A stretch of DNA of 64,000 nucleotides from an uncultured Chelatococcus sp. (GTDB lineage: Bacteria; Pseudomonadota; Alphaproteobacteria; Rhizobiales; Beijerinckiaceae), in contig CALMIK010000063.1 in assembly GCA_937863995.1 (NCBI GenBank), forward strand, positions 1 through 64,000. The letters run 5' to 3'. Below are positions 1 to 64,000 of this stretch, one piece after another (position 1 is the first letter of the stretch; the number at the start of each line of letters is the position of its first letter). A program made the translations under genes and the position numbers. The notes below the pieces were generated by a model that saw only the letters and a list, made by a program, of their open reading frames with translations, was not told the DNA's origin and did not search any database.

Positions 1-58
1 TCTGTCCGCGCAGAGCGTCGCCGATATCGATGTTCTTTCCGGATATCCGTAAGGGCAT
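1..58 (-). CDS. hpf: Ribosome hibernation promoting factor, N-terminal fragment (cut by window edge)
   Basis: Only the first 19 codons lie in the window, and the gene continues past base 1. The visible start reads MPLRISGKNIDIGDALRGQ, which matches the opening of long-form alphaproteobacterial HPF proteins that dimerise and silence 70S ribosomes in stationary phase. A good Shine-Dalgarno (AGGAG) lies about 6 bases before the ATG at 58. Its place directly downstream of rpoN on the same strand is the usual order in this group (rpoN-hpf-ptsN), which supports the call. Domain content beyond the first strand cannot be seen. Confidence 0.8.
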   Translation of the reverse strand, partial: MPLRISGKNIDIGDALRGQ

Positions 59-295
59 TCGCTTCTCCTTCCCCTTGAAACCCGTCATGCTCGCATTGAA
101 ACAGGACAGGTTCCAGATTCCTTGCTTGAGCGAATTCTGACCGATCGGATGAGGCCACCAGACCGGAAAGCGCTCGCGCGCGCCGGGTGTTCGTGCCGCC
201 GGATGACCTCACGGCGTCCGGCAGGCCCCGCGCGCTCCTGAAGTTTAAGTCGGCTGACAATCGCCGGCCAGCATTATTTGTGTGCCTTCAGGCAA

Positions 296-1936
296 CTATC
301 CCGCATTGACGTTCTTCGCCGCCAGCGCCCGGCGGCGGTCGACGGAGGAGGGCAGGCGCAGGGATTCCCGGTATTTGGCGACCGTGCGCCGGGCGATGTC
401 GATGCCCTCGTCGTGCAGTTTCTTGACGAGCGCGTCGTCGGACAGCACGTCGCGGGGCGTTGCCTCGGTGGCGATGAGCTGGCGGATGCGATGGCGCACG
501 GCTTCCGCCGCGTGGGTGTCGCCGCCGTCGGCGGCCTGCACGGCGGCGGAGAAAAAGTACTTCATCGGCAGCACGCCGCGCGCGCAGCCGATCGCCTTGT
601 TGGCGGTGACGCGCGAGATGGTCGATTCGTGCATGCCGATCGCCTCGGCGATGGTCTTGAGATTGAGCGGCCGCAGGTGCGAGGCGCCCTGGGTGAAAAA
701 GCCCTCCTGCAGGCGCACGATCTCGCTCGCTACCTTGAGCACCGTGCGCGCGCGCTGCTCCAGGCTGCGCGTCAGCCAGTCGCCGCTCTGCAGGCATTCG
801 GACAGGAAGGTGCGGTCGGCCTCGGAGCGCGCGCCCGACATCAGCTTGGCGTGGTAGGCGCGGTTGAGCAGCACGCGGGGCAGGGTGCCGTCGTTGAGCT
901 CCACCACGAAGCCGCCGTCGCGCGTCGCGCGCACGAAGACGTCGGGCACGAGGGTCTGCGCCGTTTCCGCGCCGAAGGCGCGCGCCGGCTTGGGATCGAG
1001 CCGGCGCAGCTCCGCCAGCATCTCGGCAAGGTCTTCCTGGTCGACGCCGCATAGCCGGCGCAACGCCGCGTGGTCGTGGCGGGCGACCAGCGCGAGATTG
1101 GCGACGAGCGCCTGCATGGCGGGGTCGAACCGGTCGCGCTCGCGCAGTTGCAGCGCCAGGCATTCGGCAAGGTCGCGCGCGCCGACGCCCGTGGGCTCCA
1201 GCCCCTGCACGAGATCGAGCACCCGCGCGACGGCCTCCTCCGATACCGAGAGGCGGGCGGCGATGTCCGCTGTCGTCTCGCGCAGATAGCCGGCGCCGTC
1301 GATGGCGTCGATGAGGAAGCGCCCGATGAGGCGCTGCTGCGGATCGGCCGTCACGAGATCGAGCTGGGTGGACAGATGATCGTAGAGCGATACGTCCGCA
1401 GCGAGCGTGGCCTCGATGCCGGGCGCGTCGTCGTGGTCGTGGCTCCCCGCGCCGCCGTGGGGCGGGCCGGAGGACACCATCAGCCCCTCGTCGGCGGCGC
1501 TCGGCTCGCGGGTGCCGGCGGCGGCGCCCGTGCCGTCTTCCTGGAACAGGTTGTCGAAGGAGGTGCCGAAATCGGCCTCGATGGATGCGCGCTCGAGTTG
1601 CGGTTCAGCCGGCGACCAGTCGCGCGCGCGCTCATCGTCGCTTCCCGGGTCACTCCCCGGGTCACTTCCTTGGTCGCTTGGCTGGTCATTTCCCTGCGGC
1701 GCGCCGTCCGTCTCCGGCGTCTCGCTGCCTTCCCGCCCCTGATCGGCGCTGCCTTCGGCGGTGCTTCCGGGTTCGCCTTCCACGTAGTCCAGCAAGGGAT
1801 TGCGCTCGATCTCGGCGTCGACGTGGGCGGCAAGCTCGAGGTGCGACAGTTGCAGCAGGCGGATGGCCTGCAGCAGCTGCGGCGTCATGGCCAGTGTCTG
1901 GCTCTGGCGCAACTCCAACCGGTGGGACAGTCCCAT
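296..1936 (-). CDS. rpoN: RNA polymerase sigma-54 factor RpoN
   Basis: Alternative sigma factor that recognises -24/-12 promoters and needs enhancer-binding ATPases. The 546-residue product opens with the glutamine-rich region I (MGLSHRLELRQSQTLAMTPQ), followed by an acidic, low-complexity linker (about residues 45-140, rich in Asp, Glu, Gly and Ser), the core-binding region, a helix-turn-helix (ESTISRVTANK) and the C-terminal RpoN box (ARRTVAKYRE) near the end. I place the start at the ATG at 1936. The open frame runs 50 codons further upstream, but that part has no family similarity. It lies 200 bases after lptB and before hpf on the same strand, the conserved Hyphomicrobiales order. It is longer than the enterobacterial protein because of the acidic linker. 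Confidence 0.95.
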   Translation of the reverse strand: MGLSHRLELRQSQTLAMTPQLLQAIRLLQLSHLELAAHVDAEIERNPLLDYVEGEPGSTAEGSADQGREGSETPETDGAPQGNDQPSDQGSDPGSDPGSDDERARDWSPAEPQLERASIEADFGTSFDNLFQEDGTGAAAGTREPSAADEGLMVSSGPPHGGAGSHDHDDAPGIEATLAADVSLYDHLSTQLDLVTADPQQRLIGRFLIDAIDGAGYLRETTADIAARLSVSEEAVARVLDLVQGLEPTGVGARDLAECLALQLRERDRFDPAMQALVANLALVARHDHAALRRLCGVDQEDLAEMLAELRRLDPKPARAFGAETAQTLVPDVFVRATRDGGFVVELNDGTLPRVLLNRAYHAKLMSGARSEADRTFLSECLQSGDWLTRSLEQRARTVLKVASEIVRLQEGFFTQGASHLRPLNLKTIAEAIGMHESTISRVTANKAIGCARGVLPMKYFFSAAVQAADGGDTHAAEAVRHRIRQLIATEATPRDVLSDDALVKKLHDEGIDIARRTVAKYRESLRLPSSVDRRRALAAKNVNAG

Positions 1937-2139
1937 CTGCGATTCCCGCCTGATTCTGTGGCCGGCTGCCGGCATGCGTCCGGTCCGGCAACGGATCGCG
2001 GCGATGGCCCGTCGCGTTCTCGGGCCTCGGCGGTATCGCTTTTGCTGCGGGTATCGGTGGGCACAACGGCGAATGCCTGCCGGCACGTTTCTTGCTTGCA
2101 GGTGCTTCCACGCTTTTCTAGCGCCTTTGCGCGCTCACG

Positions 2140-2988
2140 TCAAAGCTGGAAATCCTCGCCGAGATAGAGCCGGCGGACATCGGGGCTGGCGATGATCTCG
2201 GCGGGCGTGCCTTCCATCAGCACCCGGCCGGAATGGATGATGTAGGCGCGGTCGATGAGGCCCAGCGTCTCGCGCACGTTGTGATCGGTGATGAGCACGC
2301 CGATGCCGCGCCGGGTGAGGTGGCGCACCAGGTTCTGGATGTCGCCGACCGCGATCGGGTCGATGCCGGCGAAGGGCTCGTCGAGCAGCATGAAGGTCGG
2401 GTCGCCGGCGAGCGCGCGCGCGATCTCGCAGCGCCGGCGCTCGCCGCCGGACAGGGCGATGGAGGGCGCCTTGCGCAGCCGCGCGATGTCGAATTCCTCC
2501 AGCAGCGCGTCGAGCTTCTTGTCGCGCTCCTTGCGGCTTGGCTCCACCACTTCCAGCACCGCGCGCAGGTTTTCCTCGACGGTGAGGCCGCGAAAGATCG
2601 ACGCTTCCTGCGGCAGGTAGCCGATGCCCAGCCGCGCGCGCCGATACATGGGCAGGCGCGTGATGTCGTGGCCCTCGAGCGTGATGGTGCCGAGGTCGGC
2701 GGCCACGAGGCCGGTGATCATGTAAAAGATGGTGGTCTTGCCGGCGCCGTTGGGACCGAGCAGCCCCACCGCCTCGCCCTTGCGCACGTGAAGCCCCGCG
2801 CCCTGCACCACCGTGCGGCCGCGATAGCTCTTTTGCAGGCCGTCCACCGCGAGCACGCCCGCCTGCGAATGGCTCTGCGCCTGCGGCAGCCCGCCGGCGC
2901 GTGCGGCCGGGGACGGCGCGCGCCCGGTGAGGTCCGAGGCGTGCAGGCCGGCGTTGTCGTCGAGGGTGTCGAAGGGCTGCGCTGGCAT
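2140..2988 (-). CDS. lptB: LPS export ABC transporter ATPase LptB
   Basis: Cytoplasmic ATPase that powers extraction of lipopolysaccharide from the inner membrane with LptFG and delivers it to LptC and LptA. The 282-residue protein shows Walker A GPNGAGKTT, the Q-loop region, signature LSGGERRR, Walker B MLLDEPFAGIDP and the switch histidine in ITDHN, in the expected order. About 45 N-terminal residues before the ABC core are extra and low in complexity, common in alphaproteobacterial LptB. The start is chosen at the ATG at 2988; a TTG two codons upstream (2994) is also possible and no strong ribosome site separates them. It sits between lptA and rpoN in one minus-strand transcription unit. 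Confidence 0.94.
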   Translation of the reverse strand: MPAQPFDTLDDNAGLHASDLTGRAPSPAARAGGLPQAQSHSQAGVLAVDGLQKSYRGRTVVQGAGLHVRKGEAVGLLGPNGAGKTTIFYMITGLVAADLGTITLEGHDITRLPMYRRARLGIGYLPQEASIFRGLTVEENLRAVLEVVEPSRKERDKKLDALLEEFDIARLRKAPSIALSGGERRRCEIARALAGDPTFMLLDEPFAGIDPIAVGDIQNLVRHLTRRGIGVLITDHNVRETLGLIDRAYIIHSGRVLMEGTPAEIIASPDVRRLYLGEDFQL

Positions 2989-3091
2989 GGTCAAGCTGTT
3001 CGGGTTGACGGCCGCGGGGCAGGGCGCCCGCGGAGCCGAGGAGAATAGGGCCGCGCGGAGCCTGGCCGCGCGGACAGGTGACCGGCCCGCA

Positions 3092-3787
3092 TCAGCGTCC
3101 CGGCGGGTTGCCGCTGCCCGGCACGAACACGCCCTGCACCCGGCCGCCGGGGCGGGCGATGCAATTGGCGACGCTGGTGTCGAGGCTGTAGACGATCCGG
3201 TCGCACTGCTGGACGTTCTTTTCCTGGCTGAGCAGCACGTTGCCGGTGAGGGTCACGGTGTTGCTGACCCGGTCGAACACGGCGTGCTGGCCGGTGGCGG
3301 TCTGGGCGCCGGACACCACGGTGACCGGCCCCTGGCAATCGAGCTTGCGGATGTTGTTGTCGCCCTCGGCCTGCGCGCCCTGCCCCTTCGGCTGAGGCTT
3401 GGCTTCCGCCTTGGCCTCAGGCTTGGTCGTACCGGCGGCGCCGGCCGCGCTCTGCTCGTAGAACACGTTGAGCGACGAGCAGCGCAGCGTCGTCTCGCCC
3501 TGCACGGCGACGACGTTGCCGGTGAAGGTGGCGCGCTTTTCGGCGTCGAACACGTCGAGGCGGTCGGCATCGATCTTGATCGGGTCCTTGCCGGTGCCGA
3601 GCCCGCCGAGCGGCGAGCTCGGCGGCGCGGCGTTCTGCGCCCATGCGCCCACGCCGGGAAACAGCATCACGCCCGCCGCGATCAGCGCGGCGGCGACGGC
3701 GCCGCTAGCGGGCACGAGCCGCTCCACGATACGTTTGCCCGAGGTACCCGTATGTGGAGTACGCTGGCCCGAAGCCGTCTGCCGCAT
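3092..3787 (-). CDS. lptA: LPS transport periplasmic bridge protein LptA (OstA-like)
   Basis: Periplasmic protein that carries lipopolysaccharide from LptC towards the outer-membrane LptDE complex. The N-terminus has a basic stretch, a hydrophobic run (AVAAALIAAGVMLFPGVGAWA) and a likely signal-peptidase site at AWA-Q. The mature part contains the OstA/LptA beta-jellyroll repeats (for example IKIDADRLDVFDAEKRATFT and ADNIR-type strands), interrupted by an Ala/Lys/Glu-rich low-complexity insert near the middle. I prefer the ATG at 3787 (231 residues), because a GGATGGGG ribosome site lies about 7 bases upstream; the ATG at 3799 has none at proper spacing. It lies between lptC and lptB on the same strand. 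Confidence 0.88.
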   Translation of the reverse strand: MRQTASGQRTPHTGTSGKRIVERLVPASGAVAAALIAAGVMLFPGVGAWAQNAAPPSSPLGGLGTGKDPIKIDADRLDVFDAEKRATFTGNVVAVQGETTLRCSSLNVFYEQSAAGAAGTTKPEAKAEAKPQPKGQGAQAEGDNNIRKLDCQGPVTVVSGAQTATGQHAVFDRVSNTVTLTGNVLLSQEKNVQQCDRIVYSLDTSVANCIARPGGRVQGVFVPGSGNPPGR

Positions 3788-3850
3788 GATTCGCCCCATC
3801 CTGTATCGTCCGCGTGCCCGTGTCTCGCGCGTGCCCGTGTCGCGCGCGTG

Positions 3851-4543
3851 TCAGCGCTGCGCTTCCTCGGCGCCGTCGAGGACGGTGCGCACCCTGCCTT
3901 CAAAGACGATATGCTTGCCATTGTCCGAAATGTCGAGCCTGTCCGCTGAAATCGTGCCCTGGGAAATCGTCACGACGACCGGTTCGTCCGACACCACGCG
4001 CCCGCCCTTGAAGTCCACCGAGGCGGAGGAAAGCCGCGCGTCGTAGCCGTTGTCGGTGCGCACCCTCACGTCGCCGGTGAGCTTGAGGTGCTCGCTCTGC
4101 GAATCATACAGGCCGGTGGCGGCATTGATGTTGGCCTTGCCGCCGCCGTCGAGCTGCACGTGGCCGGAGATGTCGTTGAGCTCCACGATGGAGGGATTGC
4201 GCACGTCCTGGGTGGCGGAAGCCGCCGTGACCTCATATGGCTGGGTGCCGTCGCGAAAACCGGTCAGCCGGGGCGCGTCCATGGTGATCTTGGAGCCGGA
4301 CAGCGATACCGGGCCGAGGCTGAGGCCGCCGATGCTGCTGAGCGGCTTGAGGAAAGCGATGCCCGCGACCACCAGCACAGCGACGAAGGCCGCCAGCGGA
4401 ATGAGGCGTTTCAGCGTCCGCACACGCGCGGAATGGCGCATCGCGGCGCGGTAGGCGGCCGGCGAAACGCCGGCGACCTGCGGGCCCGCCGATGCCGGGG
4501 GCCGGGGCGCGAGAGGAGCGGGCGTATGGTCGGCGTCGGTCAA
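3851..4543 (-). CDS. lptC: LPS export ABC transporter periplasmic protein LptC
   Basis: Bitopic inner-membrane protein that receives lipopolysaccharide from LptB2FG and passes it to LptA. The 230-residue product has a Pro/Ala-rich cytoplasmic leader, one hydrophobic segment (about residues 46-65, LIPLAAFVAVLVVAGIAFL) and a periplasmic LptC/OstA-like beta domain with repeated strand motifs such as LDISDNGKHIVFEGRVRT near the C-terminus. The initiation codon appears to be TTG at 4543 with GGAAG a few bases upstream; no ATG lies before residue 35. It is first of the lptC-lptA-lptB-rpoN-hpf cluster, 52-64 bases before lptA. Confidence 0.87.
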   Translation of the reverse strand: MTDADHTPAPLAPRPPASAGPQVAGVSPAAYRAAMRHSARVRTLKRLIPLAAFVAVLVVAGIAFLKPLSSIGGLSLGPVSLSGSKITMDAPRLTGFRDGTQPYEVTAASATQDVRNPSIVELNDISGHVQLDGGGKANINAATGLYDSQSEHLKLTGDVRVRTDNGYDARLSSASVDFKGGRVVSDEPVVVTISQGTISADRLDISDNGKHIVFEGRVRTVLDGAEEAQR

Positions 4544-4678
4544 CTGGCTTCCGTGCTCGGTTGGGGCGCGATACGTGAGGACGTAGATATAGTCTGCGCC
4601 GGCCCCGCTTCCAAGTAGAGAGTCTTCAGGTGGCTGGTCTCGATATGCCCGCCGGCCCAGATGTCTGGACGGATATGC

Positions 4679-5293
4679 TCACATGTGGGCGAAAATGTCG
4701 CTCTCCGGCCAGCCGGCGAGGTCGAGCCGCGCGCGGGTGGGCAGGAACTCGAAGCATGCGCGCGCGATGTCGGTGCGGTCCTCGCGGGCGAGCATCGTGT
4801 CGAGCTTCTGCTTGAGGGCGTGCAGGTGCAGCACGTCCGACGCCGCGTAGGCGAGCTGGGCGTCGGAGAGCGTTTCCGCCGCCCAGTCCGAGGACTGCTG
4901 CTGCTTGGAGATCTCGACGCCGAGAAGTTCCCGCAGGTTGTCCTTCAGGCCGTGGCGGTCGGTGTAGGTGCGGCTGAGCTTGGAGGCGATCTTGGTGCAA
5001 TAGACCGGCCCGGGCATGACGCCGAAGGCGTGGAACAGCACCGCGAGATCGAAGCGGGCGAAGTGGAAGATCTTGAGCACGCGGTCGTCGCCGAGCAGGC
5101 GCATCAGGTTTTCCGGGCGCGGCCCGCCGCGCCGGATCTGCACCACGTCCGCCGAGCCGTCGCCGCCGGAAAGCTGCACCACGCACAGCCTGTCGCGATG
5201 GGGATTGAGCCCCAGCGTTTCGGTGTCTATGGCGACCGAATCACCATAGTCGAAATCGGCGGGCAGGTCGCCCCGGTGCAGCGTGATGGTCAT
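4679..5293 (-). CDS. Short ribonuclease D-type 3'-5' exonuclease
   Basis: DEDDy-family exonuclease domain acting on RNA 3' ends or, by analogy, on structured DNA/RNA. The 204-residue protein consists of the exonuclease domain only and lacks the HRDC domain of full-length RNase D. The four acidic residues and the tyrosine can be placed: AIDTETLGL (DxE), FHFARFDLA (D) and YAASDVLHL (Yx3D). The start at 5293 has AAGGACG upstream. It is encoded 135 bases before lptC on the same strand, the usual position in Hyphomicrobiales. Many genomes in this order carry both this short form and a longer Rnd, so I give no symbol. Confidence 0.85.
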   Translation of the reverse strand: MTITLHRGDLPADFDYGDSVAIDTETLGLNPHRDRLCVVQLSGGDGSADVVQIRRGGPRPENLMRLLGDDRVLKIFHFARFDLAVLFHAFGVMPGPVYCTKIASKLSRTYTDRHGLKDNLRELLGVEISKQQQSSDWAAETLSDAQLAYAASDVLHLHALKQKLDTMLAREDRTDIARACFEFLPTRARLDLAGWPESDIFAHM

Positions 5294-5962
5294 GTCAGCG
5301 TCCTTGCTCGATCAAAATCCTGCTTCCGCGGGATTGTCCGATCGACGGCCGGTGGCGGCTCCATCGGGCGGCGCTCCGTGACGGGCGAGAACAATCGGCC
5401 TCGCTCGGGCAGGGCGCCGGTACAGGCAATGGCTGCGGGATAGCGTGTAACGACGAATACGTCCGCTGTAGCACCAGCGGCGGTTCCCGGCAAGGGAGAC
5501 GGACAAGGGACGCGGACGGGCAGCCAGCGGCGGCGATTTCCCGCCCGGCACGGATTGAACAAGCCCGGTGGCGATGGTATCGGTCGTCTGCGGCGATCAT
5601 CAAGATGTGTCGCATGTGTACGCGAATCAAATACGTGTGAATCCTGCGGCGAACATGAATGTGAACTGTTCCGTTCGTGCCGCATTTCGTGTCGTCGGGT
5701 TGCCACGGAGGAAACTTCGGGTATCCATATGCTGATCGCGGCGTCGGCCCACGGGTTTCGGCATTCTCCGCGCCGGCCCGGCGCGGCCGCAAGGCCGGAC
5801 TGACACGTTCCAATCGCAGGGGAAGGCTTATTTCATTCCGATTGGCGATATTACGGCCTGCAGGATTTCTGTCCGCCTGATTTCCACCCGCCGGACTGCC
5901 GTTCGCGCGCCGGAATGCTTCCCATCCCTTCAACTTTTCGGCTTTCAGCGTTTGTGGGACAT
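5294..5962. other. Gene-poor gap between divergent rnd-like and glycan genes
   Basis: About 670 bases without a convincing gene. The short open frames here (for example 5555-5803 and 5677-5880 on plus) have arginine-rich, shadow-like composition and no ribosome sites. The gap must hold the divergent promoters for the exonuclease/lpt side and for the glycan patch. No clear -35/-10 pair, tRNA or terminator was recognised. Confidence 0.4.
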
Positions 5963-7522
5963 ATGACGGATCAACTTCCCATTGACCAATTGCTCGTCAG
6001 GCTGCGGCGCGAGGCTGCGGCTTTCAATGTTCCGACGCTCGACGCGACGCCGCGCCGCGCCGACCTGGAGGATGCCGCGACGGCGGCGGACGGTGCCCGC
6101 ACCAGCATCCGCGTCGAGGCGCTGGAGATGCAACTCGCGTCAATCAACGCTCTGCTGGAGGACCTGCGGTCCGCCCAGCGCGCGCAGGCCGCGGCCATCT
6201 CCTTGCAGCAGGACCGCGTCACCGCCATCGGGCGGATGGAGGTCGACATCCGCGTCCTGCGCGAGGGCGTGCGGACATCCGGCGCGGCGCTCGCCTCCCT
6301 GTCGTCGGAAGCGCGCGATGCTGAGCGGCGGGAGGCGGGGCTGCAGGAGGCTGGGGCGAACGGCGCTCCCGATCTCGATATTCCCCCCGTTCCGCTGGGA
6401 GATGTGAGCTACTGGCCCAGGCTCCTGCTGGAGCAGGGCGACGAATTCCTCAAGGCCGCCTACCGGGTGCTGCTCGACCGCGACATCGATTCCGGCGGTC
6501 TCGACGGCTATCGCGCCCAGCTCGCCGCCGGGCGGGGGGCGCTGGAAGTTCTGTGCGACATCACGCTGTCGGACGAGTTCCAGCGGCGTGAGGTGGACGA
6601 TGCCGGCCTTCGCACCTATCGCGGCGTCTACAAGCGCGCGCGCAGGCTAGAGCGCATGCCGCTGCTGCGGTTCCTCGCCCGCCTGCCGCGTGGCCGGCTG
6701 CAGCGCGCGGAAAGCAGCATCCGTGCCTCCCTGGCCGCCGAAATCGCGCTTGCGGCGCGCGATCATGTGAACGCGCTCGCCCGCGAGGCGCGCTCCGGCA
6801 GGGCAATCGACGCTGCCGCCGAGCTGGCCGGAGATCCCTGCCTCGACGCTTTTTATCTTGCCTTTGAGGACGCCATGCGCGGCCCCGAGGACGACATCCG
6901 GGCAGGCCTGACGGTCTATCTCGACGCCGTCGCGGCGGCGACGCAGCGGGCCGGCGGGCCGGTTCTCGATCTCGGCTGCGGGCGCGGCGAGTGGCTGTCG
7001 TTGCTGCGTGACAGCGGCCACGCCGCGCGGGGTATCGATCTCAGCCCGACCATGGTGGAGCTTTGCTGCTCCCGCGGGCACGACGTCACCCTCAGCGATG
7101 CGCTCGCGGCGCTGCGGGCGCTGCCCGATAACAGCCTGTCGGTGGTGAGCGGCTTCCACATCATCGAGCATCTGCCGTTCCCGGTGCTGTTCGCGGTGTT
7201 CGCCGAGGCGCACCGCGTTCTGCAGCCGGGCGGGCTCGTGCTGTTCGAGACCCCCAATCCCGAGAACCTGCTGGTGGGGGCGCACACATTCTACCACGAT
7301 CCCACCCATCGCCACCCGCTGACGCCCTCCAGCATGACTTTCCTGGCGAAGTTCCACGGGTTCGAGGATATCGAGATCGTCCGCCAGCGTCCCTACCCGC
7401 CGGAAGCGCTGGTCGAGCCCGGCACGCCCGCTGCCGACCGGCTCAACTGCCATCTCTACGGTCCGCAGGACTACGCCATCCTGGCGCGCAAGCGCGGCGG
7501 CGCGGATGAGGCTGCCGGATGA
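5963..7522 (+). CDS. Coiled-coil / DUF4214 / SAM-dependent methyltransferase protein
   Basis: Three-part protein of 519 residues. Residues about 50-125 are rich in heptad-like Leu/Ala/Glu/Gln/Arg and probably form a coiled coil. Residues about 150-212 (AYRVLLDRDIDSGGLDGYRA) match the DUF4214 domain found in surface-glycan and extracellular matrix proteins. The C-terminal half is a class I methyltransferase with motif I VLDLGCGRGEW at about 333, GIDLSPTMVE and FHIIEHL, ending in the FETPNPENL/YHDPTHRHP region typical of glycan-modifying enzymes. The layout recalls chain-terminating methyltransferases of O-antigen synthesis that use a coiled coil as a length ruler, but this role is inference. 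The start at 5963 has GTGGGA upstream; ATG 5915 is an alternative. Its stop overlaps the next gene (ATGA at 7519). Confidence 0.82.
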   Translation: MTDQLPIDQLLVRLRREAAAFNVPTLDATPRRADLEDAATAADGARTSIRVEALEMQLASINALLEDLRSAQRAQAAAISLQQDRVTAIGRMEVDIRVLREGVRTSGAALASLSSEARDAERREAGLQEAGANGAPDLDIPPVPLGDVSYWPRLLLEQGDEFLKAAYRVLLDRDIDSGGLDGYRAQLAAGRGALEVLCDITLSDEFQRREVDDAGLRTYRGVYKRARRLERMPLLRFLARLPRGRLQRAESSIRASLAAEIALAARDHVNALAREARSGRAIDAAAELAGDPCLDAFYLAFEDAMRGPEDDIRAGLTVYLDAVAAATQRAGGPVLDLGCGRGEWLSLLRDSGHAARGIDLSPTMVELCCSRGHDVTLSDALAALRALPDNSLSVVSGFHIIEHLPFPVLFAVFAEAHRVLQPGGLVLFETPNPENLLVGAHTFYHDPTHRHPLTPSSMTFLAKFHGFEDIEIVRQRPYPPEALVEPGTPAADRLNCHLYGPQDYAILARKRGGADEAAG

Positions 7523-8541
7523 GGCTCATCGTCACCGCCAACGCCACGCCGTTCCTGACCGGTGGCGCGACCTACCATTTCGACGGGCTGGTCGCCGCGC
7601 TGCGCGAGCGGGGGCACGACGTGGAGACGCTGCGCTTTCCCTTCACATTCCACCCCGAGGAATCGATCCTCAGGCTGATGGACTGGTGCGAGACGCTCGA
7701 TCTCGAGGCTCCCAACGGCCAGCGCGTCGACAAGGTCATCAGCCTGCAGTTTCCCGGCTACGGCGTGCGCCATCCCCGCCACGTGGTGTGGATCATGCAC
7801 CAGCACCGCATCGTCTACGACCTCTATCCCGATGAGCCGGAAGAGGCGGTGCAGCGGCTGCACGAGCTGATTCCCCCCTTCGACAACCGTGTGCTGGCGC
7901 TGGCGGAGCGCCTCTTCGCCAACTCGCGCAACGTCAGCGCGCGGCTGTCGCGGTTCAACGGGCTGGCGGCGGAACCGCTGTACCACCCGCCGCCGCTCGC
8001 CGGGCACTTCAGGCAGGGCGAGGCCTTGAACTACGTATTCATGCCAAGCCGCATGGAGACGCTGAAGCGCCAAGGGCTGGTGCTGGAGGCGGCGCGGCTG
8101 TGGCGCGCGCCGGTCACCTGCGTGCTGGCGGGCCGCGGCGGCCTGCTGGAAACCAACAAACGCTTCATTGCCGAGCACGATCTCGGCGAGCGCGTCGTCA
8201 TCCTCGAAGATTGCCCGGACGCCGAAAAGCTCGCCCTCTACGCCAACTGTCTGGGTGTGCTCTATCCGCCCCGCGACGAGGATTATGGATACGTCACGCT
8301 GGAGGCGCAGCTCGCCGGAAAGCCTGTCGTCACCTGCGACGATTCGGGCGGGCCGCTCGAACTGATCGAGGACGGCGCGACCGGCTTCGTCGTGGCGCCC
8401 ACGGCCCAGGCCATCGCCGACGCCGTGGACCGGCTGTGGGACGACCGCGAAGGGGCGCGCGAGATGGGCCGGCTCGGGCTCGCCCGCTATCAGGAACGCG
8501 GCATCTCGTGGGACGACGTCGTCGACCGCCTGACCGAATGA
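7519..8541 (+). CDS. GT4-family glycosyltransferase
   Basis: Retaining, GT-B fold glycosyltransferase of 340 residues, likely adding a sugar to a surface glycan from a nucleotide-sugar donor. The C-terminal donor-binding half is clear, with DEDYGYVTLEA (the E-x7-E signature, about residues 254-262) followed by GKPVVTCDDSGGPLELIEDG. The N-terminal acceptor half contains GGATYHFDGLVAAL and HVVWIMHQHRIVYDLYP. The start overlaps the preceding methyltransferase stop by four bases, so translation is probably coupled. It is visibly paralogous to the first half of the next gene (shared HVV-MH-R-YD and DEDYG-VTLEA blocks). Acceptor and sugar are unknown. Confidence 0.88.
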   Translation: MRLIVTANATPFLTGGATYHFDGLVAALRERGHDVETLRFPFTFHPEESILRLMDWCETLDLEAPNGQRVDKVISLQFPGYGVRHPRHVVWIMHQHRIVYDLYPDEPEEAVQRLHELIPPFDNRVLALAERLFANSRNVSARLSRFNGLAAEPLYHPPPLAGHFRQGEALNYVFMPSRMETLKRQGLVLEAARLWRAPVTCVLAGRGGLLETNKRFIAEHDLGERVVILEDCPDAEKLALYANCLGVLYPPRDEDYGYVTLEAQLAGKPVVTCDDSGGPLELIEDGATGFVVAPTAQAIADAVDRLWDDREGAREMGRLGLARYQERGISWDDVVDRLTE

Positions 8542-8557
8542 CAAGGGACGCGCGAAG

Positions 8558-10969
8558 ATGAAGATTGCCGTGATCGCCCCGAGCCCGGTGCCGTTCGCCT
8601 TCGGCGGCGCCGAGCGTCTTTGGCTTGGCCTGACGAATCATTTCGTCAACGACACCCGCCACGTCTGCGAGCTGCTCAAGGTGCCGTCGCCCGAGCGCGA
8701 TTTCTACGAGATCGTCGATTCCTACCGCCGTTTCTCTGCGCTCGACCTGTCGCAGTTCGACATGGTGATCTCGGGCAAGTATCCGGCCTGGATGGCGGCG
8801 CACCCCAACCACGTGGTTTACATGCTGCACCGGCTGCGCGGCCTCTACGACACCTGGCCGGGCGACATGACCACGGCCCTGCCGGACGATGCCCTGCTCG
8901 CGCCGCTCAGGCGGCTGCTCGAGCATTCTTCGGTCGAGCGGTCGCTGCTGCCCGATATTTTCGGCGCCATCGTTAATCTTCTGGCCGCCGCCCCCCCGCG
9001 CGAATGGCTGGCGCTGCCCGCCCCGCTCATCCGCGCCGTGGTGCACAAGCTCGACGCCATCGGCCTCGCGCCGGAGCGGATCGGCAAGTACGTCTCCATT
9101 TCGCATAACGTGCGCGCCCGCGACGGCTATTTCCCGCCCCATGTCGAAGTGGAGGTGGCGCACGTGCCCTCCGACCTCGGCCTTGCCTTGTTGCGCGGAG
9201 AGGGCGAGGGCGAAGACGCGGATGCCGTCACCGGCCTCGACGGCGTCGCGCCGACCTTCTTCACCGTCAGCCGCCTCGACCACGCCAAGCGGCTCGCGCT
9301 CGTCATCAACGCCTTCCGGCAAGTGGAGGGCGACGCCCGCCTCGTCATCGCCGGCGACGGCCCCCAGCGCCATGAACTCACCCTGCGGGCCAAGGGCGAC
9401 AACCGCATCGTGTTTGCCGGCCGGCTCTCCGAGCAGGAGCTGGCGCGCCACTACCGCACGGCGCTGGCCGTTCCCTTCGTGCCCTACGACGAGGACTATG
9501 GCCTCGTCACGCTGGAAGCGCTGGCGGCGGGGCGGCCCGTGGTGACGGTGACGGACGCTGGCGGCGTGCTGGAATTCGTCGAGGACGGTGTCACCGGCCT
9601 GGTGGCCGAGCCCGACGCGGCCTCGCTCACCGGCGCTTTCGCGGCGCTGCTCGCCGAGCCCGCGCGGGCGCTGGCCATGGGGGCGGCGGGGCGCGAGCGC
9701 GTGCGGCGGGTGACATGGAGCCGGCTCGGCGCGGCGCTCGTCCTGCCTTCAGGCGCGCGGTCGCGCCGACGCATCGTGATGGCCAACACCTATCCGCTCT
9801 GGCCCGTGGATACCGGCGGCAAGCGGCGTCTGTGGGCGCTGGCGCGCGCACTTTCCGCCCGGGCGGACGTCACCATGGTGTCGCTGCTGCGCCACGACGA
9901 CAAGGCCGAGACGATAACCTTCTCGCCATACCTGCGCGAGATCCGCATTCCGATCTCGCGCCCGCACATCGAGGCGGAGTGGGTGCTGACGAAGGCGCTC
10001 GACGAAACGTCGGTGTCCGACATATCGGCGACGCTCTACGGCCATCTGACGCCGGACCTTCCCCGCATCCTGCGCCGGCAGCTCGCGGGGGCTTCGCTGG
10101 CCATCGCGAGCCATCCCTATCTCTACCGCTTCCTGCGCGCCGCTTTCGACGGGCCGGTCTGGTACGACGCGCACAATGTCGAGACGCAGCTGAAGGACGC
10201 CATCCTGCCCCGGTCGCCCGCCGGACGCGCGGTGCTTGCGGAGGTGGCGGCGCTGGAGCGCGATTGCGTCGCCGGCAGTGCGCGCGTGCTCACCGTCAGC
10301 GAGGCGGAGCGGCAGGTGTTCCGCGACATGTTCGGCAAGGACGAGGACGCCATCGCGGTGGTGCCCAACGGCGCCGACCTGCCGGAAGATCCGCATCTGG
10401 AGCGGGACCGGCGGGAGGCGCTGAAGGCGCGACTCGGCGTCGAGGGGCCGCTGGCGCTCTTCGTCGGCAGTTGGCACGCGCCCAATGTCGAGGCGGCGCT
10501 GGCGCTCATCGACATCGCCCGCGAATGCCCGCAATGGACGTTCTGGCTCGTGGGCAAGATGAACGCCGCCGCCGAGCTGCAGGCGGTGACGCCGCCTGCG
10601 AACGTGCGCATTCTCGGGCCGGTCGGCGAGGCGGAAATGCAGACGATCTTCGCCGCCGCCGATGTCGGCATCAACCCGGTGGTGCAGGGCGCGGGCACCA
10701 ACCTGAAGGTGATCGATTACGCCGCCAACGGGGCGCTGGTCATCACGACGCCGCAGGGGCTTGCCGGGCTTGGCGGCGCGGAGGTGCCTGGCGGCGGCCT
10801 TACCGACGGCGTGCACGTTCTCGTTCGCGAGCGCTGGCAAATGGCGGACGCGTTGCGGCACATCGCCAACGTGGGCATCGCGACCTGCGACCCCATCACC
10901 GCCGCCGCCTTCGCCTACGTGCGCGAGCACCTGACATGGCAGGCGATCGTGCAGCGGATCGGCTTCTGA
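8558..10969 (+). CDS. Double-domain glycosyltransferase (two fused GT4 modules)
   Basis: Single 803-residue protein with two glycosyltransferase modules and no transmembrane segment. Module 1 (about 1-400) opens with IAVIAPSPVPFAFGGAERLW and carries the E-x7-E donor motif in DEDYGLVTLEALAAG (about 312-320). Module 2 (about 406-803) restarts with a new N-terminal Rossmann segment, IVMANTYPLWPVDTGGKRR, and ends with GTNLKVIDYAANG (about 713), a variant of the GT4 C-terminal motif. A short basic linker (GARSRRR) joins them. The gene starts 16 bases after the previous one in the same operon. Two successive sugar transfers by one polypeptide are likely but not proven. The encoded chain is continuous, so this is not a frameshift artefact. 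Confidence 0.87.
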   Translation: MKIAVIAPSPVPFAFGGAERLWLGLTNHFVNDTRHVCELLKVPSPERDFYEIVDSYRRFSALDLSQFDMVISGKYPAWMAAHPNHVVYMLHRLRGLYDTWPGDMTTALPDDALLAPLRRLLEHSSVERSLLPDIFGAIVNLLAAAPPREWLALPAPLIRAVVHKLDAIGLAPERIGKYVSISHNVRARDGYFPPHVEVEVAHVPSDLGLALLRGEGEGEDADAVTGLDGVAPTFFTVSRLDHAKRLALVINAFRQVEGDARLVIAGDGPQRHELTLRAKGDNRIVFAGRLSEQELARHYRTALAVPFVPYDEDYGLVTLEALAAGRPVVTVTDAGGVLEFVEDGVTGLVAEPDAASLTGAFAALLAEPARALAMGAAGRERVRRVTWSRLGAALVLPSGARSRRRIVMANTYPLWPVDTGGKRRLWALARALSARADVTMVSLLRHDDKAETITFSPYLREIRIPISRPHIEAEWVLTKALDETSVSDISATLYGHLTPDLPRILRRQLAGASLAIASHPYLYRFLRAAFDGPVWYDAHNVETQLKDAILPRSPAGRAVLAEVAALERDCVAGSARVLTVSEAERQVFRDMFGKDEDAIAVVPNGADLPEDPHLERDRREALKARLGVEGPLALFVGSWHAPNVEAALALIDIARECPQWTFWLVGKMNAAAELQAVTPPANVRILGPVGEAEMQTIFAAADVGINPVVQGAGTNLKVIDYAANGALVITTPQGLAGLGGAEVPGGGLTDGVHVLVRERWQMADALRHIANVGIATCDPITAAAFAYVREHLTWQAIVQRIGF

Positions 10970-11001
10970 CAACGCGGGGCGGGAGATTTCACGCATCGGC
11001 C

Positions 11002-11030
11002 TTGCGCCGGGCGATTTTTTCCCCGATATA
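11002..11030 (+). promoter_or_regulatory. Sigma-70-type promoter of the SRP RNA gene
   Basis: TTGCGC at 11002-11007 and GATATA at 11025-11030 are separated by exactly 17 bases. The predicted start falls 6-7 bases later, at the first base pair of the SRP RNA helix, which agrees well with the folded RNA ends. Confidence 0.6.
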
Positions 11031-11035
11031 GGGCG

Positions 11036-11132
11036 CGGGAGGTTGGCGTTGGACGTTCCACTCGCCAACCGGGTCAGGTCCGGAAGGAAGCAGCCCTAAC
11101 GAGACCGGGCGGGTCTTCGTCCAGCCTCCCAC
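11036..11132 (+). ncRNA. ffs: Signal recognition particle 4.5S-type RNA
   Basis: Small bacterial SRP RNA that binds Ffh to target membrane proteins. The universally conserved domain IV core is present (GGTCAGGTCCGGAAGG followed by AAGCAGCCCTA, 11072-11099). The ends pair: GGGAGG at 11037-11042 with CCTCCC at 11125-11130, continued by TTGG..ACG with CGTCCAG. A CCTTTT follows the 3' end at 11132-11136 and may help termination. It lies directly upstream of dnaX, the usual location in this order. Ends are inferred from pairing and are good to a few bases. Confidence 0.93.
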
Positions 11133-11164
11133 CTTTTGCGAGCCCGGATCGGGGCTGCGCTGTC

Positions 11165-12970
11165 ATGTCGGATGGTGCCGTGACCGATTCGCCCAACGCC
11201 GCCCCCTATCGCGTTCTCGCCCGCAAATACCGCCCCCGCAGTTTCGATGACCTGATCGGCCAGGAGGCCATGGTCCGCACGCTCTCGAACGCGTTCGAGG
11301 CGGGGCGCATTCCGCAGGCCTGGATGCTGACCGGCGTGCGCGGCGTCGGCAAGACGACGACTGCCCGCATCCTCGCCCGCGCCCTCAATTACGCCCTGCC
11401 CGACGGCTCGGGCGCGCCCACCGTGAAGCTGGGCGAAGCGGGGGTGCACTGCGACGCTATCATGGAATCGCGCCACGTCGACGTGATGGAGATGGACGCC
11501 GCCTCCCACACCGGCATCGACGATGTGCGCCAGATCATCGACGGCATCCGCTACTCCCCGGTGAGCGCCCGCTACAAGGTGTACATCATCGATGAGGTGC
11601 ACATGCTGTCGGAGAAGGCGTTCAACGCCTTCCTGAAGACGCTGGAGGAGCCGCCGCCGCACGCCAAGTTCGTGTTCGCGACGACGGAAATCCGCAAGGT
11701 GCCGGTGACGATTCTCTCCCGTTGCCAGCGTTTCGACCTGCGCCGCGTGGACGCCGCCGCCCTGCGCGCGCACCTTGCCGCGATCTGCGCGGCGGAGGCC
11801 GTCACTTTCGATGACGAGGCGCTGGCGCTGATCGCGCGCGCGGCCGAGGGGTCGGTGCGTGATTCGCTGTCGCTGCTCGACCAGGCCATCGCCCATGGTG
11901 CCGGCAATGTCGGCGTCGAGGAAGTAAAGGCCATGCTGGGCCTCGCCGACCGCGGCCGGGTGATCGATCTGTTCGAGGCGCTGATGCGCGGCGACATCGC
12001 CGCCGCGCTCGCCGAACTCGCCGCCCAGTACGATGCCGGGGCGGACCCGGCGGTGGTTCTGACCGACCTCGCGTCCTTCACCCATCTCGTGACCCGCCTC
12101 AAGCTGGTGCCGGAAGCGGCGAACGACGCCGCGCTCACCGATGTCGAGCGCACACGCGGCGCGCTGCTGGCGGGCGGGCTTTCCGTGCGCGTGCTGTCAC
12201 GCACGTGGCAGATCCTGGTGCGCGGCCTGCCGGAAGTGCAGGCGGCGGCGCAACCGCTGGCCGCCGCCGAGATGGTGCTGGTGCGCCTCGCCTATGCCGC
12301 CGATCTGCCGTCGCCCGAAGAGGCGTTGCGCAGCCTGCGCGACGGTATTTCCGGCGCTCTCCCCGGGGCAAATAATGGCGCGGGAAGCACTGGCGGAGGC
12401 GGCAATGCGGGGGGAGGCGGCGCGCGGCTCGCTTTGGCGGCTTCCGGCGCGCCGGCGCGCTCCGTCGCAGCCCCGGCTATGTCGCCCGCTCCCGCCGCGC
12501 GCCCCGAGATGCGGCTGGCGCGTTTCGAGGACGTAGTGGCGCTCGCCGGCGAACGCCGCGACATCGCCCTGAAGGCGGCGCTGGAGCGCGACGTGCGCCT
12601 CGTTCGTTACGAACAGGGACTGATAGAGCTCGCCCTCGTGCCCGGCGCGAACGCGGCCATCGTCAACGATCTCGGCCGCCGCTTGCAGGAATGGACGGGC
12701 GGACGCTGGGTCGTGGCGCTCTCCTCCGACGAGGCGGCGCAGGCCGTGCCGACCCTGGCAGAGGTGGCGCAGGCGCGGGCGGCGGAGCGGCAGGCGGACG
12801 CGCGCGCGCATCCGCTGGTGCAGGCGGTGCTGGCGCGTTTCCCCGGAGCGATCATCACGCGCGTGCAGGATGTGGTCGATGCCGCGCCTGTCGAAAGCGG
12901 CGCCGTGGGCGACGTGTCCGACGATTTCGCACTCGCGGCGGACGATCCCGCTCCCTATATCGACGACTGA
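11165..12970 (+). CDS. dnaX: DNA polymerase III tau (gamma) subunit
   Basis: Clamp-loader ATPase that also tethers the replicative polymerases. The 601-residue protein shows YRPRSFDDLIGQ, Walker A GVRGVGKTT (about residue 56), DAASHTGIDD, Walker B IIDEVHML, sensor 1 FATTEIRKVPVTILSRCQRF and sensor 2 GSVRDSLSLLDQ. A Gly/Ala/Pro-rich linker (about 395-445) leads to the C-terminal polymerase-binding region. Only one cysteine (VHCDAI) remains of the usual four-cysteine zinc site between strands 2 and 3. I saw no A-rich slippery heptamer for a programmed gamma frameshift. It starts 33 bases after the SRP RNA and is followed by ybaB and recR. Confidence 0.96.
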   Translation: MSDGAVTDSPNAAPYRVLARKYRPRSFDDLIGQEAMVRTLSNAFEAGRIPQAWMLTGVRGVGKTTTARILARALNYALPDGSGAPTVKLGEAGVHCDAIMESRHVDVMEMDAASHTGIDDVRQIIDGIRYSPVSARYKVYIIDEVHMLSEKAFNAFLKTLEEPPPHAKFVFATTEIRKVPVTILSRCQRFDLRRVDAAALRAHLAAICAAEAVTFDDEALALIARAAEGSVRDSLSLLDQAIAHGAGNVGVEEVKAMLGLADRGRVIDLFEALMRGDIAAALAELAAQYDAGADPAVVLTDLASFTHLVTRLKLVPEAANDAALTDVERTRGALLAGGLSVRVLSRTWQILVRGLPEVQAAAQPLAAAEMVLVRLAYAADLPSPEEALRSLRDGISGALPGANNGAGSTGGGGNAGGGGARLALAASGAPARSVAAPAMSPAPAARPEMRLARFEDVVALAGERRDIALKAALERDVRLVRYEQGLIELALVPGANAAIVNDLGRRLQEWTGGRWVVALSSDEAAQAVPTLAEVAQARAAERQADARAHPLVQAVLARFPGAIITRVQDVVDAAPVESGAVGDVSDDFALAADDPAPYIDD

Positions 12971-12972
12971 CC

Positions 12973-12992
12973 GCCGGCGCGCTGGCGCCGGC
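12973..12992 (+). other. GC hairpin between dnaX and ybaB
   Basis: GCCGGCGC (12973-12980), a four-base loop, then GCGCCGGC (12985-12992), a perfect 8-bp stem beginning two bases after the dnaX stop codon. No T tract follows, so it is more likely an mRNA-processing or stability element than a terminator. Confidence 0.45.
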
Positions 12993-13018
12993 CCGATTCG
13001 CCTGACAGGAGACATGCG

Positions 13019-13339
13019 ATGCGCGACTTGATGGGACTGATGAAGCAGGCGCAGGGCCTGCAGCAGAAGATGGCCGACGTGCAGGCCGAGTTCGATTCGA
13101 TCGAGGTCGAGGGCACGGCGGGCGGCGGCACGGTGACGGTCGTCGCCTCGGCCAAGGGGCAGGTGAAGTCGATCAGCATCGATCCCTCCATCCTTTCCCC
13201 CGAAGACAAGGAAATCGTCGAGGATCTCGTGGTGGCCGCGCTCAACGACGCCCGCGCCAAGGGCGAGCGTGTGATGCAGGACCGCATCGCCGATCTCACG
13301 AAGGGCCTGCCGATCCCCCCCGGCATGAAGCTGTTCTGA
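13019..13339 (+). CDS. YbaB/EbfC nucleoid-associated protein
   Basis: Small DNA-binding dimer that coats the nucleoid. The 106-residue product has the family pattern: N-terminal helix [18 protein letters not shown], the central sheet with [20 protein letters not shown], and the C-terminal helix with [34 protein letters not shown] gives a strong ribosome site. The location between dnaX and recR is conserved across most bacteria and suggests a link to replication or recombination. Confidence 0.95.
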
Positions 13340-13349
13340 GGCCCGGCGC

Positions 13350-13955
13350 GTGGCCTCGTCTCCCGCCGGTCCCGAGATCGAACGCCTCATCCAGTTGCTG
13401 GCCCGCTTGCCGGGGCTCGGGCCGCGCTCGGCCCGGCGGGCGGCGCTGACGCTGGTGAAGCGGCGCGAATCGCTGCTCGCCCCCCTCGCCGACGCCATGG
13501 CGCAGGTGAGCGAGCGCGTGAAGGTGTGCAGCACCTGCGGCAACGTCGACACCGCCGATCCGTGCGCCATCTGCACGGACATGGCGCGCGACGCATCGAC
13601 TCTCGTCATCGTCGCGGATGTCTCGGATCTGTGGGCGCTGGAGCGCTCGGGCGCGGTGCGCGGGCGCTACCACGTTCTGGGCGGCGTGATATCGGCGCTC
13701 GACGGCGTGCGCCCTGAGGATCTGAACCTCGGCGGACTGCATGCGCGCGTAGTCGAGGACGGCGTGAGCGAGGTGATCCTGGCGCTCAACGCCACGGTCG
13801 ACGGGCAGACGACCGCCCATTACATCACCGCGATCCTGGCGGAGCTGCCGGTGCGGGTCACCCGCCTCGCCCACGGCGTGCCGATCGGCGGCGAGCTCGA
13901 TTACCTCGACGACGGCACTTTGGCCGCCGCCATCAAGCAGCGCGGAGCGGTGTGA
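13350..13955 (+). CDS. recR: Recombination mediator RecR
   Basis: Acts with RecO/RecF to load RecA on gapped DNA. The 201-residue protein has the helix-hairpin-helix ([18 protein letters not shown], about 14-31), the four-cysteine zinc site (CSTCGN...DPCAIC, about 60-75), the Toprim domain ([18 protein letters not shown]) and the Walker-B-like C-terminal [21 protein letters not shown]. Initiation is at GTG 13350, with GAGG ten bases earlier inside the ybaB stop region. It is the last gene of the ffs-dnaX-ybaB-recR unit. Confidence 0.95.
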
Positions 13956-13956
13956 A

Positions 13957-14001
13957 GCGTTTTCAAGCAAAGTGGATGCCGCTTTGCTTGAAGAAATCGC
14001 G
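13957..14001. repeat. Intergenic palindromic element (type A)
   Basis: TTCAAGCAAAG (13962-13972) and CTTTGCTTGAA (13982-13992) form a perfect 11-bp inverted repeat around TGGATGCCG, with partly complementary outer arms (GCGTT and AATCGC). It fills the space between the convergent recR and CYTH-CHAD genes. The design (GCGTTTTC-AAG-x-AAGTGG core) resembles a dispersed palindrome I recall from Hyphomicrobiales genomes. It may also serve as a two-way terminator. Confidence 0.65.
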
Positions 14002-14016
14002 CCTCACCAGAAAGAT

Positions 14017-15546
14017 TCAGCTGTCGTCGCCGTTCCAGAACGGCTTCGTCTGCTTGAAGGTCTCGAAGACTTTCTCGGCCTTCTCCAGCAACTCCTGTTC
14101 ATGGGACGCGTGCTCCTCGCGCAGCGTCTCTTCTGCCTCCGAGACGGCCTCCCGCTCGCGCGCCACGGCGATGTCGTTCAGTTCGCCCAGCAGGTCCTGC
14201 AGCTTTGACATCGCGGACACTTCCTCCTTGAGAAGCTTGCGCGCGCGCGAATCGTCGAACAGGGCCGCGAAGAATTCCGCCGAATAGCGCAGTTTCTTCA
14301 GCTCGATGCGCACCTCGTGGCGGTCCTCCGGCGACAGCGCGACAATGTCTTGCGCCGAGAGGATGATCTTGTCGCGCCGCTTGCCAAGTTGTTTGCCGGC
14401 GAATTTTTCGATTGACTGCTCCCGCCGCTTTCGGATCTTGCTGGCGTCCGCGCGCGTCCATTCTCCCGCCTCGATCCAGGCGAGGGCTGCGACGAGCGCC
14501 TGCGCCAGCCTGCGGGAGGAGAGTGTGCGCTGCGCGATGTTGTAGGCGCGCTCGCGCTTGGCGTCGTAAGTGTCGATGAGTTCGGCGAAGGCCGGGTCGC
14601 CGGCATGCTCTTCCTGGCCGGGCACCAGCACGTTCTCGATGTAGACGTCGATGTCGCGCGCGTCGCCGAGGCGGCTTGCCATCCAGCGCAGCTCGCCGCT
14701 GATGAAGGCGCGCTCGCGGTCGTCGACAACCGTCTTGAAAACCGAGATGGCGGCTCGCAGCCGCCTCAGCGCCACGCGTGCCTGGTGCACGGCGCCGGAT
14801 TCGCGCCGGCGGCGCAGGACGGCCTCGTTGGCGAGATATTGCGTCAGGCACGAGCGCGCGATGATGCGGAACGCCTCGCCGGCAGACGTGCCCGCCGCAA
14901 TGTGCACGGGCTTCGATTTGGTCACTTCCGGTTCGCGTTCGTCGATGAGGTCGTAGCCGCGTTCGGCCTTGGTGAGGCTGCTCGGACGTACCGTCACGAT
15001 TGCGGCGATGGCGCTTGCCAGCGAGAAGAGGTCGGCGGACTGGCCGGACTTGAGCTCGAGCTCAAGTTCCGCAAATCGGCGCCCCCTGCGCCCCGCCTTC
15101 ACCCGGCCATGGTCCAGGGCCGCTTCAATGATGGACTGGTTGTAGGCGATGGTCACCGCCTCGCGATCGACATCGACCGCGAACACGGGCTTGAGGGCGG
15201 CGCGCTGCGCGGCGTCGGCGACGAACGGCGCCAGCGCCGTGCCCTCCGCCTGGGCGAAGTCGAGTTTGCCCCCCTCGACCGGGTTCTCCCACTCGTCGCG
15301 CTCGCTCAACAGGCCGCCTTGCGCGCGCGCGGACTTGATGGTCTGCACCGCCGCCTCGCCGTCGCGGCGGATGCGCAAGGCGATGCCGGCGTCGCGCAGG
15401 GTGCGGTCGGGCGTGTCGAAATAGGTGGCGCGCAGCCGGCTTGTCTTGCGGCCGGTGATCGGGAGGCGCTGAAAGTCAGGATGGGTGGACAGCCGCTGCA
15501 GCGCGGCAGGAGCCAGCGTCAGCTTCAGCTCTATTTCCTCGGACAT
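14017..15546 (-). CDS. CYTH-CHAD domain protein (triphosphate tunnel metalloenzyme with CHAD module)
   Basis: The N-terminal CYTH domain (about residues 1-200) begins with the metal/triphosphate signature EIELKL (ExExK) and contains ATYFDTPDRTLRDAGIALRIR, typical of inorganic triphosphatases. The C-terminal CHAD domain (about 220-500) has conserved histidine/arginine helices (VHQARVALRRLRAA, VRIELKKLRY) expected to bind polyphosphate. At 509 residues it is the usual size for the fusion. The start at 15546 has AGAGGGAA upstream; upstream codons in frame are not family-like. It is convergent with recR. The likely role is phosphate or polyphosphate metabolism; substrate specificity is not visible. 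Confidence 0.88.
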   Translation of the reverse strand: MSEEIELKLTLAPAALQRLSTHPDFQRLPITGRKTSRLRATYFDTPDRTLRDAGIALRIRRDGEAAVQTIKSARAQGGLLSERDEWENPVEGGKLDFAQAEGTALAPFVADAAQRAALKPVFAVDVDREAVTIAYNQSIIEAALDHGRVKAGRRGRRFAELELELKSGQSADLFSLASAIAAIVTVRPSSLTKAERGYDLIDEREPEVTKSKPVHIAAGTSAGEAFRIIARSCLTQYLANEAVLRRRRESGAVHQARVALRRLRAAISVFKTVVDDRERAFISGELRWMASRLGDARDIDVYIENVLVPGQEEHAGDPAFAELIDTYDAKRERAYNIAQRTLSSRRLAQALVAALAWIEAGEWTRADASKIRKRREQSIEKFAGKQLGKRRDKIILSAQDIVALSPEDRHEVRIELKKLRYSAEFFAALFDDSRARKLLKEEVSAMSKLQDLLGELNDIAVAREREAVSEAEETLREEHASHEQELLEKAEKVFETFKQTKPFWNGDDS

Positions 15547-15898
15547 TATGGCGCATTCCCTCTTGTTTGGCCTGCGGACGATCCTGCACGAACCATCAAC
15601 GAATACAACGGTTCGAATGTTCTGCCCCGCTTCATTGTGAGCAAATACCACGACACTTTATTGGAAGCACAGATGTTAGGCGTTGTGGCGAAAATGACGC
15701 TTGACAAACGTCATAATTGTCGCAAATAGTGCAGTCATGTCAGGCGGTTCATGCATGACGTTATAGTGACATAGCACTCCCTCGCGAAGAGTTCCGTCCG
15801 CATCCGGAGCTCAAGCGAAATCCGCACGAGTGCTGGCTGAGCAAGGCGTATGCATGTTCTATCCTGTCGGGGGCGAATACAAAAAATAATAAGACGTC
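15547..15898. other. AT-richer intergenic stretch upstream of the CYTH-CHAD gene
   Basis: About 350 bases with no solid gene. It contains an inverted repeat ATGACG (15694-15699)/CGTCAT (15709-15714), further ATGACG and GACAT words, and a plus-strand promoter-like pair described separately. GGTTCGAAT at 15610 resembles a tRNA T-loop but nothing around it folds as a tRNA. Confidence 0.4.
15701..15729 (+). promoter_or_regulatory. Promoter-like TTGACA/AAATAG pair overlapped by an inverted repeat
   Basis: TTGACA (15701-15706) and AAATAG (15724-15729) are 17 bases apart. The -35 box lies inside the loop of the ATGACG-N9-CGTCAT repeat (15694-15714), an arrangement that suits an operator. It points towards the small open frame at 15899. 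Confidence 0.35.
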
Positions 15899-16183
15899 AT
15901 GGGGAGGAAAGGACAAGGGTACCGATGCACAGTTAAAGTGGGGTGTGCTGTGAACGCTATATACGACGTAGGGTCTGCCACTGTTGTCGCGGTGGGAGAG
16001 AGGCTTTATCCGGGGCTGTCCGCAGAGGCGCGCCGGCTGATAGCCGAAGCGGCTGTTGATATTGCCGATGGCCGTGGGACGAGCCGTTCCACTATCGGCT
16101 GGAACAAGCAACGGGCGCTCGCGGAAAAGGTGTTGTCCCAGATTTACGTTGCAGGATGGAACGACGCTTCACGCTCCTCATGA
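15899..16183 (+). CDS. Hypothetical small protein (94 residues)
   Basis: I do not recognise a family. The C-terminal half looks like a soluble helical protein (LSAEARRLIAEAAVDIADG, KQRALAEKVLSQIYVAGW). The start is uncertain: the ATG at 15899 has no good upstream ribosome site, whereas a strong GGGGAGGAAAGGA lies just inside the frame and precedes an out-of-frame ATG (15925) encoding only MHS. GTG 15938 or 15950 in frame could be the true start. A promoter-like element lies about 170 bases upstream. It is isolated between the CYTH-CHAD gene and mucR. It could be spurious. Confidence 0.35.
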   Translation: MGRKGQGYRCTVKVGCAVNAIYDVGSATVVAVGERLYPGLSAEARRLIAEAAVDIADGRGTSRSTIGWNKQRALAEKVLSQIYVAGWNDASRSS

Positions 16184-16636
16184 CAAACTATTCGTTACAG
16201 CGTGCCTCTTCAGATAACACGCGCGGTTTCCAGGTGTTTTGACGGGTGTTCTTGTTGGCGGTTTGCTCTCGCTCTCCAGAATTGTCTCGTTTCTGCAAGG
16301 TTATAAACGCATGACATCTTTGGCCGAAGTGCTGAAAAGCCCGTCGGTTTCGCTTCCGTGTATACGGTTCGCGATGCTTGGATGAAATTGCTGATATTGC
16401 CTGACTAACCTCGGGTGAGGATTTCAGCCTTGAAAGTTTTATTTTCTTACTGTTCTCGAGGCGGGAATGAATACACGGCGACCGTGAACTGAATTGTATG
16501 AACTTATCATTGTTGAATGTCGCTTCGACAGGCACGGACCTGTGGCGGCGGCGCGCAATGTCAACCTCTTTGCTGTCGATCCGGGCGCGATTGCCGGCCT
16601 GGACGACTAGAAATTAATCCAGTGGAGTGTTTAATT
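16184..16636. other. Upstream region of the mucR gene
   Basis: About 450 bases without a supported gene, noticeably richer in A/T than the neighbouring genes (runs such as TTGAAAGTTTTATTTTC near 16431). MucR/Ros regulators commonly bind their own AT-rich promoter region, so autoregulation is plausible. I could not assign a specific operator. Confidence 0.4.
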
Positions 16637-17038
16637 ATGGTAGCGGCGGAACGTGAAGGTCTCACCACGGCGGAAATTACCCGCTCCGTGGTCAAGTCTT
16701 ACGTATCTTTCAACAAGCTGTCCGCAGACGGGCTGGTCTCCATCGTCCAGGCTGTGCACACCACGCTCGACCGCCTGAGCCAGGGTGCGCCCGAGCCCGA
16801 GCCCAAGCCTGAGCCCGCGGTTCCGATCGAGTCCTCCGTCACCGACGAATACATCATCTGTCTCGAGGACGGAAAGAAGTACAAGTCGCTCAAGCGTCAC
16901 CTTGCCGCCCATTACAAGATGACTCCGCAGCAATACCGCGACAAGTGGGGCCTGCCGGCTAACTATCCGATGGTCGCGCCCAACTACTCCGCCACCCGCG
17001 CCATGCTGGCGCGCCGCGCCGCCGGCGTCGCGGACTGA
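16637..17038 (+). CDS. MucR/Ros-family transcriptional regulator
   Basis: DNA-binding regulator of surface polysaccharide, motility and host-interaction genes in related bacteria. The 133-residue protein has the N-terminal oligomerisation region (TTAEITRSVVKSYVSFNKLS), a Pro/Glu linker (PEPEPKPEPAVP) and the prokaryotic zinc-finger domain CLEDGKKYKSLKRHLAAHY followed by MTPQQYRDKWGLP. Likely ligands are Cys75, Asp78, His88 and His92; the second cysteine of Ros is Asp here, as in other MucR proteins. GGAG lies 9 bases before the ATG at 16637, which fixes the start; upstream codons in frame are not family-like. It is monocistronic and a candidate regulator of the glycan genes and AT-rich sites in this window. 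Confidence 0.93.
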   Translation: MVAAEREGLTTAEITRSVVKSYVSFNKLSADGLVSIVQAVHTTLDRLSQGAPEPEPKPEPAVPIESSVTDEYIICLEDGKKYKSLKRHLAAHYKMTPQQYRDKWGLPANYPMVAPNYSATRAMLARRAAGVAD

Positions 17039-17077
17039 GGGGCGACAGCACTTCCCGCATGCCGGTTTTGCGAGTGG

Positions 17078-17878
17078 TCATCCCGCAGCGGGGCCGGCAA
17101 GCGGTGCGAAGTCGCGCAGTTCTTCCAGCAACTGAATGAAGCCGTGGACGCCTTGGGCGGCCGCGGCTTCGCCTTTCTCGCGCGAGGCGTTGGCGGCGTT
17201 GCCGATGGCTCCCGAAGGGTTGAGGTCCTGGCTCATCCAGCCGAGTCCGGCCGGCCTGTCGACTTGGAGATGGCGATGCTGCTGCGCCAGTGCAGCTCCG
17301 CGCGATACGAAGTTGCGTGATTCGTCTACCCGCACCAGATCCGGCCGGAAGGCCAGCATCAGCGACGTCTCGATGTCGCCGCCATGGATTCCGTGCCGGA
17401 TTTCCGCCGCGTCGAAAAGCCCGTCGGGATAGCCGAACCGCTGCCATGAGACGGAGGCGGTGGTCAGGCCGAGCCGGACCCTGAGATCGCGCGCGACGAT
17501 GTCGACAACGGGCGAGTTGCCGCCGTGCGAGCTGACGAACAGCAGCTTGCCGACGCCTGCCCGGTGCAGCCCCTCGCCGATGTCGGTCCAGGCGCGGATT
17601 GCCGTCTCAGGCCGCAGGCTGAGCGTGCCGGAGAAAGCAAGGTGTTCGTGCGACAGGCCGATCGACTGAACGGGCAGGATCAGCACCGGCAAGCTCTCGT
17701 CCAGCAGCGCGTGCACGCGTTCCAGATAACCTTCCATGATGAAGACATCAGTGCCGAGCGGCAGGTGCGGTCCGTGCTGCTCCACGGCGGCCACGGGCAG
17801 CACGGCGATGGCGTCGCGCAGCTTCCCGCCGTCGAAGTCGGTGGTTGCGAGATCCGCCCAGCGATGTGGGGAAGGCAT
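17078..17878 (-). CDS. Creatininase-family metal-dependent amidohydrolase
   Basis: The 266-residue protein has the family's metal-binding pattern: LPVAAVEQHGPHLPLGTDVF (Glu, His and Asp ligands), the HGGN loop (SSHGGNSP) and GDIETSLML near the end. Members cleave C-N bonds in creatinine, mycofactocin precursor or FAPy-type compounds, so the substrate cannot be named here. The start at 17878 is preceded by AGGACA; the open frame extends 59 codons further but that part is not family-like. It converges with mucR and diverges from the marR operon, and no substrate-specific genes lie next to it. Confidence 0.85.
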   Translation of the reverse strand: MPSPHRWADLATTDFDGGKLRDAIAVLPVAAVEQHGPHLPLGTDVFIMEGYLERVHALLDESLPVLILPVQSIGLSHEHLAFSGTLSLRPETAIRAWTDIGEGLHRAGVGKLLFVSSHGGNSPVVDIVARDLRVRLGLTTASVSWQRFGYPDGLFDAAEIRHGIHGGDIETSLMLAFRPDLVRVDESRNFVSRGAALAQQHRHLQVDRPAGLGWMSQDLNPSGAIGNAANASREKGEAAAAQGVHGFIQLLEELRDFAPLAGPAAG

Positions 17879-18298
17879 ATGGCTTGTCCTGTGGTTGTGG
17901 CCGCCCTGCCGGCGGGCATGGTTCGCTCGTTCCGGAATTGAGTCGCGACAGACGCTGCAGCGTGCAACGTGTTGACGAGCCTGTGCAAGCCTATTCGAGA
18001 TCGGCCCGACCGTCATTTCGGCGTCATGAGAAAGGCTGCATTGTTTCGGCGGCAACCTATCGGCCCTGACGACGGCATACGTCGGGCGGGTGCGAGCGGC
18101 TGCCCGGATGGCGGAGATCGACGGCCTGTCCCGCCGACCTGCCGCCGCGACAACTGTTCTTCGATGCGAAGAGATGCTTGCGTCGGGAAACTATCTGGTT
18201 CAATCCTGACGTCGGCCCGTCGACGTGGTCGCGGATGACGCGGCCAGGGCCGGCCGGTGGGCGCCAAGCCCGAGTTCTGCCTTCAACGGGAGGGGACG
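17879..18298. other. Divergent intergenic region between creatininase-like gene and marR
   Basis: About 420 bases with no supported gene. Short frames on both strands here are arginine-rich and lack ribosome sites. The region should contain the promoters of both flanking genes and possibly a MarR operator, but I could not pick out a convincing palindrome. Confidence 0.35.
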
Positions 18299-18793
18299 AT
18301 GAAGCACCCTGTTGCGAGAACTGTCGGTTGGGCGCTTGTCCATGCCGCGCGCCTTCACCGCACGCGTATCGGAGAACGTCTGACGGCGCTGGGGCTGTTC
18401 CCCGGCCAGGAACAGGTTCTGCACGCCCTGTCCACCGTGGACGCCATGACGATGGGCGAACTCGCCTACATCCTGCGCGTCAAGCCGCCCACGGCGTCGA
18501 AGACGGTGGCGCGCCTTGCGGCGCAAGGGCTCGTCGAGCGCATCGCCGAGCCGGGCGACGCCCGCATCGTCATCGTTCGGCTCACCCCCGAGGGGGCCAG
18601 CCGCGCGGCCGCCATCGACAAGCTTTGGGTCGAGGTCGAGAACGAGCTGCTCGAGGACTTCGACAACAAGGAACGCAAGCGTCTGCGCAAGCTGTTGCGC
18701 CGGGCCGCGACCAATCTCGCCGGCGCCCAGGCCCTCGACCAAAACGACGAGGACCCCGATGACGATGTCGACGACGCCGATGTCGCGGAGTGA
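18299..18793 (+). CDS. MarR-family transcriptional regulator
   Basis: Winged-helix repressor-type protein of 164 residues. The recognition region is clear: TMGELAYILRVKPPTASKTVARLAAQGLVERI followed by the wing GDARIVIVRLTPEG. The C-terminus ends in an unusual acidic tail (DQNDEDPDDDVDDADVAE). GGGAGGGG lies 4-11 bases upstream of the ATG at 18299, which decides the start over the in-frame ATG at 18257. The stop is 4 bases before the next gene, so it probably shares a transcript with the dehydrogenase and may respond to that enzyme's substrate; this link is inference. Confidence 0.9.
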   Translation: MKHPVARTVGWALVHAARLHRTRIGERLTALGLFPGQEQVLHALSTVDAMTMGELAYILRVKPPTASKTVARLAAQGLVERIAEPGDARIVIVRLTPEGASRAAAIDKLWVEVENELLEDFDNKERKRLRKLLRRAATNLAGAQALDQNDEDPDDDVDDADVAE

Positions 18794-18797
18794 CGGT

Positions 18798-19763
18798 ATG
18801 GCCAGCATCGACATTCTCCTGACCGGCGCCACGGTGCCGTCCGCCCGGGCAATGCTGGGCGAAAACTTTTCACTGCACAGCCTGCCGGACATTGCCGATC
18901 CCGATACGTGGCTGGCGCGCGAGGGCGCGCGCATCCGCGCCATCGCGGCGACCAATGGCGTGCCCGTGCCCGAGCGGCTGATCGACGCGCTGCCGGCGCT
19001 CGAGATCATCGCCGGTTTCGGTGTCGGCTACGACAACATCGACGTGGCCGCGGCGCGGCGGCGCGGCGTCGTCGTCACCAATACCCCCGATGTGCTCACC
19101 GACGAGGTGGCGGATCTCACGGTCGGCCTGCTGCTCGCCACCATCCGCCAGATCCCGCAGGCCGACCGCTACCTGCGCGCCGGCAAGTGGCTGGAGAAGC
19201 CGTTTCCGTTCTCGGCGACATTGCGCGGGCGCACCATCGGCATCTTCGGGCTCGGCCGCATCGGGCTCGCCATCGCGCACCGCCTGGCGGCCTTCGGCGT
19301 GACGATCGTCTACCACAACCGCAACCCGCGCGATGACGTGCCATACCGTTACATCGGCACGCTCAAGGAACTCGCGGCGCAGGCGGATGTGCTCATTGTC
19401 GCAACGCCCGGCGGCGCCGGCACGCATCACACTGTGAACGGCGAGGTGCTTGCGGCGCTCGGACGCGACGGTGTTCTCGTGAACATCGGGCGCGGCTCCA
19501 TCGTCGATGAGGCGGCGCTGGTCGACGCGCTGGAGCGGGATGTCATTCTTTCCGCCGGGCTCGACGTGTTCGAGGACGAGCCGCGCGTGCCCGCTGCCTT
19601 GCAGGCAATAGAGCGCGCCGTGCTGCTGCCGCATGTCGGTTCGGCCTCGGTCCACACGCGCGACGCGATGGGGCAGCTGATGGTCGACAACCTGCGGTCA
19701 TGGTTCGCCGGCAAAGGGCCGCTCACCCCGGTGCCGGAAACGCCGTGGACGCCGAAAGGCTGA
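18798..19763 (+). CDS. D-2-hydroxyacid dehydrogenase (glyoxylate/hydroxypyruvate/2-ketogluconate reductase type)
   Basis: NAD(P)H-dependent reductase of 2-oxoacids, 321 residues. Visible motifs are VGYDNIDVAAARRRGVVVTN, the nucleotide-binding IFGLGRIGLAIA (GxGxxG), the substrate Arg region NIGRGSIVDEAAL, the catalytic Glu in LDVFEDEPRVP and the catalytic His in LLPHVGSAS. After the GxGxxG motif the strand ends in VYHNRNPRD, with a basic Arg that usually favours NADPH. The start at 18798 follows the marR stop by 4 bases. The exact substrate is not determined. Confidence 0.9.
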   Translation: MASIDILLTGATVPSARAMLGENFSLHSLPDIADPDTWLAREGARIRAIAATNGVPVPERLIDALPALEIIAGFGVGYDNIDVAAARRRGVVVTNTPDVLTDEVADLTVGLLLATIRQIPQADRYLRAGKWLEKPFPFSATLRGRTIGIFGLGRIGLAIAHRLAAFGVTIVYHNRNPRDDVPYRYIGTLKELAAQADVLIVATPGGAGTHHTVNGEVLAALGRDGVLVNIGRGSIVDEAALVDALERDVILSAGLDVFEDEPRVPAALQAIERAVLLPHVGSASVHTRDAMGQLMVDNLRSWFAGKGPLTPVPETPWTPKG

Positions 19764-19769
19764 CGCCGG

Positions 19770-20756
19770 TCAGGGCAGCGTGAGGATGCCGGCGCCGCCG
19801 CTTTCGGTGCCGAAGGCGAGCCGCGCGCCCTTCGCATCCCATGCCAGCGCGGTAACGGGCGAATCGTCGGGTGCGCGCACGAAAAGCTCCGCCGCGTCTG
19901 TGAGGCGGATCATCAGCACCGCGCCGTCCGCGTAGCCTGCCGCCAGCACCAGCGCCGCCGGGTGAAAGGCGACACGGGTGACGATGGCCGGGCGCACGCC
20001 GCACTCGCGCGGCGCCTTGCCCATCGGCCCGCCCTTGGCGAAGGGCCAGACGATGGCCGCTTCCGCGCCAGACGTCGCCAGCCATTCACCCTCGCGCGAC
20101 CAGCTCAGCGAGCGCGTCTTGGCCGGATACCCGGCCATCCGCATGTCCTTGCCGTCCTTGAGCCGCCAGCCGTGCAGGGTGTTTTCCTGCATGGAGGTCA
20201 CGACATACTGGCCATCCGGCGAGATGGTGACGTCGATGTGCGAACCCTTCCAGGCGAGCGTCTCGACGCCGTTCTCGACAGCCGGATACCACAGGGTCGC
20301 GCCGTTGTAGTGGGCGATGGCGAGCCGGAAACCCTTGGCGGCGAAATCGAGGCTCTGTGCCGTGGTGGCGACGGTGAGCGCCGTTTCGCGGCCCTTGGCG
20401 TCGCGCGCCTTCACTTCCTTGCCGGTGCTCCACGCCAGCGCCCCGTCGGGGCGGGCGGCGAGCGCGGTGATCCAGCGGCCCTTTTCGTCGACCAGCGTCT
20501 CGACGGTGCCGTCGGCGCCGGTTGCGGCGATGCGCCCGTCGTCGCCGCCGGTGATCAGCCTGCCGCCGCCCGTGGTGGCGATGAGCGCGCCGGCGTCCTT
20601 GTGGGCCTCCACCCGCCGCCGCTCGCCGGCCGAATCGAGCCACACGCCGCCGTCGCCGAGAGCGAAAGCGGCGGTGCCGCCGAGCCAGCCGAGCCCCGTG
20701 ACATGGGCCTGAGCCTCGAAGGAGGCGACATTGTCGAGCAGCGATACGGCGGACAT
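19770..20756 (-). CDS. WD40-repeat protein
   Basis: The 328-residue soluble protein is built of about seven beta-propeller blades. Blade-like segments end in patterns such as LITGGDDGRIAATGADG, VTISPDGQYVVTSM, LSWSREGEWLATSG, VAFHPAALVLAAGYADG and LAWDAKGARLAFGTESG. There is no signal peptide. The start at 20756 is 4 bases after the CobW-type gene's stop, so the two are almost certainly co-transcribed. A role as a partner or target of the metal-handling GTPase is a reasonable guess. It is convergent with the dehydrogenase, 6 bases apart. Confidence 0.85.
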   Translation of the reverse strand: MSAVSLLDNVASFEAQAHVTGLGWLGGTAAFALGDGGVWLDSAGERRRVEAHKDAGALIATTGGGRLITGGDDGRIAATGADGTVETLVDEKGRWITALAARPDGALAWSTGKEVKARDAKGRETALTVATTAQSLDFAAKGFRLAIAHYNGATLWYPAVENGVETLAWKGSHIDVTISPDGQYVVTSMQENTLHGWRLKDGKDMRMAGYPAKTRSLSWSREGEWLATSGAEAAIVWPFAKGGPMGKAPRECGVRPAIVTRVAFHPAALVLAAGYADGAVLMIRLTDAAELFVRAPDDSPVTALAWDAKGARLAFGTESGGAGILTLP

Positions 20757-20760
20757 GGGA

Positions 20761-21861
20761 TCACGCCGCCGCGACGCAGGCGAGGAAGCCCTCGCGGATG
20801 GCCGCTTCGTCGAGATTGCGGCCGATGAACACGATGCGCGATTCGCGCTTTTCGTCCGGCTTCCAATCGCGCTGCAGGTCGCCTTCCATCACCATGTGCA
20901 CGCCCTGGAACACGAAGCGGCGCGGCTCGTCGCGGAACGACAGGATGCCCTTCGAGCGCAGGATGCTCGGTCCCTCGCGCTGCACGAGGTCGTTGATCCA
21001 CGGCAGGAACTTTTCCGGGATCACGTCGCCGGCGGCGATCGACACCGACTGCATGTCCTCGTCGTGATAGTGCTTCAGGCCGCCGTGGCGGTGGCCATCG
21101 TGGTGAGCGTGATCGTGGCCATGCTCGTGATGATGATGGCCGCAGCCGCAATCGGGGCCGTGCTCATGGTCGTGATCGTGGCCATGCTCATGGTGATGAT
21201 CGTGGCCGTGATCGTCCTCCTCGAGGAAGGCGGGCTCGAGGGTCAGGATGCGGTCGAGGTCGAAGGCGTTGCGCTCCAGCACCTCGGTCAGCGGCACGGC
21301 GGCGCGCTGGGTCTTGTGCAGCTTCGCGTAGGGGTTGATGGCGCGGATGCGCCCGACCACTTCTTCCAGCTCCGGCGCGTTCACGAGATCGGTCTTGTTG
21401 AGCACGATGACGTCGGCGAAGGCGATCTGGTTCTTGGCCTCGGGCGCGTCCTTGAGGCGGTCCGACAGCCACTTGGCGTCGGCGACCGTCACCACGGCGT
21501 CGAGGCGTGTGCGCTCGGACACGTCCTTGTCGACGAAGAAGGTCTGCGCCACGGGGGCGGGGTCGGCGAGGCCGGTGGTCTCGACGATGATGGCGTCGAA
21601 CTTGCCGCGCCGCTTCACGAGGCCCTCGATGATGCGGATGAGGTCCCCGCGCACGGTGCAGCAGATGCAGCCGTTGTTCATCTCGAACACTTCTTCGTCC
21701 GCGCCGACAATGAGGTCGTTGTCGATGCCGATCTCGCCGAACTCGTTGACGATGACGGCGTAGCGCCTGCCGTGCTCTTCGCTGAGGATGCGGTTGAGCA
21801 GGGTGGTCTTGCCCGCGCCGAGATAGCCGGTGAGAACCGTGACGGGAATCTTGTCGCTCAT
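20761..21861 (-). CDS. CobW/ZNG1-family metallochaperone GTPase
   Basis: G3E P-loop GTPase of 366 residues thought to insert zinc or another metal into target proteins. It shows Walker [10 protein letters not shown], the metal-binding CxCC in [24 protein letters not shown], and the G4 motif NKTD. A histidine-rich loop of about 45 residues (around 216-262, blocks such as [19 protein letters not shown]) adds metal-buffering capacity. The C-terminal CobW_C domain follows. GGAGC precedes the ATG at 21861. No cobalamin genes lie nearby, so a zinc role is more likely than cobalt. It is followed by the WD40 gene. Confidence 0.92.
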
Positions 21862-21957
21862 GAAATGCTCCGCGGGCGCGTGGTCGCGCGTTACGATGGC
21901 GTCGTTACTGGCGTTATATCGTCCGCGCCGCTCGAAATGGAAGGGGCGGCCTCGCCG

Positions 21958-22218
21958 TCAGGAATCGCGGTGCTCGCCTTCGAGCCGCCACGCCGAGCGC
22001 GCGAAGCGGACGGTCGCCCAGGCGGCGAGCACGCTGAAGGCGGCCATGAAGATGTATTCGAAGATGTCGCCAAGCTCCAGCAGGCCGGCTATGGCCCATC
22101 CGGCCGCGAGCGCCAGCGCGAAAAATTCCGTTGCCACGAGAACGATGGCGCTCACCACGGTAATCAGGCTTTTCGCGCCCAGCGGCGCTGCGGATTGAGC
22201 CAGCGATTTTTCGGCCAA
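21958..22218 (-). CDS. Small two-helix membrane protein (hypothetical)
   Basis: The 86-residue product has two hydrophobic segments (SLITVVSAIVLVATEFFALALAAGWAIAGLL and YIFMAAFSVLAAWATV) separated by LELGDIFE, and a basic C-terminus. I do not recognise a named family. The start is set at TTG 22218, because GGAGGG lies 8 bases upstream; the ATG codons at 22257 and 22239 in the same frame have no ribosome site and the SD would then be inside the gene. It stands alone, 96 bases upstream of the CobW-type gene on the same strand. Confidence 0.6.
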   Translation of the reverse strand: MAEKSLAQSAAPLGAKSLITVVSAIVLVATEFFALALAAGWAIAGLLELGDIFEYIFMAAFSVLAAWATVRFARSAWRLEGEHRDS

Positions 22219-22436
22219 GGGGTTTTCCCTCCGGTACATACCATTCGACAATTGCATGATGCTCTAACGCGGATCACCGCATTGACGCAAGACACCTTTA
22301 CGGTATCTGCTGCGACCGCCGCCGAATGCCGGGGACCGGCAGAGGGCAAAGGCGCCGGTCACCGGCGGCGCGTCGGGAGAGATGCCGGGAGATAAGCCAG
22401 GAGATAAGCCATGCAACGCATCGTGGGTAGCAAGTC

Positions 22437-23177
22437 ATGAGTTCCCAGGCGGACCGCTACGCGATCTATTACATGCCGCACCCCGACAGCGCGCTGTGGC
22501 GCTTCGGTTCAGCCGTGCTGGGCTATGACGCGGCGAGCGGCGACAGCGTTCCCCAGATCGCGCCGGATGGCTTCGATGTGGCGAGTTGGCGGCTGCTGAC
22601 CGCCGATCCGCGCGCCTACGGCTTCCATGCCACCATCAAGGCCCCGTTCCGGCTGGCGCAAGGCGTGGACGAGCAGCAGCTGGTGGCCGAATTCGGCCGT
22701 TTCGCCGCCGCGCAGGCGTCCTTCGACCTGCCTCGGCTGGAGGCCGCCGCCATCGAGGCGCGCGCCGGGAAGGGGGCTTTCATCGCCCTCGTCGAGCCTG
22801 TGGCGAAGCCGGCCACGCCCGCCCTGCTGGCGCTGGAGCACGCGGCGGTGGAGGCTTTCGAGCCGCTGCGCGCCCCGCTGACCGACAAGGAATTCGCCCG
22901 CCGCCTGCCGGAAAGGCTGACGGAGCGCGAGCGCGGCAACCTCGATCGCTACGGCTACCCATTCGTGCACGAGGATTTTCGTTTTCACCTGACCCTCACG
23001 GGCCTCGTGCCTGCCACGCAGGTGGAGGCGGCGCTCACCGGGCTGACGGGGCTCCATGCCGGACAGGTCGGCGACGGGCCGGTGCCGGTCGACGGGCTCG
23101 CCCTGTTCCGGCAGGACGCGGGCGAGCCGAACTTCCGGGTGCTGACCCGCGTGCCTTTTGGCGGCATTAAAGAATAA
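22437..23177 (+). CDS. DUF1045 protein, 2H phosphoesterase superfamily
   Basis: The 246-residue protein carries the two HxT-type motifs that define 2H phosphoesterases: [10 protein letters not shown] (about 62-71) and FHLTLTG (about 182-188). Other DUF1045 hallmarks are [24 protein letters not shown] near the start. Relatives sit in phosphonate operons, but no phn genes are visible here, so a general cyclic-phosphate or RNA end role is possible. Its 3' end overlaps that of hslU on the opposite strand by 11 bases. Confidence 0.85.
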
Positions 23178-24474
23178 AGCGGCTGAGATCGGTGTTCCGG
23201 GCGAGATCGCCGACGCCGTTCTGCACGAAGTCGCCGTCGATGGTCACCGTCTCGCCGGAGCGGTCGGGGGCGGTGAAGGAGATGTCGTCGAGCACCCGCT
23301 CGATCACCGTCTGCAGGCGGCGCGCGCCGATGTTCTCGACGGAGCCGTTCACCTCCACGGCCACGCGGGCGATGGCGTTGATGGCCTCGTCCGTGAACAC
23401 GAGCGTGACGCCCTCCGTCCCCAGCAGCGCCACCGACTGCTTGATGAGGCTCGCCTCCGTCTCGGTGAGGATGCGGCGGAAGTCGTCCTCGTCGAGGGGC
23501 GACAGCTCCACCCGGATCGGCAGGCGGCCCTGCAACTCCGGCAGCAGGTCGGAAGGCTTCGCGACGTGGAACGCGCCGGAGGCGATGAAGAGGATGTGGT
23601 CCGTCTTCACCGTGCCGTGCTTGGTGGAGACCGTCGTGCCTTCGATGAGGGGCAGCAGGTCGCGCTGCACGCCCTCGCGCGACACGTCCGCGCCCGAGCG
23701 GCCCTCGCGGGCGCAGATCTTGTCGATTTCGTCGAGGAAGACGATGCCGTTTTCCTCGGTCTCGCGAATCGCTTCCTGAATGAGGCTGTCCTGATCGAGC
23801 AGCTTGTCGCTCTCCTCGGTGACCAGCGGCTCGTAGGCGTCGCGCACGGCGAGGCGGCGCGTGCGCGCCCGCCCGCCGCCGAGCTTGCCGAAGATGTCGC
23901 CGATCGAGATGGCGCCCACCGACGCGCCCGGCATGCCCGGCAGGTCGAACAGGGGCGCGCCCTGGCCCTGGGGTTGCAGCTCGATCTCGATTTCCTTGTC
24001 GTCGAGCTCGCCGGCCCGCAGCTTGCGGCGGAAGGCGTCGCGCGTGGTCTGGCTGGATGTCGCGCCCACGAGCGCGTCGAGCACGCGCTCTTCCGCCGCC
24101 ACCTGCGCCTTGGCCTTGACATCCTTGCGTTTCGTCTCGCGCACGAGACCGATGGCGACCTCGACGAGATCGCGCACGATCTGCTCCACGTCGCGGCCGA
24201 CATAGCCCACCTCGGTGAACTTCGTCGCCTCGACCTTGAGGAACGGCGCGTTGGCGAGCCGCGCCAGGCGGCGGGAAATCTCGGTCTTGCCGCAGCCGGT
24301 GGGGCCGATCATGAGGATGTTCTTGGGCAGCACCTCCTCGCGCAGCGGGCCGGTGAGCTGCTGGCGGCGCCAGCGGTTGCGCAGCGCGATCGCCACCGCG
24401 CGCTTGGCGTCGCGCTGGCCGACGATGTGGCGGTCGAGTTCGGAAACGATCTCGCGGGGGGAAAAATTGGTCAT
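23167..24474 (-). CDS. hslU: ATP-dependent protease ATPase subunit HslU
   Basis: AAA+ unfoldase that feeds substrates into the HslV peptidase in the cytoplasm. The 435-residue protein starts [20 protein letters not shown], shows Walker [11 protein letters not shown], the GYVGRD pore loop, the I domain, Walker [12 protein letters not shown] and the sensor region [19 protein letters not shown], and ends in the conserved hydrophobic SRFIL tail that docks into HslV. The start is at 24474; codons further upstream are not family-like. It is separated from hslV by a membrane-protein gene, which is atypical. Confidence 0.96.
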
Positions 24475-24481
24475 CGGGCCA

Positions 24482-25591
24482 TCATGCTCTGGAAAGGACG
24501 GGTCGGGGAAGCCGGCGTGCGACGCCCTCGGGCAGCAGCCGCAGCAGGCCGTTGCGGAGCGGGCGCCACATGATGCTGATCGCCAGCACATAGGCGCCGA
24601 GCGCCAGGGCGCTCAGGCCGAACGTGCTCGGAATGAACGTGCCCGAGGCAAAGCCGGCCTTGTCTATCAACGCGTAGAAGGCGAACCCGGCGTAGATGAG
24701 GCCGGCGCTGAGGATCGCGCGCCGGTCGATGGCGAGCGCAACAAGGCTGAGGCCGGCGAGCGTCGCGAGGATCGCCACCGCCGCGCGGCTGTCGAGATCG
24801 TCGAGGCTCACCTCGCCCGCGACAGCCGTCACCACGGGATGGATGATCATCGACGCGGCGAGCAGGTGCAGCCAGAAGGCGATGTCCGTGCGCCGCGACG
24901 TGCGTCCGAGATCGCCGAGGTCGAAATGCATGGCGAGCGCGAACACGAGCAGGCCGCCCGTGAGCAGCAGGCCGGTGAGATTCGCGAAGCCCCAGTCGGG
25001 CGCGACGAGCAGCACCCCGCCCACTCCCGCGAGCGCCAGCGCGCCCGCACCCGCGGCGACCGTGATCGGCACGCGGAAACGCCAGTAGTGCAGCGCTGTG
25101 GCGGCGCAGGTCAGCAGCGCCGCAACGACGACGACCGCGGGTGTATCCTCGACGAACGGTTCGATCGACACGACGCCCGCCTGCGCCGCGTCGCCGATGA
25201 GCGGCGACAGCCACCACGCGAGGCCGAGGAGGGTGGAAATCGAAAACGCCGCGAGCAGCAGGATGCTGGGGAGCGCCATGCGCCGCCTGCGGCTGAAAAG
25301 CTCCGCCAGCGCCCATGCGGTCGCTGCCACGGCGGCGCAGGTGGCGGCTTCGCCGGCCCGCTCGCCGAAGAGCAGGATTACCGCGCCGATGAAGAGGGCG
25401 ATGCCGATGCTGACGAAAATATCGTTGAAACCGCTGATGAATCGCAGTTTTTCGTCGTCGGGCGTGGGTTCGGCGTTCGCGGGCGCCGGCGCGCGGGCCA
25501 GTTCCTCCGCCAGCGCCGTCAGCGCCGTGACCTGATCCGGCTGCAGGATGCCGCGCGTCACGGCGGTCGAGAGGACATCCTGTCCGATCAT
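24482..25591 (-). CDS. Polytopic membrane protein between hslV and hslU
   Basis: The 369-residue protein has a soluble N-terminal part (about 50 residues) with [18 protein letters not shown] at its end, then ten or eleven hydrophobic segments, among them [53 protein letters not shown] and [15 protein letters not shown], and a basic C-terminus. The general look is that of DUF2157/DUF4401-type membrane proteins; I am not sure of the family. Its ATG (25589-25591) overlaps the hslV stop (ATGA), and hslU begins 8 bases after its stop, so the three genes form one operon. Function is unknown. Confidence 0.82.
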
Positions 25592-26163
25592 TTCTGCTCC
25601 GCCGCGTCGAGCGCCTCGATCACGAGGCTTGTGTTGGTGTAGACGCAGATCTCGGCGGCGATGGCCATGGCGCGGCGCACGATGTCCTCGGCGCTCAGCG
25701 CCGAATCGGCCAGCGCGCGGGCGGCGGCGAGCGCATAGTTGCCGCCCGAACCGATGGCCATGATCGCCGCGCCGTCGTGCAGCTCCGGCTCCAGCACGTC
25801 GCCGGTGCCCGACAGCAGCAGCCCCACCTCGCTGTCGGCCACGAGCAGCATGGCTTCGAGCCGGCGCAGGTAGCGGTCGGTGCGCCAGTCCTTGGCGAGC
25901 TCGACGCAGGCGCGCGTCAACTGGCCCGGGTATTGCTCGAGCTTGGCCTCGAGGCGCTCGAACAGCGTGAAGGCATCGGCGGTGGCGCCGGCAAAGCCGC
26001 ATATGACGCTGCCCTTGGCGAGGCGGCGAATCTTGCGCGCGTTGCCCTTCACCACGGTCTGCCCGAGGCTGACCTGTCCGTCGCCGCCCACGACGACGCG
26101 CCCGCCCTTGCGGACCATGAGGATCGTGGTGGCGTGGAACTGGCCGTCGCGATTGTCTTGCAT
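25588..26163 (-). CDS. hslV: ATP-dependent protease peptidase subunit HslV
   Basis: Threonine peptidase of the HslUV complex. After processing, the catalytic threonine is the first residue of [21 protein letters not shown]; the family's [29 protein letters not shown] and [16 protein letters not shown] blocks follow. At 191 residues it matches the usual size. The ATG at 26163 is favoured because AGGGG lies about 5 bases upstream; the ATG at 26175 and the more distant in-frame codons lack one. The gene diverges from hisB, and its stop overlaps the following membrane-protein gene. Confidence 0.95.
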
Positions 26164-26320
26164 GTACCCCTGCATGGTCTGGTGCACGAACCTTGTTGTC
26201 CGGAAGAGAAGACCAACATGTAAGCGGCTTTTGCGCCGATGCAAACCCGATTTGGACGCGGCGCTGGCGCGTGGCGCGAACTCTTGCTACAAGCGCCGAA
26301 ACGATGGGAGTATGCTTACC

Positions 26321-26908
26321 ATGCGCAGCGCCACGGTGGAACGACGCACCAAGGAAACGGATGTCGCCGTCAGCCTCGATCTCGACGGCACGGGACAGGC
26401 CGACATCGCGACCGGGGTGGGCTTCTTCGACCACATGCTCGACCTCTTCGCCCGCCACGCCCTGTTCGATCTCAAGGTGAAGGTGACCGGCGACCTGCAC
26501 ATCGACCAGCACCACACGGTGGAGGACACCGGCATCGCGCTCGGCGAGGCGTTCCGTAAAGCGCTCGGCGACAAGCGCGGCATCACGCGCTACGCCGATG
26601 TCCATCTGCCCATGGACGAGACGCTCACGCGCGTCGCCGTCGACATTTCCGGCCGGCCCTTCCTGGTGTTCCGCACCGAGTTCGCCCGCGAGAAGATCGG
26701 CAATTTCGATACCGAGCTGGTGCGCGAGTGGTTTCAGGCCTTCACCATCAACGCCGGGCTGACGCTGCACGTCGAAACGCTCTACGGCGACAACGCGCAT
26801 CACATCGCCGAAAGCAGCTTCAAGGGGCTGGCGCGGGCGCTGCGCAAGGCGGTAAGCGTCGATCCGCGCGAAGGCGAGCGCATTCCCTCGACCAAAGGTT
26901 CGCTGTAA
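26321..26908 (+). CDS. hisB: Imidazoleglycerol-phosphate dehydratase
   Basis: Sixth step of histidine biosynthesis, a manganese enzyme. The 195-residue product has the two metal-binding histidine clusters: [15 protein letters not shown] and [20 protein letters not shown], repeated in pseudo-twofold form as [27 protein letters not shown]. It is the monofunctional form, without the phosphatase domain. GGGAG about 11 bases upstream supports ATG 26321; ATG 26312 in frame is too close to it. First gene of the histidine cluster, divergent from hslV across 157 bases. Confidence 0.96.
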
Positions 26909-26968
26909 TCAGGGGATCGCTTTAAACGGAATTTCCGTTATTCGGAAAGCGGGGAGCGGGAGGCCGGA

Positions 26969-27505
26969 ATGGCTGTCTACACCTTTCATCTGCCGCGTGA
27001 CGCCGCCCCCGGCGACGCGCGCGCGCTCGAGGACGCCGTGCTCGTGCGTGACGGCTTTTCGTGGGGCGCGTTCATTTTCCAGGTGCTGTGGTGCCTGTGG
27101 AACCGGCTGTGGCTCGTCGCCCTCGGCTTCGTGCTGGTGAGCGCCGCGCTGTCGTTCTCGCTGGAATGGGCCGGGCTGCCGCAGGCCGCGATCGTGGTAG
27201 CCGGCGTCCTGCTGGCGATCCTGTTCGCGCTCGAGGCCAACAATCTGCGGCGCCTGTCGCTGGAGCGGCGCGGGCTGGCGCTGCGCGGCGTCGTCGTCGC
27301 GCCCGATCTCCACGAGGCCGAGCGGCGGGCGTTCTCGCTGTGGCTCGACCCGCAAGCCGAGGCGGCTGCCCATGCGGCGGCGGAGGCCGCTCCGTCTCCG
27401 TCCGCGCCCGCGCGATCGAGGACCGCCCCGCACGGGCGCGACCCGTTCGTGGCGCAAGATCGTGAAATCATCGGCCTGTTTCCCGCAGCGGAGGAACCGC
27501 GTTGA
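26969..27505 (+). CDS. DUF2628 membrane protein
   Basis: The 178-residue protein has the DUF2628 pattern: a soluble N-terminus with [29 protein letters not shown], two to three hydrophobic segments ([31 protein letters not shown]) and [11 protein letters not shown]. The C-terminal tail is Ala/Pro rich and probably disordered. Its function is unknown. It sits between hisB and hisH, as in many Hyphomicrobiales, and its stop overlaps the TTG start of hisH. Confidence 0.85.
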
Positions 27506-28152
27506 GTACCGTCATCGTCGATTACGGATCGGGCAACCTGCACTCGGTGTCGAAGGCGTTCGAGCGCGCCGCGCGCGAGGCGGGCGTGGACGAGGCCGTG
27601 CTGGTCAGCGCCGATCCCGAGCGGGTGCGCGCGGCGTCGCGCGTCGTGCTGCCGGGCGTGGGCGCCTTCGCCGATTGCCGCCGAGGCCTCGACGCCGTCG
27701 ACGGCCTCGTGCCGGCGCTGGAAGAGGCGGTGCGACGGCGCGGCGTGCCATTCCTCGGCATCTGCGTCGGCATGCAGCTTCTGGCCACGCGCGGCCTCGA
27801 ATACGAGACCACGCCGGGGCTTGGCTGGATCGACGGCGACGTGTCGCTGATCGAGCCCGCCGACCCGTCGCTGAAGATCCCGCACATGGGCTGGAACACG
27901 CTTGACGTGGTCAACGACCACGCGCTTCTCGCCGGCATCCCCACCGGAAGCGAGGGGCTGCACGCCTATTTCGTCCATTCCTACGCGCTCCACCCCGGGC
28001 AGGCGTCCGACCTCGTCGCGACGACCGACTACGCCGGAGCGCTCACCGCCATCGTCGCCCGCGGCAACGTCGCCGGCGTGCAGTTCCATCCCGAAAAGAG
28101 CCAGGCGCTGGGCCTCGCTCTCATCGCCAATTTCCTGAGGTGGCGTCCGTGA
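27502..28152 (+). CDS. hisH: Imidazole glycerol phosphate synthase, glutaminase subunit HisH
   Basis: Supplies ammonia from glutamine to HisF. The 216-residue class I amidotransferase has the nucleophile in [12 protein letters not shown], the oxyanion-strand PGVGAF and the catalytic His/Glu in GVQFHPEKS. Initiation is at TTG 27502 with GGAGGAA upstream; the codon overlaps the preceding stop (TTGA), so translation is likely coupled. The stop overlaps hisA's GTG. Confidence 0.95.
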
Positions 28153-28880
28153 TCCTGTTTCCCGCCATCGACCTGAAGGAAGGCCGCTGCGTGCGCCTCG
28201 TTCAGGGCGACATGAACCGCGCCACCGTGTTCAACGACGAACCCGCCGACCAGGCCGCGACCTTCGCCGCGCAGGGCTTTTCGTGGCTGCACGTCGTCGA
28301 TCTCGACGGCGCCTTCGCCGGCAAGCCGGTGAACGGCTCGGCGGTCGACACCATCCTGTCGCGCGTGGACATCCCGGTGCAGCTCGGCGGCGGCATCCGC
28401 AACCTCGCCACCGTCGAGGGCTGGCTCGCCAAGGGCATCGCCCGCGTCATCATCGGCACGGCGGCAGTGCGCGATCCGCAGTTCGTGCGCGAGGCGGCGC
28501 GCCGGTTTCCCGGCAAGGTCGCGGTGGGCATCGACGCGTGGGACAGCAAGGTCGCCGTGGAGGGCTGGGCGGAGACGTCCGAGCTGACGGCGGTCGAGCT
28601 GGGCCGGCGCTTCGAGGATGCGGGCGTTTCCGCCATCATCTACACCGACATCGCCCGCGACGGGCTGGTGCAGGGCCTCAACATCGCCAGCACGCTGGAG
28701 CTGGCGCGGGCTGTGAGTGTTCCGGTCATCGCCTCGGGCGGGCTCGGCTCCATCGCGGACGTGGAGCGGCTGCTCGAACCCGACTGCGCCATCCTCGAGG
28801 GCGCCATCACCGGCCGCGCGCTCTACGACGGGCGGCTCGACCCGCGCGCCGCCATCGCGCTCATCGAGGGCAGGCGCTGA
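28149..28880 (+). CDS. hisA: Phosphoribosylformimino-AICAR phosphate isomerase
   Basis: Fourth step of histidine synthesis, a TIM barrel of 243 residues. It starts [20 protein letters not shown], and has the phosphate-binding loops LGGGIRN and IASGGLGS and the catalytic aspartates in AIDLK and [10 protein letters not shown] choose GTG 28149, which overlaps the hisH stop (GTGA) and has GAGG 8 bases upstream, over the GTG at 28140. Confidence 0.95.
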
Positions 28881-29674
28881 TGCTCAAGAACCGGATCATT
28901 CCCTGCCTGGACGTGAAGGACGGGCGCGTGGTCAAGGGCGTGCAGTTCGTGGCGCTGCGCGACGCCGGCGACCCCGTGGAGGCCGCGCGCGCCTATGACG
29001 CGGCGGGCGCCGACGAGCTGTGCTTCCTCGACATCACCGCGAGCCACGAGGACCGCGGTACGCTGCTCGACCTCGTGCGGCGCACGGCGGAGGCCTGCTT
29101 CATTCCGCTGACCGTCGGCGGCGGCGTGCGCCGGGTCGAGGACATCCGCGCGCTCTTGCTCGCGGGCGCCGACAAGGTGTCGATCAACACGGCGGCGGTT
29201 AACGACCGGCGTTTCGTGCGTCAGGCGGCGGAAAAATTCGGCAGCCAGTGCGTCGTCGTTGCCATCGACGCCAAGCGCGTTTCCGGTCCGGGCGAGGAAC
29301 CCGCGTGGGAGATCTTCACCCACGGCGGGCGCAAGGCGACGGGCATCGACGCCGTGGCCTTCGCCGAGGAAGTGGTGGAGCTTGGCGCGGGCGAGCTGCT
29401 CGTCACCTCCATGGACCGCGACGGCACCAAGGCCGGCTACGACCTCGCGCTGACGCGCGCCATCGCCGATGCGGTGCCCGTCCCGGTGATCGCATCGGGC
29501 GGCGTCGGCACGCTGGAGCATCTGGTCGAGGGCATCCGCGACGGCCACGCCACGGCGGTGCTGGCGGCTTCCATCTTCCATTTCGGCGAGTTCACGGTGG
29601 GGCAGGCCAAGGACGCGCTGGCGGCGGCGGGCGTCGCCGTGCGCCGCGATCCGGCCGCGGGCGGAGCGAGATGA
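28880..29674 (+). CDS. hisF: Imidazole glycerol phosphate synthase, cyclase subunit HisF
   Basis: TIM-barrel cyclase, 264 residues, forms IGP and AICAR with HisH. Characteristic blocks are [19 protein letters not shown] (catalytic Asp), [39 protein letters not shown] (second catalytic Asp) and [13 protein letters not shown]. The ATG overlaps the hisA stop by one base (TGATG). Confidence 0.96.
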
Positions 29675-29675
29675 G

Positions 29676-30008
29676 ATGAGCGATAGCGAAAAGCCTTTCA
29701 CGCTCGCCGATCTCGAGGCCATCCTGGCCCTGCGCGCAGCCGAGAGCCCGGACGTGTCCTACACGGCCCGGCTCATCGCCGGCGGCGTCTCGCGTTCGGC
29801 CAAGAAGCTCGGCGAGGAGGCGGTCGAGGCGGTGATCGCGGCCGTCGAGGGCGACCGCGACGGGTTGGTGGCCGAGAGCGCGGATGTGCTCTACCACCTG
29901 CTCGTCGTGCTGCGGGCGCGAAATATTGCGTTGCAGGATGTGCTGAACGAGCTTAAACGGCGGACAGCCCAGTCGGGCCTCGCCGAAAAAGCCGCGCGGG
30001 GAACGTGA
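29676..30008 (+). CDS. hisE: Phosphoribosyl-ATP diphosphatase
   Basis: Second step of histidine synthesis as a stand-alone MazG-like helical enzyme, 110 residues. The metal-binding helices read [18 protein letters not shown] and [17 protein letters not shown] (ExxE and ExxD patterns). The start is 1 base after the hisF stop. It is followed 37 bases later by coaA. Confidence 0.94.
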
Positions 30009-30045
30009 GCCCGGGCGTGACGCGAACCGCAATGCGGAGGCTGGC

Positions 30046-30996
30046 ATGACGCCGCTGAACGGAGAATTGTCGCCCTACCGGGTTTTCACCCGCGACGAAT
30101 GGGCGAGCCTGCGCGCCGACACGCCCATGACGCTCACCATCGACGAGCTGGTGCGCCTGCAGTCGCTCAACGACAGGCTGTCGCTGTCCGAGGTGGCGGA
30201 GATCTACCTGCCGCTGTCGCGCCTGTTGTCGCTCTATGTCGCGGCCATGCAGGGGCTCTACCGCGCTACCGAACGCTTTTTGGCGGTCGAGGACGGCAAG
30301 GTGCCCTACATCATCGGCATCGCGGGGTCGGTGGCGGCGGGCAAGTCCACCACGGCGCGCGTGCTGGAGGCGATGCTGGCGCGCTGGTCCAACACGCCCA
30401 AGGTGCAGCTTCTCACCACCGACGGCTTCCTGTTTCCCAACGCCGAGTTGCAGCGGCTGGGCATCATGAAGCGCAAGGGTTTTCCCGAGAGCTACGACAC
30501 GCCGGCGCTGCTGCGCTTCCTGTCCGCGATCAAGGCGGGCGCGCGCAACGTGAGCGCGCCGGTCTATTCGCATCTCACCTACGACGTCGTACCCGGCGAG
30601 GAGGAGGTCGTCGACCGGCCGGACATCCTCATCGTCGAGGGGCTCAACGTGCTCCAGCCCGCGCGCCTGCCGCGCGACGGGCGCGCGATTCCGTTCGTGT
30701 CCGACTTCTTCGATTTCTCGATCTACGTCGATGCCGACGAGGACCGGCTGCATGAGTGGTATGTAAGCCGCTTCATGCAGCTGCGCGAGACGGCGTTTCG
30801 CGATCCGCAGTCCTACTTCCGCCGCTACGCCGAGGTGGCGGAGGGCGAGGCGCGCCAGACGGCGGAAGATTTGTGGCGCGGCACCAACCTCATCAACCTG
30901 CGGGACAACATCCTGCCGACCCGCCAGCGCGCCAGCCTCATCCTGCGCAAGGGCGACAGCCACCGCATCGAGGAAGTGGCGCTCAGGCGGCTGTGA
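30046..30996 (+). CDS. coaA: Type I pantothenate kinase
   Basis: First step of coenzyme A synthesis, phosphorylates pantothenate. The 316-residue protein has the P-loop [17 protein letters not shown] (about 90-106), [30 protein letters not shown] and [10 protein letters not shown], diagnostic of prokaryotic type I enzymes that are feedback-regulated by CoA. GGAGG lies about 8 bases upstream. Its place at the end of the histidine cluster is a known arrangement in alphaproteobacteria. Confidence 0.95.
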
Positions 30997-31032
30997 GCGG
31001 CCCGCCTCGCGGCGAGACCGGCATCGGCGGCG

Positions 31033-31482
31033 TCAGATGTGATAGACGAACGAGTCCATCTCGTCCTTCGGCAGGTCGCGCATCTCGGCCAGGTTGCGGC
31101 GGTCGAGCACACGGGCGATCGATTCGCGCACTTCCAGCATCATCAGCCGCACCGAGCAGGCATCCTCGTTAGGGCAGTCCTCGCAGGGGCGATAGGCAGT
31201 CTTGCTGGCGCAGGGCAGGGGAGCGAGCGGCCCGTCGAGCACGCGCACGACATCGCCGACGATGATCGTCTCCGGCGGACGCGCCAGCATGTAGCCGCCG
31301 CCCTTGCCCTTCTTGCTGTGCAGAAAGCCGGCGTTGCGCAGCTCGCCGAGGATGGCGTCCAGAAACTTCTTCGGAATGTTGTTGGTCAGCGCGATGTCCG
31401 CCACCAGCGCCGAGGTGCCGGGGGGCAGGCGCGCGAGATGCACCGCAGCTTTGAGGCCGTATTTCCCCTTTTTCGTTAACAT
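31033..31482 (-). CDS. Rrf2-family transcriptional regulator with cysteine cluster
   Basis: The 149-residue protein has the Rrf2 winged helix (ALVADIALTNNIPKKFLDAILGELRNAGFLHS, wing KKGKGGGYML) and cysteines at 91, 100, 103 and 109 (PCASK, RPCEDCPNEDAC). IscR and RirA hold Fe-S clusters with three cysteines in the same stretch, so a redox or iron/sulfur sensor is likely, but the spacing differs from both. It is convergent with coaA. The upstream region holds AT-rich repeats that could be its own operator. A cysteine synthase and rhodanese lie a few genes away. Confidence 0.88.
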   Translation of the reverse strand: MLTKKGKYGLKAAVHLARLPPGTSALVADIALTNNIPKKFLDAILGELRNAGFLHSKKGKGGGYMLARPPETIIVGDVVRVLDGPLAPLPCASKTAYRPCEDCPNEDACSVRLMMLEVRESIARVLDRRNLAEMRDLPKDEMDSFVYHI

Positions 31483-31670
31483 TTTGATTTTTCTCTTTTT
31501 CTGAAGCCTGAAACAGCAAGGGGCAGCGAAGCCGCGACGGCGCCCGGCACGATGGCGTCACTGGCGAGGCGCCGGGCACCGCACGCATCGGAAGCATTGC
31601 CTGGATGAAGCTTGTGGTGTCGCATCGTCTCTCCGCACGCCATGCAAGGCTGGAATGGCTTTAAAATATG

Positions 31671-31708
31671 TATACTTTTACCAAATCGCTATACTTTACA
31701 AAATGTAT
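31671..31708. promoter_or_regulatory. Candidate operator upstream of the Rrf2 gene
   Basis: TATACTTT occurs twice 19 bases apart (31671-31678 and 31690-31697). The second copy starts an 18-bp hyphenated palindrome, ATACTTT-ACAA-AATGTAT (31691-31708, two mismatched positions). It lies in a locally AT-rich stretch about 200 bases upstream of the Rrf2 start and just beyond the folP stop. Confidence 0.4.
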
Positions 31709-31781
31709 CGCATTGTTTTTTCTGTGCAAGATCGCGGCGTTAAGGAAAATACGGGGATTTTCAGGGATTGCGGGGCAAAAA

Positions 31782-32615
31782 TCAGCTCTCCGCCGCCGCC
31801 TCGATCGCCCGCCAGACGCGAATCGCCTCAACGTGCGCGCGCACGTCGTGCACGCGCAGGATGGCGGCGCCGCGCGACAGCGCGAACAGATGCGCCGCCA
31901 GCGTGCCGTTGAGGCGCTCCGACGCGGGGCGATCGATCAGCCGCCCGATGAGCGATTTTCGCGAGGCCCCGACGAGGACCGGGTATCCCATCTGCCGTAG
32001 GCTGCCAAGCGCGTGAAAGGCCAGCAGGTTCTGCTCAGGCGTCTTGCCGAAGCCTATTCCCGGATCGAGCACGATGTGGGAATCGGGAATGCCCGCCCGG
32101 TGCGCGATGGCGATGGAGCGCTCGAAAAAGCGCCGCATCTCGTCGGCGATGTCGAGGGCCGCGTCGGCGGCTTCGCGGTTGTGCATCACGATCACCGGCG
32201 CGCCGAACGCCGCCGCCACGCTGGCGAGGTCGGGATCGCGCTGCAGGCCCCAAACGTCATTGACGATCGTCGCGCCGGCCTCGAGCGCCGCGCGCGCGGT
32301 GTCCGCTTTGTAGGTATCGATTGAGATCGGAACGGCGTGCGCCCGCGCCAGCGGCGCGATGGCCCGCAACACCGGCAGCACGCGCGCCTGCTCGGCGTCG
32401 GCGTCGACAGGGGCGTGGCCGGGGCGGGTCGATTCGCCCCCCACGTCGACGATGTCGGCTCCTTCGCCGATCATGGCCTGGGCCTGCGCCAGCGCGGCGG
32501 CGGGAGCGTCGAACAGCCCGCCGTCCGAGAACGAATCGGGCGTGACGTTGAGGATGCCCATGACGAGCGGCGCTCCGGCTGCGAGCCGTTCGACAAAGCT
32601 TGATGCCGTGCTCAT
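31782..32615 (-). CDS. folP: Dihydropteroate synthase
   Basis: Joins 4-aminobenzoate to the pterin pyrophosphate in folate synthesis; target of sulfonamides. The 277-residue TIM barrel has both signatures, VMGILNVTPDSFSDGG and DVGGESTRPGHAPV, plus ISIDTYKADTA, the pterin-binding VNDVWG and VLDPGIGFGKTPEQN, and GASRKSLIG near the end. The start overlaps the nagA stop (ATGA at 32612-32615), so it is the last gene of nagK-nagA-folP. folP more often neighbours glmM or folK/folB, so this placement is notable. Confidence 0.94.
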   Translation of the reverse strand: MSTASSFVERLAAGAPLVMGILNVTPDSFSDGGLFDAPAAALAQAQAMIGEGADIVDVGGESTRPGHAPVDADAEQARVLPVLRAIAPLARAHAVPISIDTYKADTARAALEAGATIVNDVWGLQRDPDLASVAAAFGAPVIVMHNREAADAALDIADEMRRFFERSIAIAHRAGIPDSHIVLDPGIGFGKTPEQNLLAFHALGSLRQMGYPVLVGASRKSLIGRLIDRPASERLNGTLAAHLFALSRGAAILRVHDVRAHVEAIRVWRAIEAAAES

Positions 32616-33826
32616 CCTGCCTCTCCCGCCGCTTCCACGCCATCAATCCAGGTGGCGCGGACGCGGAGCTGCTCGTCGAGCAGCGCGAGGTCGGCGCGAT
32701 GGCCCACGCGGATATGGCCACGTTCGTGGTCGAGCCCCAAAAAGGCTGCCGGATAGGCCGCCGCCATGCGCAGGGCGTCTTCCAGCGTCACGCCGAGATG
32801 CGCCACGGCGTTGCGCACCGCCGACGCCATGTCGAGATCGGAACCCGCCAGCGTGCCGTCTTCGGCGGTGAGGCGGCCACCGAGCGGGGTGTGCTCGCGG
32901 GTGATGGTGCGCCCGAGCAGCGGGAACGTGTCGGCGGCCATGCCCACCGAGGGCATGGCGTCCGTCACCAGCATCACGCGCGCCGGTCCGTGGGCGCGTA
33001 TCGCCGCGCGCAGCGACACCCACGACACATGATGCCCGTCGGCGATGATGCCGATATAGGCGTCCGGATCCGTGATGGCGGCGCCCACGGGACCGGGATC
33101 GCGCCCGGCCAGTGGCGGCATGGCGTTGAAGAGATGGGTGAAGCCGGTGAGGCCGAGCGCCCGCGCTTCTGCGATGTCGTCGGCGCTCGCCGCCGTGTGG
33201 CCGGCGGAGAGCACGACGCCCGCCGCCGCGAGCCGCGCGATGGCGTGCGCCGGCACGCGCTCGGGCGCGAGCGTCACGTGCACGCGGTACGCGGGCGCGA
33301 TGTCGTGCGCGAGTTCCGCAATCAGCGCGACATCGGCGTCGGTGATCGGGCGGATGAGCGCCGCGTCGTGCACGCCCTTGCGCGCCGGGTTGAGGAACGG
33401 CCCCTCCAGATGCACGCCGAGAAATCCCGGCGCGTTCGCCGCCGCCGCCGCGCGCGCGGCCTCGACAGCGCCGCGCATCCGGGCGGGGGTATCGGTGATG
33501 AAGGTCGGCAGAAATTCGGTGGTGCCGTGACGCCGGTGAGCGGCGCCGATTGCCGTTATGCCGGGGACATCGGCCGCGTCGTTGAACAGCACCCCGCCGC
33601 CGCCGTTGACCTGCACGTCGATGAAGCCCGGCACCAGCAGGCCGTCGACGCGCTGGCGCGCCAATCCCGGATCGAGCACTGCCTCCGGCACGATTGCGGC
33701 GATGCGGGCATCCGCGATGATGAGCGCGTGACCGTCGAGCCAGTCGCCGCCGTGGCCATCGTCCGCGAAGATGCGCGCGCCGACGAGCGCGCGGGGAGCC
33801 CCGTCCCGTTGCGGAATGCGGGTCAT
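32612..33826 (-). CDS. nagA: N-acetylglucosamine-6-phosphate deacetylase
   Basis: Converts GlcNAc-6-P to GlcN-6-P in amino-sugar catabolism and peptidoglycan recycling. The 404-residue amidohydrolase shows PGFIDVQVNGGGGVLFND, the metal Glu in GVHLEGPFLNPARKGVHD, histidines in LSAGHTAA and GFTHLFNAMPPL, the active-site AIIADGHHV-type segment (IGIIADGHHVSW) and LVTDAMPSVGM. Start and stop overlap the neighbouring genes by four bases on both sides, which indicates translational coupling. Confidence 0.94.
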   Translation of the reverse strand: MTRIPQRDGAPRALVGARIFADDGHGGDWLDGHALIIADARIAAIVPEAVLDPGLARQRVDGLLVPGFIDVQVNGGGGVLFNDAADVPGITAIGAAHRRHGTTEFLPTFITDTPARMRGAVEAARAAAAANAPGFLGVHLEGPFLNPARKGVHDAALIRPITDADVALIAELAHDIAPAYRVHVTLAPERVPAHAIARLAAAGVVLSAGHTAASADDIAEARALGLTGFTHLFNAMPPLAGRDPGPVGAAITDPDAYIGIIADGHHVSWVSLRAAIRAHGPARVMLVTDAMPSVGMAADTFPLLGRTITREHTPLGGRLTAEDGTLAGSDLDMASAVRNAVAHLGVTLEDALRMAAAYPAAFLGLDHERGHIRVGHRADLALLDEQLRVRATWIDGVEAAGEAG

Positions 33827-34722
33827 GGCGCGTCCGCGCCGGGCTGGCTGGCCCGGGCCAGCGCGATGGCGCCGTCGAGCGCATCCCCGTGCGGCGGCGC
33901 GAGGGCTTCGCGCACGGTTTCCGACAGCCATGGCCGCACGGTGTCCGCCAGCCCGCCTATGAGGTGGACGCGCGGCGCGCCGAGCGCCACGAGCCGACGC
34001 GCCAGCTCGTCGACGTATCCTGCGGCCTCGGTCGCGATGCGGCGCGCGAGCGCATCGCCCGCAGTGGCATGGGCGTAGACCAGCGGCGCGAATCGGGCGT
34101 AATCGGCGGGCGCGGCGCGGTCGGCCCAGTCCACCACCTCCACAGGGGTCGGCCCGATGTCGGCCAGAATAGCGTCGGTCAGCGTGCTGGCGGGGACGAG
34201 CCCGTCGTGCACCTTGAGTGCGAATCGCACCGCTTCCCGGCCCGTCACCGCGCCGCTGCCATCGTCGGAAACGGGAAAGCCCCAGCCGCCGATGACGACC
34301 GGTCCGCCGTCTTCGCGCCCGAGGAAGCCGCAGACGCCCGTGCCCACGATCAGGATCGCGCCGCGATCGCCCGGCGCGTCGCTGTGCGTCGCCCCGAGCC
34401 ACGACGTATAGGCGTCGGTGGCGATCGTGATGCCGGCGAAGGGAAAGCCTTGCTGCAGCAGCCGTTCGCAGGCGCTCTTCTGGCTGGCGCCCGCGAGGCC
34501 GAACCCGGCGTGCGTGTCGCCCCAGATGGCGGGGTCGAGGCCCGCCTGACTGCGCGCGGCCTCGGCGGCGTCGAGGATGGATCGCCGGACGTTTGCCGGA
34601 TCGAGGCGGACGTTTGCCGGCCCGCCCCGGCCTTCGCCGAGCAGTTGGCCCGCCGCATCGCGCAACCGCGCCCGGCAGCCGGTGCCGCCGCCGTCAACGC
34701 CCAGGAAATACCCGCCCGCCAT
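33823..34722 (-). CDS. N-acetylglucosamine kinase (BadF/BadG family)
   Basis: Sugar kinase of the actin-like ATPase fold, 299 residues. The phosphate loop reads FLGVDGGGTGCRARLRD, followed by GPANVR, AGFGLAGA, TDAYTSWLGA, ILIVGTGVCGFL and GGWGFPVSDDGSGA, the set found in bacterial GlcNAc kinases that phosphorylate GlcNAc released during wall turnover. ATG 34722 is chosen, as the protein family begins there; 18 codons upstream in frame are not conserved. Its stop overlaps the nagA start (ATGA). Confidence 0.87.
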   Translation of the reverse strand: MAGGYFLGVDGGGTGCRARLRDAAGQLLGEGRGGPANVRLDPANVRRSILDAAEAARSQAGLDPAIWGDTHAGFGLAGASQKSACERLLQQGFPFAGITIATDAYTSWLGATHSDAPGDRGAILIVGTGVCGFLGREDGGPVVIGGWGFPVSDDGSGAVTGREAVRFALKVHDGLVPASTLTDAILADIGPTPVEVVDWADRAAPADYARFAPLVYAHATAGDALARRIATEAAGYVDELARRLVALGAPRVHLIGGLADTVRPWLSETVREALAPPHGDALDGAIALARASQPGADAP

Positions 34723-34770
34723 CGTCCATCCGCCTGAAAGTGCCGCCAATCGCTTTACCGATATAGCATT

Positions 34771-34801
34771 TCGCATTCAATTCGATCCCCAAATCGAATG
34801 C
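34771..34801. promoter_or_regulatory. Inverted repeat upstream of nagK, possible operator
   Basis: ATTCGAT (34780-34786) and ATCGAAT (34793-34799) are perfect inverted arms around CCCCAA; an outer GCATT is partly mirrored. It lies about 60-75 bases before the nagK start and after the cysK stop, so it could be an operator for the nag operon or contribute to cysK termination. Confidence 0.35.
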
Positions 34802-34829
34802 AAGCAGTGGACGGGGGGAGGGAAGCGGC

Positions 34830-35888
34830 TCAGACTACGAGGTTCGGCTCGACGCCCGGCGCGCGTTCGAGCCATTCCGGCACGGGCAGGTCGCGCGCGC
34901 GCAGGAACTCGGGATTGAACAGCTTCGACTGGTAGCGGTTGCCGTAGTCGGCCAGCACGGTGACGATGGTCTTGCCGGGGCCGAGCTCCCGCGCCAGCTT
35001 CACCGCTCCCGCGATGTTGATGGCCGACGAGCCGCCGAGCACCAGCCCCTCCTGCAGCACGAGGTCGAAGATGTACGGCAGCGCCTCCGCGTCCGGAATC
35101 TGGTAGGCGAGGTCGATGGGCGCGTCCTCGAGGTTTTTCGTGATGCGGCCCTGGCCGATGCCTTCGGTGATCGAGGTGCCGGACGCCTTCAGCTCGCCCG
35201 TGGTGTAATAGGAATAGAGCGCCGCGCCCTGCGGATCGGCGAGGGCGATGCGGACGTCCTTGTTGCGCTCCTTGAGCGCGATGGCGGTGCCCGCCAGCGT
35301 GCCGCCGGTGCCGACCGCCGCGACGAAGCCGTCGATCTTGCCGCCGAGCTGCTCCCAGATCTCCGGGCCGGTGCCCTCGATGTGCGCCTGGCGGTTGGCG
35401 ACGTTGTCGAACTGGTTGGCCCAGATGGCCCCGTTCGGATCGGATGCGGCCAGCGCCTCGGCGGTGCGGCCGGACACCTTCACGTAGTTGTTGGGGTTGG
35501 CGTAGGGCACGGCGGGCACTTCGAGCAGCTCCGCGCCGAGCAGGCGCAGCGCGTCCTTCTTTTCCTGCGACTGGGTGTCGGGAATGACGATCACCGTGCG
35601 GAAGCCGAGTGCGTTGCCGATGACCGCGAGGCCGATGCCCGTGTTGCCGGCGGTGCCTTCCACGATGGTGCCGCCGGGGCGCAGCGCGCCGCGCGCGATG
35701 GCGTCCTTGATGATGTAGAGCGCCGCGCGGTCCTTCACCGACTGGCCCGGATTGAGGAATTCGGCCTTGCCCCAGATTTCGGAGCCGGTGATTTCCGACG
35801 CCCGGTTGAGCCGGATGAGCGGCGTGTTGCCCACGGCCTCCACAACATTCCTCGCCACTGGCGCCGTGAACTTCGCTGCAATGCCCAT
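34830..35888 (-). CDS. cysK: Cysteine synthase A (PLP-dependent O-acetylserine sulfhydrylase)
   Basis: Makes cysteine from O-acetylserine and sulfide. The 352-residue fold-type II enzyme has the PLP lysine in NPGQSVKDRAALYII, EGTAGNTGIGLA, the phosphate-binding loop GTGGTLAGT and LGGSSAINIAGA. It is about 30 residues longer than classical CysK; the extra part is at the C-terminus. The upstream spacer with the divergent rhodanese gene is AT-rich and likely holds both promoters. The neighbouring rhodanese and the Rrf2 regulator suit a sulfur theme. Confidence 0.9.
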   Translation of the reverse strand: MGIAAKFTAPVARNVVEAVGNTPLIRLNRASEITGSEIWGKAEFLNPGQSVKDRAALYIIKDAIARGALRPGGTIVEGTAGNTGIGLAVIGNALGFRTVIVIPDTQSQEKKDALRLLGAELLEVPAVPYANPNNYVKVSGRTAEALAASDPNGAIWANQFDNVANRQAHIEGTGPEIWEQLGGKIDGFVAAVGTGGTLAGTAIALKERNKDVRIALADPQGAALYSYYTTGELKASGTSITEGIGQGRITKNLEDAPIDLAYQIPDAEALPYIFDLVLQEGLVLGGSSAINIAGAVKLARELGPGKTIVTVLADYGNRYQSKLFNPEFLRARDLPVPEWLERAPGVEPNLVV

Positions 35889-36059
35889 GAAGGCCTCCCC
35901 GTTTCCAAAGTCGTCGGATACAGGCTAAAAGAGTCGGGGCGTATTGTCTATTTAGTTTGTAAAAATATGGGACATACGCAACGCCCGTGTAATTAGGTAT
36001 GAAACCAGGTATGCCAATCGGCAGCCATATGCCGGGTAGCCCGGCCGCAGGAGACGGAC

Positions 36060-36404
36060 ATGAGCGCGACATCACACAATGGCGTCATCGACCTCGACAT
36101 CGACGACGTGAAACGCGGACTGGCGGACGGCTCGCTGCTGCTGATCGACGTGCGCGAGACGGACGAATACCGCGCCGGCCACATTCCGGGTTCGGTATCG
36201 GTGCCGCTGTCCACCTTCGATCCCGACGCGCTGCCGGAAGCCGGCGAGCGGCGCGTGGTGTTTTCGTGCAACTCGGGCGGGCGCACCCTGCGCGCCATCG
36301 CGGCGGCCCAGGCGGCGGGGCTCGGCCTCAACGAGCATTACAAGGGAAGCTACAAGGACTGGGTCGCCCACGGCGAACCCGTCAACACCGGCGATGAGCC
36401 GTGA
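36060..36404 (+). CDS. Single-domain rhodanese-like sulfurtransferase
   Basis: The 114-residue protein has one rhodanese domain with LLIDVRETDEYRAGHIPGSVSVPL and the active-site loop around the catalytic cysteine in VFSCNSGGRTLRA. Six-residue loops of this type accept sulfur from thiosulfate or persulfide donors. There is no signal peptide, so it is cytoplasmic. AGGAG precedes the ATG. It is divergent from cysK (171-base spacer), which suggests joint control. Confidence 0.9.
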   Translation: MSATSHNGVIDLDIDDVKRGLADGSLLLIDVRETDEYRAGHIPGSVSVPLSTFDPDALPEAGERRVVFSCNSGGRTLRAIAAAQAAGLGLNEHYKGSYKDWVAHGEPVNTGDEP

Positions 36405-36419
36405 CGCCGGTCATCCGGC

Positions 36420-37046
36420 TCAGTCCATCACCGCGGCCTTGAGGATGCAGACCATCACGGCCCGGCCCGGCGTGTCGCCGATGACGCGCAGCGTGTGCGG
36501 CCGGTCGCAGCGGTAGCGCAGGCTCTCGCCCGCGCGCGCCTCGTGCACCACGCCGCCGATCTCGACCTCGAACGCGCCCTCGATCACCGACACGCTCTCG
36601 ACGGAGCCGCGCTGGTGAGCGTCGGAATCGAGCACGCCGCCCGGTTCCGAGTACACGTCGTACCATTGCAGCCACTCCACCGTCTTGATCCAGCCGATGA
36701 TGGCGAGGCGCATGCGCCCGTCGTCCGACAGCAGAATCGGCGTGTCGGGGCGCGAGATTTTTTCGATGAACGGCTCGTCGGTGTCGGCGGCCAGCACCCG
36801 GTCGATGGAGATGTCGAGCGCCTGCGACAGCCGCCAGATGGTGGCGAGCGTGGGGTTGGTCTCGTTGCGCTCGATCTGGCTGATGATGGACTTGGCGACG
36901 CCCGACTGCTCGGCAAGCTCCGACAGCGACAGGTTATAGGCCTTGCGCAGCCGCTGCACCGTCTTGCCGAGCTGGCCCGACAGCAGCTGCGCCCCGGTCT
37001 CGATGTCGCGCGCGCGCTCGCGTCCGCCTTCCGTCTCGGTTGCCAT
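36420..37046 (-). CDS. XRE-family regulator with C-terminal cupin domain
   Basis: The 208-residue protein combines an N-terminal helix-turn-helix (LSLSELAEQSGVAKSIISQIERNETNPTLATIWRLSQAL) with a C-terminal cupin sensor (SVSVIEGAFEVEIGG through RYRCDRPHTLRVIGDTPG). Such proteins repress or activate amino-acid, sugar or xenobiotic genes in response to small ligands. I take ATG 37046, since AGGGGTG lies nearby; the frame continues 35 codons upstream through a 15-bp triple repeat. It converges with the rhodanese gene, 15 bases apart. Confidence 0.88.
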   Translation of the reverse strand: MATETEGGRERARDIETGAQLLSGQLGKTVQRLRKAYNLSLSELAEQSGVAKSIISQIERNETNPTLATIWRLSQALDISIDRVLAADTDEPFIEKISRPDTPILLSDDGRMRLAIIGWIKTVEWLQWYDVYSEPGGVLDSDAHQRGSVESVSVIEGAFEVEIGGVVHEARAGESLRYRCDRPHTLRVIGDTPGRAVMVCILKAAVMD

Positions 37047-37054
37047 CCGCACCC

Positions 37055-37099
37055 CTGAAGCCATGTCGGCTGAAGCCATGCCGGCTGAAACTATGTCGG
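37055..37099. repeat. Three tandem copies of a 15-bp unit
   Basis: CTGAAGCCATGTCGG, CTGAAGCCATGCCGG and CTGAAACTATGTCGG follow one another without gaps just upstream of the XRE-cupin start. Read on the minus strand they keep the regulator's frame and each offers an ATG or ATA at the same position. Confidence 0.75.
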
Positions 37100-37266
37100 C
37101 CCGCCGCCGAATTCCGCATAGCGGACGATCGTTTGATCCTAAGAACGACATGTGCGCATGACGCGCCGGGCGTCAATAGCCAATGCGCCGCCAATGAGCG
37201 GCGGGGATGCGAAAAACATGGGAAGGCGCCGCGTGTCCGCGTCGGCGCCGTGGTAGAGCGCCGGTC

Positions 37267-38646
37267 TCAGGCCTCGTGGCCTTCGAGCCGCGCCAGCGCG
37301 CGCTCGTGGCCGATGAGGGGAAGCAGGTTGACGAGTTCCGGCCCGTGTTCGCGCCCCGTGAGGGCGAGCCGCAGCGGACGGAACAGGTCGCGGCCCTTCT
37401 TGCGCGTCTCGGTGGAGATCGCCTGCGTCCACACCTGCCAGGCGAAGGGCGACCACACGCCAGCTCCCCAAGGTCCGGCGGGCAGCTTGCTCGCGGCCGC
37501 CTGCGGCACGAGCGGGTCGTCGATCACCGGCCGCAGCGGCCGGTTGACGATATCCCACCAGTCGCAGGCATCGACGAGGCGCACGATGTTGCCTCGGATG
37601 GCGAGCCAGAATTCCTCCCCGCCGCCGACCTTCAGCGCGGCCAGCCGCTCGCGCACCGCCTCGAACGGCAGCTCGTGCAGCAGGCGGGTGTTGAGCTGCG
37701 CCAGTTCCTTCTCGTCGAACTTGGCCGGCGCATGAGACAGCCGGGCGACGTCGACGATCTGCGACAGCTCTTCCAGCGATCCGACCGGCCGCACGGCCTC
37801 CGGCGAGCCGACGAGGGTGGCGAGCGAGGCCACCGCCATCGGCTCCATGCCGGCGGCGCGCAGCTCGCGCAGCGACAGGTGCCCGAGGCGCTTCGACAGC
37901 CCGTCGCCGGAGGCTGTGGTGAGCAGGTTGTGGTGTGCGAAGACAGGCACTGGCGCGCCCATCGCCTCGAAAAGCTGAATCTGCACGGCGGTGTTGGTGA
38001 TGTGATCCTCGCCGCGAATCACATGCGTGACCTGCATGTCGATGTCGTCGATGACGGACGGCAGCGTGTAGAGGTAGGAGCCGTCCTCGCGGCGCAGGAT
38101 CGGGTCGGAGAGCGAGGCGCAGTCGATGCTGATCTCGCCGCGCGACATGTCCTCCCAGACGACTTCGCGGTGGTCGAGCAGGAAGCGCCAGTGGGGCCGG
38201 CGGCCCTCCTCCTCCAGCCGGGCGCGCTCCGTGCCGGAAAGCTTCAGCGCGGCGCGGTCGTAAGTGGGCGGCAGACCGCGCGCGAGCTGCAGCTTGCGGC
38301 GGCGTTCCAGCTCCTCGGCGGTTTCGTAGCAGGGATAGAGCCGCCCGTCCTCGATGAGGCGGCGCACCGATTCGTCATAGAGCGAGAACCGCTCCGACTG
38401 GCGGTAGAACGCATCCGGCAGAATGCCGAGCCACGTCAGGTCCTCCACCGCCGCCTGGGCGTATTCCTCGGTGGAGCGCATGCCGTCGGTGTCGTCGAGC
38501 CGCAGGATGAAGCGTCCGTCGTGCCGCAGCCGGAAAAGCCAGTTCAGCAGCGCCGGCCGCGCGTTGCCGATGTGCAGGAAGCCCGTGGGCGAGGGCGCGA
38601 AGCGGACGGTCGGCGCGGGCGTGTCTCTCGAAGGCGTGTCTGTCAT
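37267..38646 (-). CDS. gltX: Glutamate--tRNA ligase
   Basis: Class I aminoacyl-tRNA synthetase charging tRNA-Glu (and often tRNA-Gln in alphaproteobacteria, before amidation). The 459-residue protein has [20 protein letters not shown] (HIGH motif at 25-28), [22 protein letters not shown] and the KMSKS-equivalent DGLSKRLG. The C-terminal anticodon-binding domain ends in [18 protein letters not shown]. Many alphaproteobacteria carry two gltX copies; which of the two this is cannot be told here. It ends 220 bases from the XRE gene and follows nadE on the same strand. Confidence 0.93.
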
Positions 38647-38670
38647 GGGGCTGCGGCCATTGAAAAGGCG

Positions 38671-40344
38671 TTACGCGAGCGTTTCGCGAAAACCGTTGGT
38701 GATGGGATAGCGCCGTTCGCGGCCAAAGCTGCGCCGGCTCACCTTCACGCCCGGCGCCGCTTGCCGGCGCTTGTATTCGGCGATGGCGAGCAGGCGGTCG
38801 ACCTTGCGCACCGTCTCGGCCGCGTGGCCGCGCGCCACGAGATCGGCGGGCGAGAGCTGCCGCTCGACGAGCCCGTCGAGGATGTCGTCGAGGATGTCGT
38901 AGGGCGGCAGCGAATCCTGGTCGGTCTGGTTCTCGCGCAGTTCCGCCGTCGGCGGACGGGTGATGATGCGCTCCGGGATCACGATACCGTCGGGGCCGGC
39001 GCTGCCGGAGGGCTTCCAGCGGTTGCGCAGCCACGCCAGCCGGAAAACCTGCGTTTTATACAGGTCTTTCAGCGGATTGAAGCCGCCGTTCATGTCGCCG
39101 TACAGCGTGGCGTAGCCCACGGCCACTTCCGACTTGTTGCCGGTGGTCAGCACCATGGCGCCGAACTTGTTGGAGATCGCCATCAGGATGGTGCCGCGCG
39201 CGCGGCTCTGCAGATTTTCCTCCGCCACGTCGCGCGGCAGGTTGGCGAAGAGCGGCGCGAGCGACGCCTCCAGACCCTCGACGGCGGGCGCGATGGGCAG
39301 CACGTCGTGGCGCACGCCGAGCAGCGCGGCGCAGGCGGCGGCATCCTCGATGCTCTCGCTCGCCGTGAAGCGGTAGGGCAGCATGACGCAATGCACCCGG
39401 TCCGGTCCGAGCGCGTCGACGGCGATGGCGGCGGCGAGCGCGGAATCGATGCCGCCCGAAAGGCCGAGCACCACGCCCGGAAAGCGGTTCTTGCCGACAT
39501 AATCGCGGAGGCCGAGCACGCAGGCGGTGTAATCCGCCTCGTCGCCGCGCGGAATGGCGGCCGGGGGCGTGTGGTCCAGCCGCCAGCCTTCCGGCGTGCG
39601 CCGCGCTTCGACGATGGCGATGGCCTCGGTGAAGGCGGGAAGCCCCGCCGCCTGCGCGCCATCGGCGTCGAGCGCGAAGGAGGCGCCGTCGAAGACCAGC
39701 TCGTCCTGTCCGCCGACCTGGTTGACGTAGACGAGCGGCAGGCCGGTCTCGCTCACCCGCGCGCCGGCAATGGCGGTTCGTTCCGCCTCGACTTCACGCC
39801 GGTAGGGGGAGCCGTTGGGCACGAGCAGCAGCTCGGCGCCGGCCGCCTTCAGCGTCGCGACGGGACCGGGCGTCCAGATATCCTCGCAGATCGGCACGCC
39901 GACCCGCACGCCGCGCACCACGAGCGGGGCGGGGGCGGGGCCTGGCTCGAACACCCGCTTCTCGTCGAACACGCCATAATTGGGCAGGTCGACCTTGAGC
40001 GTCTTGTCCACGATCCGCCCATCGTCGAGATGGGCGACGGCGTTATGGAGCCGCCCGGCGTCGGCCCACGGCAGGCCGACGAGCACGGCGGGGCCGCCGT
40101 CGGCGGTGTCGTGCGCCAAAGCCTCGCAGGCCTGCGCGCAGGCGGCCGTGAAGGCCGGCCGCAGCACCAGATCCTCGGGCGAATAACCGGCCAGGAAAAG
40201 CTCGGGAAACAGGATGACGTCCGCCCCCAGCCGGGCGGCCTCGCGCCGCGCTTCACGCGCGCGTGACAGATTGCCGTCGATGTTGCCGACAAGCGGGTTG
40301 AGTTGCGCCAGCGCAATGCGCAAACTGTGACGGAGGTCTGTCAT
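38671..40344 (-). CDS. nadE: Glutamine-dependent NAD+ synthetase
   Basis: Last step of NAD synthesis. The 557-residue protein has an N-terminal nitrilase-type glutaminase (catalytic Glu in LFPELFLAGYSPEDL, Lys in TLKVDLPNYGVFDE, Cys in VPICEDIWTPG) and a C-terminal synthetase with the PP-loop LGLSGGIDSALAAAIA and TTGNKSEVAVGYATLYGD. Start 40344 reads MTDLRHSLRIALAQLNP, the expected nitrilase opening. gltX starts 25 bases downstream, so both may share a transcript. Confidence 0.95.
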   Translation of the reverse strand: MTDLRHSLRIALAQLNPLVGNIDGNLSRAREARREAARLGADVILFPELFLAGYSPEDLVLRPAFTAACAQACEALAHDTADGGPAVLVGLPWADAGRLHNAVAHLDDGRIVDKTLKVDLPNYGVFDEKRVFEPGPAPAPLVVRGVRVGVPICEDIWTPGPVATLKAAGAELLLVPNGSPYRREVEAERTAIAGARVSETGLPLVYVNQVGGQDELVFDGASFALDADGAQAAGLPAFTEAIAIVEARRTPEGWRLDHTPPAAIPRGDEADYTACVLGLRDYVGKNRFPGVVLGLSGGIDSALAAAIAVDALGPDRVHCVMLPYRFTASESIEDAAACAALLGVRHDVLPIAPAVEGLEASLAPLFANLPRDVAEENLQSRARGTILMAISNKFGAMVLTTGNKSEVAVGYATLYGDMNGGFNPLKDLYKTQVFRLAWLRNRWKPSGSAGPDGIVIPERIITRPPTAELRENQTDQDSLPPYDILDDILDGLVERQLSPADLVARGHAAETVRKVDRLLAIAEYKRRQAAPGVKVSRRSFGRERRYPITNGFRETLA

Positions 40345-40504
40345 GCGAATGGTTTAGACCATATGCGTGCAAAGGAAAAGACGGATTGGCGCCTGCATCT
40401 GCCGCTCGTGCGCAATGAAATTTATTTTTACTAATTCCAGAGACAATATAGACTTTATAACACGGCATCGGATGTGGCGATCTCCCGTGTCTTGCCGCAT
40501 GATG

Positions 40505-40530
40505 GGAACCCTGAGGCTGGCGCTCATGTT
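40505..40530 (+). promoter_or_regulatory. Candidate EcfG (general stress) promoter of dps
   Basis: GGAAC at 40505-40509 and TGTT at 40527-40530 are 17 bases apart, close to the alphaproteobacterial general-stress consensus GGAAC-N16/17-CGTT. The start of transcription would fall near 40537, about 55 bases before the dps ATG. dps is a usual member of that regulon. Confidence 0.45.
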
Positions 40531-40559
40531 GGTTTGTTTTCGCCTGATGTGTTGACCAA

Positions 40560-40575
40560 CGGGGAACCTTCCCCG
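40560..40575 (+). other. Short palindrome in the dps leader
   Basis: CGGGGAA and TTCCCCG are separated by CC, forming a 7-bp stem right before the ribosome site (GAGGAG) of dps. It may be an mRNA hairpin or an operator. Confidence 0.4.
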
Positions 40576-40591
40576 CAACGAGGAGCCGAAT

Positions 40592-41080
40592 ATGACGATC
40601 AAGACCCGCAATGACCTGGGACAGAACGTGCGTTCGAAGTCGATCGACCTGCTGAACGAGCACCTTGCCCAGTTCATCGACCTCGGCGCGCAGCTCAAGC
40701 ACGCGCACTGGAACACCAAGGGGCCGCATTTCATCGCGCTGCACGAGCTGTTCGACAAGCTCTATGCCAACGTCCTCGAATACACCGACACCGTGGCCGA
40801 GCGGCTGACGGCCATCGGCGGCATCGCTCACGGCACGGTGCAGGCTTCCGCTGAAGGCACGAAGCTGAAGGCTTATCCGCTGCACATCACCGACGGGCTG
40901 GAGCACGTCGACTACCTGTCGCGCTCAGTCTCGGAGCTGGCCAAATCGACCCGCAAGGCGATCGCGGTGACCGAGGAAGCCGGCGACGCCGCCACCGCCG
41001 ATGTCTTCACCGAGGTGACGCGTGCGCTCGACAAGGACCTGTGGTTCCTCGAGGCGCATATTCAGGAAGTCAGCAAGTAA
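40592..41080 (+). CDS. dps: DNA-binding ferritin-like protein Dps
   Basis: Dodecameric iron-storage protein that shields DNA against oxidative and starvation stress. The 162-residue product has the ferroxidase residues in LKHAHWNTKGPHFIALHELFDKLY (His, His, Asp) and VAERLTAIGG (Glu). The N-terminus is short with few lysines. A strong GAGGAG lies upstream. The stop codon lies in a 17-bp tandem duplication. It is flanked by nadE (divergent) and thiD (convergent). Confidence 0.95.
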   Translation: MTIKTRNDLGQNVRSKSIDLLNEHLAQFIDLGAQLKHAHWNTKGPHFIALHELFDKLYANVLEYTDTVAERLTAIGGIAHGTVQASAEGTKLKAYPLHITDGLEHVDYLSRSVSELAKSTRKAIAVTEEAGDAATADVFTEVTRALDKDLWFLEAHIQEVSK

Positions 41081-41099
41081 GAGAAGTCAGCAAGTAAGA
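41066..41099 (+). repeat. 17-bp tandem duplication across the dps stop codon
   Basis: GAAGTCAGCAAGTAAGA occurs twice in direct succession (41066-41082 and 41083-41099), perfectly conserved. The first copy holds the last codons and stop of dps; the second repeats them as untranslated sequence. Confidence 0.9.
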
Positions 41100-41119
41100 A
41101 CGGGCATCGGTGAGGCGCC

Positions 41120-41152
41120 CCGCGCCTCACCATCGCCTGTGAAGAGGCGCGG
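41120..41152. terminator. Hairpin between convergent dps and thiD
   Basis: CCGCGCCTC (41120-41128) pairs with GAGGCGCGG (41144-41152), a 9-bp GC stem with a 15-base loop, between the 3' ends of dps and thiD. No strong T run follows on either strand, so termination strength is uncertain. Confidence 0.45.
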
Positions 41153-41163
41153 CGCGGGCCGCT

Positions 41164-41973
41164 TCACCACCACGCATGGAAGTGGTGCACGGGACCGTGA
41201 CCCTTGCCGATGGTCAGCGTATCCGATGCGGCGATGGCGCGGCTGATGTAGTCCTTCGCCGCCTGCACGGCCTCGCGCAACGGCGCGCCGCGCGCCAGTC
41301 CGGCTGCGATGGCCGACGACAGCGTGCAACCGGTGCCGTGCGTATTGCGGGTTGCGATGCGCGGTGCGGGAAGGCGCAGCACGCCGCTCGCATCCACCAG
41401 CAGATCGACGCTTTCCTCGCCGCTCGCGTGCCCGCCCTTGATCAGCACGGCGGCGGGGCCGAATGTCAGCAGCGCCCGCGCCTGCGCCAGCATGGCGGCT
41501 TCGTCCCCCGCGACAGCCGTATCGAGCAGCACGGCGGCCTCCGGCAGGTTGGGGGTGACGAGGCTTGCTCGCGGCAGCAGTTTGTCGCGCAACGTCGCGA
41601 CGGCATCCTCGCTCAGGAGGCGGTCGCCGCTTGCCGCGACCATCACCGGGTCGAGCACCACGTCCCGCTGGTTCCAGCGCGCCAGGCCATCCGCCACCGC
41701 CGCGATGGTCGCCGGGCGCGACAGCATGCCGATCTTGACCGCGCCGACCGCGAGATCCGAAAACACCGCGTCGATCTGCGCGGTGATGAAATCGGCCGGG
41801 ACGTCGTGAATGCCGGTGACGCCGAGCGTATTCTGGGCCGTGAGCGCGGCGATGACGCTGGCGCCGTACACGCCGAGCGCCGAAAAAGTCTTCAAATCCG
41901 CCTGGATGCCCGCGCCGCCGCCCGAATCCGAGCCGGCGATGGTGACCGCGATGGGAGTTGCGCCTGCCGCCAT
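41164..41973 (-). CDS. thiD: Hydroxymethylpyrimidine/phosphomethylpyrimidine kinase
   Basis: Phosphorylates HMP twice in thiamine synthesis and salvage. The 269-residue ribokinase-fold enzyme shows [50 protein letters not shown] and the anion-hole/catalytic-base motif [15 protein letters not shown]. The start lies 3 bases after the thiE stop, so both are under the TPP riboswitch upstream of thiE. Confidence 0.95.
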
Positions 41974-41976
41974 GGT

Positions 41977-42684
41977 TCAGCCCCGCGTTCCGTGCGCGGC
42001 GAGGCTCGCGTCGACGATGGCGCGCAGCCGCCTCGCGGCGTCCGCCACGTCATCGGCGGAAAAGATGGCGGAGATCAGCGCGATGCCGTCGCTGCCGGAT
42101 GCGATGACCGCGGCGGCGTTGCTGTCGTCGATGCCGGAAATCGCGCCCACCGGCAGGCCGGGAACATGCTCGCGCGAGGCCGCGACGACCGCGGCCAGCC
42201 CGTCGAGCCCGATGGGAGGCTTGGCGTCGACCTTGCTCGCGGTGGCGAACACGCCGCCGATGCAGCCGTAATCGATGGGCTCTTGTGCCGCGGCCTTCGC
42301 CTCGTCCGCGTTGTTGAGGGTCAGGCCGATGATCGCGTCAGGCCCCAGCAGGCGGCGCGCGTCGGCGGGCGGCATGTCGTCCTGCCCCACGTGAACGCCA
42401 TCCGCTTCGGCGGCCAGCGCCACGTCGATGCGGTCGTTGATGAGCAGCGGCACGCCCGTGCCCGCGATGGCCTCGCGGATGGCGCGCGCGTTGGCGACGA
42501 GGCGGCGCGTGTCGGCGTATTTGTCGCGGTACTGCAGCAGCGTCGCGCCGCCTTCGACCGCCGCGCGCGCGAGGTCGGGCAGGGGGCGCCCCCGGGCGCG
42601 TTCGGGATCGAGGATGGCGTAGAGGCGCAGGTCGACCGGGCGGCGGACGCGGGGGGCGGTCGGGTTCGTGGCGAAATTCGGCAT
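41977..42684 (-). CDS. thiE: Thiamine-phosphate synthase
   Basis: Couples HMP-PP and thiazole phosphate. The 235-residue TIM barrel has [48 protein letters not shown], a [13 protein letters not shown] segment (S/T-rich in other members) and [14 protein letters not shown] 42684 lies about 90 bases after the riboswitch; GAGTGACAG is a weak ribosome site. The first gene of the thiE-thiD operon. Confidence 0.93.
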
Positions 42685-42774
42685 CGACTGTCACTCGCTG
42701 GCGCCGCGATGGCGGCGTTCGTGCAGTCATGCGGATCGGAAGGCCGCGCGGCGACCGTGAGCGGACCTGTCTCG

Positions 42775-42857
42775 CTTCCCTCCGCCGGCATGACCCGGTT
42801 CAGGTTCGATGGGTTGGCGCACGCGCCTCTCAGCCCTCGCGGGCACCCCAAGGAGAT
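42775..42857 (-). promoter_or_regulatory. TPP riboswitch (THI element) controlling thiE-thiD
   Basis: Read on the minus strand it has the full THI-box signature: GGGGTGCC, GGGCTGAGAG, ACCC, GAACCTGAACCGGGTCATGCC and GGAGGGAAGC. The closing helix P1 can pair TCTCCTT (42850-42856) with GGAGGGA (42777-42783). It lies about 90 bases before thiE. A GC-rich segment between them (near 42700-42720, CGCCGC/GCGGCG) could form the alternative hairpin that hides the start in the presence of thiamine pyrophosphate. Confidence 0.95.
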
Positions 42858-42861
42858 ACGC

Positions 42862-42914
42862 CAGAGCGCATTCCGGTCAAATGCAGTCACTTGACCCGGA
42901 GGTAATGCGCTCGA
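42862..42914. repeat. Intergenic palindromic element (type B)
   Basis: Outer arms GAGCGCATT (42864-42872) and AATGCGCTC (42904-42912) enclose inner arms GGTCAA (42875-42880) and TTGACC (42891-42896) around ATGCAGTCAC. It lies just upstream of the TPP riboswitch, in the space after accC. It resembles a dispersed GAGC-ATT-CCG-TCAA type palindrome that I recall from related genomes. Confidence 0.6.
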
Positions 42915-42920
42915 ACTCGA

Positions 42921-42963
42921 AAAGTTACACCGTGCCGCAGCTTTCATTAAACGGCGGCACGGT
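42921..42963 (-). terminator. Terminator of the aroQ-accB-accC unit
   Basis: On the minus strand GCGGCACGGT mirrors ACCGTGCCGC: arms at 42954-42963 and 42929-42938, a perfect 10-bp stem with a 15-base loop, followed by GTAACTTTTC. It begins about 55 bases past the accC stop. Confidence 0.6.
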
Positions 42964-43017
42964 TTCATATCGGTGGCGGCCGGGAGGGATGCAACCTCCC
43001 CGCCGCGAATCCCGCCA

Positions 43018-44391
<1,374 letters not shown>

Positions 44392-44394
44392 CGA

Positions 44395-44865
44395 TTACTC
44401 GATCACCAGCAGCGGCTCGCCGTACTCGACCGGCTGGCCGTCCTCCACCAGCACGGCGGTGACCGTGCCCGAACGCGGCGCGACGATGTCGTTGAAGGTC
44501 TTCATCGCCTCGACGAGCAGCAGCTTGTCGCCCGCCTGCACTTTCGATCCCACGTCGATGAACGGCTTGGTGTCCGGCGACGGGCGCCGGTAGGCGGTGC
44601 CGACCATAGGCGAGGTCACGGTGCCGGGGTTGTCCGCCAGCGACACGACGACGGGCGCCGGCGCTGCCGCCGCTGCCGAAAGCGCAACCGGAGCCGCCGC
44701 GACGGGGGCCGCAACCTGCGGCGCCACGATGGTCGCCGTGACGTTTCGGGCGACGCGGATGCGCAGATCGCCCTTGGCGACCTCGATTTCGGTCAGGTCG
44801 GTCTGGGCGATGAGCTCTGCGAGCTCACGGACGAGGTCTGGATCGATAGGGCTGATTCTTGCCAT
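44395..44865 (-). CDS. accB: Acetyl-CoA carboxylase, biotin carboxyl carrier protein
   Basis: Carries the carboxyl group on biotin. The 156-residue protein has an N-terminal helical part ([30 protein letters not shown]), an Ala/Pro linker and a biotinyl domain with the acceptor lysine in [13 protein letters not shown]. It sits between aroQ and accC on the same strand, spacing 12 and 3 bases, a widely conserved order. Confidence 0.95.
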
Positions 44866-44877
44866 GCTTTCTTCAAT

Positions 44878-45384
44878 TCAGTGGTTCGTTGCGCCGGCTG
44901 GCGCAGTGTTTTGTCCGCTTTGATCTTGCCGCTTGCGCAGGAGCGGAACGATGGCCTCCAGCGCAAGCTCGTAGCTCGCCGCGCCGAAACCGCTGATCAC
45001 GCCGTGGGTGACGGCAGCAATCATGGAATGATGGCGAAATTGCTCCCGCGCATGCACGTTCGACAGATGCACCTCGATGGTGAGGGCCTCCGCCCCGGCG
45101 ATGGCGTCGCGAAGCGCGATGGAGGTATGCGTGTACGCGCCCGCGTTCAGGATGACGCCCGCGCCCGCGATGCCCGCCTGCTGCACCAGTGTCACAAGCT
45201 CGCCCTCGATGTTGGTCTGGGCGAAGGTGAGGTCGATGCCGACGCCCGTCGCCTCCGCGAGTGCCCCGGCGCGCGCGCGCAGCCGCGCCTCGATGTCGGC
45301 CAACGTCGGGCTGCCGTAGACCGCCGGCTCCCGCCGCCCGAGCAGGTTGAGGTTGGGGCCGTTCAGGATGTGGACTGCGACCAT
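44878..45384 (-). CDS. aroQ: Type II 3-dehydroquinate dehydratase
   Basis: Third step of the shikimate pathway, dodecameric type II enzyme. The 168-residue protein has [20 protein letters not shown] (with the catalytic Arg and Tyr), [38 protein letters not shown] and [14 protein letters not shown] 45384 begins at the family's normal N-terminus; 18 codons upstream in frame are not conserved. First gene of aroQ-accB-accC. Confidence 0.95.
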
Positions 45385-45570
45385 TCGGCGACTGCCTGTC
45401 CTCGAGGGCGAACACGAAACGCGACCATGCGGACGCATGCGTGCACATGTTCCGACATTCAGGTCAATTTTTTCTCATAGCGCGATGCGCTGCGCAGGGG
45501 AAGTCTCGAAACGTGGTTTACAACGGGATAACGGCGGCACGCCACCGTTCCCCTCGCCATCTCCCGGGGC

Positions 45571-46332
45571 TCAGCAGTCGAGCTTGCCGCACTGGCGCAC
45601 CGAGGCCACGACCTGCTTCAGCGTGTCGATGCCGACGGCGCCCGGCAGCACGCCGTCGCCCGCCACGAAGCTCGGCGTGCCGGAAATCCCCAGCTTCTCG
45701 CCAGCCTGCATGGTGCGCGCCAGCACCTGCCGCACGTCGCTGGAGGCGATGTCCTTCTCCAGCCGCGCCATGTCGACGCCGCTCGCCTTCGCCGCCGCCA
45801 GCGCCTGCTCCTTGCCGACCACGCCCGACTGCAGCAGCAGGTTGGAGTGGAAGCGGAAATACTTGTCGCCTTCGAGCTGCCGGCCGGCGGCGATGCTCAC
45901 CAGCGCCGCATCGACCGATTCCTGACGCAGGATCGGGAAATCGACGATGACGAAGCGCAGGCGCGGTTCCGCCTTCACCAGCGCCTCGATGTCGCCCAGC
46001 GCCCGCTTGCAGTAGCCGCAGTTGTAATCGAAGAACTCGACCAGCGTGACGTCACCCTCGGGATTGCCGAGCACGATGCCGTCGACCGGGCCGGAGGTGA
46101 TCTCGCGCACGGCGTCGGCCACGGTGGCGCGCTGCTCCTCTTCCTGATGCTTTTCGAGGGCTGCGATGGCTTCCTTGAGCACCTGCGGATTGTTCACCAG
46201 GTAGTCGCGCACCACGCCCTCGATCTGCGAGCGCTGCTCGGACGACAATTCAGCCGTGACGGCGGGCGCGGCGAGCGCGACAACGCCGACGGCGGCGAAC
46301 AGCACGGAGCGGAGCGAGGGAAGTGAGCGCAT
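45571..46332 (-). CDS. DsbA-family periplasmic thiol:disulfide oxidoreductase
   Basis: The 253-residue protein has a signal peptide (MRSLPSLRSVLFAAVGVVALAAPAVTA) and a thioredoxin-fold domain with the active site CGYC at 105-108 (FFDYNCGYCKRAL) and the cis-proline loop SGTPSFV. The helical N-terminal part (about 30-80, LSSEQRSQIEGVVRDYLVNNPQVL) is like that of ScsC/Com1-type proteins, which form trimers and isomerise disulfides. Two extra cysteines lie at the very C-terminus (RQCGKLDC). Probably monocistronic, downstream of aroQ in opposite order of transcription direction (same strand, 186 bases apart). Confidence 0.9.
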   Translation of the reverse strand: MRSLPSLRSVLFAAVGVVALAAPAVTAELSSEQRSQIEGVVRDYLVNNPQVLKEAIAALEKHQEEEQRATVADAVREITSGPVDGIVLGNPEGDVTLVEFFDYNCGYCKRALGDIEALVKAEPRLRFVIVDFPILRQESVDAALVSIAAGRQLEGDKYFRFHSNLLLQSGVVGKEQALAAAKASGVDMARLEKDIASSDVRQVLARTMQAGEKLGISGTPSFVAGDGVLPGAVGIDTLKQVVASVRQCGKLDC

Positions 46333-46438
46333 AAAGGATATCCTGCAAATACGAAACGTGACGGCCGGAGCGGCGAACGGGCGCAGCCAATGTGGCCATC
46401 GCCGCGCGCCGGGTCAATGACACAACATGGTGAGCGTT

Positions 46439-47461
46439 TCAGTCCGCCGAAACGGCCAGTCCGTTGTCCAGGGCCTGCTGGCGCAGGTTGATCTGCGGCC
46501 TGGCGCCGATCTGCCGGATGACGTGCGCCGCCGCCAGCGCCCCGTGGTGGGCGGCGGTGCGCAGGTCGAGGTTCTGCGACAGGCCGAACAGGAAGCCGGC
46601 GGCGAACAGGTCGCCCGCGCCGGTGGAATCCACCACCGTTTCCACCGGATAGGCGGGCACGGCGAGCGTTTCCTCGCGGCTGACGACGAGCGCGCCCTTC
46701 TCGGAGCGGGTGACGACGCCCAGCACGCTCTCCTCGCGCAGCGCCTCGACGGCGGCGTCGAAGTCGGAGCTTTCATAGAGGCTCTTCAGCTCGGTCTCGT
46801 TGGCGAACACGATGTCCACCGTGCCGGTGCGCAGCAGGCCGATGAACTCCTCGCGGTAGCGCTCGACGCAGAAAGCGTCGGAGAGCGTCAGCGCCACCTG
46901 CCTGCCGGCACCGTGGGCGATGCGCGCCGCGGCGACGAAGGCGTCCTTGGCCTGCGGCGGGTCCCACAGGTAGCCTTCGAGATAGACGATGGACGACGCC
47001 TCGACCGTGTCGCGGTCGATGTCGGCGGGGGTGAGGTGCTGGCTGGCGCCGAGATAGGTGCTCATGGTGCGCTCGCCGTCCGGCGTCACGGCGATGAGGC
47101 ACATGGCGGTCGCCGGCCCATCCTTGGCGGCGGCGGTGGGGAAGGCGACGTCGAGCGAGCGGATGTCGTGGGCGAAGCGCGCGCCCGCGTCGTCGTCCTT
47201 CACCTTGCCGATGAAGGCGGGCTTCGCGCCGAGCGACGCGAGCCCGGCGATGGTGTTGGCGGCGCTGCCGCCGGAGGTGTGCGTCACCGGCCCGAAAGCC
47301 GCGAACAGCGCCCGGGCGCGGTCCTCGTCGATGAGCTGCATGGAGCCCTTGACGAGGTTCTGCGCCACGAGGAAGTCATCCTCGGCGCGGGCGATCACGT
47401 CGACGATGGCGTTGCCGATTCCGAGCACATCGTAGCGGGCTGTCATTGGGCTGGCTGTCAT
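46439..47461 (-). CDS. PfkB-family kinase, adenosine kinase type
   Basis: The 340-residue ribokinase-fold enzyme opens YDVLGIGNAIVDVIARAED, has SGGSAANTIAGLASLGAKPAFIGKV and PfkB signature 2 DSTGAGDLFAAGFLFGL with the catalytic Asp. This combination matches the alphaproteobacterial adenosine kinases that salvage adenosine to AMP, though other nucleoside or sugar substrates are possible. AGGACA precedes ATG 47461; ATG 47446 is an alternative. It follows fabI on the same strand. Confidence 0.87.
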   Translation of the reverse strand: MTASPMTARYDVLGIGNAIVDVIARAEDDFLVAQNLVKGSMQLIDEDRARALFAAFGPVTHTSGGSAANTIAGLASLGAKPAFIGKVKDDDAGARFAHDIRSLDVAFPTAAAKDGPATAMCLIAVTPDGERTMSTYLGASQHLTPADIDRDTVEASSIVYLEGYLWDPPQAKDAFVAAARIAHGAGRQVALTLSDAFCVERYREEFIGLLRTGTVDIVFANETELKSLYESSDFDAAVEALREESVLGVVTRSEKGALVVSREETLAVPAYPVETVVDSTGAGDLFAAGFLFGLSQNLDLRTAAHHGALAAAHVIRQIGARPQINLRQQALDNGLAVSAD

Positions 47462-47573
47462 GTCGTGTCCTGTTCCGTGGCCACATGGGAGGCGCCGCGC
47501 GTGCGCATCCCATGCGGGTAGGGCGAAACAGGGCGTGAAGTCAACCGTATAACGTGGCCCGCGACGCGGCGGC

Positions 47574-48338
47574 TCAGCCGATGATGTTGTAGCCGGCGTC
47601 GATGTAGATGAGCTGGCCGGTGATGTTGTGGGCGCGGTCAGAGGCGAGGAAGGCGGCCATGGCGCCCACGTCGTCCGGCGTGGCCAGGCGGCGCAGGGGC
47701 GCGCGCTCGATGGCGTGCTGCAGCAGCTCATCGAAATCGCCGATGCCGGAAGCGGCGCGGGTCAGCATCGGGCCGGGCGACAGCGTGTTCACCGTGATGT
47801 TCTTCTGGCCGAGCTCGGCGGCGAGCTGGCGGGTGGTGGCCTCGAGGGCGGCCTTCACCGGGCCCATCAGGTTGTAGTGCTCGACGACCTTCTCGGCGCC
47901 GTAGAAGCTCATGGTCATCACCGAACCGCCGTTCTTGAACAGCGGCTCCGAGTGGCGCACCAGGCGGATCAGCGAGTGCACCGAGATATCGACGGCGATC
48001 TGCATGCCTTCCAGCGAGGAATCCACCACGCGTCCGTGCAGGTCCTCGCCCGGAGCGAAGGCGATGGAGTGCACCAGCGTGTCGAGCACGCCCCAGCGCT
48101 CGGCGATGGTATGGAACAGCGCCTCGGTCTGCGCCTCGTCGCGCACGTCAAGCGGCAGGAAGATCGGCGCGTCGATCGATTCGGCCAGCGGCTCGACGTA
48201 GGGCCGGGCCTTTTCGTTGAGATAGGTCAGCGCGACGTGCGCTCCAGCCTCGTGCAGCGCCTTGGCAACGCCCCACGCGATGGAGTGCTCGTTGGCGACG
48301 CCAACGACGAGAGCATGCTTGTTGGACAGATCGGTCAT
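47574..48338 (-). CDS. fabI: Enoyl-[acyl-carrier-protein] reductase (NADH)
   Basis: Reduces enoyl-ACP in the last step of each fatty-acid elongation cycle; triclosan target. The 254-residue SDR-fold enzyme has [38 protein letters not shown], the active-site Y-x6-K in [25 protein letters not shown] and [15 protein letters not shown]. Alphaproteobacteria often carry two FabI paralogues; only one is in the window. Confidence 0.94.
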
Positions 48339-48538
48339 ATCGACGGCCCCTCGAAATTGTAGCGATGTCCGAGACTATTGCATGGCTTGCATCAACCATG
48401 ATGACAGCGTTTCACTATATATTGCAACTGCGAAGAGAATGCCGTCGCCATTCCGCCCGCGCCATTTTCCGCGCCGGACGCGGCGGCAGAGGCCCGAAGG
48501 CCCTTTCCACGCGGCATAAACAGGCCCATATTCCCGCC

Positions 48539-51259
48539 ATGGCCAGCACACCAAAAAATCCCCGCGGTTCTGCATCCGGCGCGGGCGGCTCCGGGCGCGC
48601 ATCGCGGGCGAGCAAGCCGCCGGTGACGCCGCTCGACCCGTTCCTGGCCGACCTGCTCAACCCGGCGCTCAACGTGCGGCGCGGCGCGGCGCAGGACGGT
48701 ATTGAGCAGGGCGGTTTCGAGCGGGGCGGTTTCGAGGAAGCGCCGCAGGCCGGCTACCGCATCGCGGGCGAGCCCGTTTCCGATCCCGAGCTCGCGGCGA
48801 AGCTCGGCCTCGCCGGGGACGAGCCGCCGCGCAAGCCCGTGCACAGGCGCAGCAAGGATGTCGCCGCCACCCAGGCCGCCTCGCTCGCCGCGCCGGGGTC
48901 GGGCGTGTCCGCCACCGTCGACGCGCTGACGCGGCTGCTGGAGGACGGCAATCCCTTCATCAAGAATGGCGAGGTGTGGACGCCGCACCGGCCCGAGCGG
49001 CCGGAAAAGTCGGAAGGCGGCATCCGCTTCCGCATGCAGGCGGATTTCGAGCCCGCCGGCGACCAGCCGACCGCCATCGCCGAGCTGGTGAAAGGCGTGC
49101 GCGAGGATGAACGCGACCAGGTGCTGCTCGGCGTCACCGGGTCGGGCAAGACGTTCACCATGGCGAAGATCATCGAGGAGACCCAGCGCCCGGCGCTCAT
49201 CCTCGCGCCCAACAAGACGCTCGCCGCCCAGCTCTACGGCGAGTTCAGGAGCTTCTTTCCCGACAACGCGGTCGAGTACTTCGTCTCCTACTACGACTAT
49301 TACCAGCCCGAAGCGTACGTGCCGCGTTCGGACACGTATATCGAGAAGGAATCGTCGATCAACGAGCAGATCGACCGCATGCGCCACGCCGCCACCCGCG
49401 CCTTGCTGGAGCGCGACGACGTCATCATCGTCGCTTCCGTCTCCTGCATCTACGGTATAGGCTCGGTCGAGACCTACACCGCCATGACCTTCTCGGTGAA
49501 GGTGGAGGAGCGCATCGAGCAGCGTCAGCTCATCGCCGATCTCGTGGCCCTGCAATACAAGCGCACCGGCGGCGACTTCACCCGCGGCACCTTCCGCGTG
49601 CGTGGCGACGTCATCGAGGTGTTCCCGGCTCACTACGAGGACCGGGCCTGGCGCATCTCGCTGTTCGGCGACGAGGTGGAGTCCATCGCCGAGTTCGATC
49701 CGCTCACCGGCGCCAAGACCGCCGATCTCGGCTTCGTTAAGCTCTACGCCAACTCGCATTACGTGACGCCGCGCCCCACGCTGCTCCAGTCCATCAAGGG
49801 CATGAAGGAGGAGATGCGCGTGCGCGTCGAGGAGCTCACCCGCATGGGCCGCCTGCTGGAGGCGCAGCGGCTGGAACAGCGCACCGTCTTCGACATGGAG
49901 ATGATGGAGGCCACCGGCTCCTGCGCCGGCATCGAGAATTACTCGCGCTATCTCACCGGCCGCAAGCCGGGCGAGCCGCCGCCGACGCTGTTCGAATACC
50001 TGCCCGACAACGCCCTCGTGTTCACCGACGAAAGCCACGTCACCGTGCCGCAGATCGGCGGCATGTACCGGGGCGACTTTCGCCGCAAGGCGACGCTGGC
50101 CGAATACGGCTTCCGCCTGCCGTCCTGCATGGACAACCGCCCGCTGCGCTTCGAGGAATGGGACGCCATGCGCCCGCAGTCCGTCCATGTGTCGGCGACG
50201 CCGGGAAAGTGGGAGATGGAGCGCACCGGCGGCGTGTTCGTGGAGCAGGTCATCCGCCCCACCGGCCTCGTCGACCCGCCGGTGGAGATCCGGCCCGCCC
50301 GCGCGCAGGTCGACGACCTGCTGGGCGAGGTGCGCGACACGGCTGCGAAGGGCTACCGCACGCTGGTGACGGTGCTCACCAAGCGCATGGCCGAGGACCT
50401 CACCGAATACCTGCACGAGAACGGCGTGCGCGTGCGCTACATGCACTCGGATATCGACACGCTGGAGCGCATCGAGATCATCCGCGACCTCAGGCTTGGC
50501 GCTTTCGACGTGCTCGTGGGCATCAACCTGTTGCGCGAGGGCCTCGACATTCCCGAATGCGCGCTGGTCGCCATTCTCGATGCCGACAAGGAAGGCTTCC
50601 TGCGCTCCGAGACGTCGCTTGTGCAGACCATCGGCCGCGCGGCCCGCAACGCGGACGGGCGCGTCATCTGCTACGCGGACAAGGTGACGGGTTCGCTGGA
50701 GCGCGCGATGGCGGAAACCAACCGCCGCCGCGCCCGCCAGCTCGCCTACAATACGGAGCACGGCATCACGCCGCAGAGCGTGAAGAAGCGCATCGGCGAC
50801 ATTCTCGATTCGGTCTACGAGCGCGACCACGTCACCGTGGACACCGGGCTCGCCGGCAAGGTCGCGGTGGGGCACAACCTCAAGACCGTCCTTGCCGATC
50901 TCGACAAGCGCATGCGCGCGGCGGCGGCCGACCTCGAGTTCGAGACGGCGGCGCGGCTTCGCGACGAGATCAAGCGCCTGCAGGCGACCGAGCTTGCCAT
51001 CGCCGACGATCCGTTGGCGCGCCAGGAGTCGGTCGAAGACCGGGCCGGCAGCTACGCCGGGGCGCGCAAGTATGGCGCGGCGGGCAATCTGCCGCCCGAC
51101 GGGGCCGCCCGCGCCCGCAAGCCCACGCTGGACGAGATGGGACCGGGTAGGGAATCCACGCCGCTCGGCGCGCAGGACTTCAAGCCGCGCTCCACCGGCG
51201 GCTGGCCCGGCAAGACCACCGTCAAGAAGGGCGGCCGGCGCAAGACGAAACCGCAGTAG
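48539..51259 (+). CDS. uvrB: UvrABC excinuclease subunit B
   Basis: DNA damage verification helicase of nucleotide excision repair. The 906-residue protein has Walker [17 protein letters not shown], the beta-hairpin region [26 protein letters not shown] (motif II), motif [11 protein letters not shown] and the C-terminal UVR helix ([24 protein letters not shown]) that binds UvrC. It is longer than E. coli UvrB because of a roughly 155-residue low-complexity N-terminal extension and about 90 C-terminal residues, common in Hyphomicrobiales. ATG 48539 is the likely start; the frame is open for 58 more codons. I saw no GTTC-N7-GTTC LexA site upstream. Confidence 0.96.
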
Positions 51260-51500
51260 CAAAGCGCGGGGCCGCATCCGGGTTGGCGTGCGAACTGGCG
51301 ACTTGTGGCGAGATGCGATCCCGCATGAAAGCGCGCTGACGTCAGTGATGTCGTTTTTTCGACAAAAACGCCCTTTATGTCCGAATGCGTCCGCTCATTG
51401 TTGAGCGTTCTCTGGCCTGCGGGTATCCGCGCGCCGGAAGTTGGACTTGCTCAAGTCGTTGATTTAACACTATTAAAATCGATTTTGAAGGCCGAACGAT

Positions 51501-51908
51501 ATGTCGTTGATTCCCGCTGGCGGCTATTCCGGCCATGGCACAAACTATCCGTTGATGGCGGTGTCCGCCATGGACCGCAACGGCGGCGGTAGCAGAACCG
51601 TTCGCTGGATGCAGAGTGGTGCGTGGGTCGGCGGCGTCGTGGGGTCCGTCCTCGGCGGCAAGCTGGCGGAAATCGGCGTTTCGCCCCTCACGATCTTCGT
51701 GCTGGCCAACGAAGGCAATCCGCGATCGCTGGTCGCGACCGCCTCCGGCGTGGGAGAACTCGCCGGCACGACGGTAGCCGGCACGGCAGGCGCTTTGATC
51801 GGCGCGACGGCCGCCGCGGCAGTCAACCTGACGGGGTATCTCGGCTGCCAGCTGGGCCGTCTGGCGTTCACCGCCTTCGAGTACGCCACAGGCCCCAAGC
51901 GTTCGTAA
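51501..51908 (+). CDS. Hypothetical glycine-zipper-like protein
   Basis: The 135-residue protein has two Gly/Ala-rich hydrophobic stretches (GAWVGGVVGSVLGGKLAEIG and GTTVAGTAGALIGATAAAAV) with GxxxG spacing that suggests membrane insertion or pairing of helices. No signal peptide or named family was recognised. A weak ribosome site (AAGGCCG) precedes the ATG, and an AT-rich promoter-like stretch (TTGGAC at 51441, TTTAAC at 51463) lies upstream. It is convergent with the Tim44-domain gene. Confidence 0.6.
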   Translation: MSLIPAGGYSGHGTNYPLMAVSAMDRNGGGSRTVRWMQSGAWVGGVVGSVLGGKLAEIGVSPLTIFVLANEGNPRSLVATASGVGELAGTTVAGTAGALIGATAAAAVNLTGYLGCQLGRLAFTAFEYATGPKRS

Positions 51909-51985
51909 ACTCCGTGCAGCAAAGGCGGGCGGCGCGGCGCTGCACCCGTGCAGTCCTGCCGGACCGCACGGGCATGAGCGTGAGA

Positions 51986-52990
51986 TTACGCCTGCTGGAT
52001 AGCCGACACGAGCCAGTCGCCACCGCGCATGCGGCGGAAAGTCCAGATTTCCGTCACCGTTACCGGGTTGGCCGGATCGCCGTCGACCAGCGCGTTCGTG
52101 GCGCGGTCGAAGGTGGCGTCGCGCAGCGAGAACTTCATCGACACGGTCGCGTAGTCGCTGTCGCTTTCACGCCATGATTCCGACAGGTCGCCCTGCAGGA
52201 AGTTGACGTCCGAGACGCGGTTCACCACGCCGTTGGAGGCATTGGCGGTCAGCTCCTCGCCGAGATAGGACGCGACCTCGGGCGTGGCATAACGGCGGAG
52301 CGCCGAAAAATCCTCGCGCGAGTAGGCGTCCTGCGTCTCGTGCAGCAGGCGCTCGAAGGCTGCATAGTCGGCGTCGACGATGTCCACCGGCTGCGCGGCA
52401 GCCGCCTGTCCGCGGCGTGCGCCTGCAGCAGCGCCCGCGCCGAGCCCCGACAGGCCGGAAGGCCCGCGTCCGCCGGCGCCGGGCGTTGCCTGACGCGCAT
52501 AAGCATTGTCCTGCGGCCCGCCGGCGGTCGCCATCTGGCGGCGGCGGAACCAGTTGAGAGCGAAGCGCGCCAGCAGCACGATCAGGCCGATCTGCAGCAA
52601 CAGGCCGAGCAGCGAGCCGAAGCCGGAGAAACCGCCGAACAGGCCTGAGCCCGACAGCAGCCCGAACAGGCCAGCGCCGAGCAGGCCGCCCATCAGCGCG
52701 CCGCCGAAACCGCCGCCGAAGAAGCCGGGACGCTGCGCCCCGGCCGCGTTCTGCTGACCGGCGCGGGGAGCGGCATTGGCGGCGGCGTTGGGCGCCTGCT
52801 GGGGCGTCGCCGAGCGCTGGATGGGCGCGGCCGTCGGCGCGGTGTTGGTGGGGGCGGGAGCGTTGTAGGTGCGTGTGCCACGGCTGCCGAAGCTGCCGCC
52901 GCGGCCCACGCGGGCCTCGGCGATTCCGGCCGTCAGGAACAGGGCGGCGGCTACAGCGGCCAAAACGCGGCCTCGGCGGGACAATGACAT
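51986..52990 (-). CDS. Tim44-domain protein, exported or membrane-anchored
   Basis: The 334-residue protein has a signal peptide (RRGRVLAAVAAALFLTAGIAEA), a Gly/Ala/Pro/Asn-rich segment, a strongly hydrophobic glycine-rich region (GALMGGLLGAGLFGLLSGSGLF, then LLLQIGLIVLLARFALNWF) and a C-terminal Tim44/calcineurin-like fold (about 200-334, ending VTVTEIWTFRRMRGGDWLVSAIQ). Family members resemble the mitochondrial import component but their bacterial role is not settled. ATG 52990 has GAGGTGAG upstream. Divergent from the citrate-lyase-like gene. Confidence 0.88.
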   Translation of the reverse strand: MSLSRRGRVLAAVAAALFLTAGIAEARVGRGGSFGSRGTRTYNAPAPTNTAPTAAPIQRSATPQQAPNAAANAAPRAGQQNAAGAQRPGFFGGGFGGALMGGLLGAGLFGLLSGSGLFGGFSGFGSLLGLLLQIGLIVLLARFALNWFRRRQMATAGGPQDNAYARQATPGAGGRGPSGLSGLGAGAAAGARRGQAAAAQPVDIVDADYAAFERLLHETQDAYSREDFSALRRYATPEVASYLGEELTANASNGVVNRVSDVNFLQGDLSESWRESDSDYATVSMKFSLRDATFDRATNALVDGDPANPVTVTEIWTFRRMRGGDWLVSAIQQA

Positions 52991-53178
52991 CAGGATCTCA
53001 CCTCGTTGAATCGGTTGGATGTTCGGACGACGCCCGGTAGTGTCGCAGGCACCGCCTTTCGTATGAGCCGAATATGGTGTGAAATACATGACATTAAAAG
53101 CTTGGCGGCTGCGCGACGGCGCATTTTTGCCTCCAGCCAGCGAACTTTTGATCGCTGCCCGCCCTTGAAGGAGCCGGA

Positions 53179-53985
53179 ATGACGAACCGCCTGCGCTCGT
53201 TGCTGCATGTCCCCATTGCCGATGTCCCGATTGTCGATGTCCTGCTGTTCGATGGACCGGATGCCGTGACCGCACGTGGCGATCTCGCGCGGACCGTGGC
53301 GGACGCCCTCGTCATCGACATCTCGGGCGGTATGCCGCATGCCGATGATTCGCGGGGGCGCGCGGTGGCGGATCTCGTGCGCACTCTTGTCCAGAATGCG
53401 CGTGCGCGGGTTTTCGTGCGCGTGAGCGGCGTCGCTTCCGGCAGGCTGGAAGCGGATCTCGCTCTGGTTCTGCCGTCGCGTCCCTTCGGCGTGATGCTTG
53501 CGGATGTCGCCGGCCCCATCGATGTCGAGGAACTCGGCGCCCGCCTGCGCGTCAGCGAGGCGGAGCTGGGCCGTGCCGATGGCGAAACGCGGATCATCCC
53601 TGTTCTCGGCACCCCAGCGGGCGTTCTCTCGCTCGCGGGGGGCGCGGCCTGGCCGTTGGCGCGCATCGCCGCTATGGCATGGGAACCGCCGCTCGCGCCG
53701 GAGATTACGCCCGCCGGATTGCCTGATTTCGCCTTCAACGGCGCAGCGCGGCTCGCCCGCAATCTGACGGCGCTTGCGGCGGCCCGCGCCGGCGTGCCCG
53801 CCATCGACCCGCTTCCCGAGACGGTTCAGGCGGACGATGCCTTCCGCCACGCGTGCCTCGCGGCGCGGCACGAGGGAATCGGCGGCCGGATGGTGCGCAA
53901 CGCGGCGCAGGCGGTTATCGCCGACGCTGCCTTCGCTCGGGAGAACGGCGGGCAATGTAGCGAAAATGAGACGCACGTGCCGTAA
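53179..53985 (+). CDS. HpcH/HpaI (CitE-like) aldolase-family protein with degenerate active site
   Basis: The 268-residue protein follows the CitE TIM-barrel pattern (RSLLHVP, ADALVIDISGGM, RVFVRVSG, GVMLADVAGPIDVEEL, IIPVLGTPAGVLSL, IAAMAWEPPLAPEI). At each catalytic position of true CoA lyases the residue is changed: DLED is ISGG, RxN is RVS, the PKVE strand is ADVA, and the metal-binding Glu is Gly. It is probably a non-enzymatic or differently acting relative. GAAGGAG precedes the ATG. It is isolated and divergent from the Tim44 gene. Confidence 0.75.
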   Translation: MTNRLRSLLHVPIADVPIVDVLLFDGPDAVTARGDLARTVADALVIDISGGMPHADDSRGRAVADLVRTLVQNARARVFVRVSGVASGRLEADLALVLPSRPFGVMLADVAGPIDVEELGARLRVSEAELGRADGETRIIPVLGTPAGVLSLAGGAAWPLARIAAMAWEPPLAPEITPAGLPDFAFNGAARLARNLTALAAARAGVPAIDPLPETVQADDAFRHACLAARHEGIGGRMVRNAAQAVIADAAFARENGGQCSENETHVP

Positions 53986-54298
53986 AGTAAGGCCGTACAG
54001 GAGAATGGCGTCCGCGCGCCTTGCATTCACGCTTGAGTAAGGCAATCACTGTAGCAACGATTTCTGCCGGTGCTTCGCGCCGGCGGGGTGCCGTTGTGCC
54101 GCCCGCTTGCCGAGCGATGCGCGCAACCCACTCTCGTTTCTGTCATTTTCTGCAATTTGCGTTCAATCCGGTGCTCAAGCCAAACGCAAGCTGCTATAGT
54201 GCCGCGCGTCGGGAATTCGGTGGGTGGGCTGGCCTGTTTCAGCCGATCTGCGTCAGCCAAGCTGCTTCAGCATGGAGTGCGAGTCGATGGGAGCTGTC
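53986..54298. other. Intergenic region before the small secreted-protein gene
   Basis: About 310 bases with no supported gene. Short plus-strand frames here have no ribosome site until the start at 54299. No terminator or operator was recognised. Confidence 0.35.
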
Positions 54299-54805
54299 AT
54301 GCGTTCGTTTATCGCCAGCGGTGCCGTGGCCGCAGCAGTGTTCGCCGCGTTCGTCGCCGGCGCGCCGGCTTCTGCTGCCGATTACGATCGCTACTCCGCG
54401 CCCAAGGCCCGAAAGGCCCGCACCCTGCCCGGCGACGTGCCGCGGGCCGAGGACCGGTTGCTGCCGTTCTCCGGCAACGTGCCCGCCTGTAACGATCCGG
54501 CGGTCCTGCGCCAGATCAGCAGCCGGTTCGCGCATCGTGAGGCGCATTTCTGGAACTCGCCGCTGACGATCCAGAATTTCGACGAAGTCCGCGACGTGGC
54601 GTTCCGGCCGTGGGGCGACTCGTTCATTCCGCGCCGTTTCTGCACCGCCCGAACCTATTTCTCAGACGGTTACCGCCGCACCGTCAACTATTCGGTGCGC
54701 GAGGCGCTGGGGCCGATCGGCATCGGCAGCAACGTGGAATGGTGCGTCGTCGGCCTCGACCGCAACTTCGCCTTCGCTCCGGCCTGCCGCGTCGCTCTGC
54801 CCTGA
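54299..54805 (+). CDS. Small secreted protein of unknown function
   Basis: The 168-residue protein has a signal peptide (MRSFIASGAVAAAVFAAFVAGAPASAA) and a mature domain with cysteines in NVPACNDPAVL, RRFCTARTYF, VEWCVVGLD and APACRVAL (four in all, likely two disulfides). I recall similar short periplasmic proteins in Hyphomicrobiales, but no function. GGGAG five bases upstream favours ATG 54299 over the in-frame ATG at 54287. The next gene, RNase T2, starts 20 bases after its stop, so they may be co-transcribed. Confidence 0.8.
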   Translation: MRSFIASGAVAAAVFAAFVAGAPASAADYDRYSAPKARKARTLPGDVPRAEDRLLPFSGNVPACNDPAVLRQISSRFAHREAHFWNSPLTIQNFDEVRDVAFRPWGDSFIPRRFCTARTYFSDGYRRTVNYSVREALGPIGIGSNVEWCVVGLDRNFAFAPACRVALP

Positions 54806-54825
54806 GCGATAGCGGGAGCAGCCCG

Positions 54826-55533
54826 GTGACGCCTTTCGCATCGCCAGCCGCGCGTCCGCGCCGCGATATTTCGTGGTGGCTGTTGCCCATACTGGCGGTG
54901 TTGCCGCTGGCCGGCCCCGCTCAGGCGCAGACGGCCCGGGGCGCCGCCCCCGGCGCGTTCGATTTCTACGTGCTGGCGTTGTCGTGGTCGCCCGGCTTCT
55001 GCGCCCTCGACGGGCGCGCGGACGATCGGGCGCAGTGTTCCGCCGGCCGGCGCCATGCCTTTGTCGTGCATGGGCTCTGGCCGCAATACGAGCGCGGCTA
55101 TCCGCGCGATTGCTCTGCCGCAGACGATTCCATCCCGCGTAATCCCTCCCGCCGGGCCATGGGCTTCGCCGCCGGCGTCTTTCCCGAGCCCGGTCTCGCC
55201 CGCCACCAGTGGCGGATGCACGGCACCTGTTCCGGCCGCATGCCGGAGGATTATTTTCGCGATACCGCCCGCGCCCGTTCGCTGGTGACCGTGCCCCAGG
55301 CGCTGCAGGGCTTGCGCACCGAGCGGCGCGTATCGCCGGATGCCGTGGAACAGGCTTTCATCGCCGCCAATCCCGGCCTGCAACCCGACATGATCGCCAC
55401 CGCCTGCCAGCGCGGGCGGCTGAAGGAAGTGCGCATCTGCATCAAACGCGATCTGTCGGGTTTTCGCGCCTGCCCCGAAGTCGACCGCAGCGGCTGCCGT
55501 GACCGCGACATCACCGTCGATGCGCCGCAATGA
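54826..55533 (+). CDS. RNase T2-family periplasmic ribonuclease
   Basis: Secreted or periplasmic ribonuclease of 235 residues, related to RNase I. It has a signal peptide (WWLLPILAVLPLAGPAQAQ), the first active-site block AFVVHGLWPQ and the second block HQWRMHGTCSG, and paired cysteines. In the second block the usual pattern is HExxKH; here the Glu is Gln and the Lys is Met, so activity or mechanism may differ. Initiation is GTG 54826 with GGGAG 7 bases upstream; earlier codons in frame overlap the previous gene and are not family-like. Confidence 0.87.
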   Translation: MTPFASPAARPRRDISWWLLPILAVLPLAGPAQAQTARGAAPGAFDFYVLALSWSPGFCALDGRADDRAQCSAGRRHAFVVHGLWPQYERGYPRDCSAADDSIPRNPSRRAMGFAAGVFPEPGLARHQWRMHGTCSGRMPEDYFRDTARARSLVTVPQALQGLRTERRVSPDAVEQAFIAANPGLQPDMIATACQRGRLKEVRICIKRDLSGFRACPEVDRSGCRDRDITVDAPQ

Positions 55534-55660
55534 AGCGCTCTGTTGCGAGAAATAGAGCCGAATGATTTTCGTATCGGTCCCCGATTCAGCGATAATGCCG
55601 ATCGCTTCCCCTGTCGCGCCGGTTGAGCAAGCGGTGAAACTCTGCCATTGATCGGCGACC

Positions 55661-56506
55661 ATGAATTACCGTCACGCCTATCACGCCGGCAATTTCGCCG
55701 ATTGCATGAAACACGCGCTTCTCGCGCGCATCCTGCTGCATCTGGGGCAGAAGGAGGCGGCGTTTCGCGTCATCGACACCCACGCCGGCATCGGCCTTTA
55801 CGATCTGGGCGGTGTGGAGGCCGGCAAGACGCTCGAGTGGGAGGCCGGCATCGGCCGGCTGCAGACCCCGCTCGAGGGTGAAGCCGAGAACCTGCTCGCG
55901 CCTTACCGCGAGGTGCTTGCCGCCGTGCGCGCCCGGTTCGGTGACGCTTTCTACCCCGGCTCCCCCATGGTGGCGGACCACATGCTGCGCCGTCATGACC
56001 GGGCAATCTTCGTTGAAAAGCATCCGGCGGACGTGCGGACGCTCGAGGCGCGCTTCGAACGCGACAGGCGGATAAAAGTCATCGAACTCGATGGCTGGAC
56101 GGCCCTCAAGGCCATGATTCCACCGGTGGAGCGGCGCGGCGTGGTGCTGATCGATCCGCCTTTCGAGGTGGAAGGGGAACTCGTGCACCTGGCGCAGGCC
56201 CTCGTCGAGGCGCGCCGCAAGTGGAACGGCGGCGTGTTCGCCGGCTGGTATCCGATCAAGGACCCGGCGGAGACGGAAGAGTTCGCGGACATCCTGCGCC
56301 GCGCGGAGGTGCCGAAGATCCTGCGCCTCGAACTGTTCGTGGACCGCACCGATGAGCCCAACCGCCTCAACGGCTGTGGCCTCGTGGTCATCAATCCGCC
56401 GTGGAAACTGGCGCAGGAAGCGGAAGTCCTGTTGCCGGCGCTGGCGGAGCGGCTGGCCCGCGGCACGCACGCGGGTTTCCGCTGCGACTGGCTGGCGGGT
56501 GAATAG
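55661..56506 (+). CDS. rlmJ: 23S rRNA (adenine-2030-N6)-methyltransferase
   Basis: Modifies A2030 of 23S rRNA before ribosome assembly is complete. The 281-residue protein starts MNYRHAYHAGNFADCMKHALL, has the SAM-binding VIDTHAGIGLYDL, PGSPMVADHMLR, and the N6-adenine catalytic motif VLIDPPFE (DPPF). It is of usual size and stands alone between RNase T2 and the Omp gene. Confidence 0.94.
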   Translation: MNYRHAYHAGNFADCMKHALLARILLHLGQKEAAFRVIDTHAGIGLYDLGGVEAGKTLEWEAGIGRLQTPLEGEAENLLAPYREVLAAVRARFGDAFYPGSPMVADHMLRRHDRAIFVEKHPADVRTLEARFERDRRIKVIELDGWTALKAMIPPVERRGVVLIDPPFEVEGELVHLAQALVEARRKWNGGVFAGWYPIKDPAETEEFADILRRAEVPKILRLELFVDRTDEPNRLNGCGLVVINPPWKLAQEAEVLLPALAERLARGTHAGFRCDWLAGE

Positions 56507-56574
56507 GGCAGGGCGGTAACGCCTCGGCCACTCCGGACACGATTGCCGTTAGCAGGCTGAGAATGCCAGCCGGA

Positions 56575-56690
56575 TATTCAAAGCGTTTCAACGTCGGGTT
56601 GAAACGCAAAGACGCTTTAACTTTCTGACTTAACGTGTCTTCTTTGCGCAAAGCGTTGTCGACTTTGCGTGAAAGCACTTTGGTACGTCG
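56575..56690. repeat. Intergenic palindromic element (type C, about 115 bp)
   Basis: GCGTTTCAA (56583-56591) and TTGAAACGC (56599-56607) form one perfect stem, and CGCAAAG (56647-56653) with CTTTGCG (56663-56669) a second one, joined by GACGCTTTAACTTTC and TTAACGTGTCTTC. The combination of a TTGAAACGC stem, a TTTAACTTT spacer and a GCGCAAAGCG/TTTGCG hairpin resembles dispersed elements I recall from Hyphomicrobiales genomes. Confidence 0.6.
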
Positions 56691-56870
56691 ATCTTCGGGG
56701 GCACGATTCTGGCCCGCCGCTTTGGCCGACTTACCCTCACGAAATTCCCCCTCCTCACGCCCGTCTCACAAGGTGCTCATGGCTTCGTTGGTTGCAACGC
56801 GGTGATGGGCAAGCTTTGCCCGACAGCCTTCAGGCGCCGGTTTCCGCAAGACATGAAGAAAGCAGAGCAC

Positions 56871-56899
56871 AAAAAAACCCGGTGGCTCGCGCCACCGGG
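56871..56899 (-). terminator. Rho-independent terminator of the Omp gene
   Basis: On the minus strand CCCGGTGGC, a four-base loop and GCCACCGGG (arms 56891-56899 and 56878-56886) are followed by seven T residues. It lies 37 bases past the stop codon. Confidence 0.92.
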
Positions 56900-56935
56900 T
56901 CGATCTCTGCCGGTCCCGAGGGATCGGCTTTGATA

Positions 56936-57706
56936 TTAGAACGAGTCGAACTTGTAGTTCAGGCCAGCGCGGACGACGCCGAACTCGTTGTCCTTGCGGT
57001 TCCAGTTCACGAAGTTGGCGTGACCAACGGGCGTGATGTTGCCGGACTTGCCGAGGTTGACATACAGGCCTTCGACGCGAGCCGTGATGTTGTTGGTGAA
57101 GGCGTACTCGACACCACCACCGACCACCCAGCCGCCGAGCGTCTTGTCGTCAGCCTGGAAGAGGTAGGAGTTGTTGCCCGAAGCGACCGAGAACGTGCCG
57201 CTGTTGCCGCCGCCGCCGTAAGCGAAACCGCCCGTGGCGTAGACGAGAGCGCGGTCGATAGCGAAACCGAGGCGGGCGCGGACCGTGCCGAACCATTCAA
57301 TGCCCGAGTGGCTGCCGCCGAGAGCGTTGACGCCGTTGAAGTAGCCAACCGGCACCGTGTACGAGATGCTCTTGCCCTTCAGGTCGGCGTAGTTGATGTC
57401 GGCTTCGATACCGGCAACGAACTGACCGAACTGGTAGTTGTAGCCGATCTGGCCACCGCCCGTGAAGCCGCCGTCGTCGTTGTTACCGCTGTGGTAAGAA
57501 ACGCCGTTGCCCCACACCGTGGTGTCGTCGTTGCTGTTCCAAGCGTAACCAGCGTTGACACCGACGTAGAAGCCGGTCCAGCTGAAGATCGGAGCGACGA
57601 CCGGAGCGATCGGCTCGATCTGGCGGCTGGGAAGGTCAGCAGCGATAGCGGCGCCCGAAGCGACCAGGCTGACAGCGGCAACCCCTGCGAGAAGAACCTT
57701 TTTCAT
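56936..57706 (-). CDS. Omp25/Omp31-like outer-membrane beta-barrel protein
   Basis: The 256-residue surface protein has a signal peptide (MKKVLLAGVAAVSLVASGAAIA with cleavage before ADLPSR), a linker with PIAPVVAPIFSWTGFYVGVNAGY, and an eight-stranded barrel of alternating aromatic/Gly strands ending in the terminal phenylalanine (GLNYKFDSF). Family members anchor the outer membrane and can be dominant surface antigens. AAGGAG lies just upstream of ATG 57706, and a strong terminator follows, as expected for a highly expressed single gene. Two inverted repeats precede it. Confidence 0.93.
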   Translation of the reverse strand: MKKVLLAGVAAVSLVASGAAIAADLPSRQIEPIAPVVAPIFSWTGFYVGVNAGYAWNSNDDTTVWGNGVSYHSGNNDDGGFTGGGQIGYNYQFGQFVAGIEADINYADLKGKSISYTVPVGYFNGVNALGGSHSGIEWFGTVRARLGFAIDRALVYATGGFAYGGGGNSGTFSVASGNNSYLFQADDKTLGGWVVGGGVEYAFTNNITARVEGLYVNLGKSGNITPVGHANFVNWNRKDNEFGVVRAGLNYKFDSF

Positions 57707-57757
57707 AATCCACTCCTTAAAAGCTGTATCTTTCATCAAATGGCGAAAGCCATCCGT

Positions 57758-57785
57758 GAAGTTGACCAATACATACCTCAACTTC
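57758..57785. promoter_or_regulatory. Inverted repeat in the Omp leader or promoter
   Basis: GAAGTTGA (57758-57765) and TCAACTTC (57778-57785) are perfect 8-bp arms around CCAATACATACC, 52-79 bases upstream of the Omp start. They could be an mRNA leader hairpin or an operator. Confidence 0.5.
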
Positions 57786-57866
57786 CGCGGGCCGTCTGTG
57801 CTTTTCCTGCCACAGCACCATCGCCAATGAAGGCGGGAATATGTCGCCGCCCCGCGGGTAAAAGGC

Positions 57867-57882
57867 CATGTAAGCTTACATG
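57867..57882. promoter_or_regulatory. Perfect 16-bp palindrome upstream of Omp
   Basis: CATGTAAGCTTACATG is fully self-complementary, with a related word ATGTAACAT at 57908-57916 in the same orientation about 40 bases (four helical turns) away. The pair looks like binding sites for a dimeric regulator. No known box was matched. Confidence 0.5.
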
Positions 57883-58143
57883 AACACTCAACGAGTCCGG
57901 ACACTATATGTAACATGTTGGCATGGCAACGATTTTTTCGGCGCGGCCCGACTGCCGTCATGGCGGCCGATCCGTTGGCGGATTTTTTGCGCGCGGTGAC
58001 GGCGCCGATTGACGCCGGGAGTTCGCAAGCTATGGATAACAATGAGTTAAGTGCTCCGGTTCCATGCCGGCCGGCGGCAGCCCGCTCCGGCGTGCATTCG
58101 GGCAGGAGCGGGGCGGTCAAAGGCGCCGGGGGGAGGCAAGTCC

Positions 58144-58359
58144 ATGCGGGCGTTCACCTGTGTGCGCACGCGCACGCGGTTGGGGCGCGGGCTTGCGGCG
58201 AGCCGCGTGTCGTGTCAAAGCGAATGGATGCGATACCTTCGGCCAGGGTGTTCAATTCTTCTCGCAGTCTTCGCGATCCTGCTGTCCCCGGCCGTGGGCC
58301 TGCATGAGTGCGGTCGCGACCCCGGGCGGGCGAACCGGACCTCCCGGTTCTGGATGTGA
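58144..58359 (+). CDS. Possible 71-residue membrane-associated peptide
   Basis: A weakly supported small gene. GGGGGGAGG lies 7 bases upstream of ATG 58144, a strong ribosome site, and the product has one hydrophobic segment (CSILLAVFAILLSPAVGL) after a basic N-terminus. No family is recognised and the composition elsewhere is arginine-rich like a chance frame. It ends 33 bases before the GT2 gene. Confidence 0.25.
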   Translation: MRAFTCVRTRTRLGRGLAASRVSCQSEWMRYLRPGCSILLAVFAILLSPAVGLHECGRDPGRANRTSRFWM

Positions 58360-58392
58360 GGTCCTCGGGTGCGAGGTTATGGATATGGATCG

Positions 58393-59268
58393 ATGACGCA
58401 ATCGCCGCTGCCGCTTTCCATCTTCATCATCACGCGCAACGAGGCGGATCGTATCGGCCGCTCCATGGCGGCGGTCGCCGATCTGAGCGACGACATCGTC
58501 GTGGTCGATTCCGGCTCCACCGACGGCACGCAGGATATCGCCGCGCGGATGGGCGCGCGCGTGATTCATAATGACTGGCCCGGATACGGCCCGCAGAAGC
58601 GCTTCGCCGAGGATCAGTGCCGGCACCTCTGGCTGCTTAATATAGACGCCGACGAACTGGTTCCGCCCGACCTCGCGCAGCAGATCAGAGCTTTGTTCGA
58701 TAACGGCGAGCCGGATGCCGACGCCTACGAGATCCGCATCGCCGAAGTGTTTCCGGGCGAGCGCGCGCCTCATCCGCTGGCCTATGCGCTGGCCCCGGTG
58801 CGCCTCTATCGCCGCGACAAGGGGCGCTATGCGTCCTCCACCGTCCATGACCGGGTGCAACTCGCGCCGGGCAGCCGGGTGAAGCGACTCAAGGGTGTCA
58901 TCCATCATTTCTCGGTGCGGTCGCTTGGCGACCAGCTCGCCAAGCTCAACAGCTATACCGACGCCCTTGCCCTCGATCTCGACAGGCGCGGGGCGCGGGT
59001 GTCGACCCTGCGCCTGTTCGTCGAGTTCCCGGCGTCCTTCATCAAGGCCTATATCGGCCGCCGGCATATCGTGCGCGGCGTCTACGGTTTCATGACGGCG
59101 ATGAACTTCGCCTTCTTCCGCTATCTGCGCGTCGCCAAGCACATCGAGCGGCGCATGCTCGCCCGTCATAACGGGGCCACGGGCCCCGCGCCCGATGCAG
59201 CGCCCGCGCCGGTGACGCAGGAGGCCGCCGCGCGGGACGATGCAACAGGGGGAGAAGGGCAGGCATGA
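58393..59268 (+). CDS. GT2-family glycosyltransferase (WaaE/KdtX-like)
   Basis: Inverting GT-A transferase of 291 residues. The donor-binding part shows LSIFIITRNEADRIGRSMAAV, VVDSGSTDGTQDIA and the metal-binding NIDADELVPPDL (DxD-like DAD), followed by an acceptor part with KGVIHHFSVRSLGDQLAKLN. This pattern matches the LPS-core beta-glucosyltransferase group (WaaE). A hydrophobic/aromatic segment (VYGFMTAMNFAFFRYLRVAKHIERR) may hold it at the membrane. The start at 58393 has a GGA-containing weak ribosome site. The stop overlaps the next gene (ATGA). Confidence 0.88.
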   Translation: MTQSPLPLSIFIITRNEADRIGRSMAAVADLSDDIVVVDSGSTDGTQDIAARMGARVIHNDWPGYGPQKRFAEDQCRHLWLLNIDADELVPPDLAQQIRALFDNGEPDADAYEIRIAEVFPGERAPHPLAYALAPVRLYRRDKGRYASSTVHDRVQLAPGSRVKRLKGVIHHFSVRSLGDQLAKLNSYTDALALDLDRRGARVSTLRLFVEFPASFIKAYIGRRHIVRGVYGFMTAMNFAFFRYLRVAKHIERRMLARHNGATGPAPDAAPAPVTQEAAARDDATGGEGQA

Positions 59269-60023
59269 CGAAGCCGGTCGCGCTGGTGACGGGGGGCGGG
59301 CAGCGCATCGGCCGTGCCATCGTCGAAGCCCTTGCCGAGGCTGGATTCGCCGTCGCCATTCATTATCGCTGCTCGCGGGAGCCGGCGGTGGCGCTCGCTG
59401 GGGCCATCGCGGATCGCGGCGGGCGGGCGATAACGCTCGACGCCGATCTCGCCGACGCGTCTGCGGTGGAAACGCTGGTGCCGAGGGCGGTTGCGGCGCT
59501 GGGGCCCGTCAGCCTGCTGGTCAACAGCGCCTCGATTTTCGAGCCAGACGACGTCGCCTCGTTCGGCATCAAGCTGTGGGAGGAGACGTTCGCCGTTAAC
59601 CTGCGGGCGCCGATGCTGCTGGCGCGCGACGTCGCCGCCGCGCTGCCCGCAGGGACGGGGGGCGCGATCGTGAACATTCTCGATCAGCGCGTGCTGCGTC
59701 CCAATCCGCAATTTTTTTCCTACACACTGACGAAGTGCGCGCTTGCCAGTGCCACGCGCACCATGGCGCAGGCGCTGGCGCCGCGCATCCGTGTCAACGG
59801 CGTCGCGCCCGGCCCCACCTGCGCCGGCCGCCGCCAGACGGACGAGGACTTTGCGAGCCAGAGCGCGGGCACGCTTCTGGGGCATGGCCCTTCGCCGGCC
59901 GACATCGCCGAGGCAGTGCTTTACCTCGCGCGCGCGACGAGCGTCACCGGGCAGATTCTGGCGGTCGACGGCGGGCAAAGCTTGCAGTGGCGCACGGTCG
60001 ACGTGGACGGAATCCCGGAATAA
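59265..60023 (+). CDS. SDR-family oxidoreductase (pteridine reductase-like)
   Basis: NADPH-dependent reductase of 252 residues. It has the TGGGQRIG cofactor loop (an arginine in this loop is typical of pteridine reductases PTR1/FolM), NSASIF, the catalytic Tyr-x3-Lys in YTLTKCALASATRTMAQAL, and VAPGPT. Relatives reduce dihydromonapterin or biopterin and can bypass folate reductase. Its start overlaps the GT2 stop by four bases. No folate genes are adjacent (folP lies 27 kb away), so the substrate is uncertain. Confidence 0.85.
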   Translation: MTKPVALVTGGGQRIGRAIVEALAEAGFAVAIHYRCSREPAVALAGAIADRGGRAITLDADLADASAVETLVPRAVAALGPVSLLVNSASIFEPDDVASFGIKLWEETFAVNLRAPMLLARDVAAALPAGTGGAIVNILDQRVLRPNPQFFSYTLTKCALASATRTMAQALAPRIRVNGVAPGPTCAGRRQTDEDFASQSAGTLLGHGPSPADIAEAVLYLARATSVTGQILAVDGGQSLQWRTVDVDGIPE

Positions 60024-60078
60024 ACGCCAAGGCGCGGCCCGCCCGAAAGGCGCTGCCGCTCACGGCGTCCGCCCCGAC

Positions 60079-61425
60079 TCAGCGCGTGTTCAGCGCCGTC
60101 AGGAACGCCTGCGTTTCGTCCGACAGATTCTGCGCGTCGCCCGCGAGGCGTTGCGACACCGTGTCCACCTCCGTGCCGGCCTGCCGGGCGCGGTCTGAGG
60201 CCTCGATGACCTCGCCCATGTTGGCCGCGATGCGCCCCGTCTCGTCGGCGGCCTGCTGGATGGAGCGCGAGATGTCCGACGTCGCCGCGAGTTGCTCTTG
60301 CACCGCCGCCGCCACCGCGCCGGCGATGGCGCTGATCTCGCCGATCGTCGCGCCGACGCTGGTGATCGATGCGGCCGTGTCGGACGCTGCCTGCTGGATC
60401 TCGCCGATGCGGCCGGCGATTTCGGCCGTCGCCTGCTCGGTCTGGCTGGCGAGCGACTTCACCTCCGTCGCGACGACGGCGAAGCCGCGTCCCGCATCGC
60501 CGGCCCGCGCCGCCTCGATGGTGGCATTGAGGGCGAGAAGGCGCGTCTGCGCCGCCACCGCCTGGATGAGCCCCACGACCTCGCCGATGCGCCGCGCCAC
60601 TTCGGACAGGCCCTCGACGGCCTTGTTGACCTCGGTCGCCTGATTGACCGCCTCGCGCGCCACGTCGGCCGAGCGCTCCACCTGGCGGCTGATCTCGGCG
60701 CTCGTCGCGGAGAGCTGCTCGGTGGCCGCGGCGACTGCCTGGGTGTTGGCGGAAGCGAGTTCCGCCGCGCTCGCGGAAGCCGCGGCGTGCTCGTGGGTCA
60801 GCGCCACCGTCTCCGTCACCGCCCGGGCGCTGTCGCCCAGCGCCGCGATCGATTGCGACACCGCGTCGACCACGTTCCTGACCGACAGATCGAAGCCGCT
60901 CGCGAGCTGTGTGTCATAGGTCTCGCGCGCCGCATCGAGATAGGTCGAGATGGCGATGTCCATGTCCAGCATGACGGCGCGGGAAACGGCGCTCATCATC
61001 ACCAGCGCCTTTTCGCGCGCTGCGGTGGGCTGGAGGCGGCTTGCCGTGATGCGGGAGATCAGCGCGTTCAGGTGATCGAGCACGATGAGGTAGCCGCCGA
61101 TATAGCGCGACGGCTCCAGCCCGATGCGGTTGTGCACCATGCCGATTTTCTGCACGGAGGCGACGTATTCCTGGTCGAATTTGCCGGAAAACAGCCGCTC
61201 CCAGTGGGCGATCTGCGCGCGGCGGGCATGCTGCACCGTCGCTTGCGCCCGCGTGGGCGTGTCCCCGAACAGCATCGCGATGTCGGGACGCAGCATGATG
61301 TGGGCATAGAAGATGTCGAGGATGCCGGGAATTTCCTGCTTGACCGTCGGATACAGCTCCTGGAGCGTCGCCGTCACGGTGGCGTCGATCCCCAGGAAGG
61401 CAATGCGGTCGGAAATATCGATCAT
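60079..61425 (-). CDS. Globin-coupled methyl-accepting chemotaxis protein (soluble)
   Basis: Heme-based oxygen or gas sensor linked to chemotaxis. The 448-residue protein starts with a protoglobin domain (about 1-160), whose proximal heme histidine is His98 in [13 protein letters not shown]. The signalling half has the MCP tip [39 protein letters not shown]. There is no transmembrane segment, so it is a cytosolic aerotaxis-type transducer like HemAT. ATG 61425 has GGTGAC upstream. No che genes are next to it. The upstream side is the AT-rich island. Confidence 0.93.
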
Positions 61426-61774
61426 GTCACCGGCCCTGTTCCCGAGCGCGTCACGATTCGGCGCAACCGCCTCATCGCTCGTTCGCTCAAAATAAATGCG
61501 CTGGAGAACCCCGGCGTTTTCGTGAAACGGCGAGAAGCCCCAGGGCAGTCTGCATGCGAGCGCGGCACTCTCCGAACCGGCTGGCTCGGACAATGGCGCG
61601 CAGGTTGTCTATCGCGAGCCGATTCCCGCCCGCTGGAGGATTCCATCCGCTCATCAACCGCTGCCGGCGGCGGCGGAATGCCATGCGCTGAACGGGATCG
61701 ACGAGCAAATTAAGCCACAGAATAACAAATGACACAGAAAATTACATAATATTTTTTAAAAACCACAATCAAAA

Positions 61775-61801
61775 AATAGATAGTCCTAAGTAGTATCTAT
61801 T
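61775..61801. promoter_or_regulatory. Inverted repeat 1 in the AT-rich island
   Basis: Perfect 8-bp arms AATAGATA and TATCTATT separated by 11 bases. Followed on the minus strand by T-rich sequence, so it could work as a weak terminator of pgeF or as a binding site. Confidence 0.4.
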
Positions 61802-61827
61802 AAATAATATTTTGAATTACGAGAAAA

Positions 61828-61852
61828 ATTTACATGTTATTTTTATGTAAAT
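61828..61852. promoter_or_regulatory. Inverted repeat 2 in the AT-rich island
   Basis: ATTTACAT and ATGTAAAT are perfect 8-bp arms around GTTATTTTT. The half-site TTACATG/ATGTAA also builds the palindrome upstream of the Omp gene, so a shared regulator is possible, though AT richness makes chance similarity likely. Confidence 0.35.
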
Positions 61853-62021
61853 ATTTTATAGCCCCGCTCATTGATATTTTATTTCCGAAATAAATACTTT
61901 TATCTATGAATTTTTGATCCATTTCGTGCCGCTTCCGTGCGTTCCCCGCGTCCATGGGCGCGCCACCGCGCGCCGATGTCGGCGGCGGGTTCGCGGACGC
62001 GGTTGCGCACCGTGAAAAAAT

Positions 62022-62816
62022 TCAGGTGAGGCAGATGGCGGCGATCAGGCGGCCGTAGTCGGGCTCTTCGCGATGGGTCGCGCGGCGGAAGCTGTAGAAG
62101 CGCTCCTCGTCGGCATAGGTGCACCGCCCGAGATCCTCGAAGCAGCCCGCGCCCGCCGCCCGCGCCCGCGCGCCGATATAAGCCGGCAAGTCGAAAAAGG
62201 CGTGGCCGTCACGGGGGGAGGGCGAGAAGAAGCGCGCCTGCGCGGAGTCCACCTCGACGAAGCGGGCGACGAACTCCGGCCCTACCTCGTAGGCGGCGCT
62301 GCTGATCGTCGGCCCCAGCGCCACCGTGACGCGCTCGCGCCGCGCGCCGAGTTGTTCCATGCGGTCGAGCGTTGCCTCCAGCACGCCGTGGAAGGCGCCC
62401 TTCCAGCCCGCATGCGCCGCGCCGATCACGCCCGCCTGCCGGTCCGCGAACAACAGCGGCCCGCAGTCCGCCGTGGCGATGCCGAGCAGGATGCCCGGAC
62501 GATCCGTCACCATGGCGTCCGCCTTCGGACGGGCGTCGAGGGCGAACGGTTCCGCCACGGTGACGGCATCGGCCGAGTGCACCTGGTGCACGGTGGCCAG
62601 CCGCTCCGGCGCGAGGCCGAAATGGGCTGTCATGCGCCGGCGGTTCTCCATCACCGCCGCGCGCTCGTCCGCGGAGCCGACGCCGCCGTTGAGGCCGGCG
62701 TAGACGCCCGCGGAAACGCCGCCGCGCCGGGTGAAGAAGGCATGGCGCACGCCGCTGCCGGTTGCTGTGAGCGAGGCCGCCTCAAGCGCCTCGATGGTGT
62801 CGCGCGGTTCGCTCAT
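62022..62816 (-). CDS. pgeF: Peptidoglycan editing factor PgeF (YfiH, DUF152)
   Basis: Cytoplasmic amidase-like enzyme that removes wrong L-Ser-containing precursors in wall synthesis; older annotations call it a polyphenol oxidase. The 264-residue protein has the metal-ligand blocks TVHQVHSADAV, GIATADCGPLLF and AAHAGWKGAFHGV, and the C-terminal RCTYADEERFYSFRRA. The start overlaps the stop of the MidA homologue (ATGA), so both belong to one minus-strand operon. Confidence 0.93.
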   Translation of the reverse strand: MSEPRDTIEALEAASLTATGSGVRHAFFTRRGGVSAGVYAGLNGGVGSADERAAVMENRRRMTAHFGLAPERLATVHQVHSADAVTVAEPFALDARPKADAMVTDRPGILLGIATADCGPLLFADRQAGVIGAAHAGWKGAFHGVLEATLDRMEQLGARRERVTVALGPTISSAAYEVGPEFVARFVEVDSAQARFFSPSPRDGHAFFDLPAYIGARARAAGAGCFEDLGRCTYADEERFYSFRRATHREEPDYGRLIAAICLT

Positions 62817-63970
62817 GGTTGGTCATCCCGCTGGTGATCCGGTGTGCCGCCCTGCGGCAGGCGGTGGGTGTCGAAGCCGGGAAGCGGCGGCAGGCTGGGG
62901 TGGGAGACGGCCATGGCCTTGAACAGCCGGCCCATGCCGCGCCCCTGCGCGTCGGTGAGGCGCAGAAGCGCCGCCTCGATGGCGGAGGCGTGGGCGGGCG
63001 AGTGCTGCTGCAGCGCTTGCGCCCGTTCCCTGATGCCGAGACGCAGCAGGAACTCGCCCTGGAACGCGGGGCCGTGCACCGCCGCTCCCGCCATCAGCGC
63101 CGCCTGCGACAGCGCCGCGAAATCGACGTGGACGGTGATGTCGGATTCGCCCGGCGCATCGAGCACGCCGACATAGGCGTGGTTGCGCATGGCCTGCAGC
63201 GTTTCGCCATAGCCGGTGCGCAGGTGGCCGTAGTCGATGGCGAGCAGCGCCCCGCCGTGGCGCACCAGCCGCTCGGTGATCTGGCGCATGACGATGAGGT
63301 GGCTCGCGGGGAACTCCATCAGCACGCCGTCCGGCGCGTTGCGGGTGATGGCGCCCTCGGGCTGCGGCGAGAGGCCGAAGGTGAGGTTTTCGTGCGCGTC
63401 GAGGCCTATGAGGCGCTCGTGCCAGCCGCCGCTCGCGCGCACGTACTGGCGCACGGGCAGGCAGTCGAAGAACTCGTTGGCGATGACGATGACCGGCCCT
63501 TCCGGCACCTCGCCGAAGGCGTCATGCCATTGCGGCGTGAAGCCGCAGTCCGCCAACGTCGCGGCCTGCAGCTTGCGCAGCACCGGGCTCGTCTCGACGA
63601 GATGCAGGTCGATCGCGTCGTGGAAGGCGGGCACGGCGCGTGCGGCGCGCAGCAGATCGCGGGCGAGGGTGCCGCGTCCGGGGCCGAGCTCGACGAGGCG
63701 CACCTGCGCCGGCTCGCCCATGGTGCGCCACACTTCCGCCGCCCACAGGCCGATCAACTCGCCGAACATCTGCGAGATCTCGGGCGCGGTGATGAAATCG
63801 CCCGCGAGGCCCAGCGGATCGCGCGTCATGTAATAGCCGTGGCGCGGGTGGCCGAGGCACAGCGCCATGTAATGCTCCACGGTGACGGGGCCGCCGGCCG
63901 CGATGGCGGCTTTCAGCTCCAGCGCGAGCGGGGTGTCGTGGTCGCCGTTCTCGTTGGCCGGTGTCGTCAC
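62813..63970 (-). CDS. Class I SAM-dependent methyltransferase, MidA/NDUFAF7 family
   Basis: The 385-residue protein matches the family of the mitochondrial complex I assembly factor NDUFAF7 (arginine methyltransferase on a complex I subunit). Visible blocks are HPRHGYYMTRDPLGLAGDFITAPEISQMFGELIGLW, the SAM motif VRLVELGPGRGTLARDLLR, the VIANEFFDCLPVRQ catalytic region and LLAIDYGH. Initiation is at GTG 63970, overlapping the upstream gene's stop (GTGA). In bacteria the target is not well established. It is followed by pgeF. Confidence 0.91.
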   Translation of the reverse strand: MTTPANENGDHDTPLALELKAAIAAGGPVTVEHYMALCLGHPRHGYYMTRDPLGLAGDFITAPEISQMFGELIGLWAAEVWRTMGEPAQVRLVELGPGRGTLARDLLRAARAVPAFHDAIDLHLVETSPVLRKLQAATLADCGFTPQWHDAFGEVPEGPVIVIANEFFDCLPVRQYVRASGGWHERLIGLDAHENLTFGLSPQPEGAITRNAPDGVLMEFPASHLIVMRQITERLVRHGGALLAIDYGHLRTGYGETLQAMRNHAYVGVLDAPGESDITVHVDFAALSQAALMAGAAVHGPAFQGEFLLRLGIRERAQALQQHSPAHASAIEAALLRLTDAQGRGMGRLFKAMAVSHPSLPPLPGFDTHRLPQGGTPDHQRDDQP

Positions 63971-64000
63971 TGTGCGGGCGCCTCGGGTTCAGGGTTGCGG
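63967..64000 (-). CDS. C-terminal end of an upstream gene, probably prolipoprotein diacylglyceryl transferase
   Basis: Only the last ten codons (RNPEPEAPAQ, stop TGA at 63967-63969) are in the window. The stop overlaps the GTG of the methyltransferase gene. Nothing in these residues identifies the protein; lgt is suggested only because lgt-MidA homologue-pgeF is the common order in Hyphomicrobiales, and a Pro/Glu/Ala tail fits. Confidence 0.45.
   Translation of the reverse strand, partial: RNPEPEAPAQ

What the first reader, a model, noticed from the sequence alone, without database searches (positions are those of the whole stretch)
5963..10969. Compact glycan patch: coiled-coil/DUF4214/methyltransferase plus three GT4 modules
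Three overlapping or nearly overlapping plus-strand genes encode a coiled coil joined to DUF4214 and a methyltransferase, a GT4 transferase and a double GT4 protein. No polymerase, flippase, ABC exporter or sugar-nucleotide gene is present. Known chain-terminating methyltransferases use a coiled coil to set glycan length; here DUF4214 sits between coil and enzyme, where the known ones have a kinase or nothing. The set could build and cap a short glycan on a protein or lipid acceptor.
Basis: partly seen in the sequence, partly recalled or inferred. Interest (0 to 1): 0.6.

Follow-up and report, generated by a model that had tools for sequence, protein, structure and literature searches.

The report
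Orphaned methyl-capped polysaccharide assembly genes
Three neighbouring genes that probably build a sugar chain and stop it with a methyl cap are the assembly half of a gene set found in many bacterial phyla, but this genus lacks the cap-recognising export pump that often accompanies them, and its capping enzyme has its spacer rod in an unusual place.

Summary
Three plus-strand genes (MT 5963-7522, GT4 7519-8541, double GT4 8558-10969) are real; AlphaFold gives a 90-residue helix, then DUF4214, then a class I methyltransferase. They lie between rnd and ffs-dnaX, also in Pseudochelatococcus lubricantis; the double GT is in none of 38 other family genomes. MT-GT4-doubleGT4 is the assembly half of a widespread cassette, Wzm-Wzt-MT-GT4-doubleGT4 (Proteobacteria, Cyanobacteria, Acidobacteria, Bacillota), laid out like the E. 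coli O9 cluster. DUF4214 is a normal part of this enzyme class, not an oddity here. Two things are unusual in this genus: no cap-reading Wzt C-terminal domain was found in either genome (31 of 32 loci with MT and Wzt have it), and the coil precedes DUF4214 (in 36 of 38 DUF4214-bearing relatives it lies mainly between DUF4214 and the methyltransferase). MT and double-GT trees both place the pair in a mainly gammaproteobacterial clade, suggesting joint acquisition. Activity, sugar, acceptor and exporter are untested; "short" and "protein acceptor" are unsupported.

The parts
5963..7522 (+). Coiled-coil / DUF4214 / class I SAM methyltransferase (519 aa); proposed chain terminator
   Evidence: Pfam; AF2 pLDDT 84; homologues in the same gene order
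6068..6337 (+). N-terminal 90-residue helix, predicted coiled coil (aa 36-125)
   Evidence: AF2 helix 36-125; uncalibrated heptad scan 42-130
6404..6586 (+). DUF4214 helical domain (about aa 148-208)
   Evidence: PF13946 27.9 bits; AF2 helices 148-208; session HMM 149-209
6659..6793 (+). Second helix between DUF4214 and the methyltransferase (aa 233-277)
   Evidence: AF2
6836..7492 (+). Methyltransferase domain (about aa 292-510); nearest structure 3dli
   Evidence: Pfam; phmmer 8e-32; Foldseek 1e-19, TMt 0.89
7519..8541 (+). GT4 glycosyltransferase (340 aa)
   Evidence: PF00534 88.6 bits; 41-42% identity to the cassette GT of rhizobial plasmids
8558..10969 (+). Double GT4 glycosyltransferase (803 aa), proposed polymerase; modules about 8558-9742 and 9770-10966
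   Evidence: Two GT4 stretches; 34-38% identity over the full length to cassette homologues
4679..5293 (-). rnd-like gene: left border, conserved flank
11037..11133 (+). ffs (small SRP RNA): right border, followed by dnaX
   Evidence: Rfam RF00169 54.8 bits

Best explanation
The trio is the glycan-assembly half of an O8/O9-like, chain-terminated ABC-transporter polysaccharide cassette. The double GT4 protein is the likely polymerase, working on a lipid-linked chain; the single GT4 is the likely adaptor or second polymerase. The methyltransferase ends the chain by methylating its non-reducing sugar; the coil holds the enzyme at a distance and so sets chain length; DUF4214 is the likely docking domain for the polymerase. 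The donor is probably GDP-mannose or GDP-D-rhamnose from ManC and GMD/RMD-like enzymes encoded elsewhere. In Pseudochelatococcus the trio was acquired as a unit, without (or having since lost) the cap-reading Wzm/Wzt pair, and fixed at rnd-ffs-dnaX; export would then use the genome's only detected Wzm/Wzt, whose Wzt lacks the cap-reading domain, or an unknown route. Shown: genes, domains, predicted helix, gene-order conservation, no detectable Wzt C-terminal domain, tree placement. Inferred: polymerase, cap and ruler roles, DUF4214 docking, donor sugar, exporter.
For: MT-GT4-doubleGT4 in the same order and orientation on three rhizobial plasmids, in islands with Wzm/Wzt and, on one, GMD/RMD and ManC. 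A double-GT4 search gave 79 loci in many phyla; 33 of 56 informative ones have MT+GT upstream, and of these 18 also have Wzt upstream and 6 convergent downstream. 31 of 32 loci with MT and Wzt have a Wzt C-terminal domain. E. coli HS O9 has Wzm-Wzt-WbdD-WbdA(double GT4)-GT4-WbdC; two rhizobial cassette Wzm and Wzt are 40-45% and 37-38% identical to it. Long helix in the models of the window protein and of a relative. No PF14524 in G000 or G680. Both trees put the window and P. lubricantis in one strongly supported, mainly gammaproteobacterial clade. dN/dS (NG86) about 0.32 double GT, 0.21 GT, 0.39 MT domain. Literature: coil as ruler with the terminator at its far end (PMC11231755); methylated terminus read by the Wzt carbohydrate-binding domain (PMC9445017).
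Against: No activity, sugar or product is known. MT, GT and double GT resemble WbdD, WbdB/C and WbdA only at superfamily level. There is no kinase. No cap-reading transporter was found in this genome, so a cap would have no known reader. The other Wzm here has relatives in family members that lack the trio, so it is not trio-specific. In this genus the main coil is not between DUF4214 and the enzyme, which weakens a simple ruler reading.
Confidence: 0.6

Rival explanations
1. Protein glycosylation: the trio builds and caps a glycan on type I-secreted DUF4214 surface proteins, and the DUF4214 in the methyltransferase recognises that partner.
For: Cassettes on rhizobial plasmids, and the MT in Roseomonas, lie among DUF4214 proteins and T1SS genes. 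The own genome has several further DUF4214 ORFs, one with RTX repeats beside a T1SS and GT genes on contig C16.
Against: No DUF4214 surface protein or T1SS lies at the trio. Among 79 double-GT loci at most 12 have a T1SS hit within the fetched stretch, against 36 with Wzt. No oligosaccharyltransferase was looked for.
Confidence: 0.15
2. Accessory decoration: the trio adds a side branch or methylated tail to an O-polysaccharide made and exported by the separate ManC/Wzt/Wzm locus, whose Wzt has no cap-reading domain.
For: That locus is present with the same gene order in both species, its Wzt has ABC_tran only, and related Wzm genes occur in 16 family genomes without the trio, so the basic polymer need not need the trio.
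Against: Elsewhere the trio is often found with a full cap-dependent exporter, and a double GT4 next to a coiled-coil MT fits polymerase plus terminator.
Confidence: 0.15
3. Decaying remnant of a horizontally acquired cassette with no present function.
For: No cap-reading exporter; the N-terminal part of the MT is only 44% identical between the two species.
Against: All three frames are open in two species at the same site, and dN/dS is well under 1, though NG86 is rough at this G+C content.
Confidence: 0.07

Closest known systems
E. coli O9 (strain HS) cluster Wzm-Wzt-WbdD-WbdA-WbdB-WbdC
   Same: Coiled-coil protein with a methyltransferase next to a double-GT4 polymerase and GT4 enzymes; rhizobial cassette Wzm/Wzt are homologous to its transporter (40-45% and 37-38%).
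   Different: WbdD is methyltransferase-kinase-coil with the enzyme at the N-terminus; here coil-DUF4214-methyltransferase and no kinase. MT and GT similarity is superfamily level only. No cap-reading Wzt domain was found in the window's genome.
A. aeolicus methyl-capped O antigen with cap-reading WzmWzt (PMC9445017)
   Same: The mechanism proposed here: a methylated mannose or rhamnose terminus marks the chain for export.
   Different: No cap-reading domain found in the window's genome; the cap itself is not demonstrated.
K. pneumoniae O7 ORF6 terminator/polymerase (PMC11231755)
   Same: A coiled-coil protein joins a methylating terminator to polymerising GT modules.
   Different: GT2 rather than GT4 modules, a kinase and a predicted CBM in the protein, enzyme at the N-terminal end.
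A. fulgidus methyltransferase 3dli
   Same: Closest solved methyltransferase domain (profile E 3.6e-75; Foldseek TMt 0.89).
   Different: The solved chain is a methyltransferase domain only, of unknown function.

Membership tests
Chain-terminated ABC-transporter glycan assembly (O8/O9/O12 type) | Terminator enzyme joined to an extended coiled coil | tested here: met
   AF2 helix of 90 residues plus MT domain; monomer prediction only, terminator role inferred
Chain-terminated ABC-transporter glycan assembly (O8/O9/O12 type) | Polymerising GT modules encoded alongside | tested here: met
   GT4 and double GT4 directly downstream; polymerase activity untested
Chain-terminated ABC-transporter glycan assembly (O8/O9/O12 type) | Wzm/Wzt whose Wzt carries the cap-reading C-terminal domain | tested here: not met
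   No PF14524 match at E up to 1 in G000 or G680; G524, which has the Wzt-MT pair, scored 110.9 bits in the same search. G000 is 97% complete.
Chain-terminated ABC-transporter glycan assembly (O8/O9/O12 type) | Terminator held at the far end of the coil from the polymerase | tested here: inconclusive
   Main coil precedes DUF4214 here but lies between DUF4214 and MT in 36 of 38 relatives; geometry of any complex unknown
[quoted passage not shown]
   Needs glycan chemistry
WbdD proper (O9/O9a methyltransferase-kinase) | Kinase domain | tested here: not met
   No kinase family in the window protein; the E. coli HS protein at the WbdD position shows APH/Pkinase matches
MT-GT4-doubleGT4 cassette (defined here by gene order) | Full-length double-GT4 homology with MT and GT upstream on the same strand | tested here: met
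T1SS/DUF4214 surface-protein glycosylation | T1SS or DUF4214 surface protein beside the GT genes | tested here: not met
   None beside the trio; such loci exist on other contigs

The most novel reading that the evidence does not exclude
DUF4214 is a docking domain of a broad class of kinase-free, C-terminal chain-terminating methyltransferases, and in Pseudochelatococcus this machinery runs without a cap-reading exporter, with the coil moved in front of DUF4214, so that capping no longer licenses export.
Probability: 0.3. Interest if true: 0.7.

Novelty: new variant of a known kind. Interest (0 to 1): 0.5.

Why it matters
Known rulers of glycan length join a terminator to a coil. This cassette suggests a third part, DUF4214, a domain of unassigned function shared with many surface proteins, and offers a natural comparison to test it: coil after DUF4214 with a cap-reading exporter, against coil before DUF4214 without one. 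If the genus still makes a capped polymer, the rule that a terminal cap is read by Wzt would need qualification.

Tried and rejected
A genome-contig scan with the MT alone found nothing; the double-GT alignment was used instead, so all co-occurrence rates are conditional on the double GT. The idea that DUF4214 is peculiar to this window was rejected. A specific link of the trio to the Wzm/Wzt locus without the C-terminal domain was not supported by co-occurrence in the family. RMD-like matches also occur in family genomes without the double GT, so the donor sugar stays an inference. P. aeruginosa PA5455-5459 (common polysaccharide antigen) came to mind from memory; two paper searches were made, no paper found there was opened, and no sequence comparison was possible. 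Rhamnose 'biofilm plasmids' of roseobacters likewise came from memory and the paper searches were not followed up. A search for DUF4214 found four papers, none on glycan termination by its title; one was checked and treats a surface protein. A profile search does list WbdD among weak PDB matches (E about 0.001), which is superfamily level. The coil scan is home-made with thresholds chosen by me; AlphaFold checked it for two proteins only.

Full report
What is there. The window lies on contig C63 of a 3.53 Mb, 99-contig genome. The nearest relative of the trio is in Pseudochelatococcus lubricantis (L020). Its rnd coordinates (52801 + 7110 - 1 = 59910) coincide with those of same-genus genome G680, so I take the window's organism to belong to that genus; this is an inference. 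Three plus-strand genes run 5963-7522, 7519-8541 and 8558-10969. They sit between rpoN-lptB-lptA-lptC-rnd and ffs-dnaX-ybaB-recR, with the same order in P. lubricantis. G+C of the trio matches its flanks (69.4% against 69.4% and 70.4%).

The methyltransferase protein. Pfam finds DUF4214 and a class I methyltransferase. AlphaFold with 44 aligned sequences gives a helix at 36-125, DUF4214 helices at 148-208, a helix at 233-277 and the methyltransferase at 292-510; mean pLDDT 84.2 (best of five models) and pTM 0.54, so the placement of domains relative to each other is not fixed. A relative from Tianweitania (L039) instead has a 96-residue helix at 156-251, after DUF4214 and before the enzyme. 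Over 49 relatives, 38 have DUF4214, both by Pfam at E up to 0.01 and by a session HMM built from some of the same proteins; in 36 of these the predicted coil lies mainly between DUF4214 and the enzyme, and only the two Pseudochelatococcus proteins have it mainly in front. The coil measure is home-made and uncalibrated. The closest solved structure is A. fulgidus 3dli.

The gene set elsewhere. Three rhizobial plasmids carry MT-GT4-doubleGT4 in the same order; Wzm/Wzt lie in the same island, from directly downstream to about 18 kb away, and one also has GMD/RMD and ManC. A search with the double-GT alignment gave 79 loci from many phyla. Of 56 with at least 4.5 kb upstream, 33 have both MT and GT directly upstream, 5 GT only, 5 MT only, 13 neither. 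Of the 33, 18 also have Wzt upstream, 6 have it convergent downstream, and 9 have none in those two positions. Absence next door is therefore not rare: in the Rhizobium plasmid of L019 the transporter lies about 18 kb off. What stands out here is absence from the genome. Of ten Wzt proteins scanned with Pfam, the eight from MT-bearing cassettes have the Wzt C-terminal domain, while L058 (no MT found) and G680's own Wzt do not. With a session HMM, 31 of 32 loci with MT and Wzt have it, and so do three of four with Wzt and no MT, so the contrast is only suggestive.

Known counterpart. E. coli HS (O9) has Wzm, Wzt, a 708-residue methyltransferase protein, WbdA, a GT4 and WbdC. I read the 708-residue protein as WbdD and the GT4 as WbdB from position and domains; the record names neither. 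WbdA has two GT4 stretches and the WbdD-position protein has methyltransferase and kinase matches. Two rhizobial cassette Wzm and Wzt are 40-45% and 37-38% identical to the O9 pair; MT and GT similarity is superfamily level. Published work describes coiled-coil terminators as rulers (PMC11231755, sections read), WbdD as regulator of O9a chain length (PMC3482155, abstract only), and a methylated terminus read by the Wzt carbohydrate-binding domain (PMC9445017).

What is different here. Neither genome of the genus has a PF14524 match at E up to 1, while G524, which has the Wzt-MT pair, scores 110.9 bits in the same search. Each has one detected Wzm beside a Wzt of 251-258 residues without that domain, next to ManC. 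Related Wzm genes occur in 16 other family genomes, all without the double GT. G000 is 97% complete, so absence is not absolute. GMD and RMD-like genes are adjacent on another contig in both species.

History. Trees of the double GT (818 columns) and of the MT domain (221 columns) both put the window and P. lubricantis in a well-supported, mainly gammaproteobacterial group (100/99 and 100/100), apart from the rhizobial group. This fits joint acquisition; the branch leading to the pair is long in the double-GT tree, so the donor is uncertain. The double GT is in 2 of 40 family genomes, both of this genus. dN/dS by NG86 between the two species is about 0.32 (double GT), 0.21 (GT), 0.39 (MT domain) and 0.57 (N-terminal part of MT).

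Reading. The best explanation is a coil-spaced, chain-terminating methyltransferase with its polymerase, now separated from a cap-reading exporter. Catalysis, donor, acceptor, chain length, docking by DUF4214 and export are inferred.

Noticed in passing
window 42759-42860: TPP riboswitch on the minus strand, just upstream of thiE/thiD-like genes.
   Followed up: no
L142 (G000 C64), 1-4061: Another DUF4214 ORF, GT4 and GT4/GT2 group in the own genome; the 388-aa GT4 is 38% identical to the N-terminal module of a cassette double GT.
   Followed up: partly
L141 (G000 C16): Locus with ManC, GTs, a DUF4214/RTX protein, type I secretion genes and further glycan-type genes.
   Followed up: partly
L052 and L058: Two cassette-like loci whose Wzt lacks a detectable C-terminal domain; L052 has an MT, L058 has none found.
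   Followed up: no
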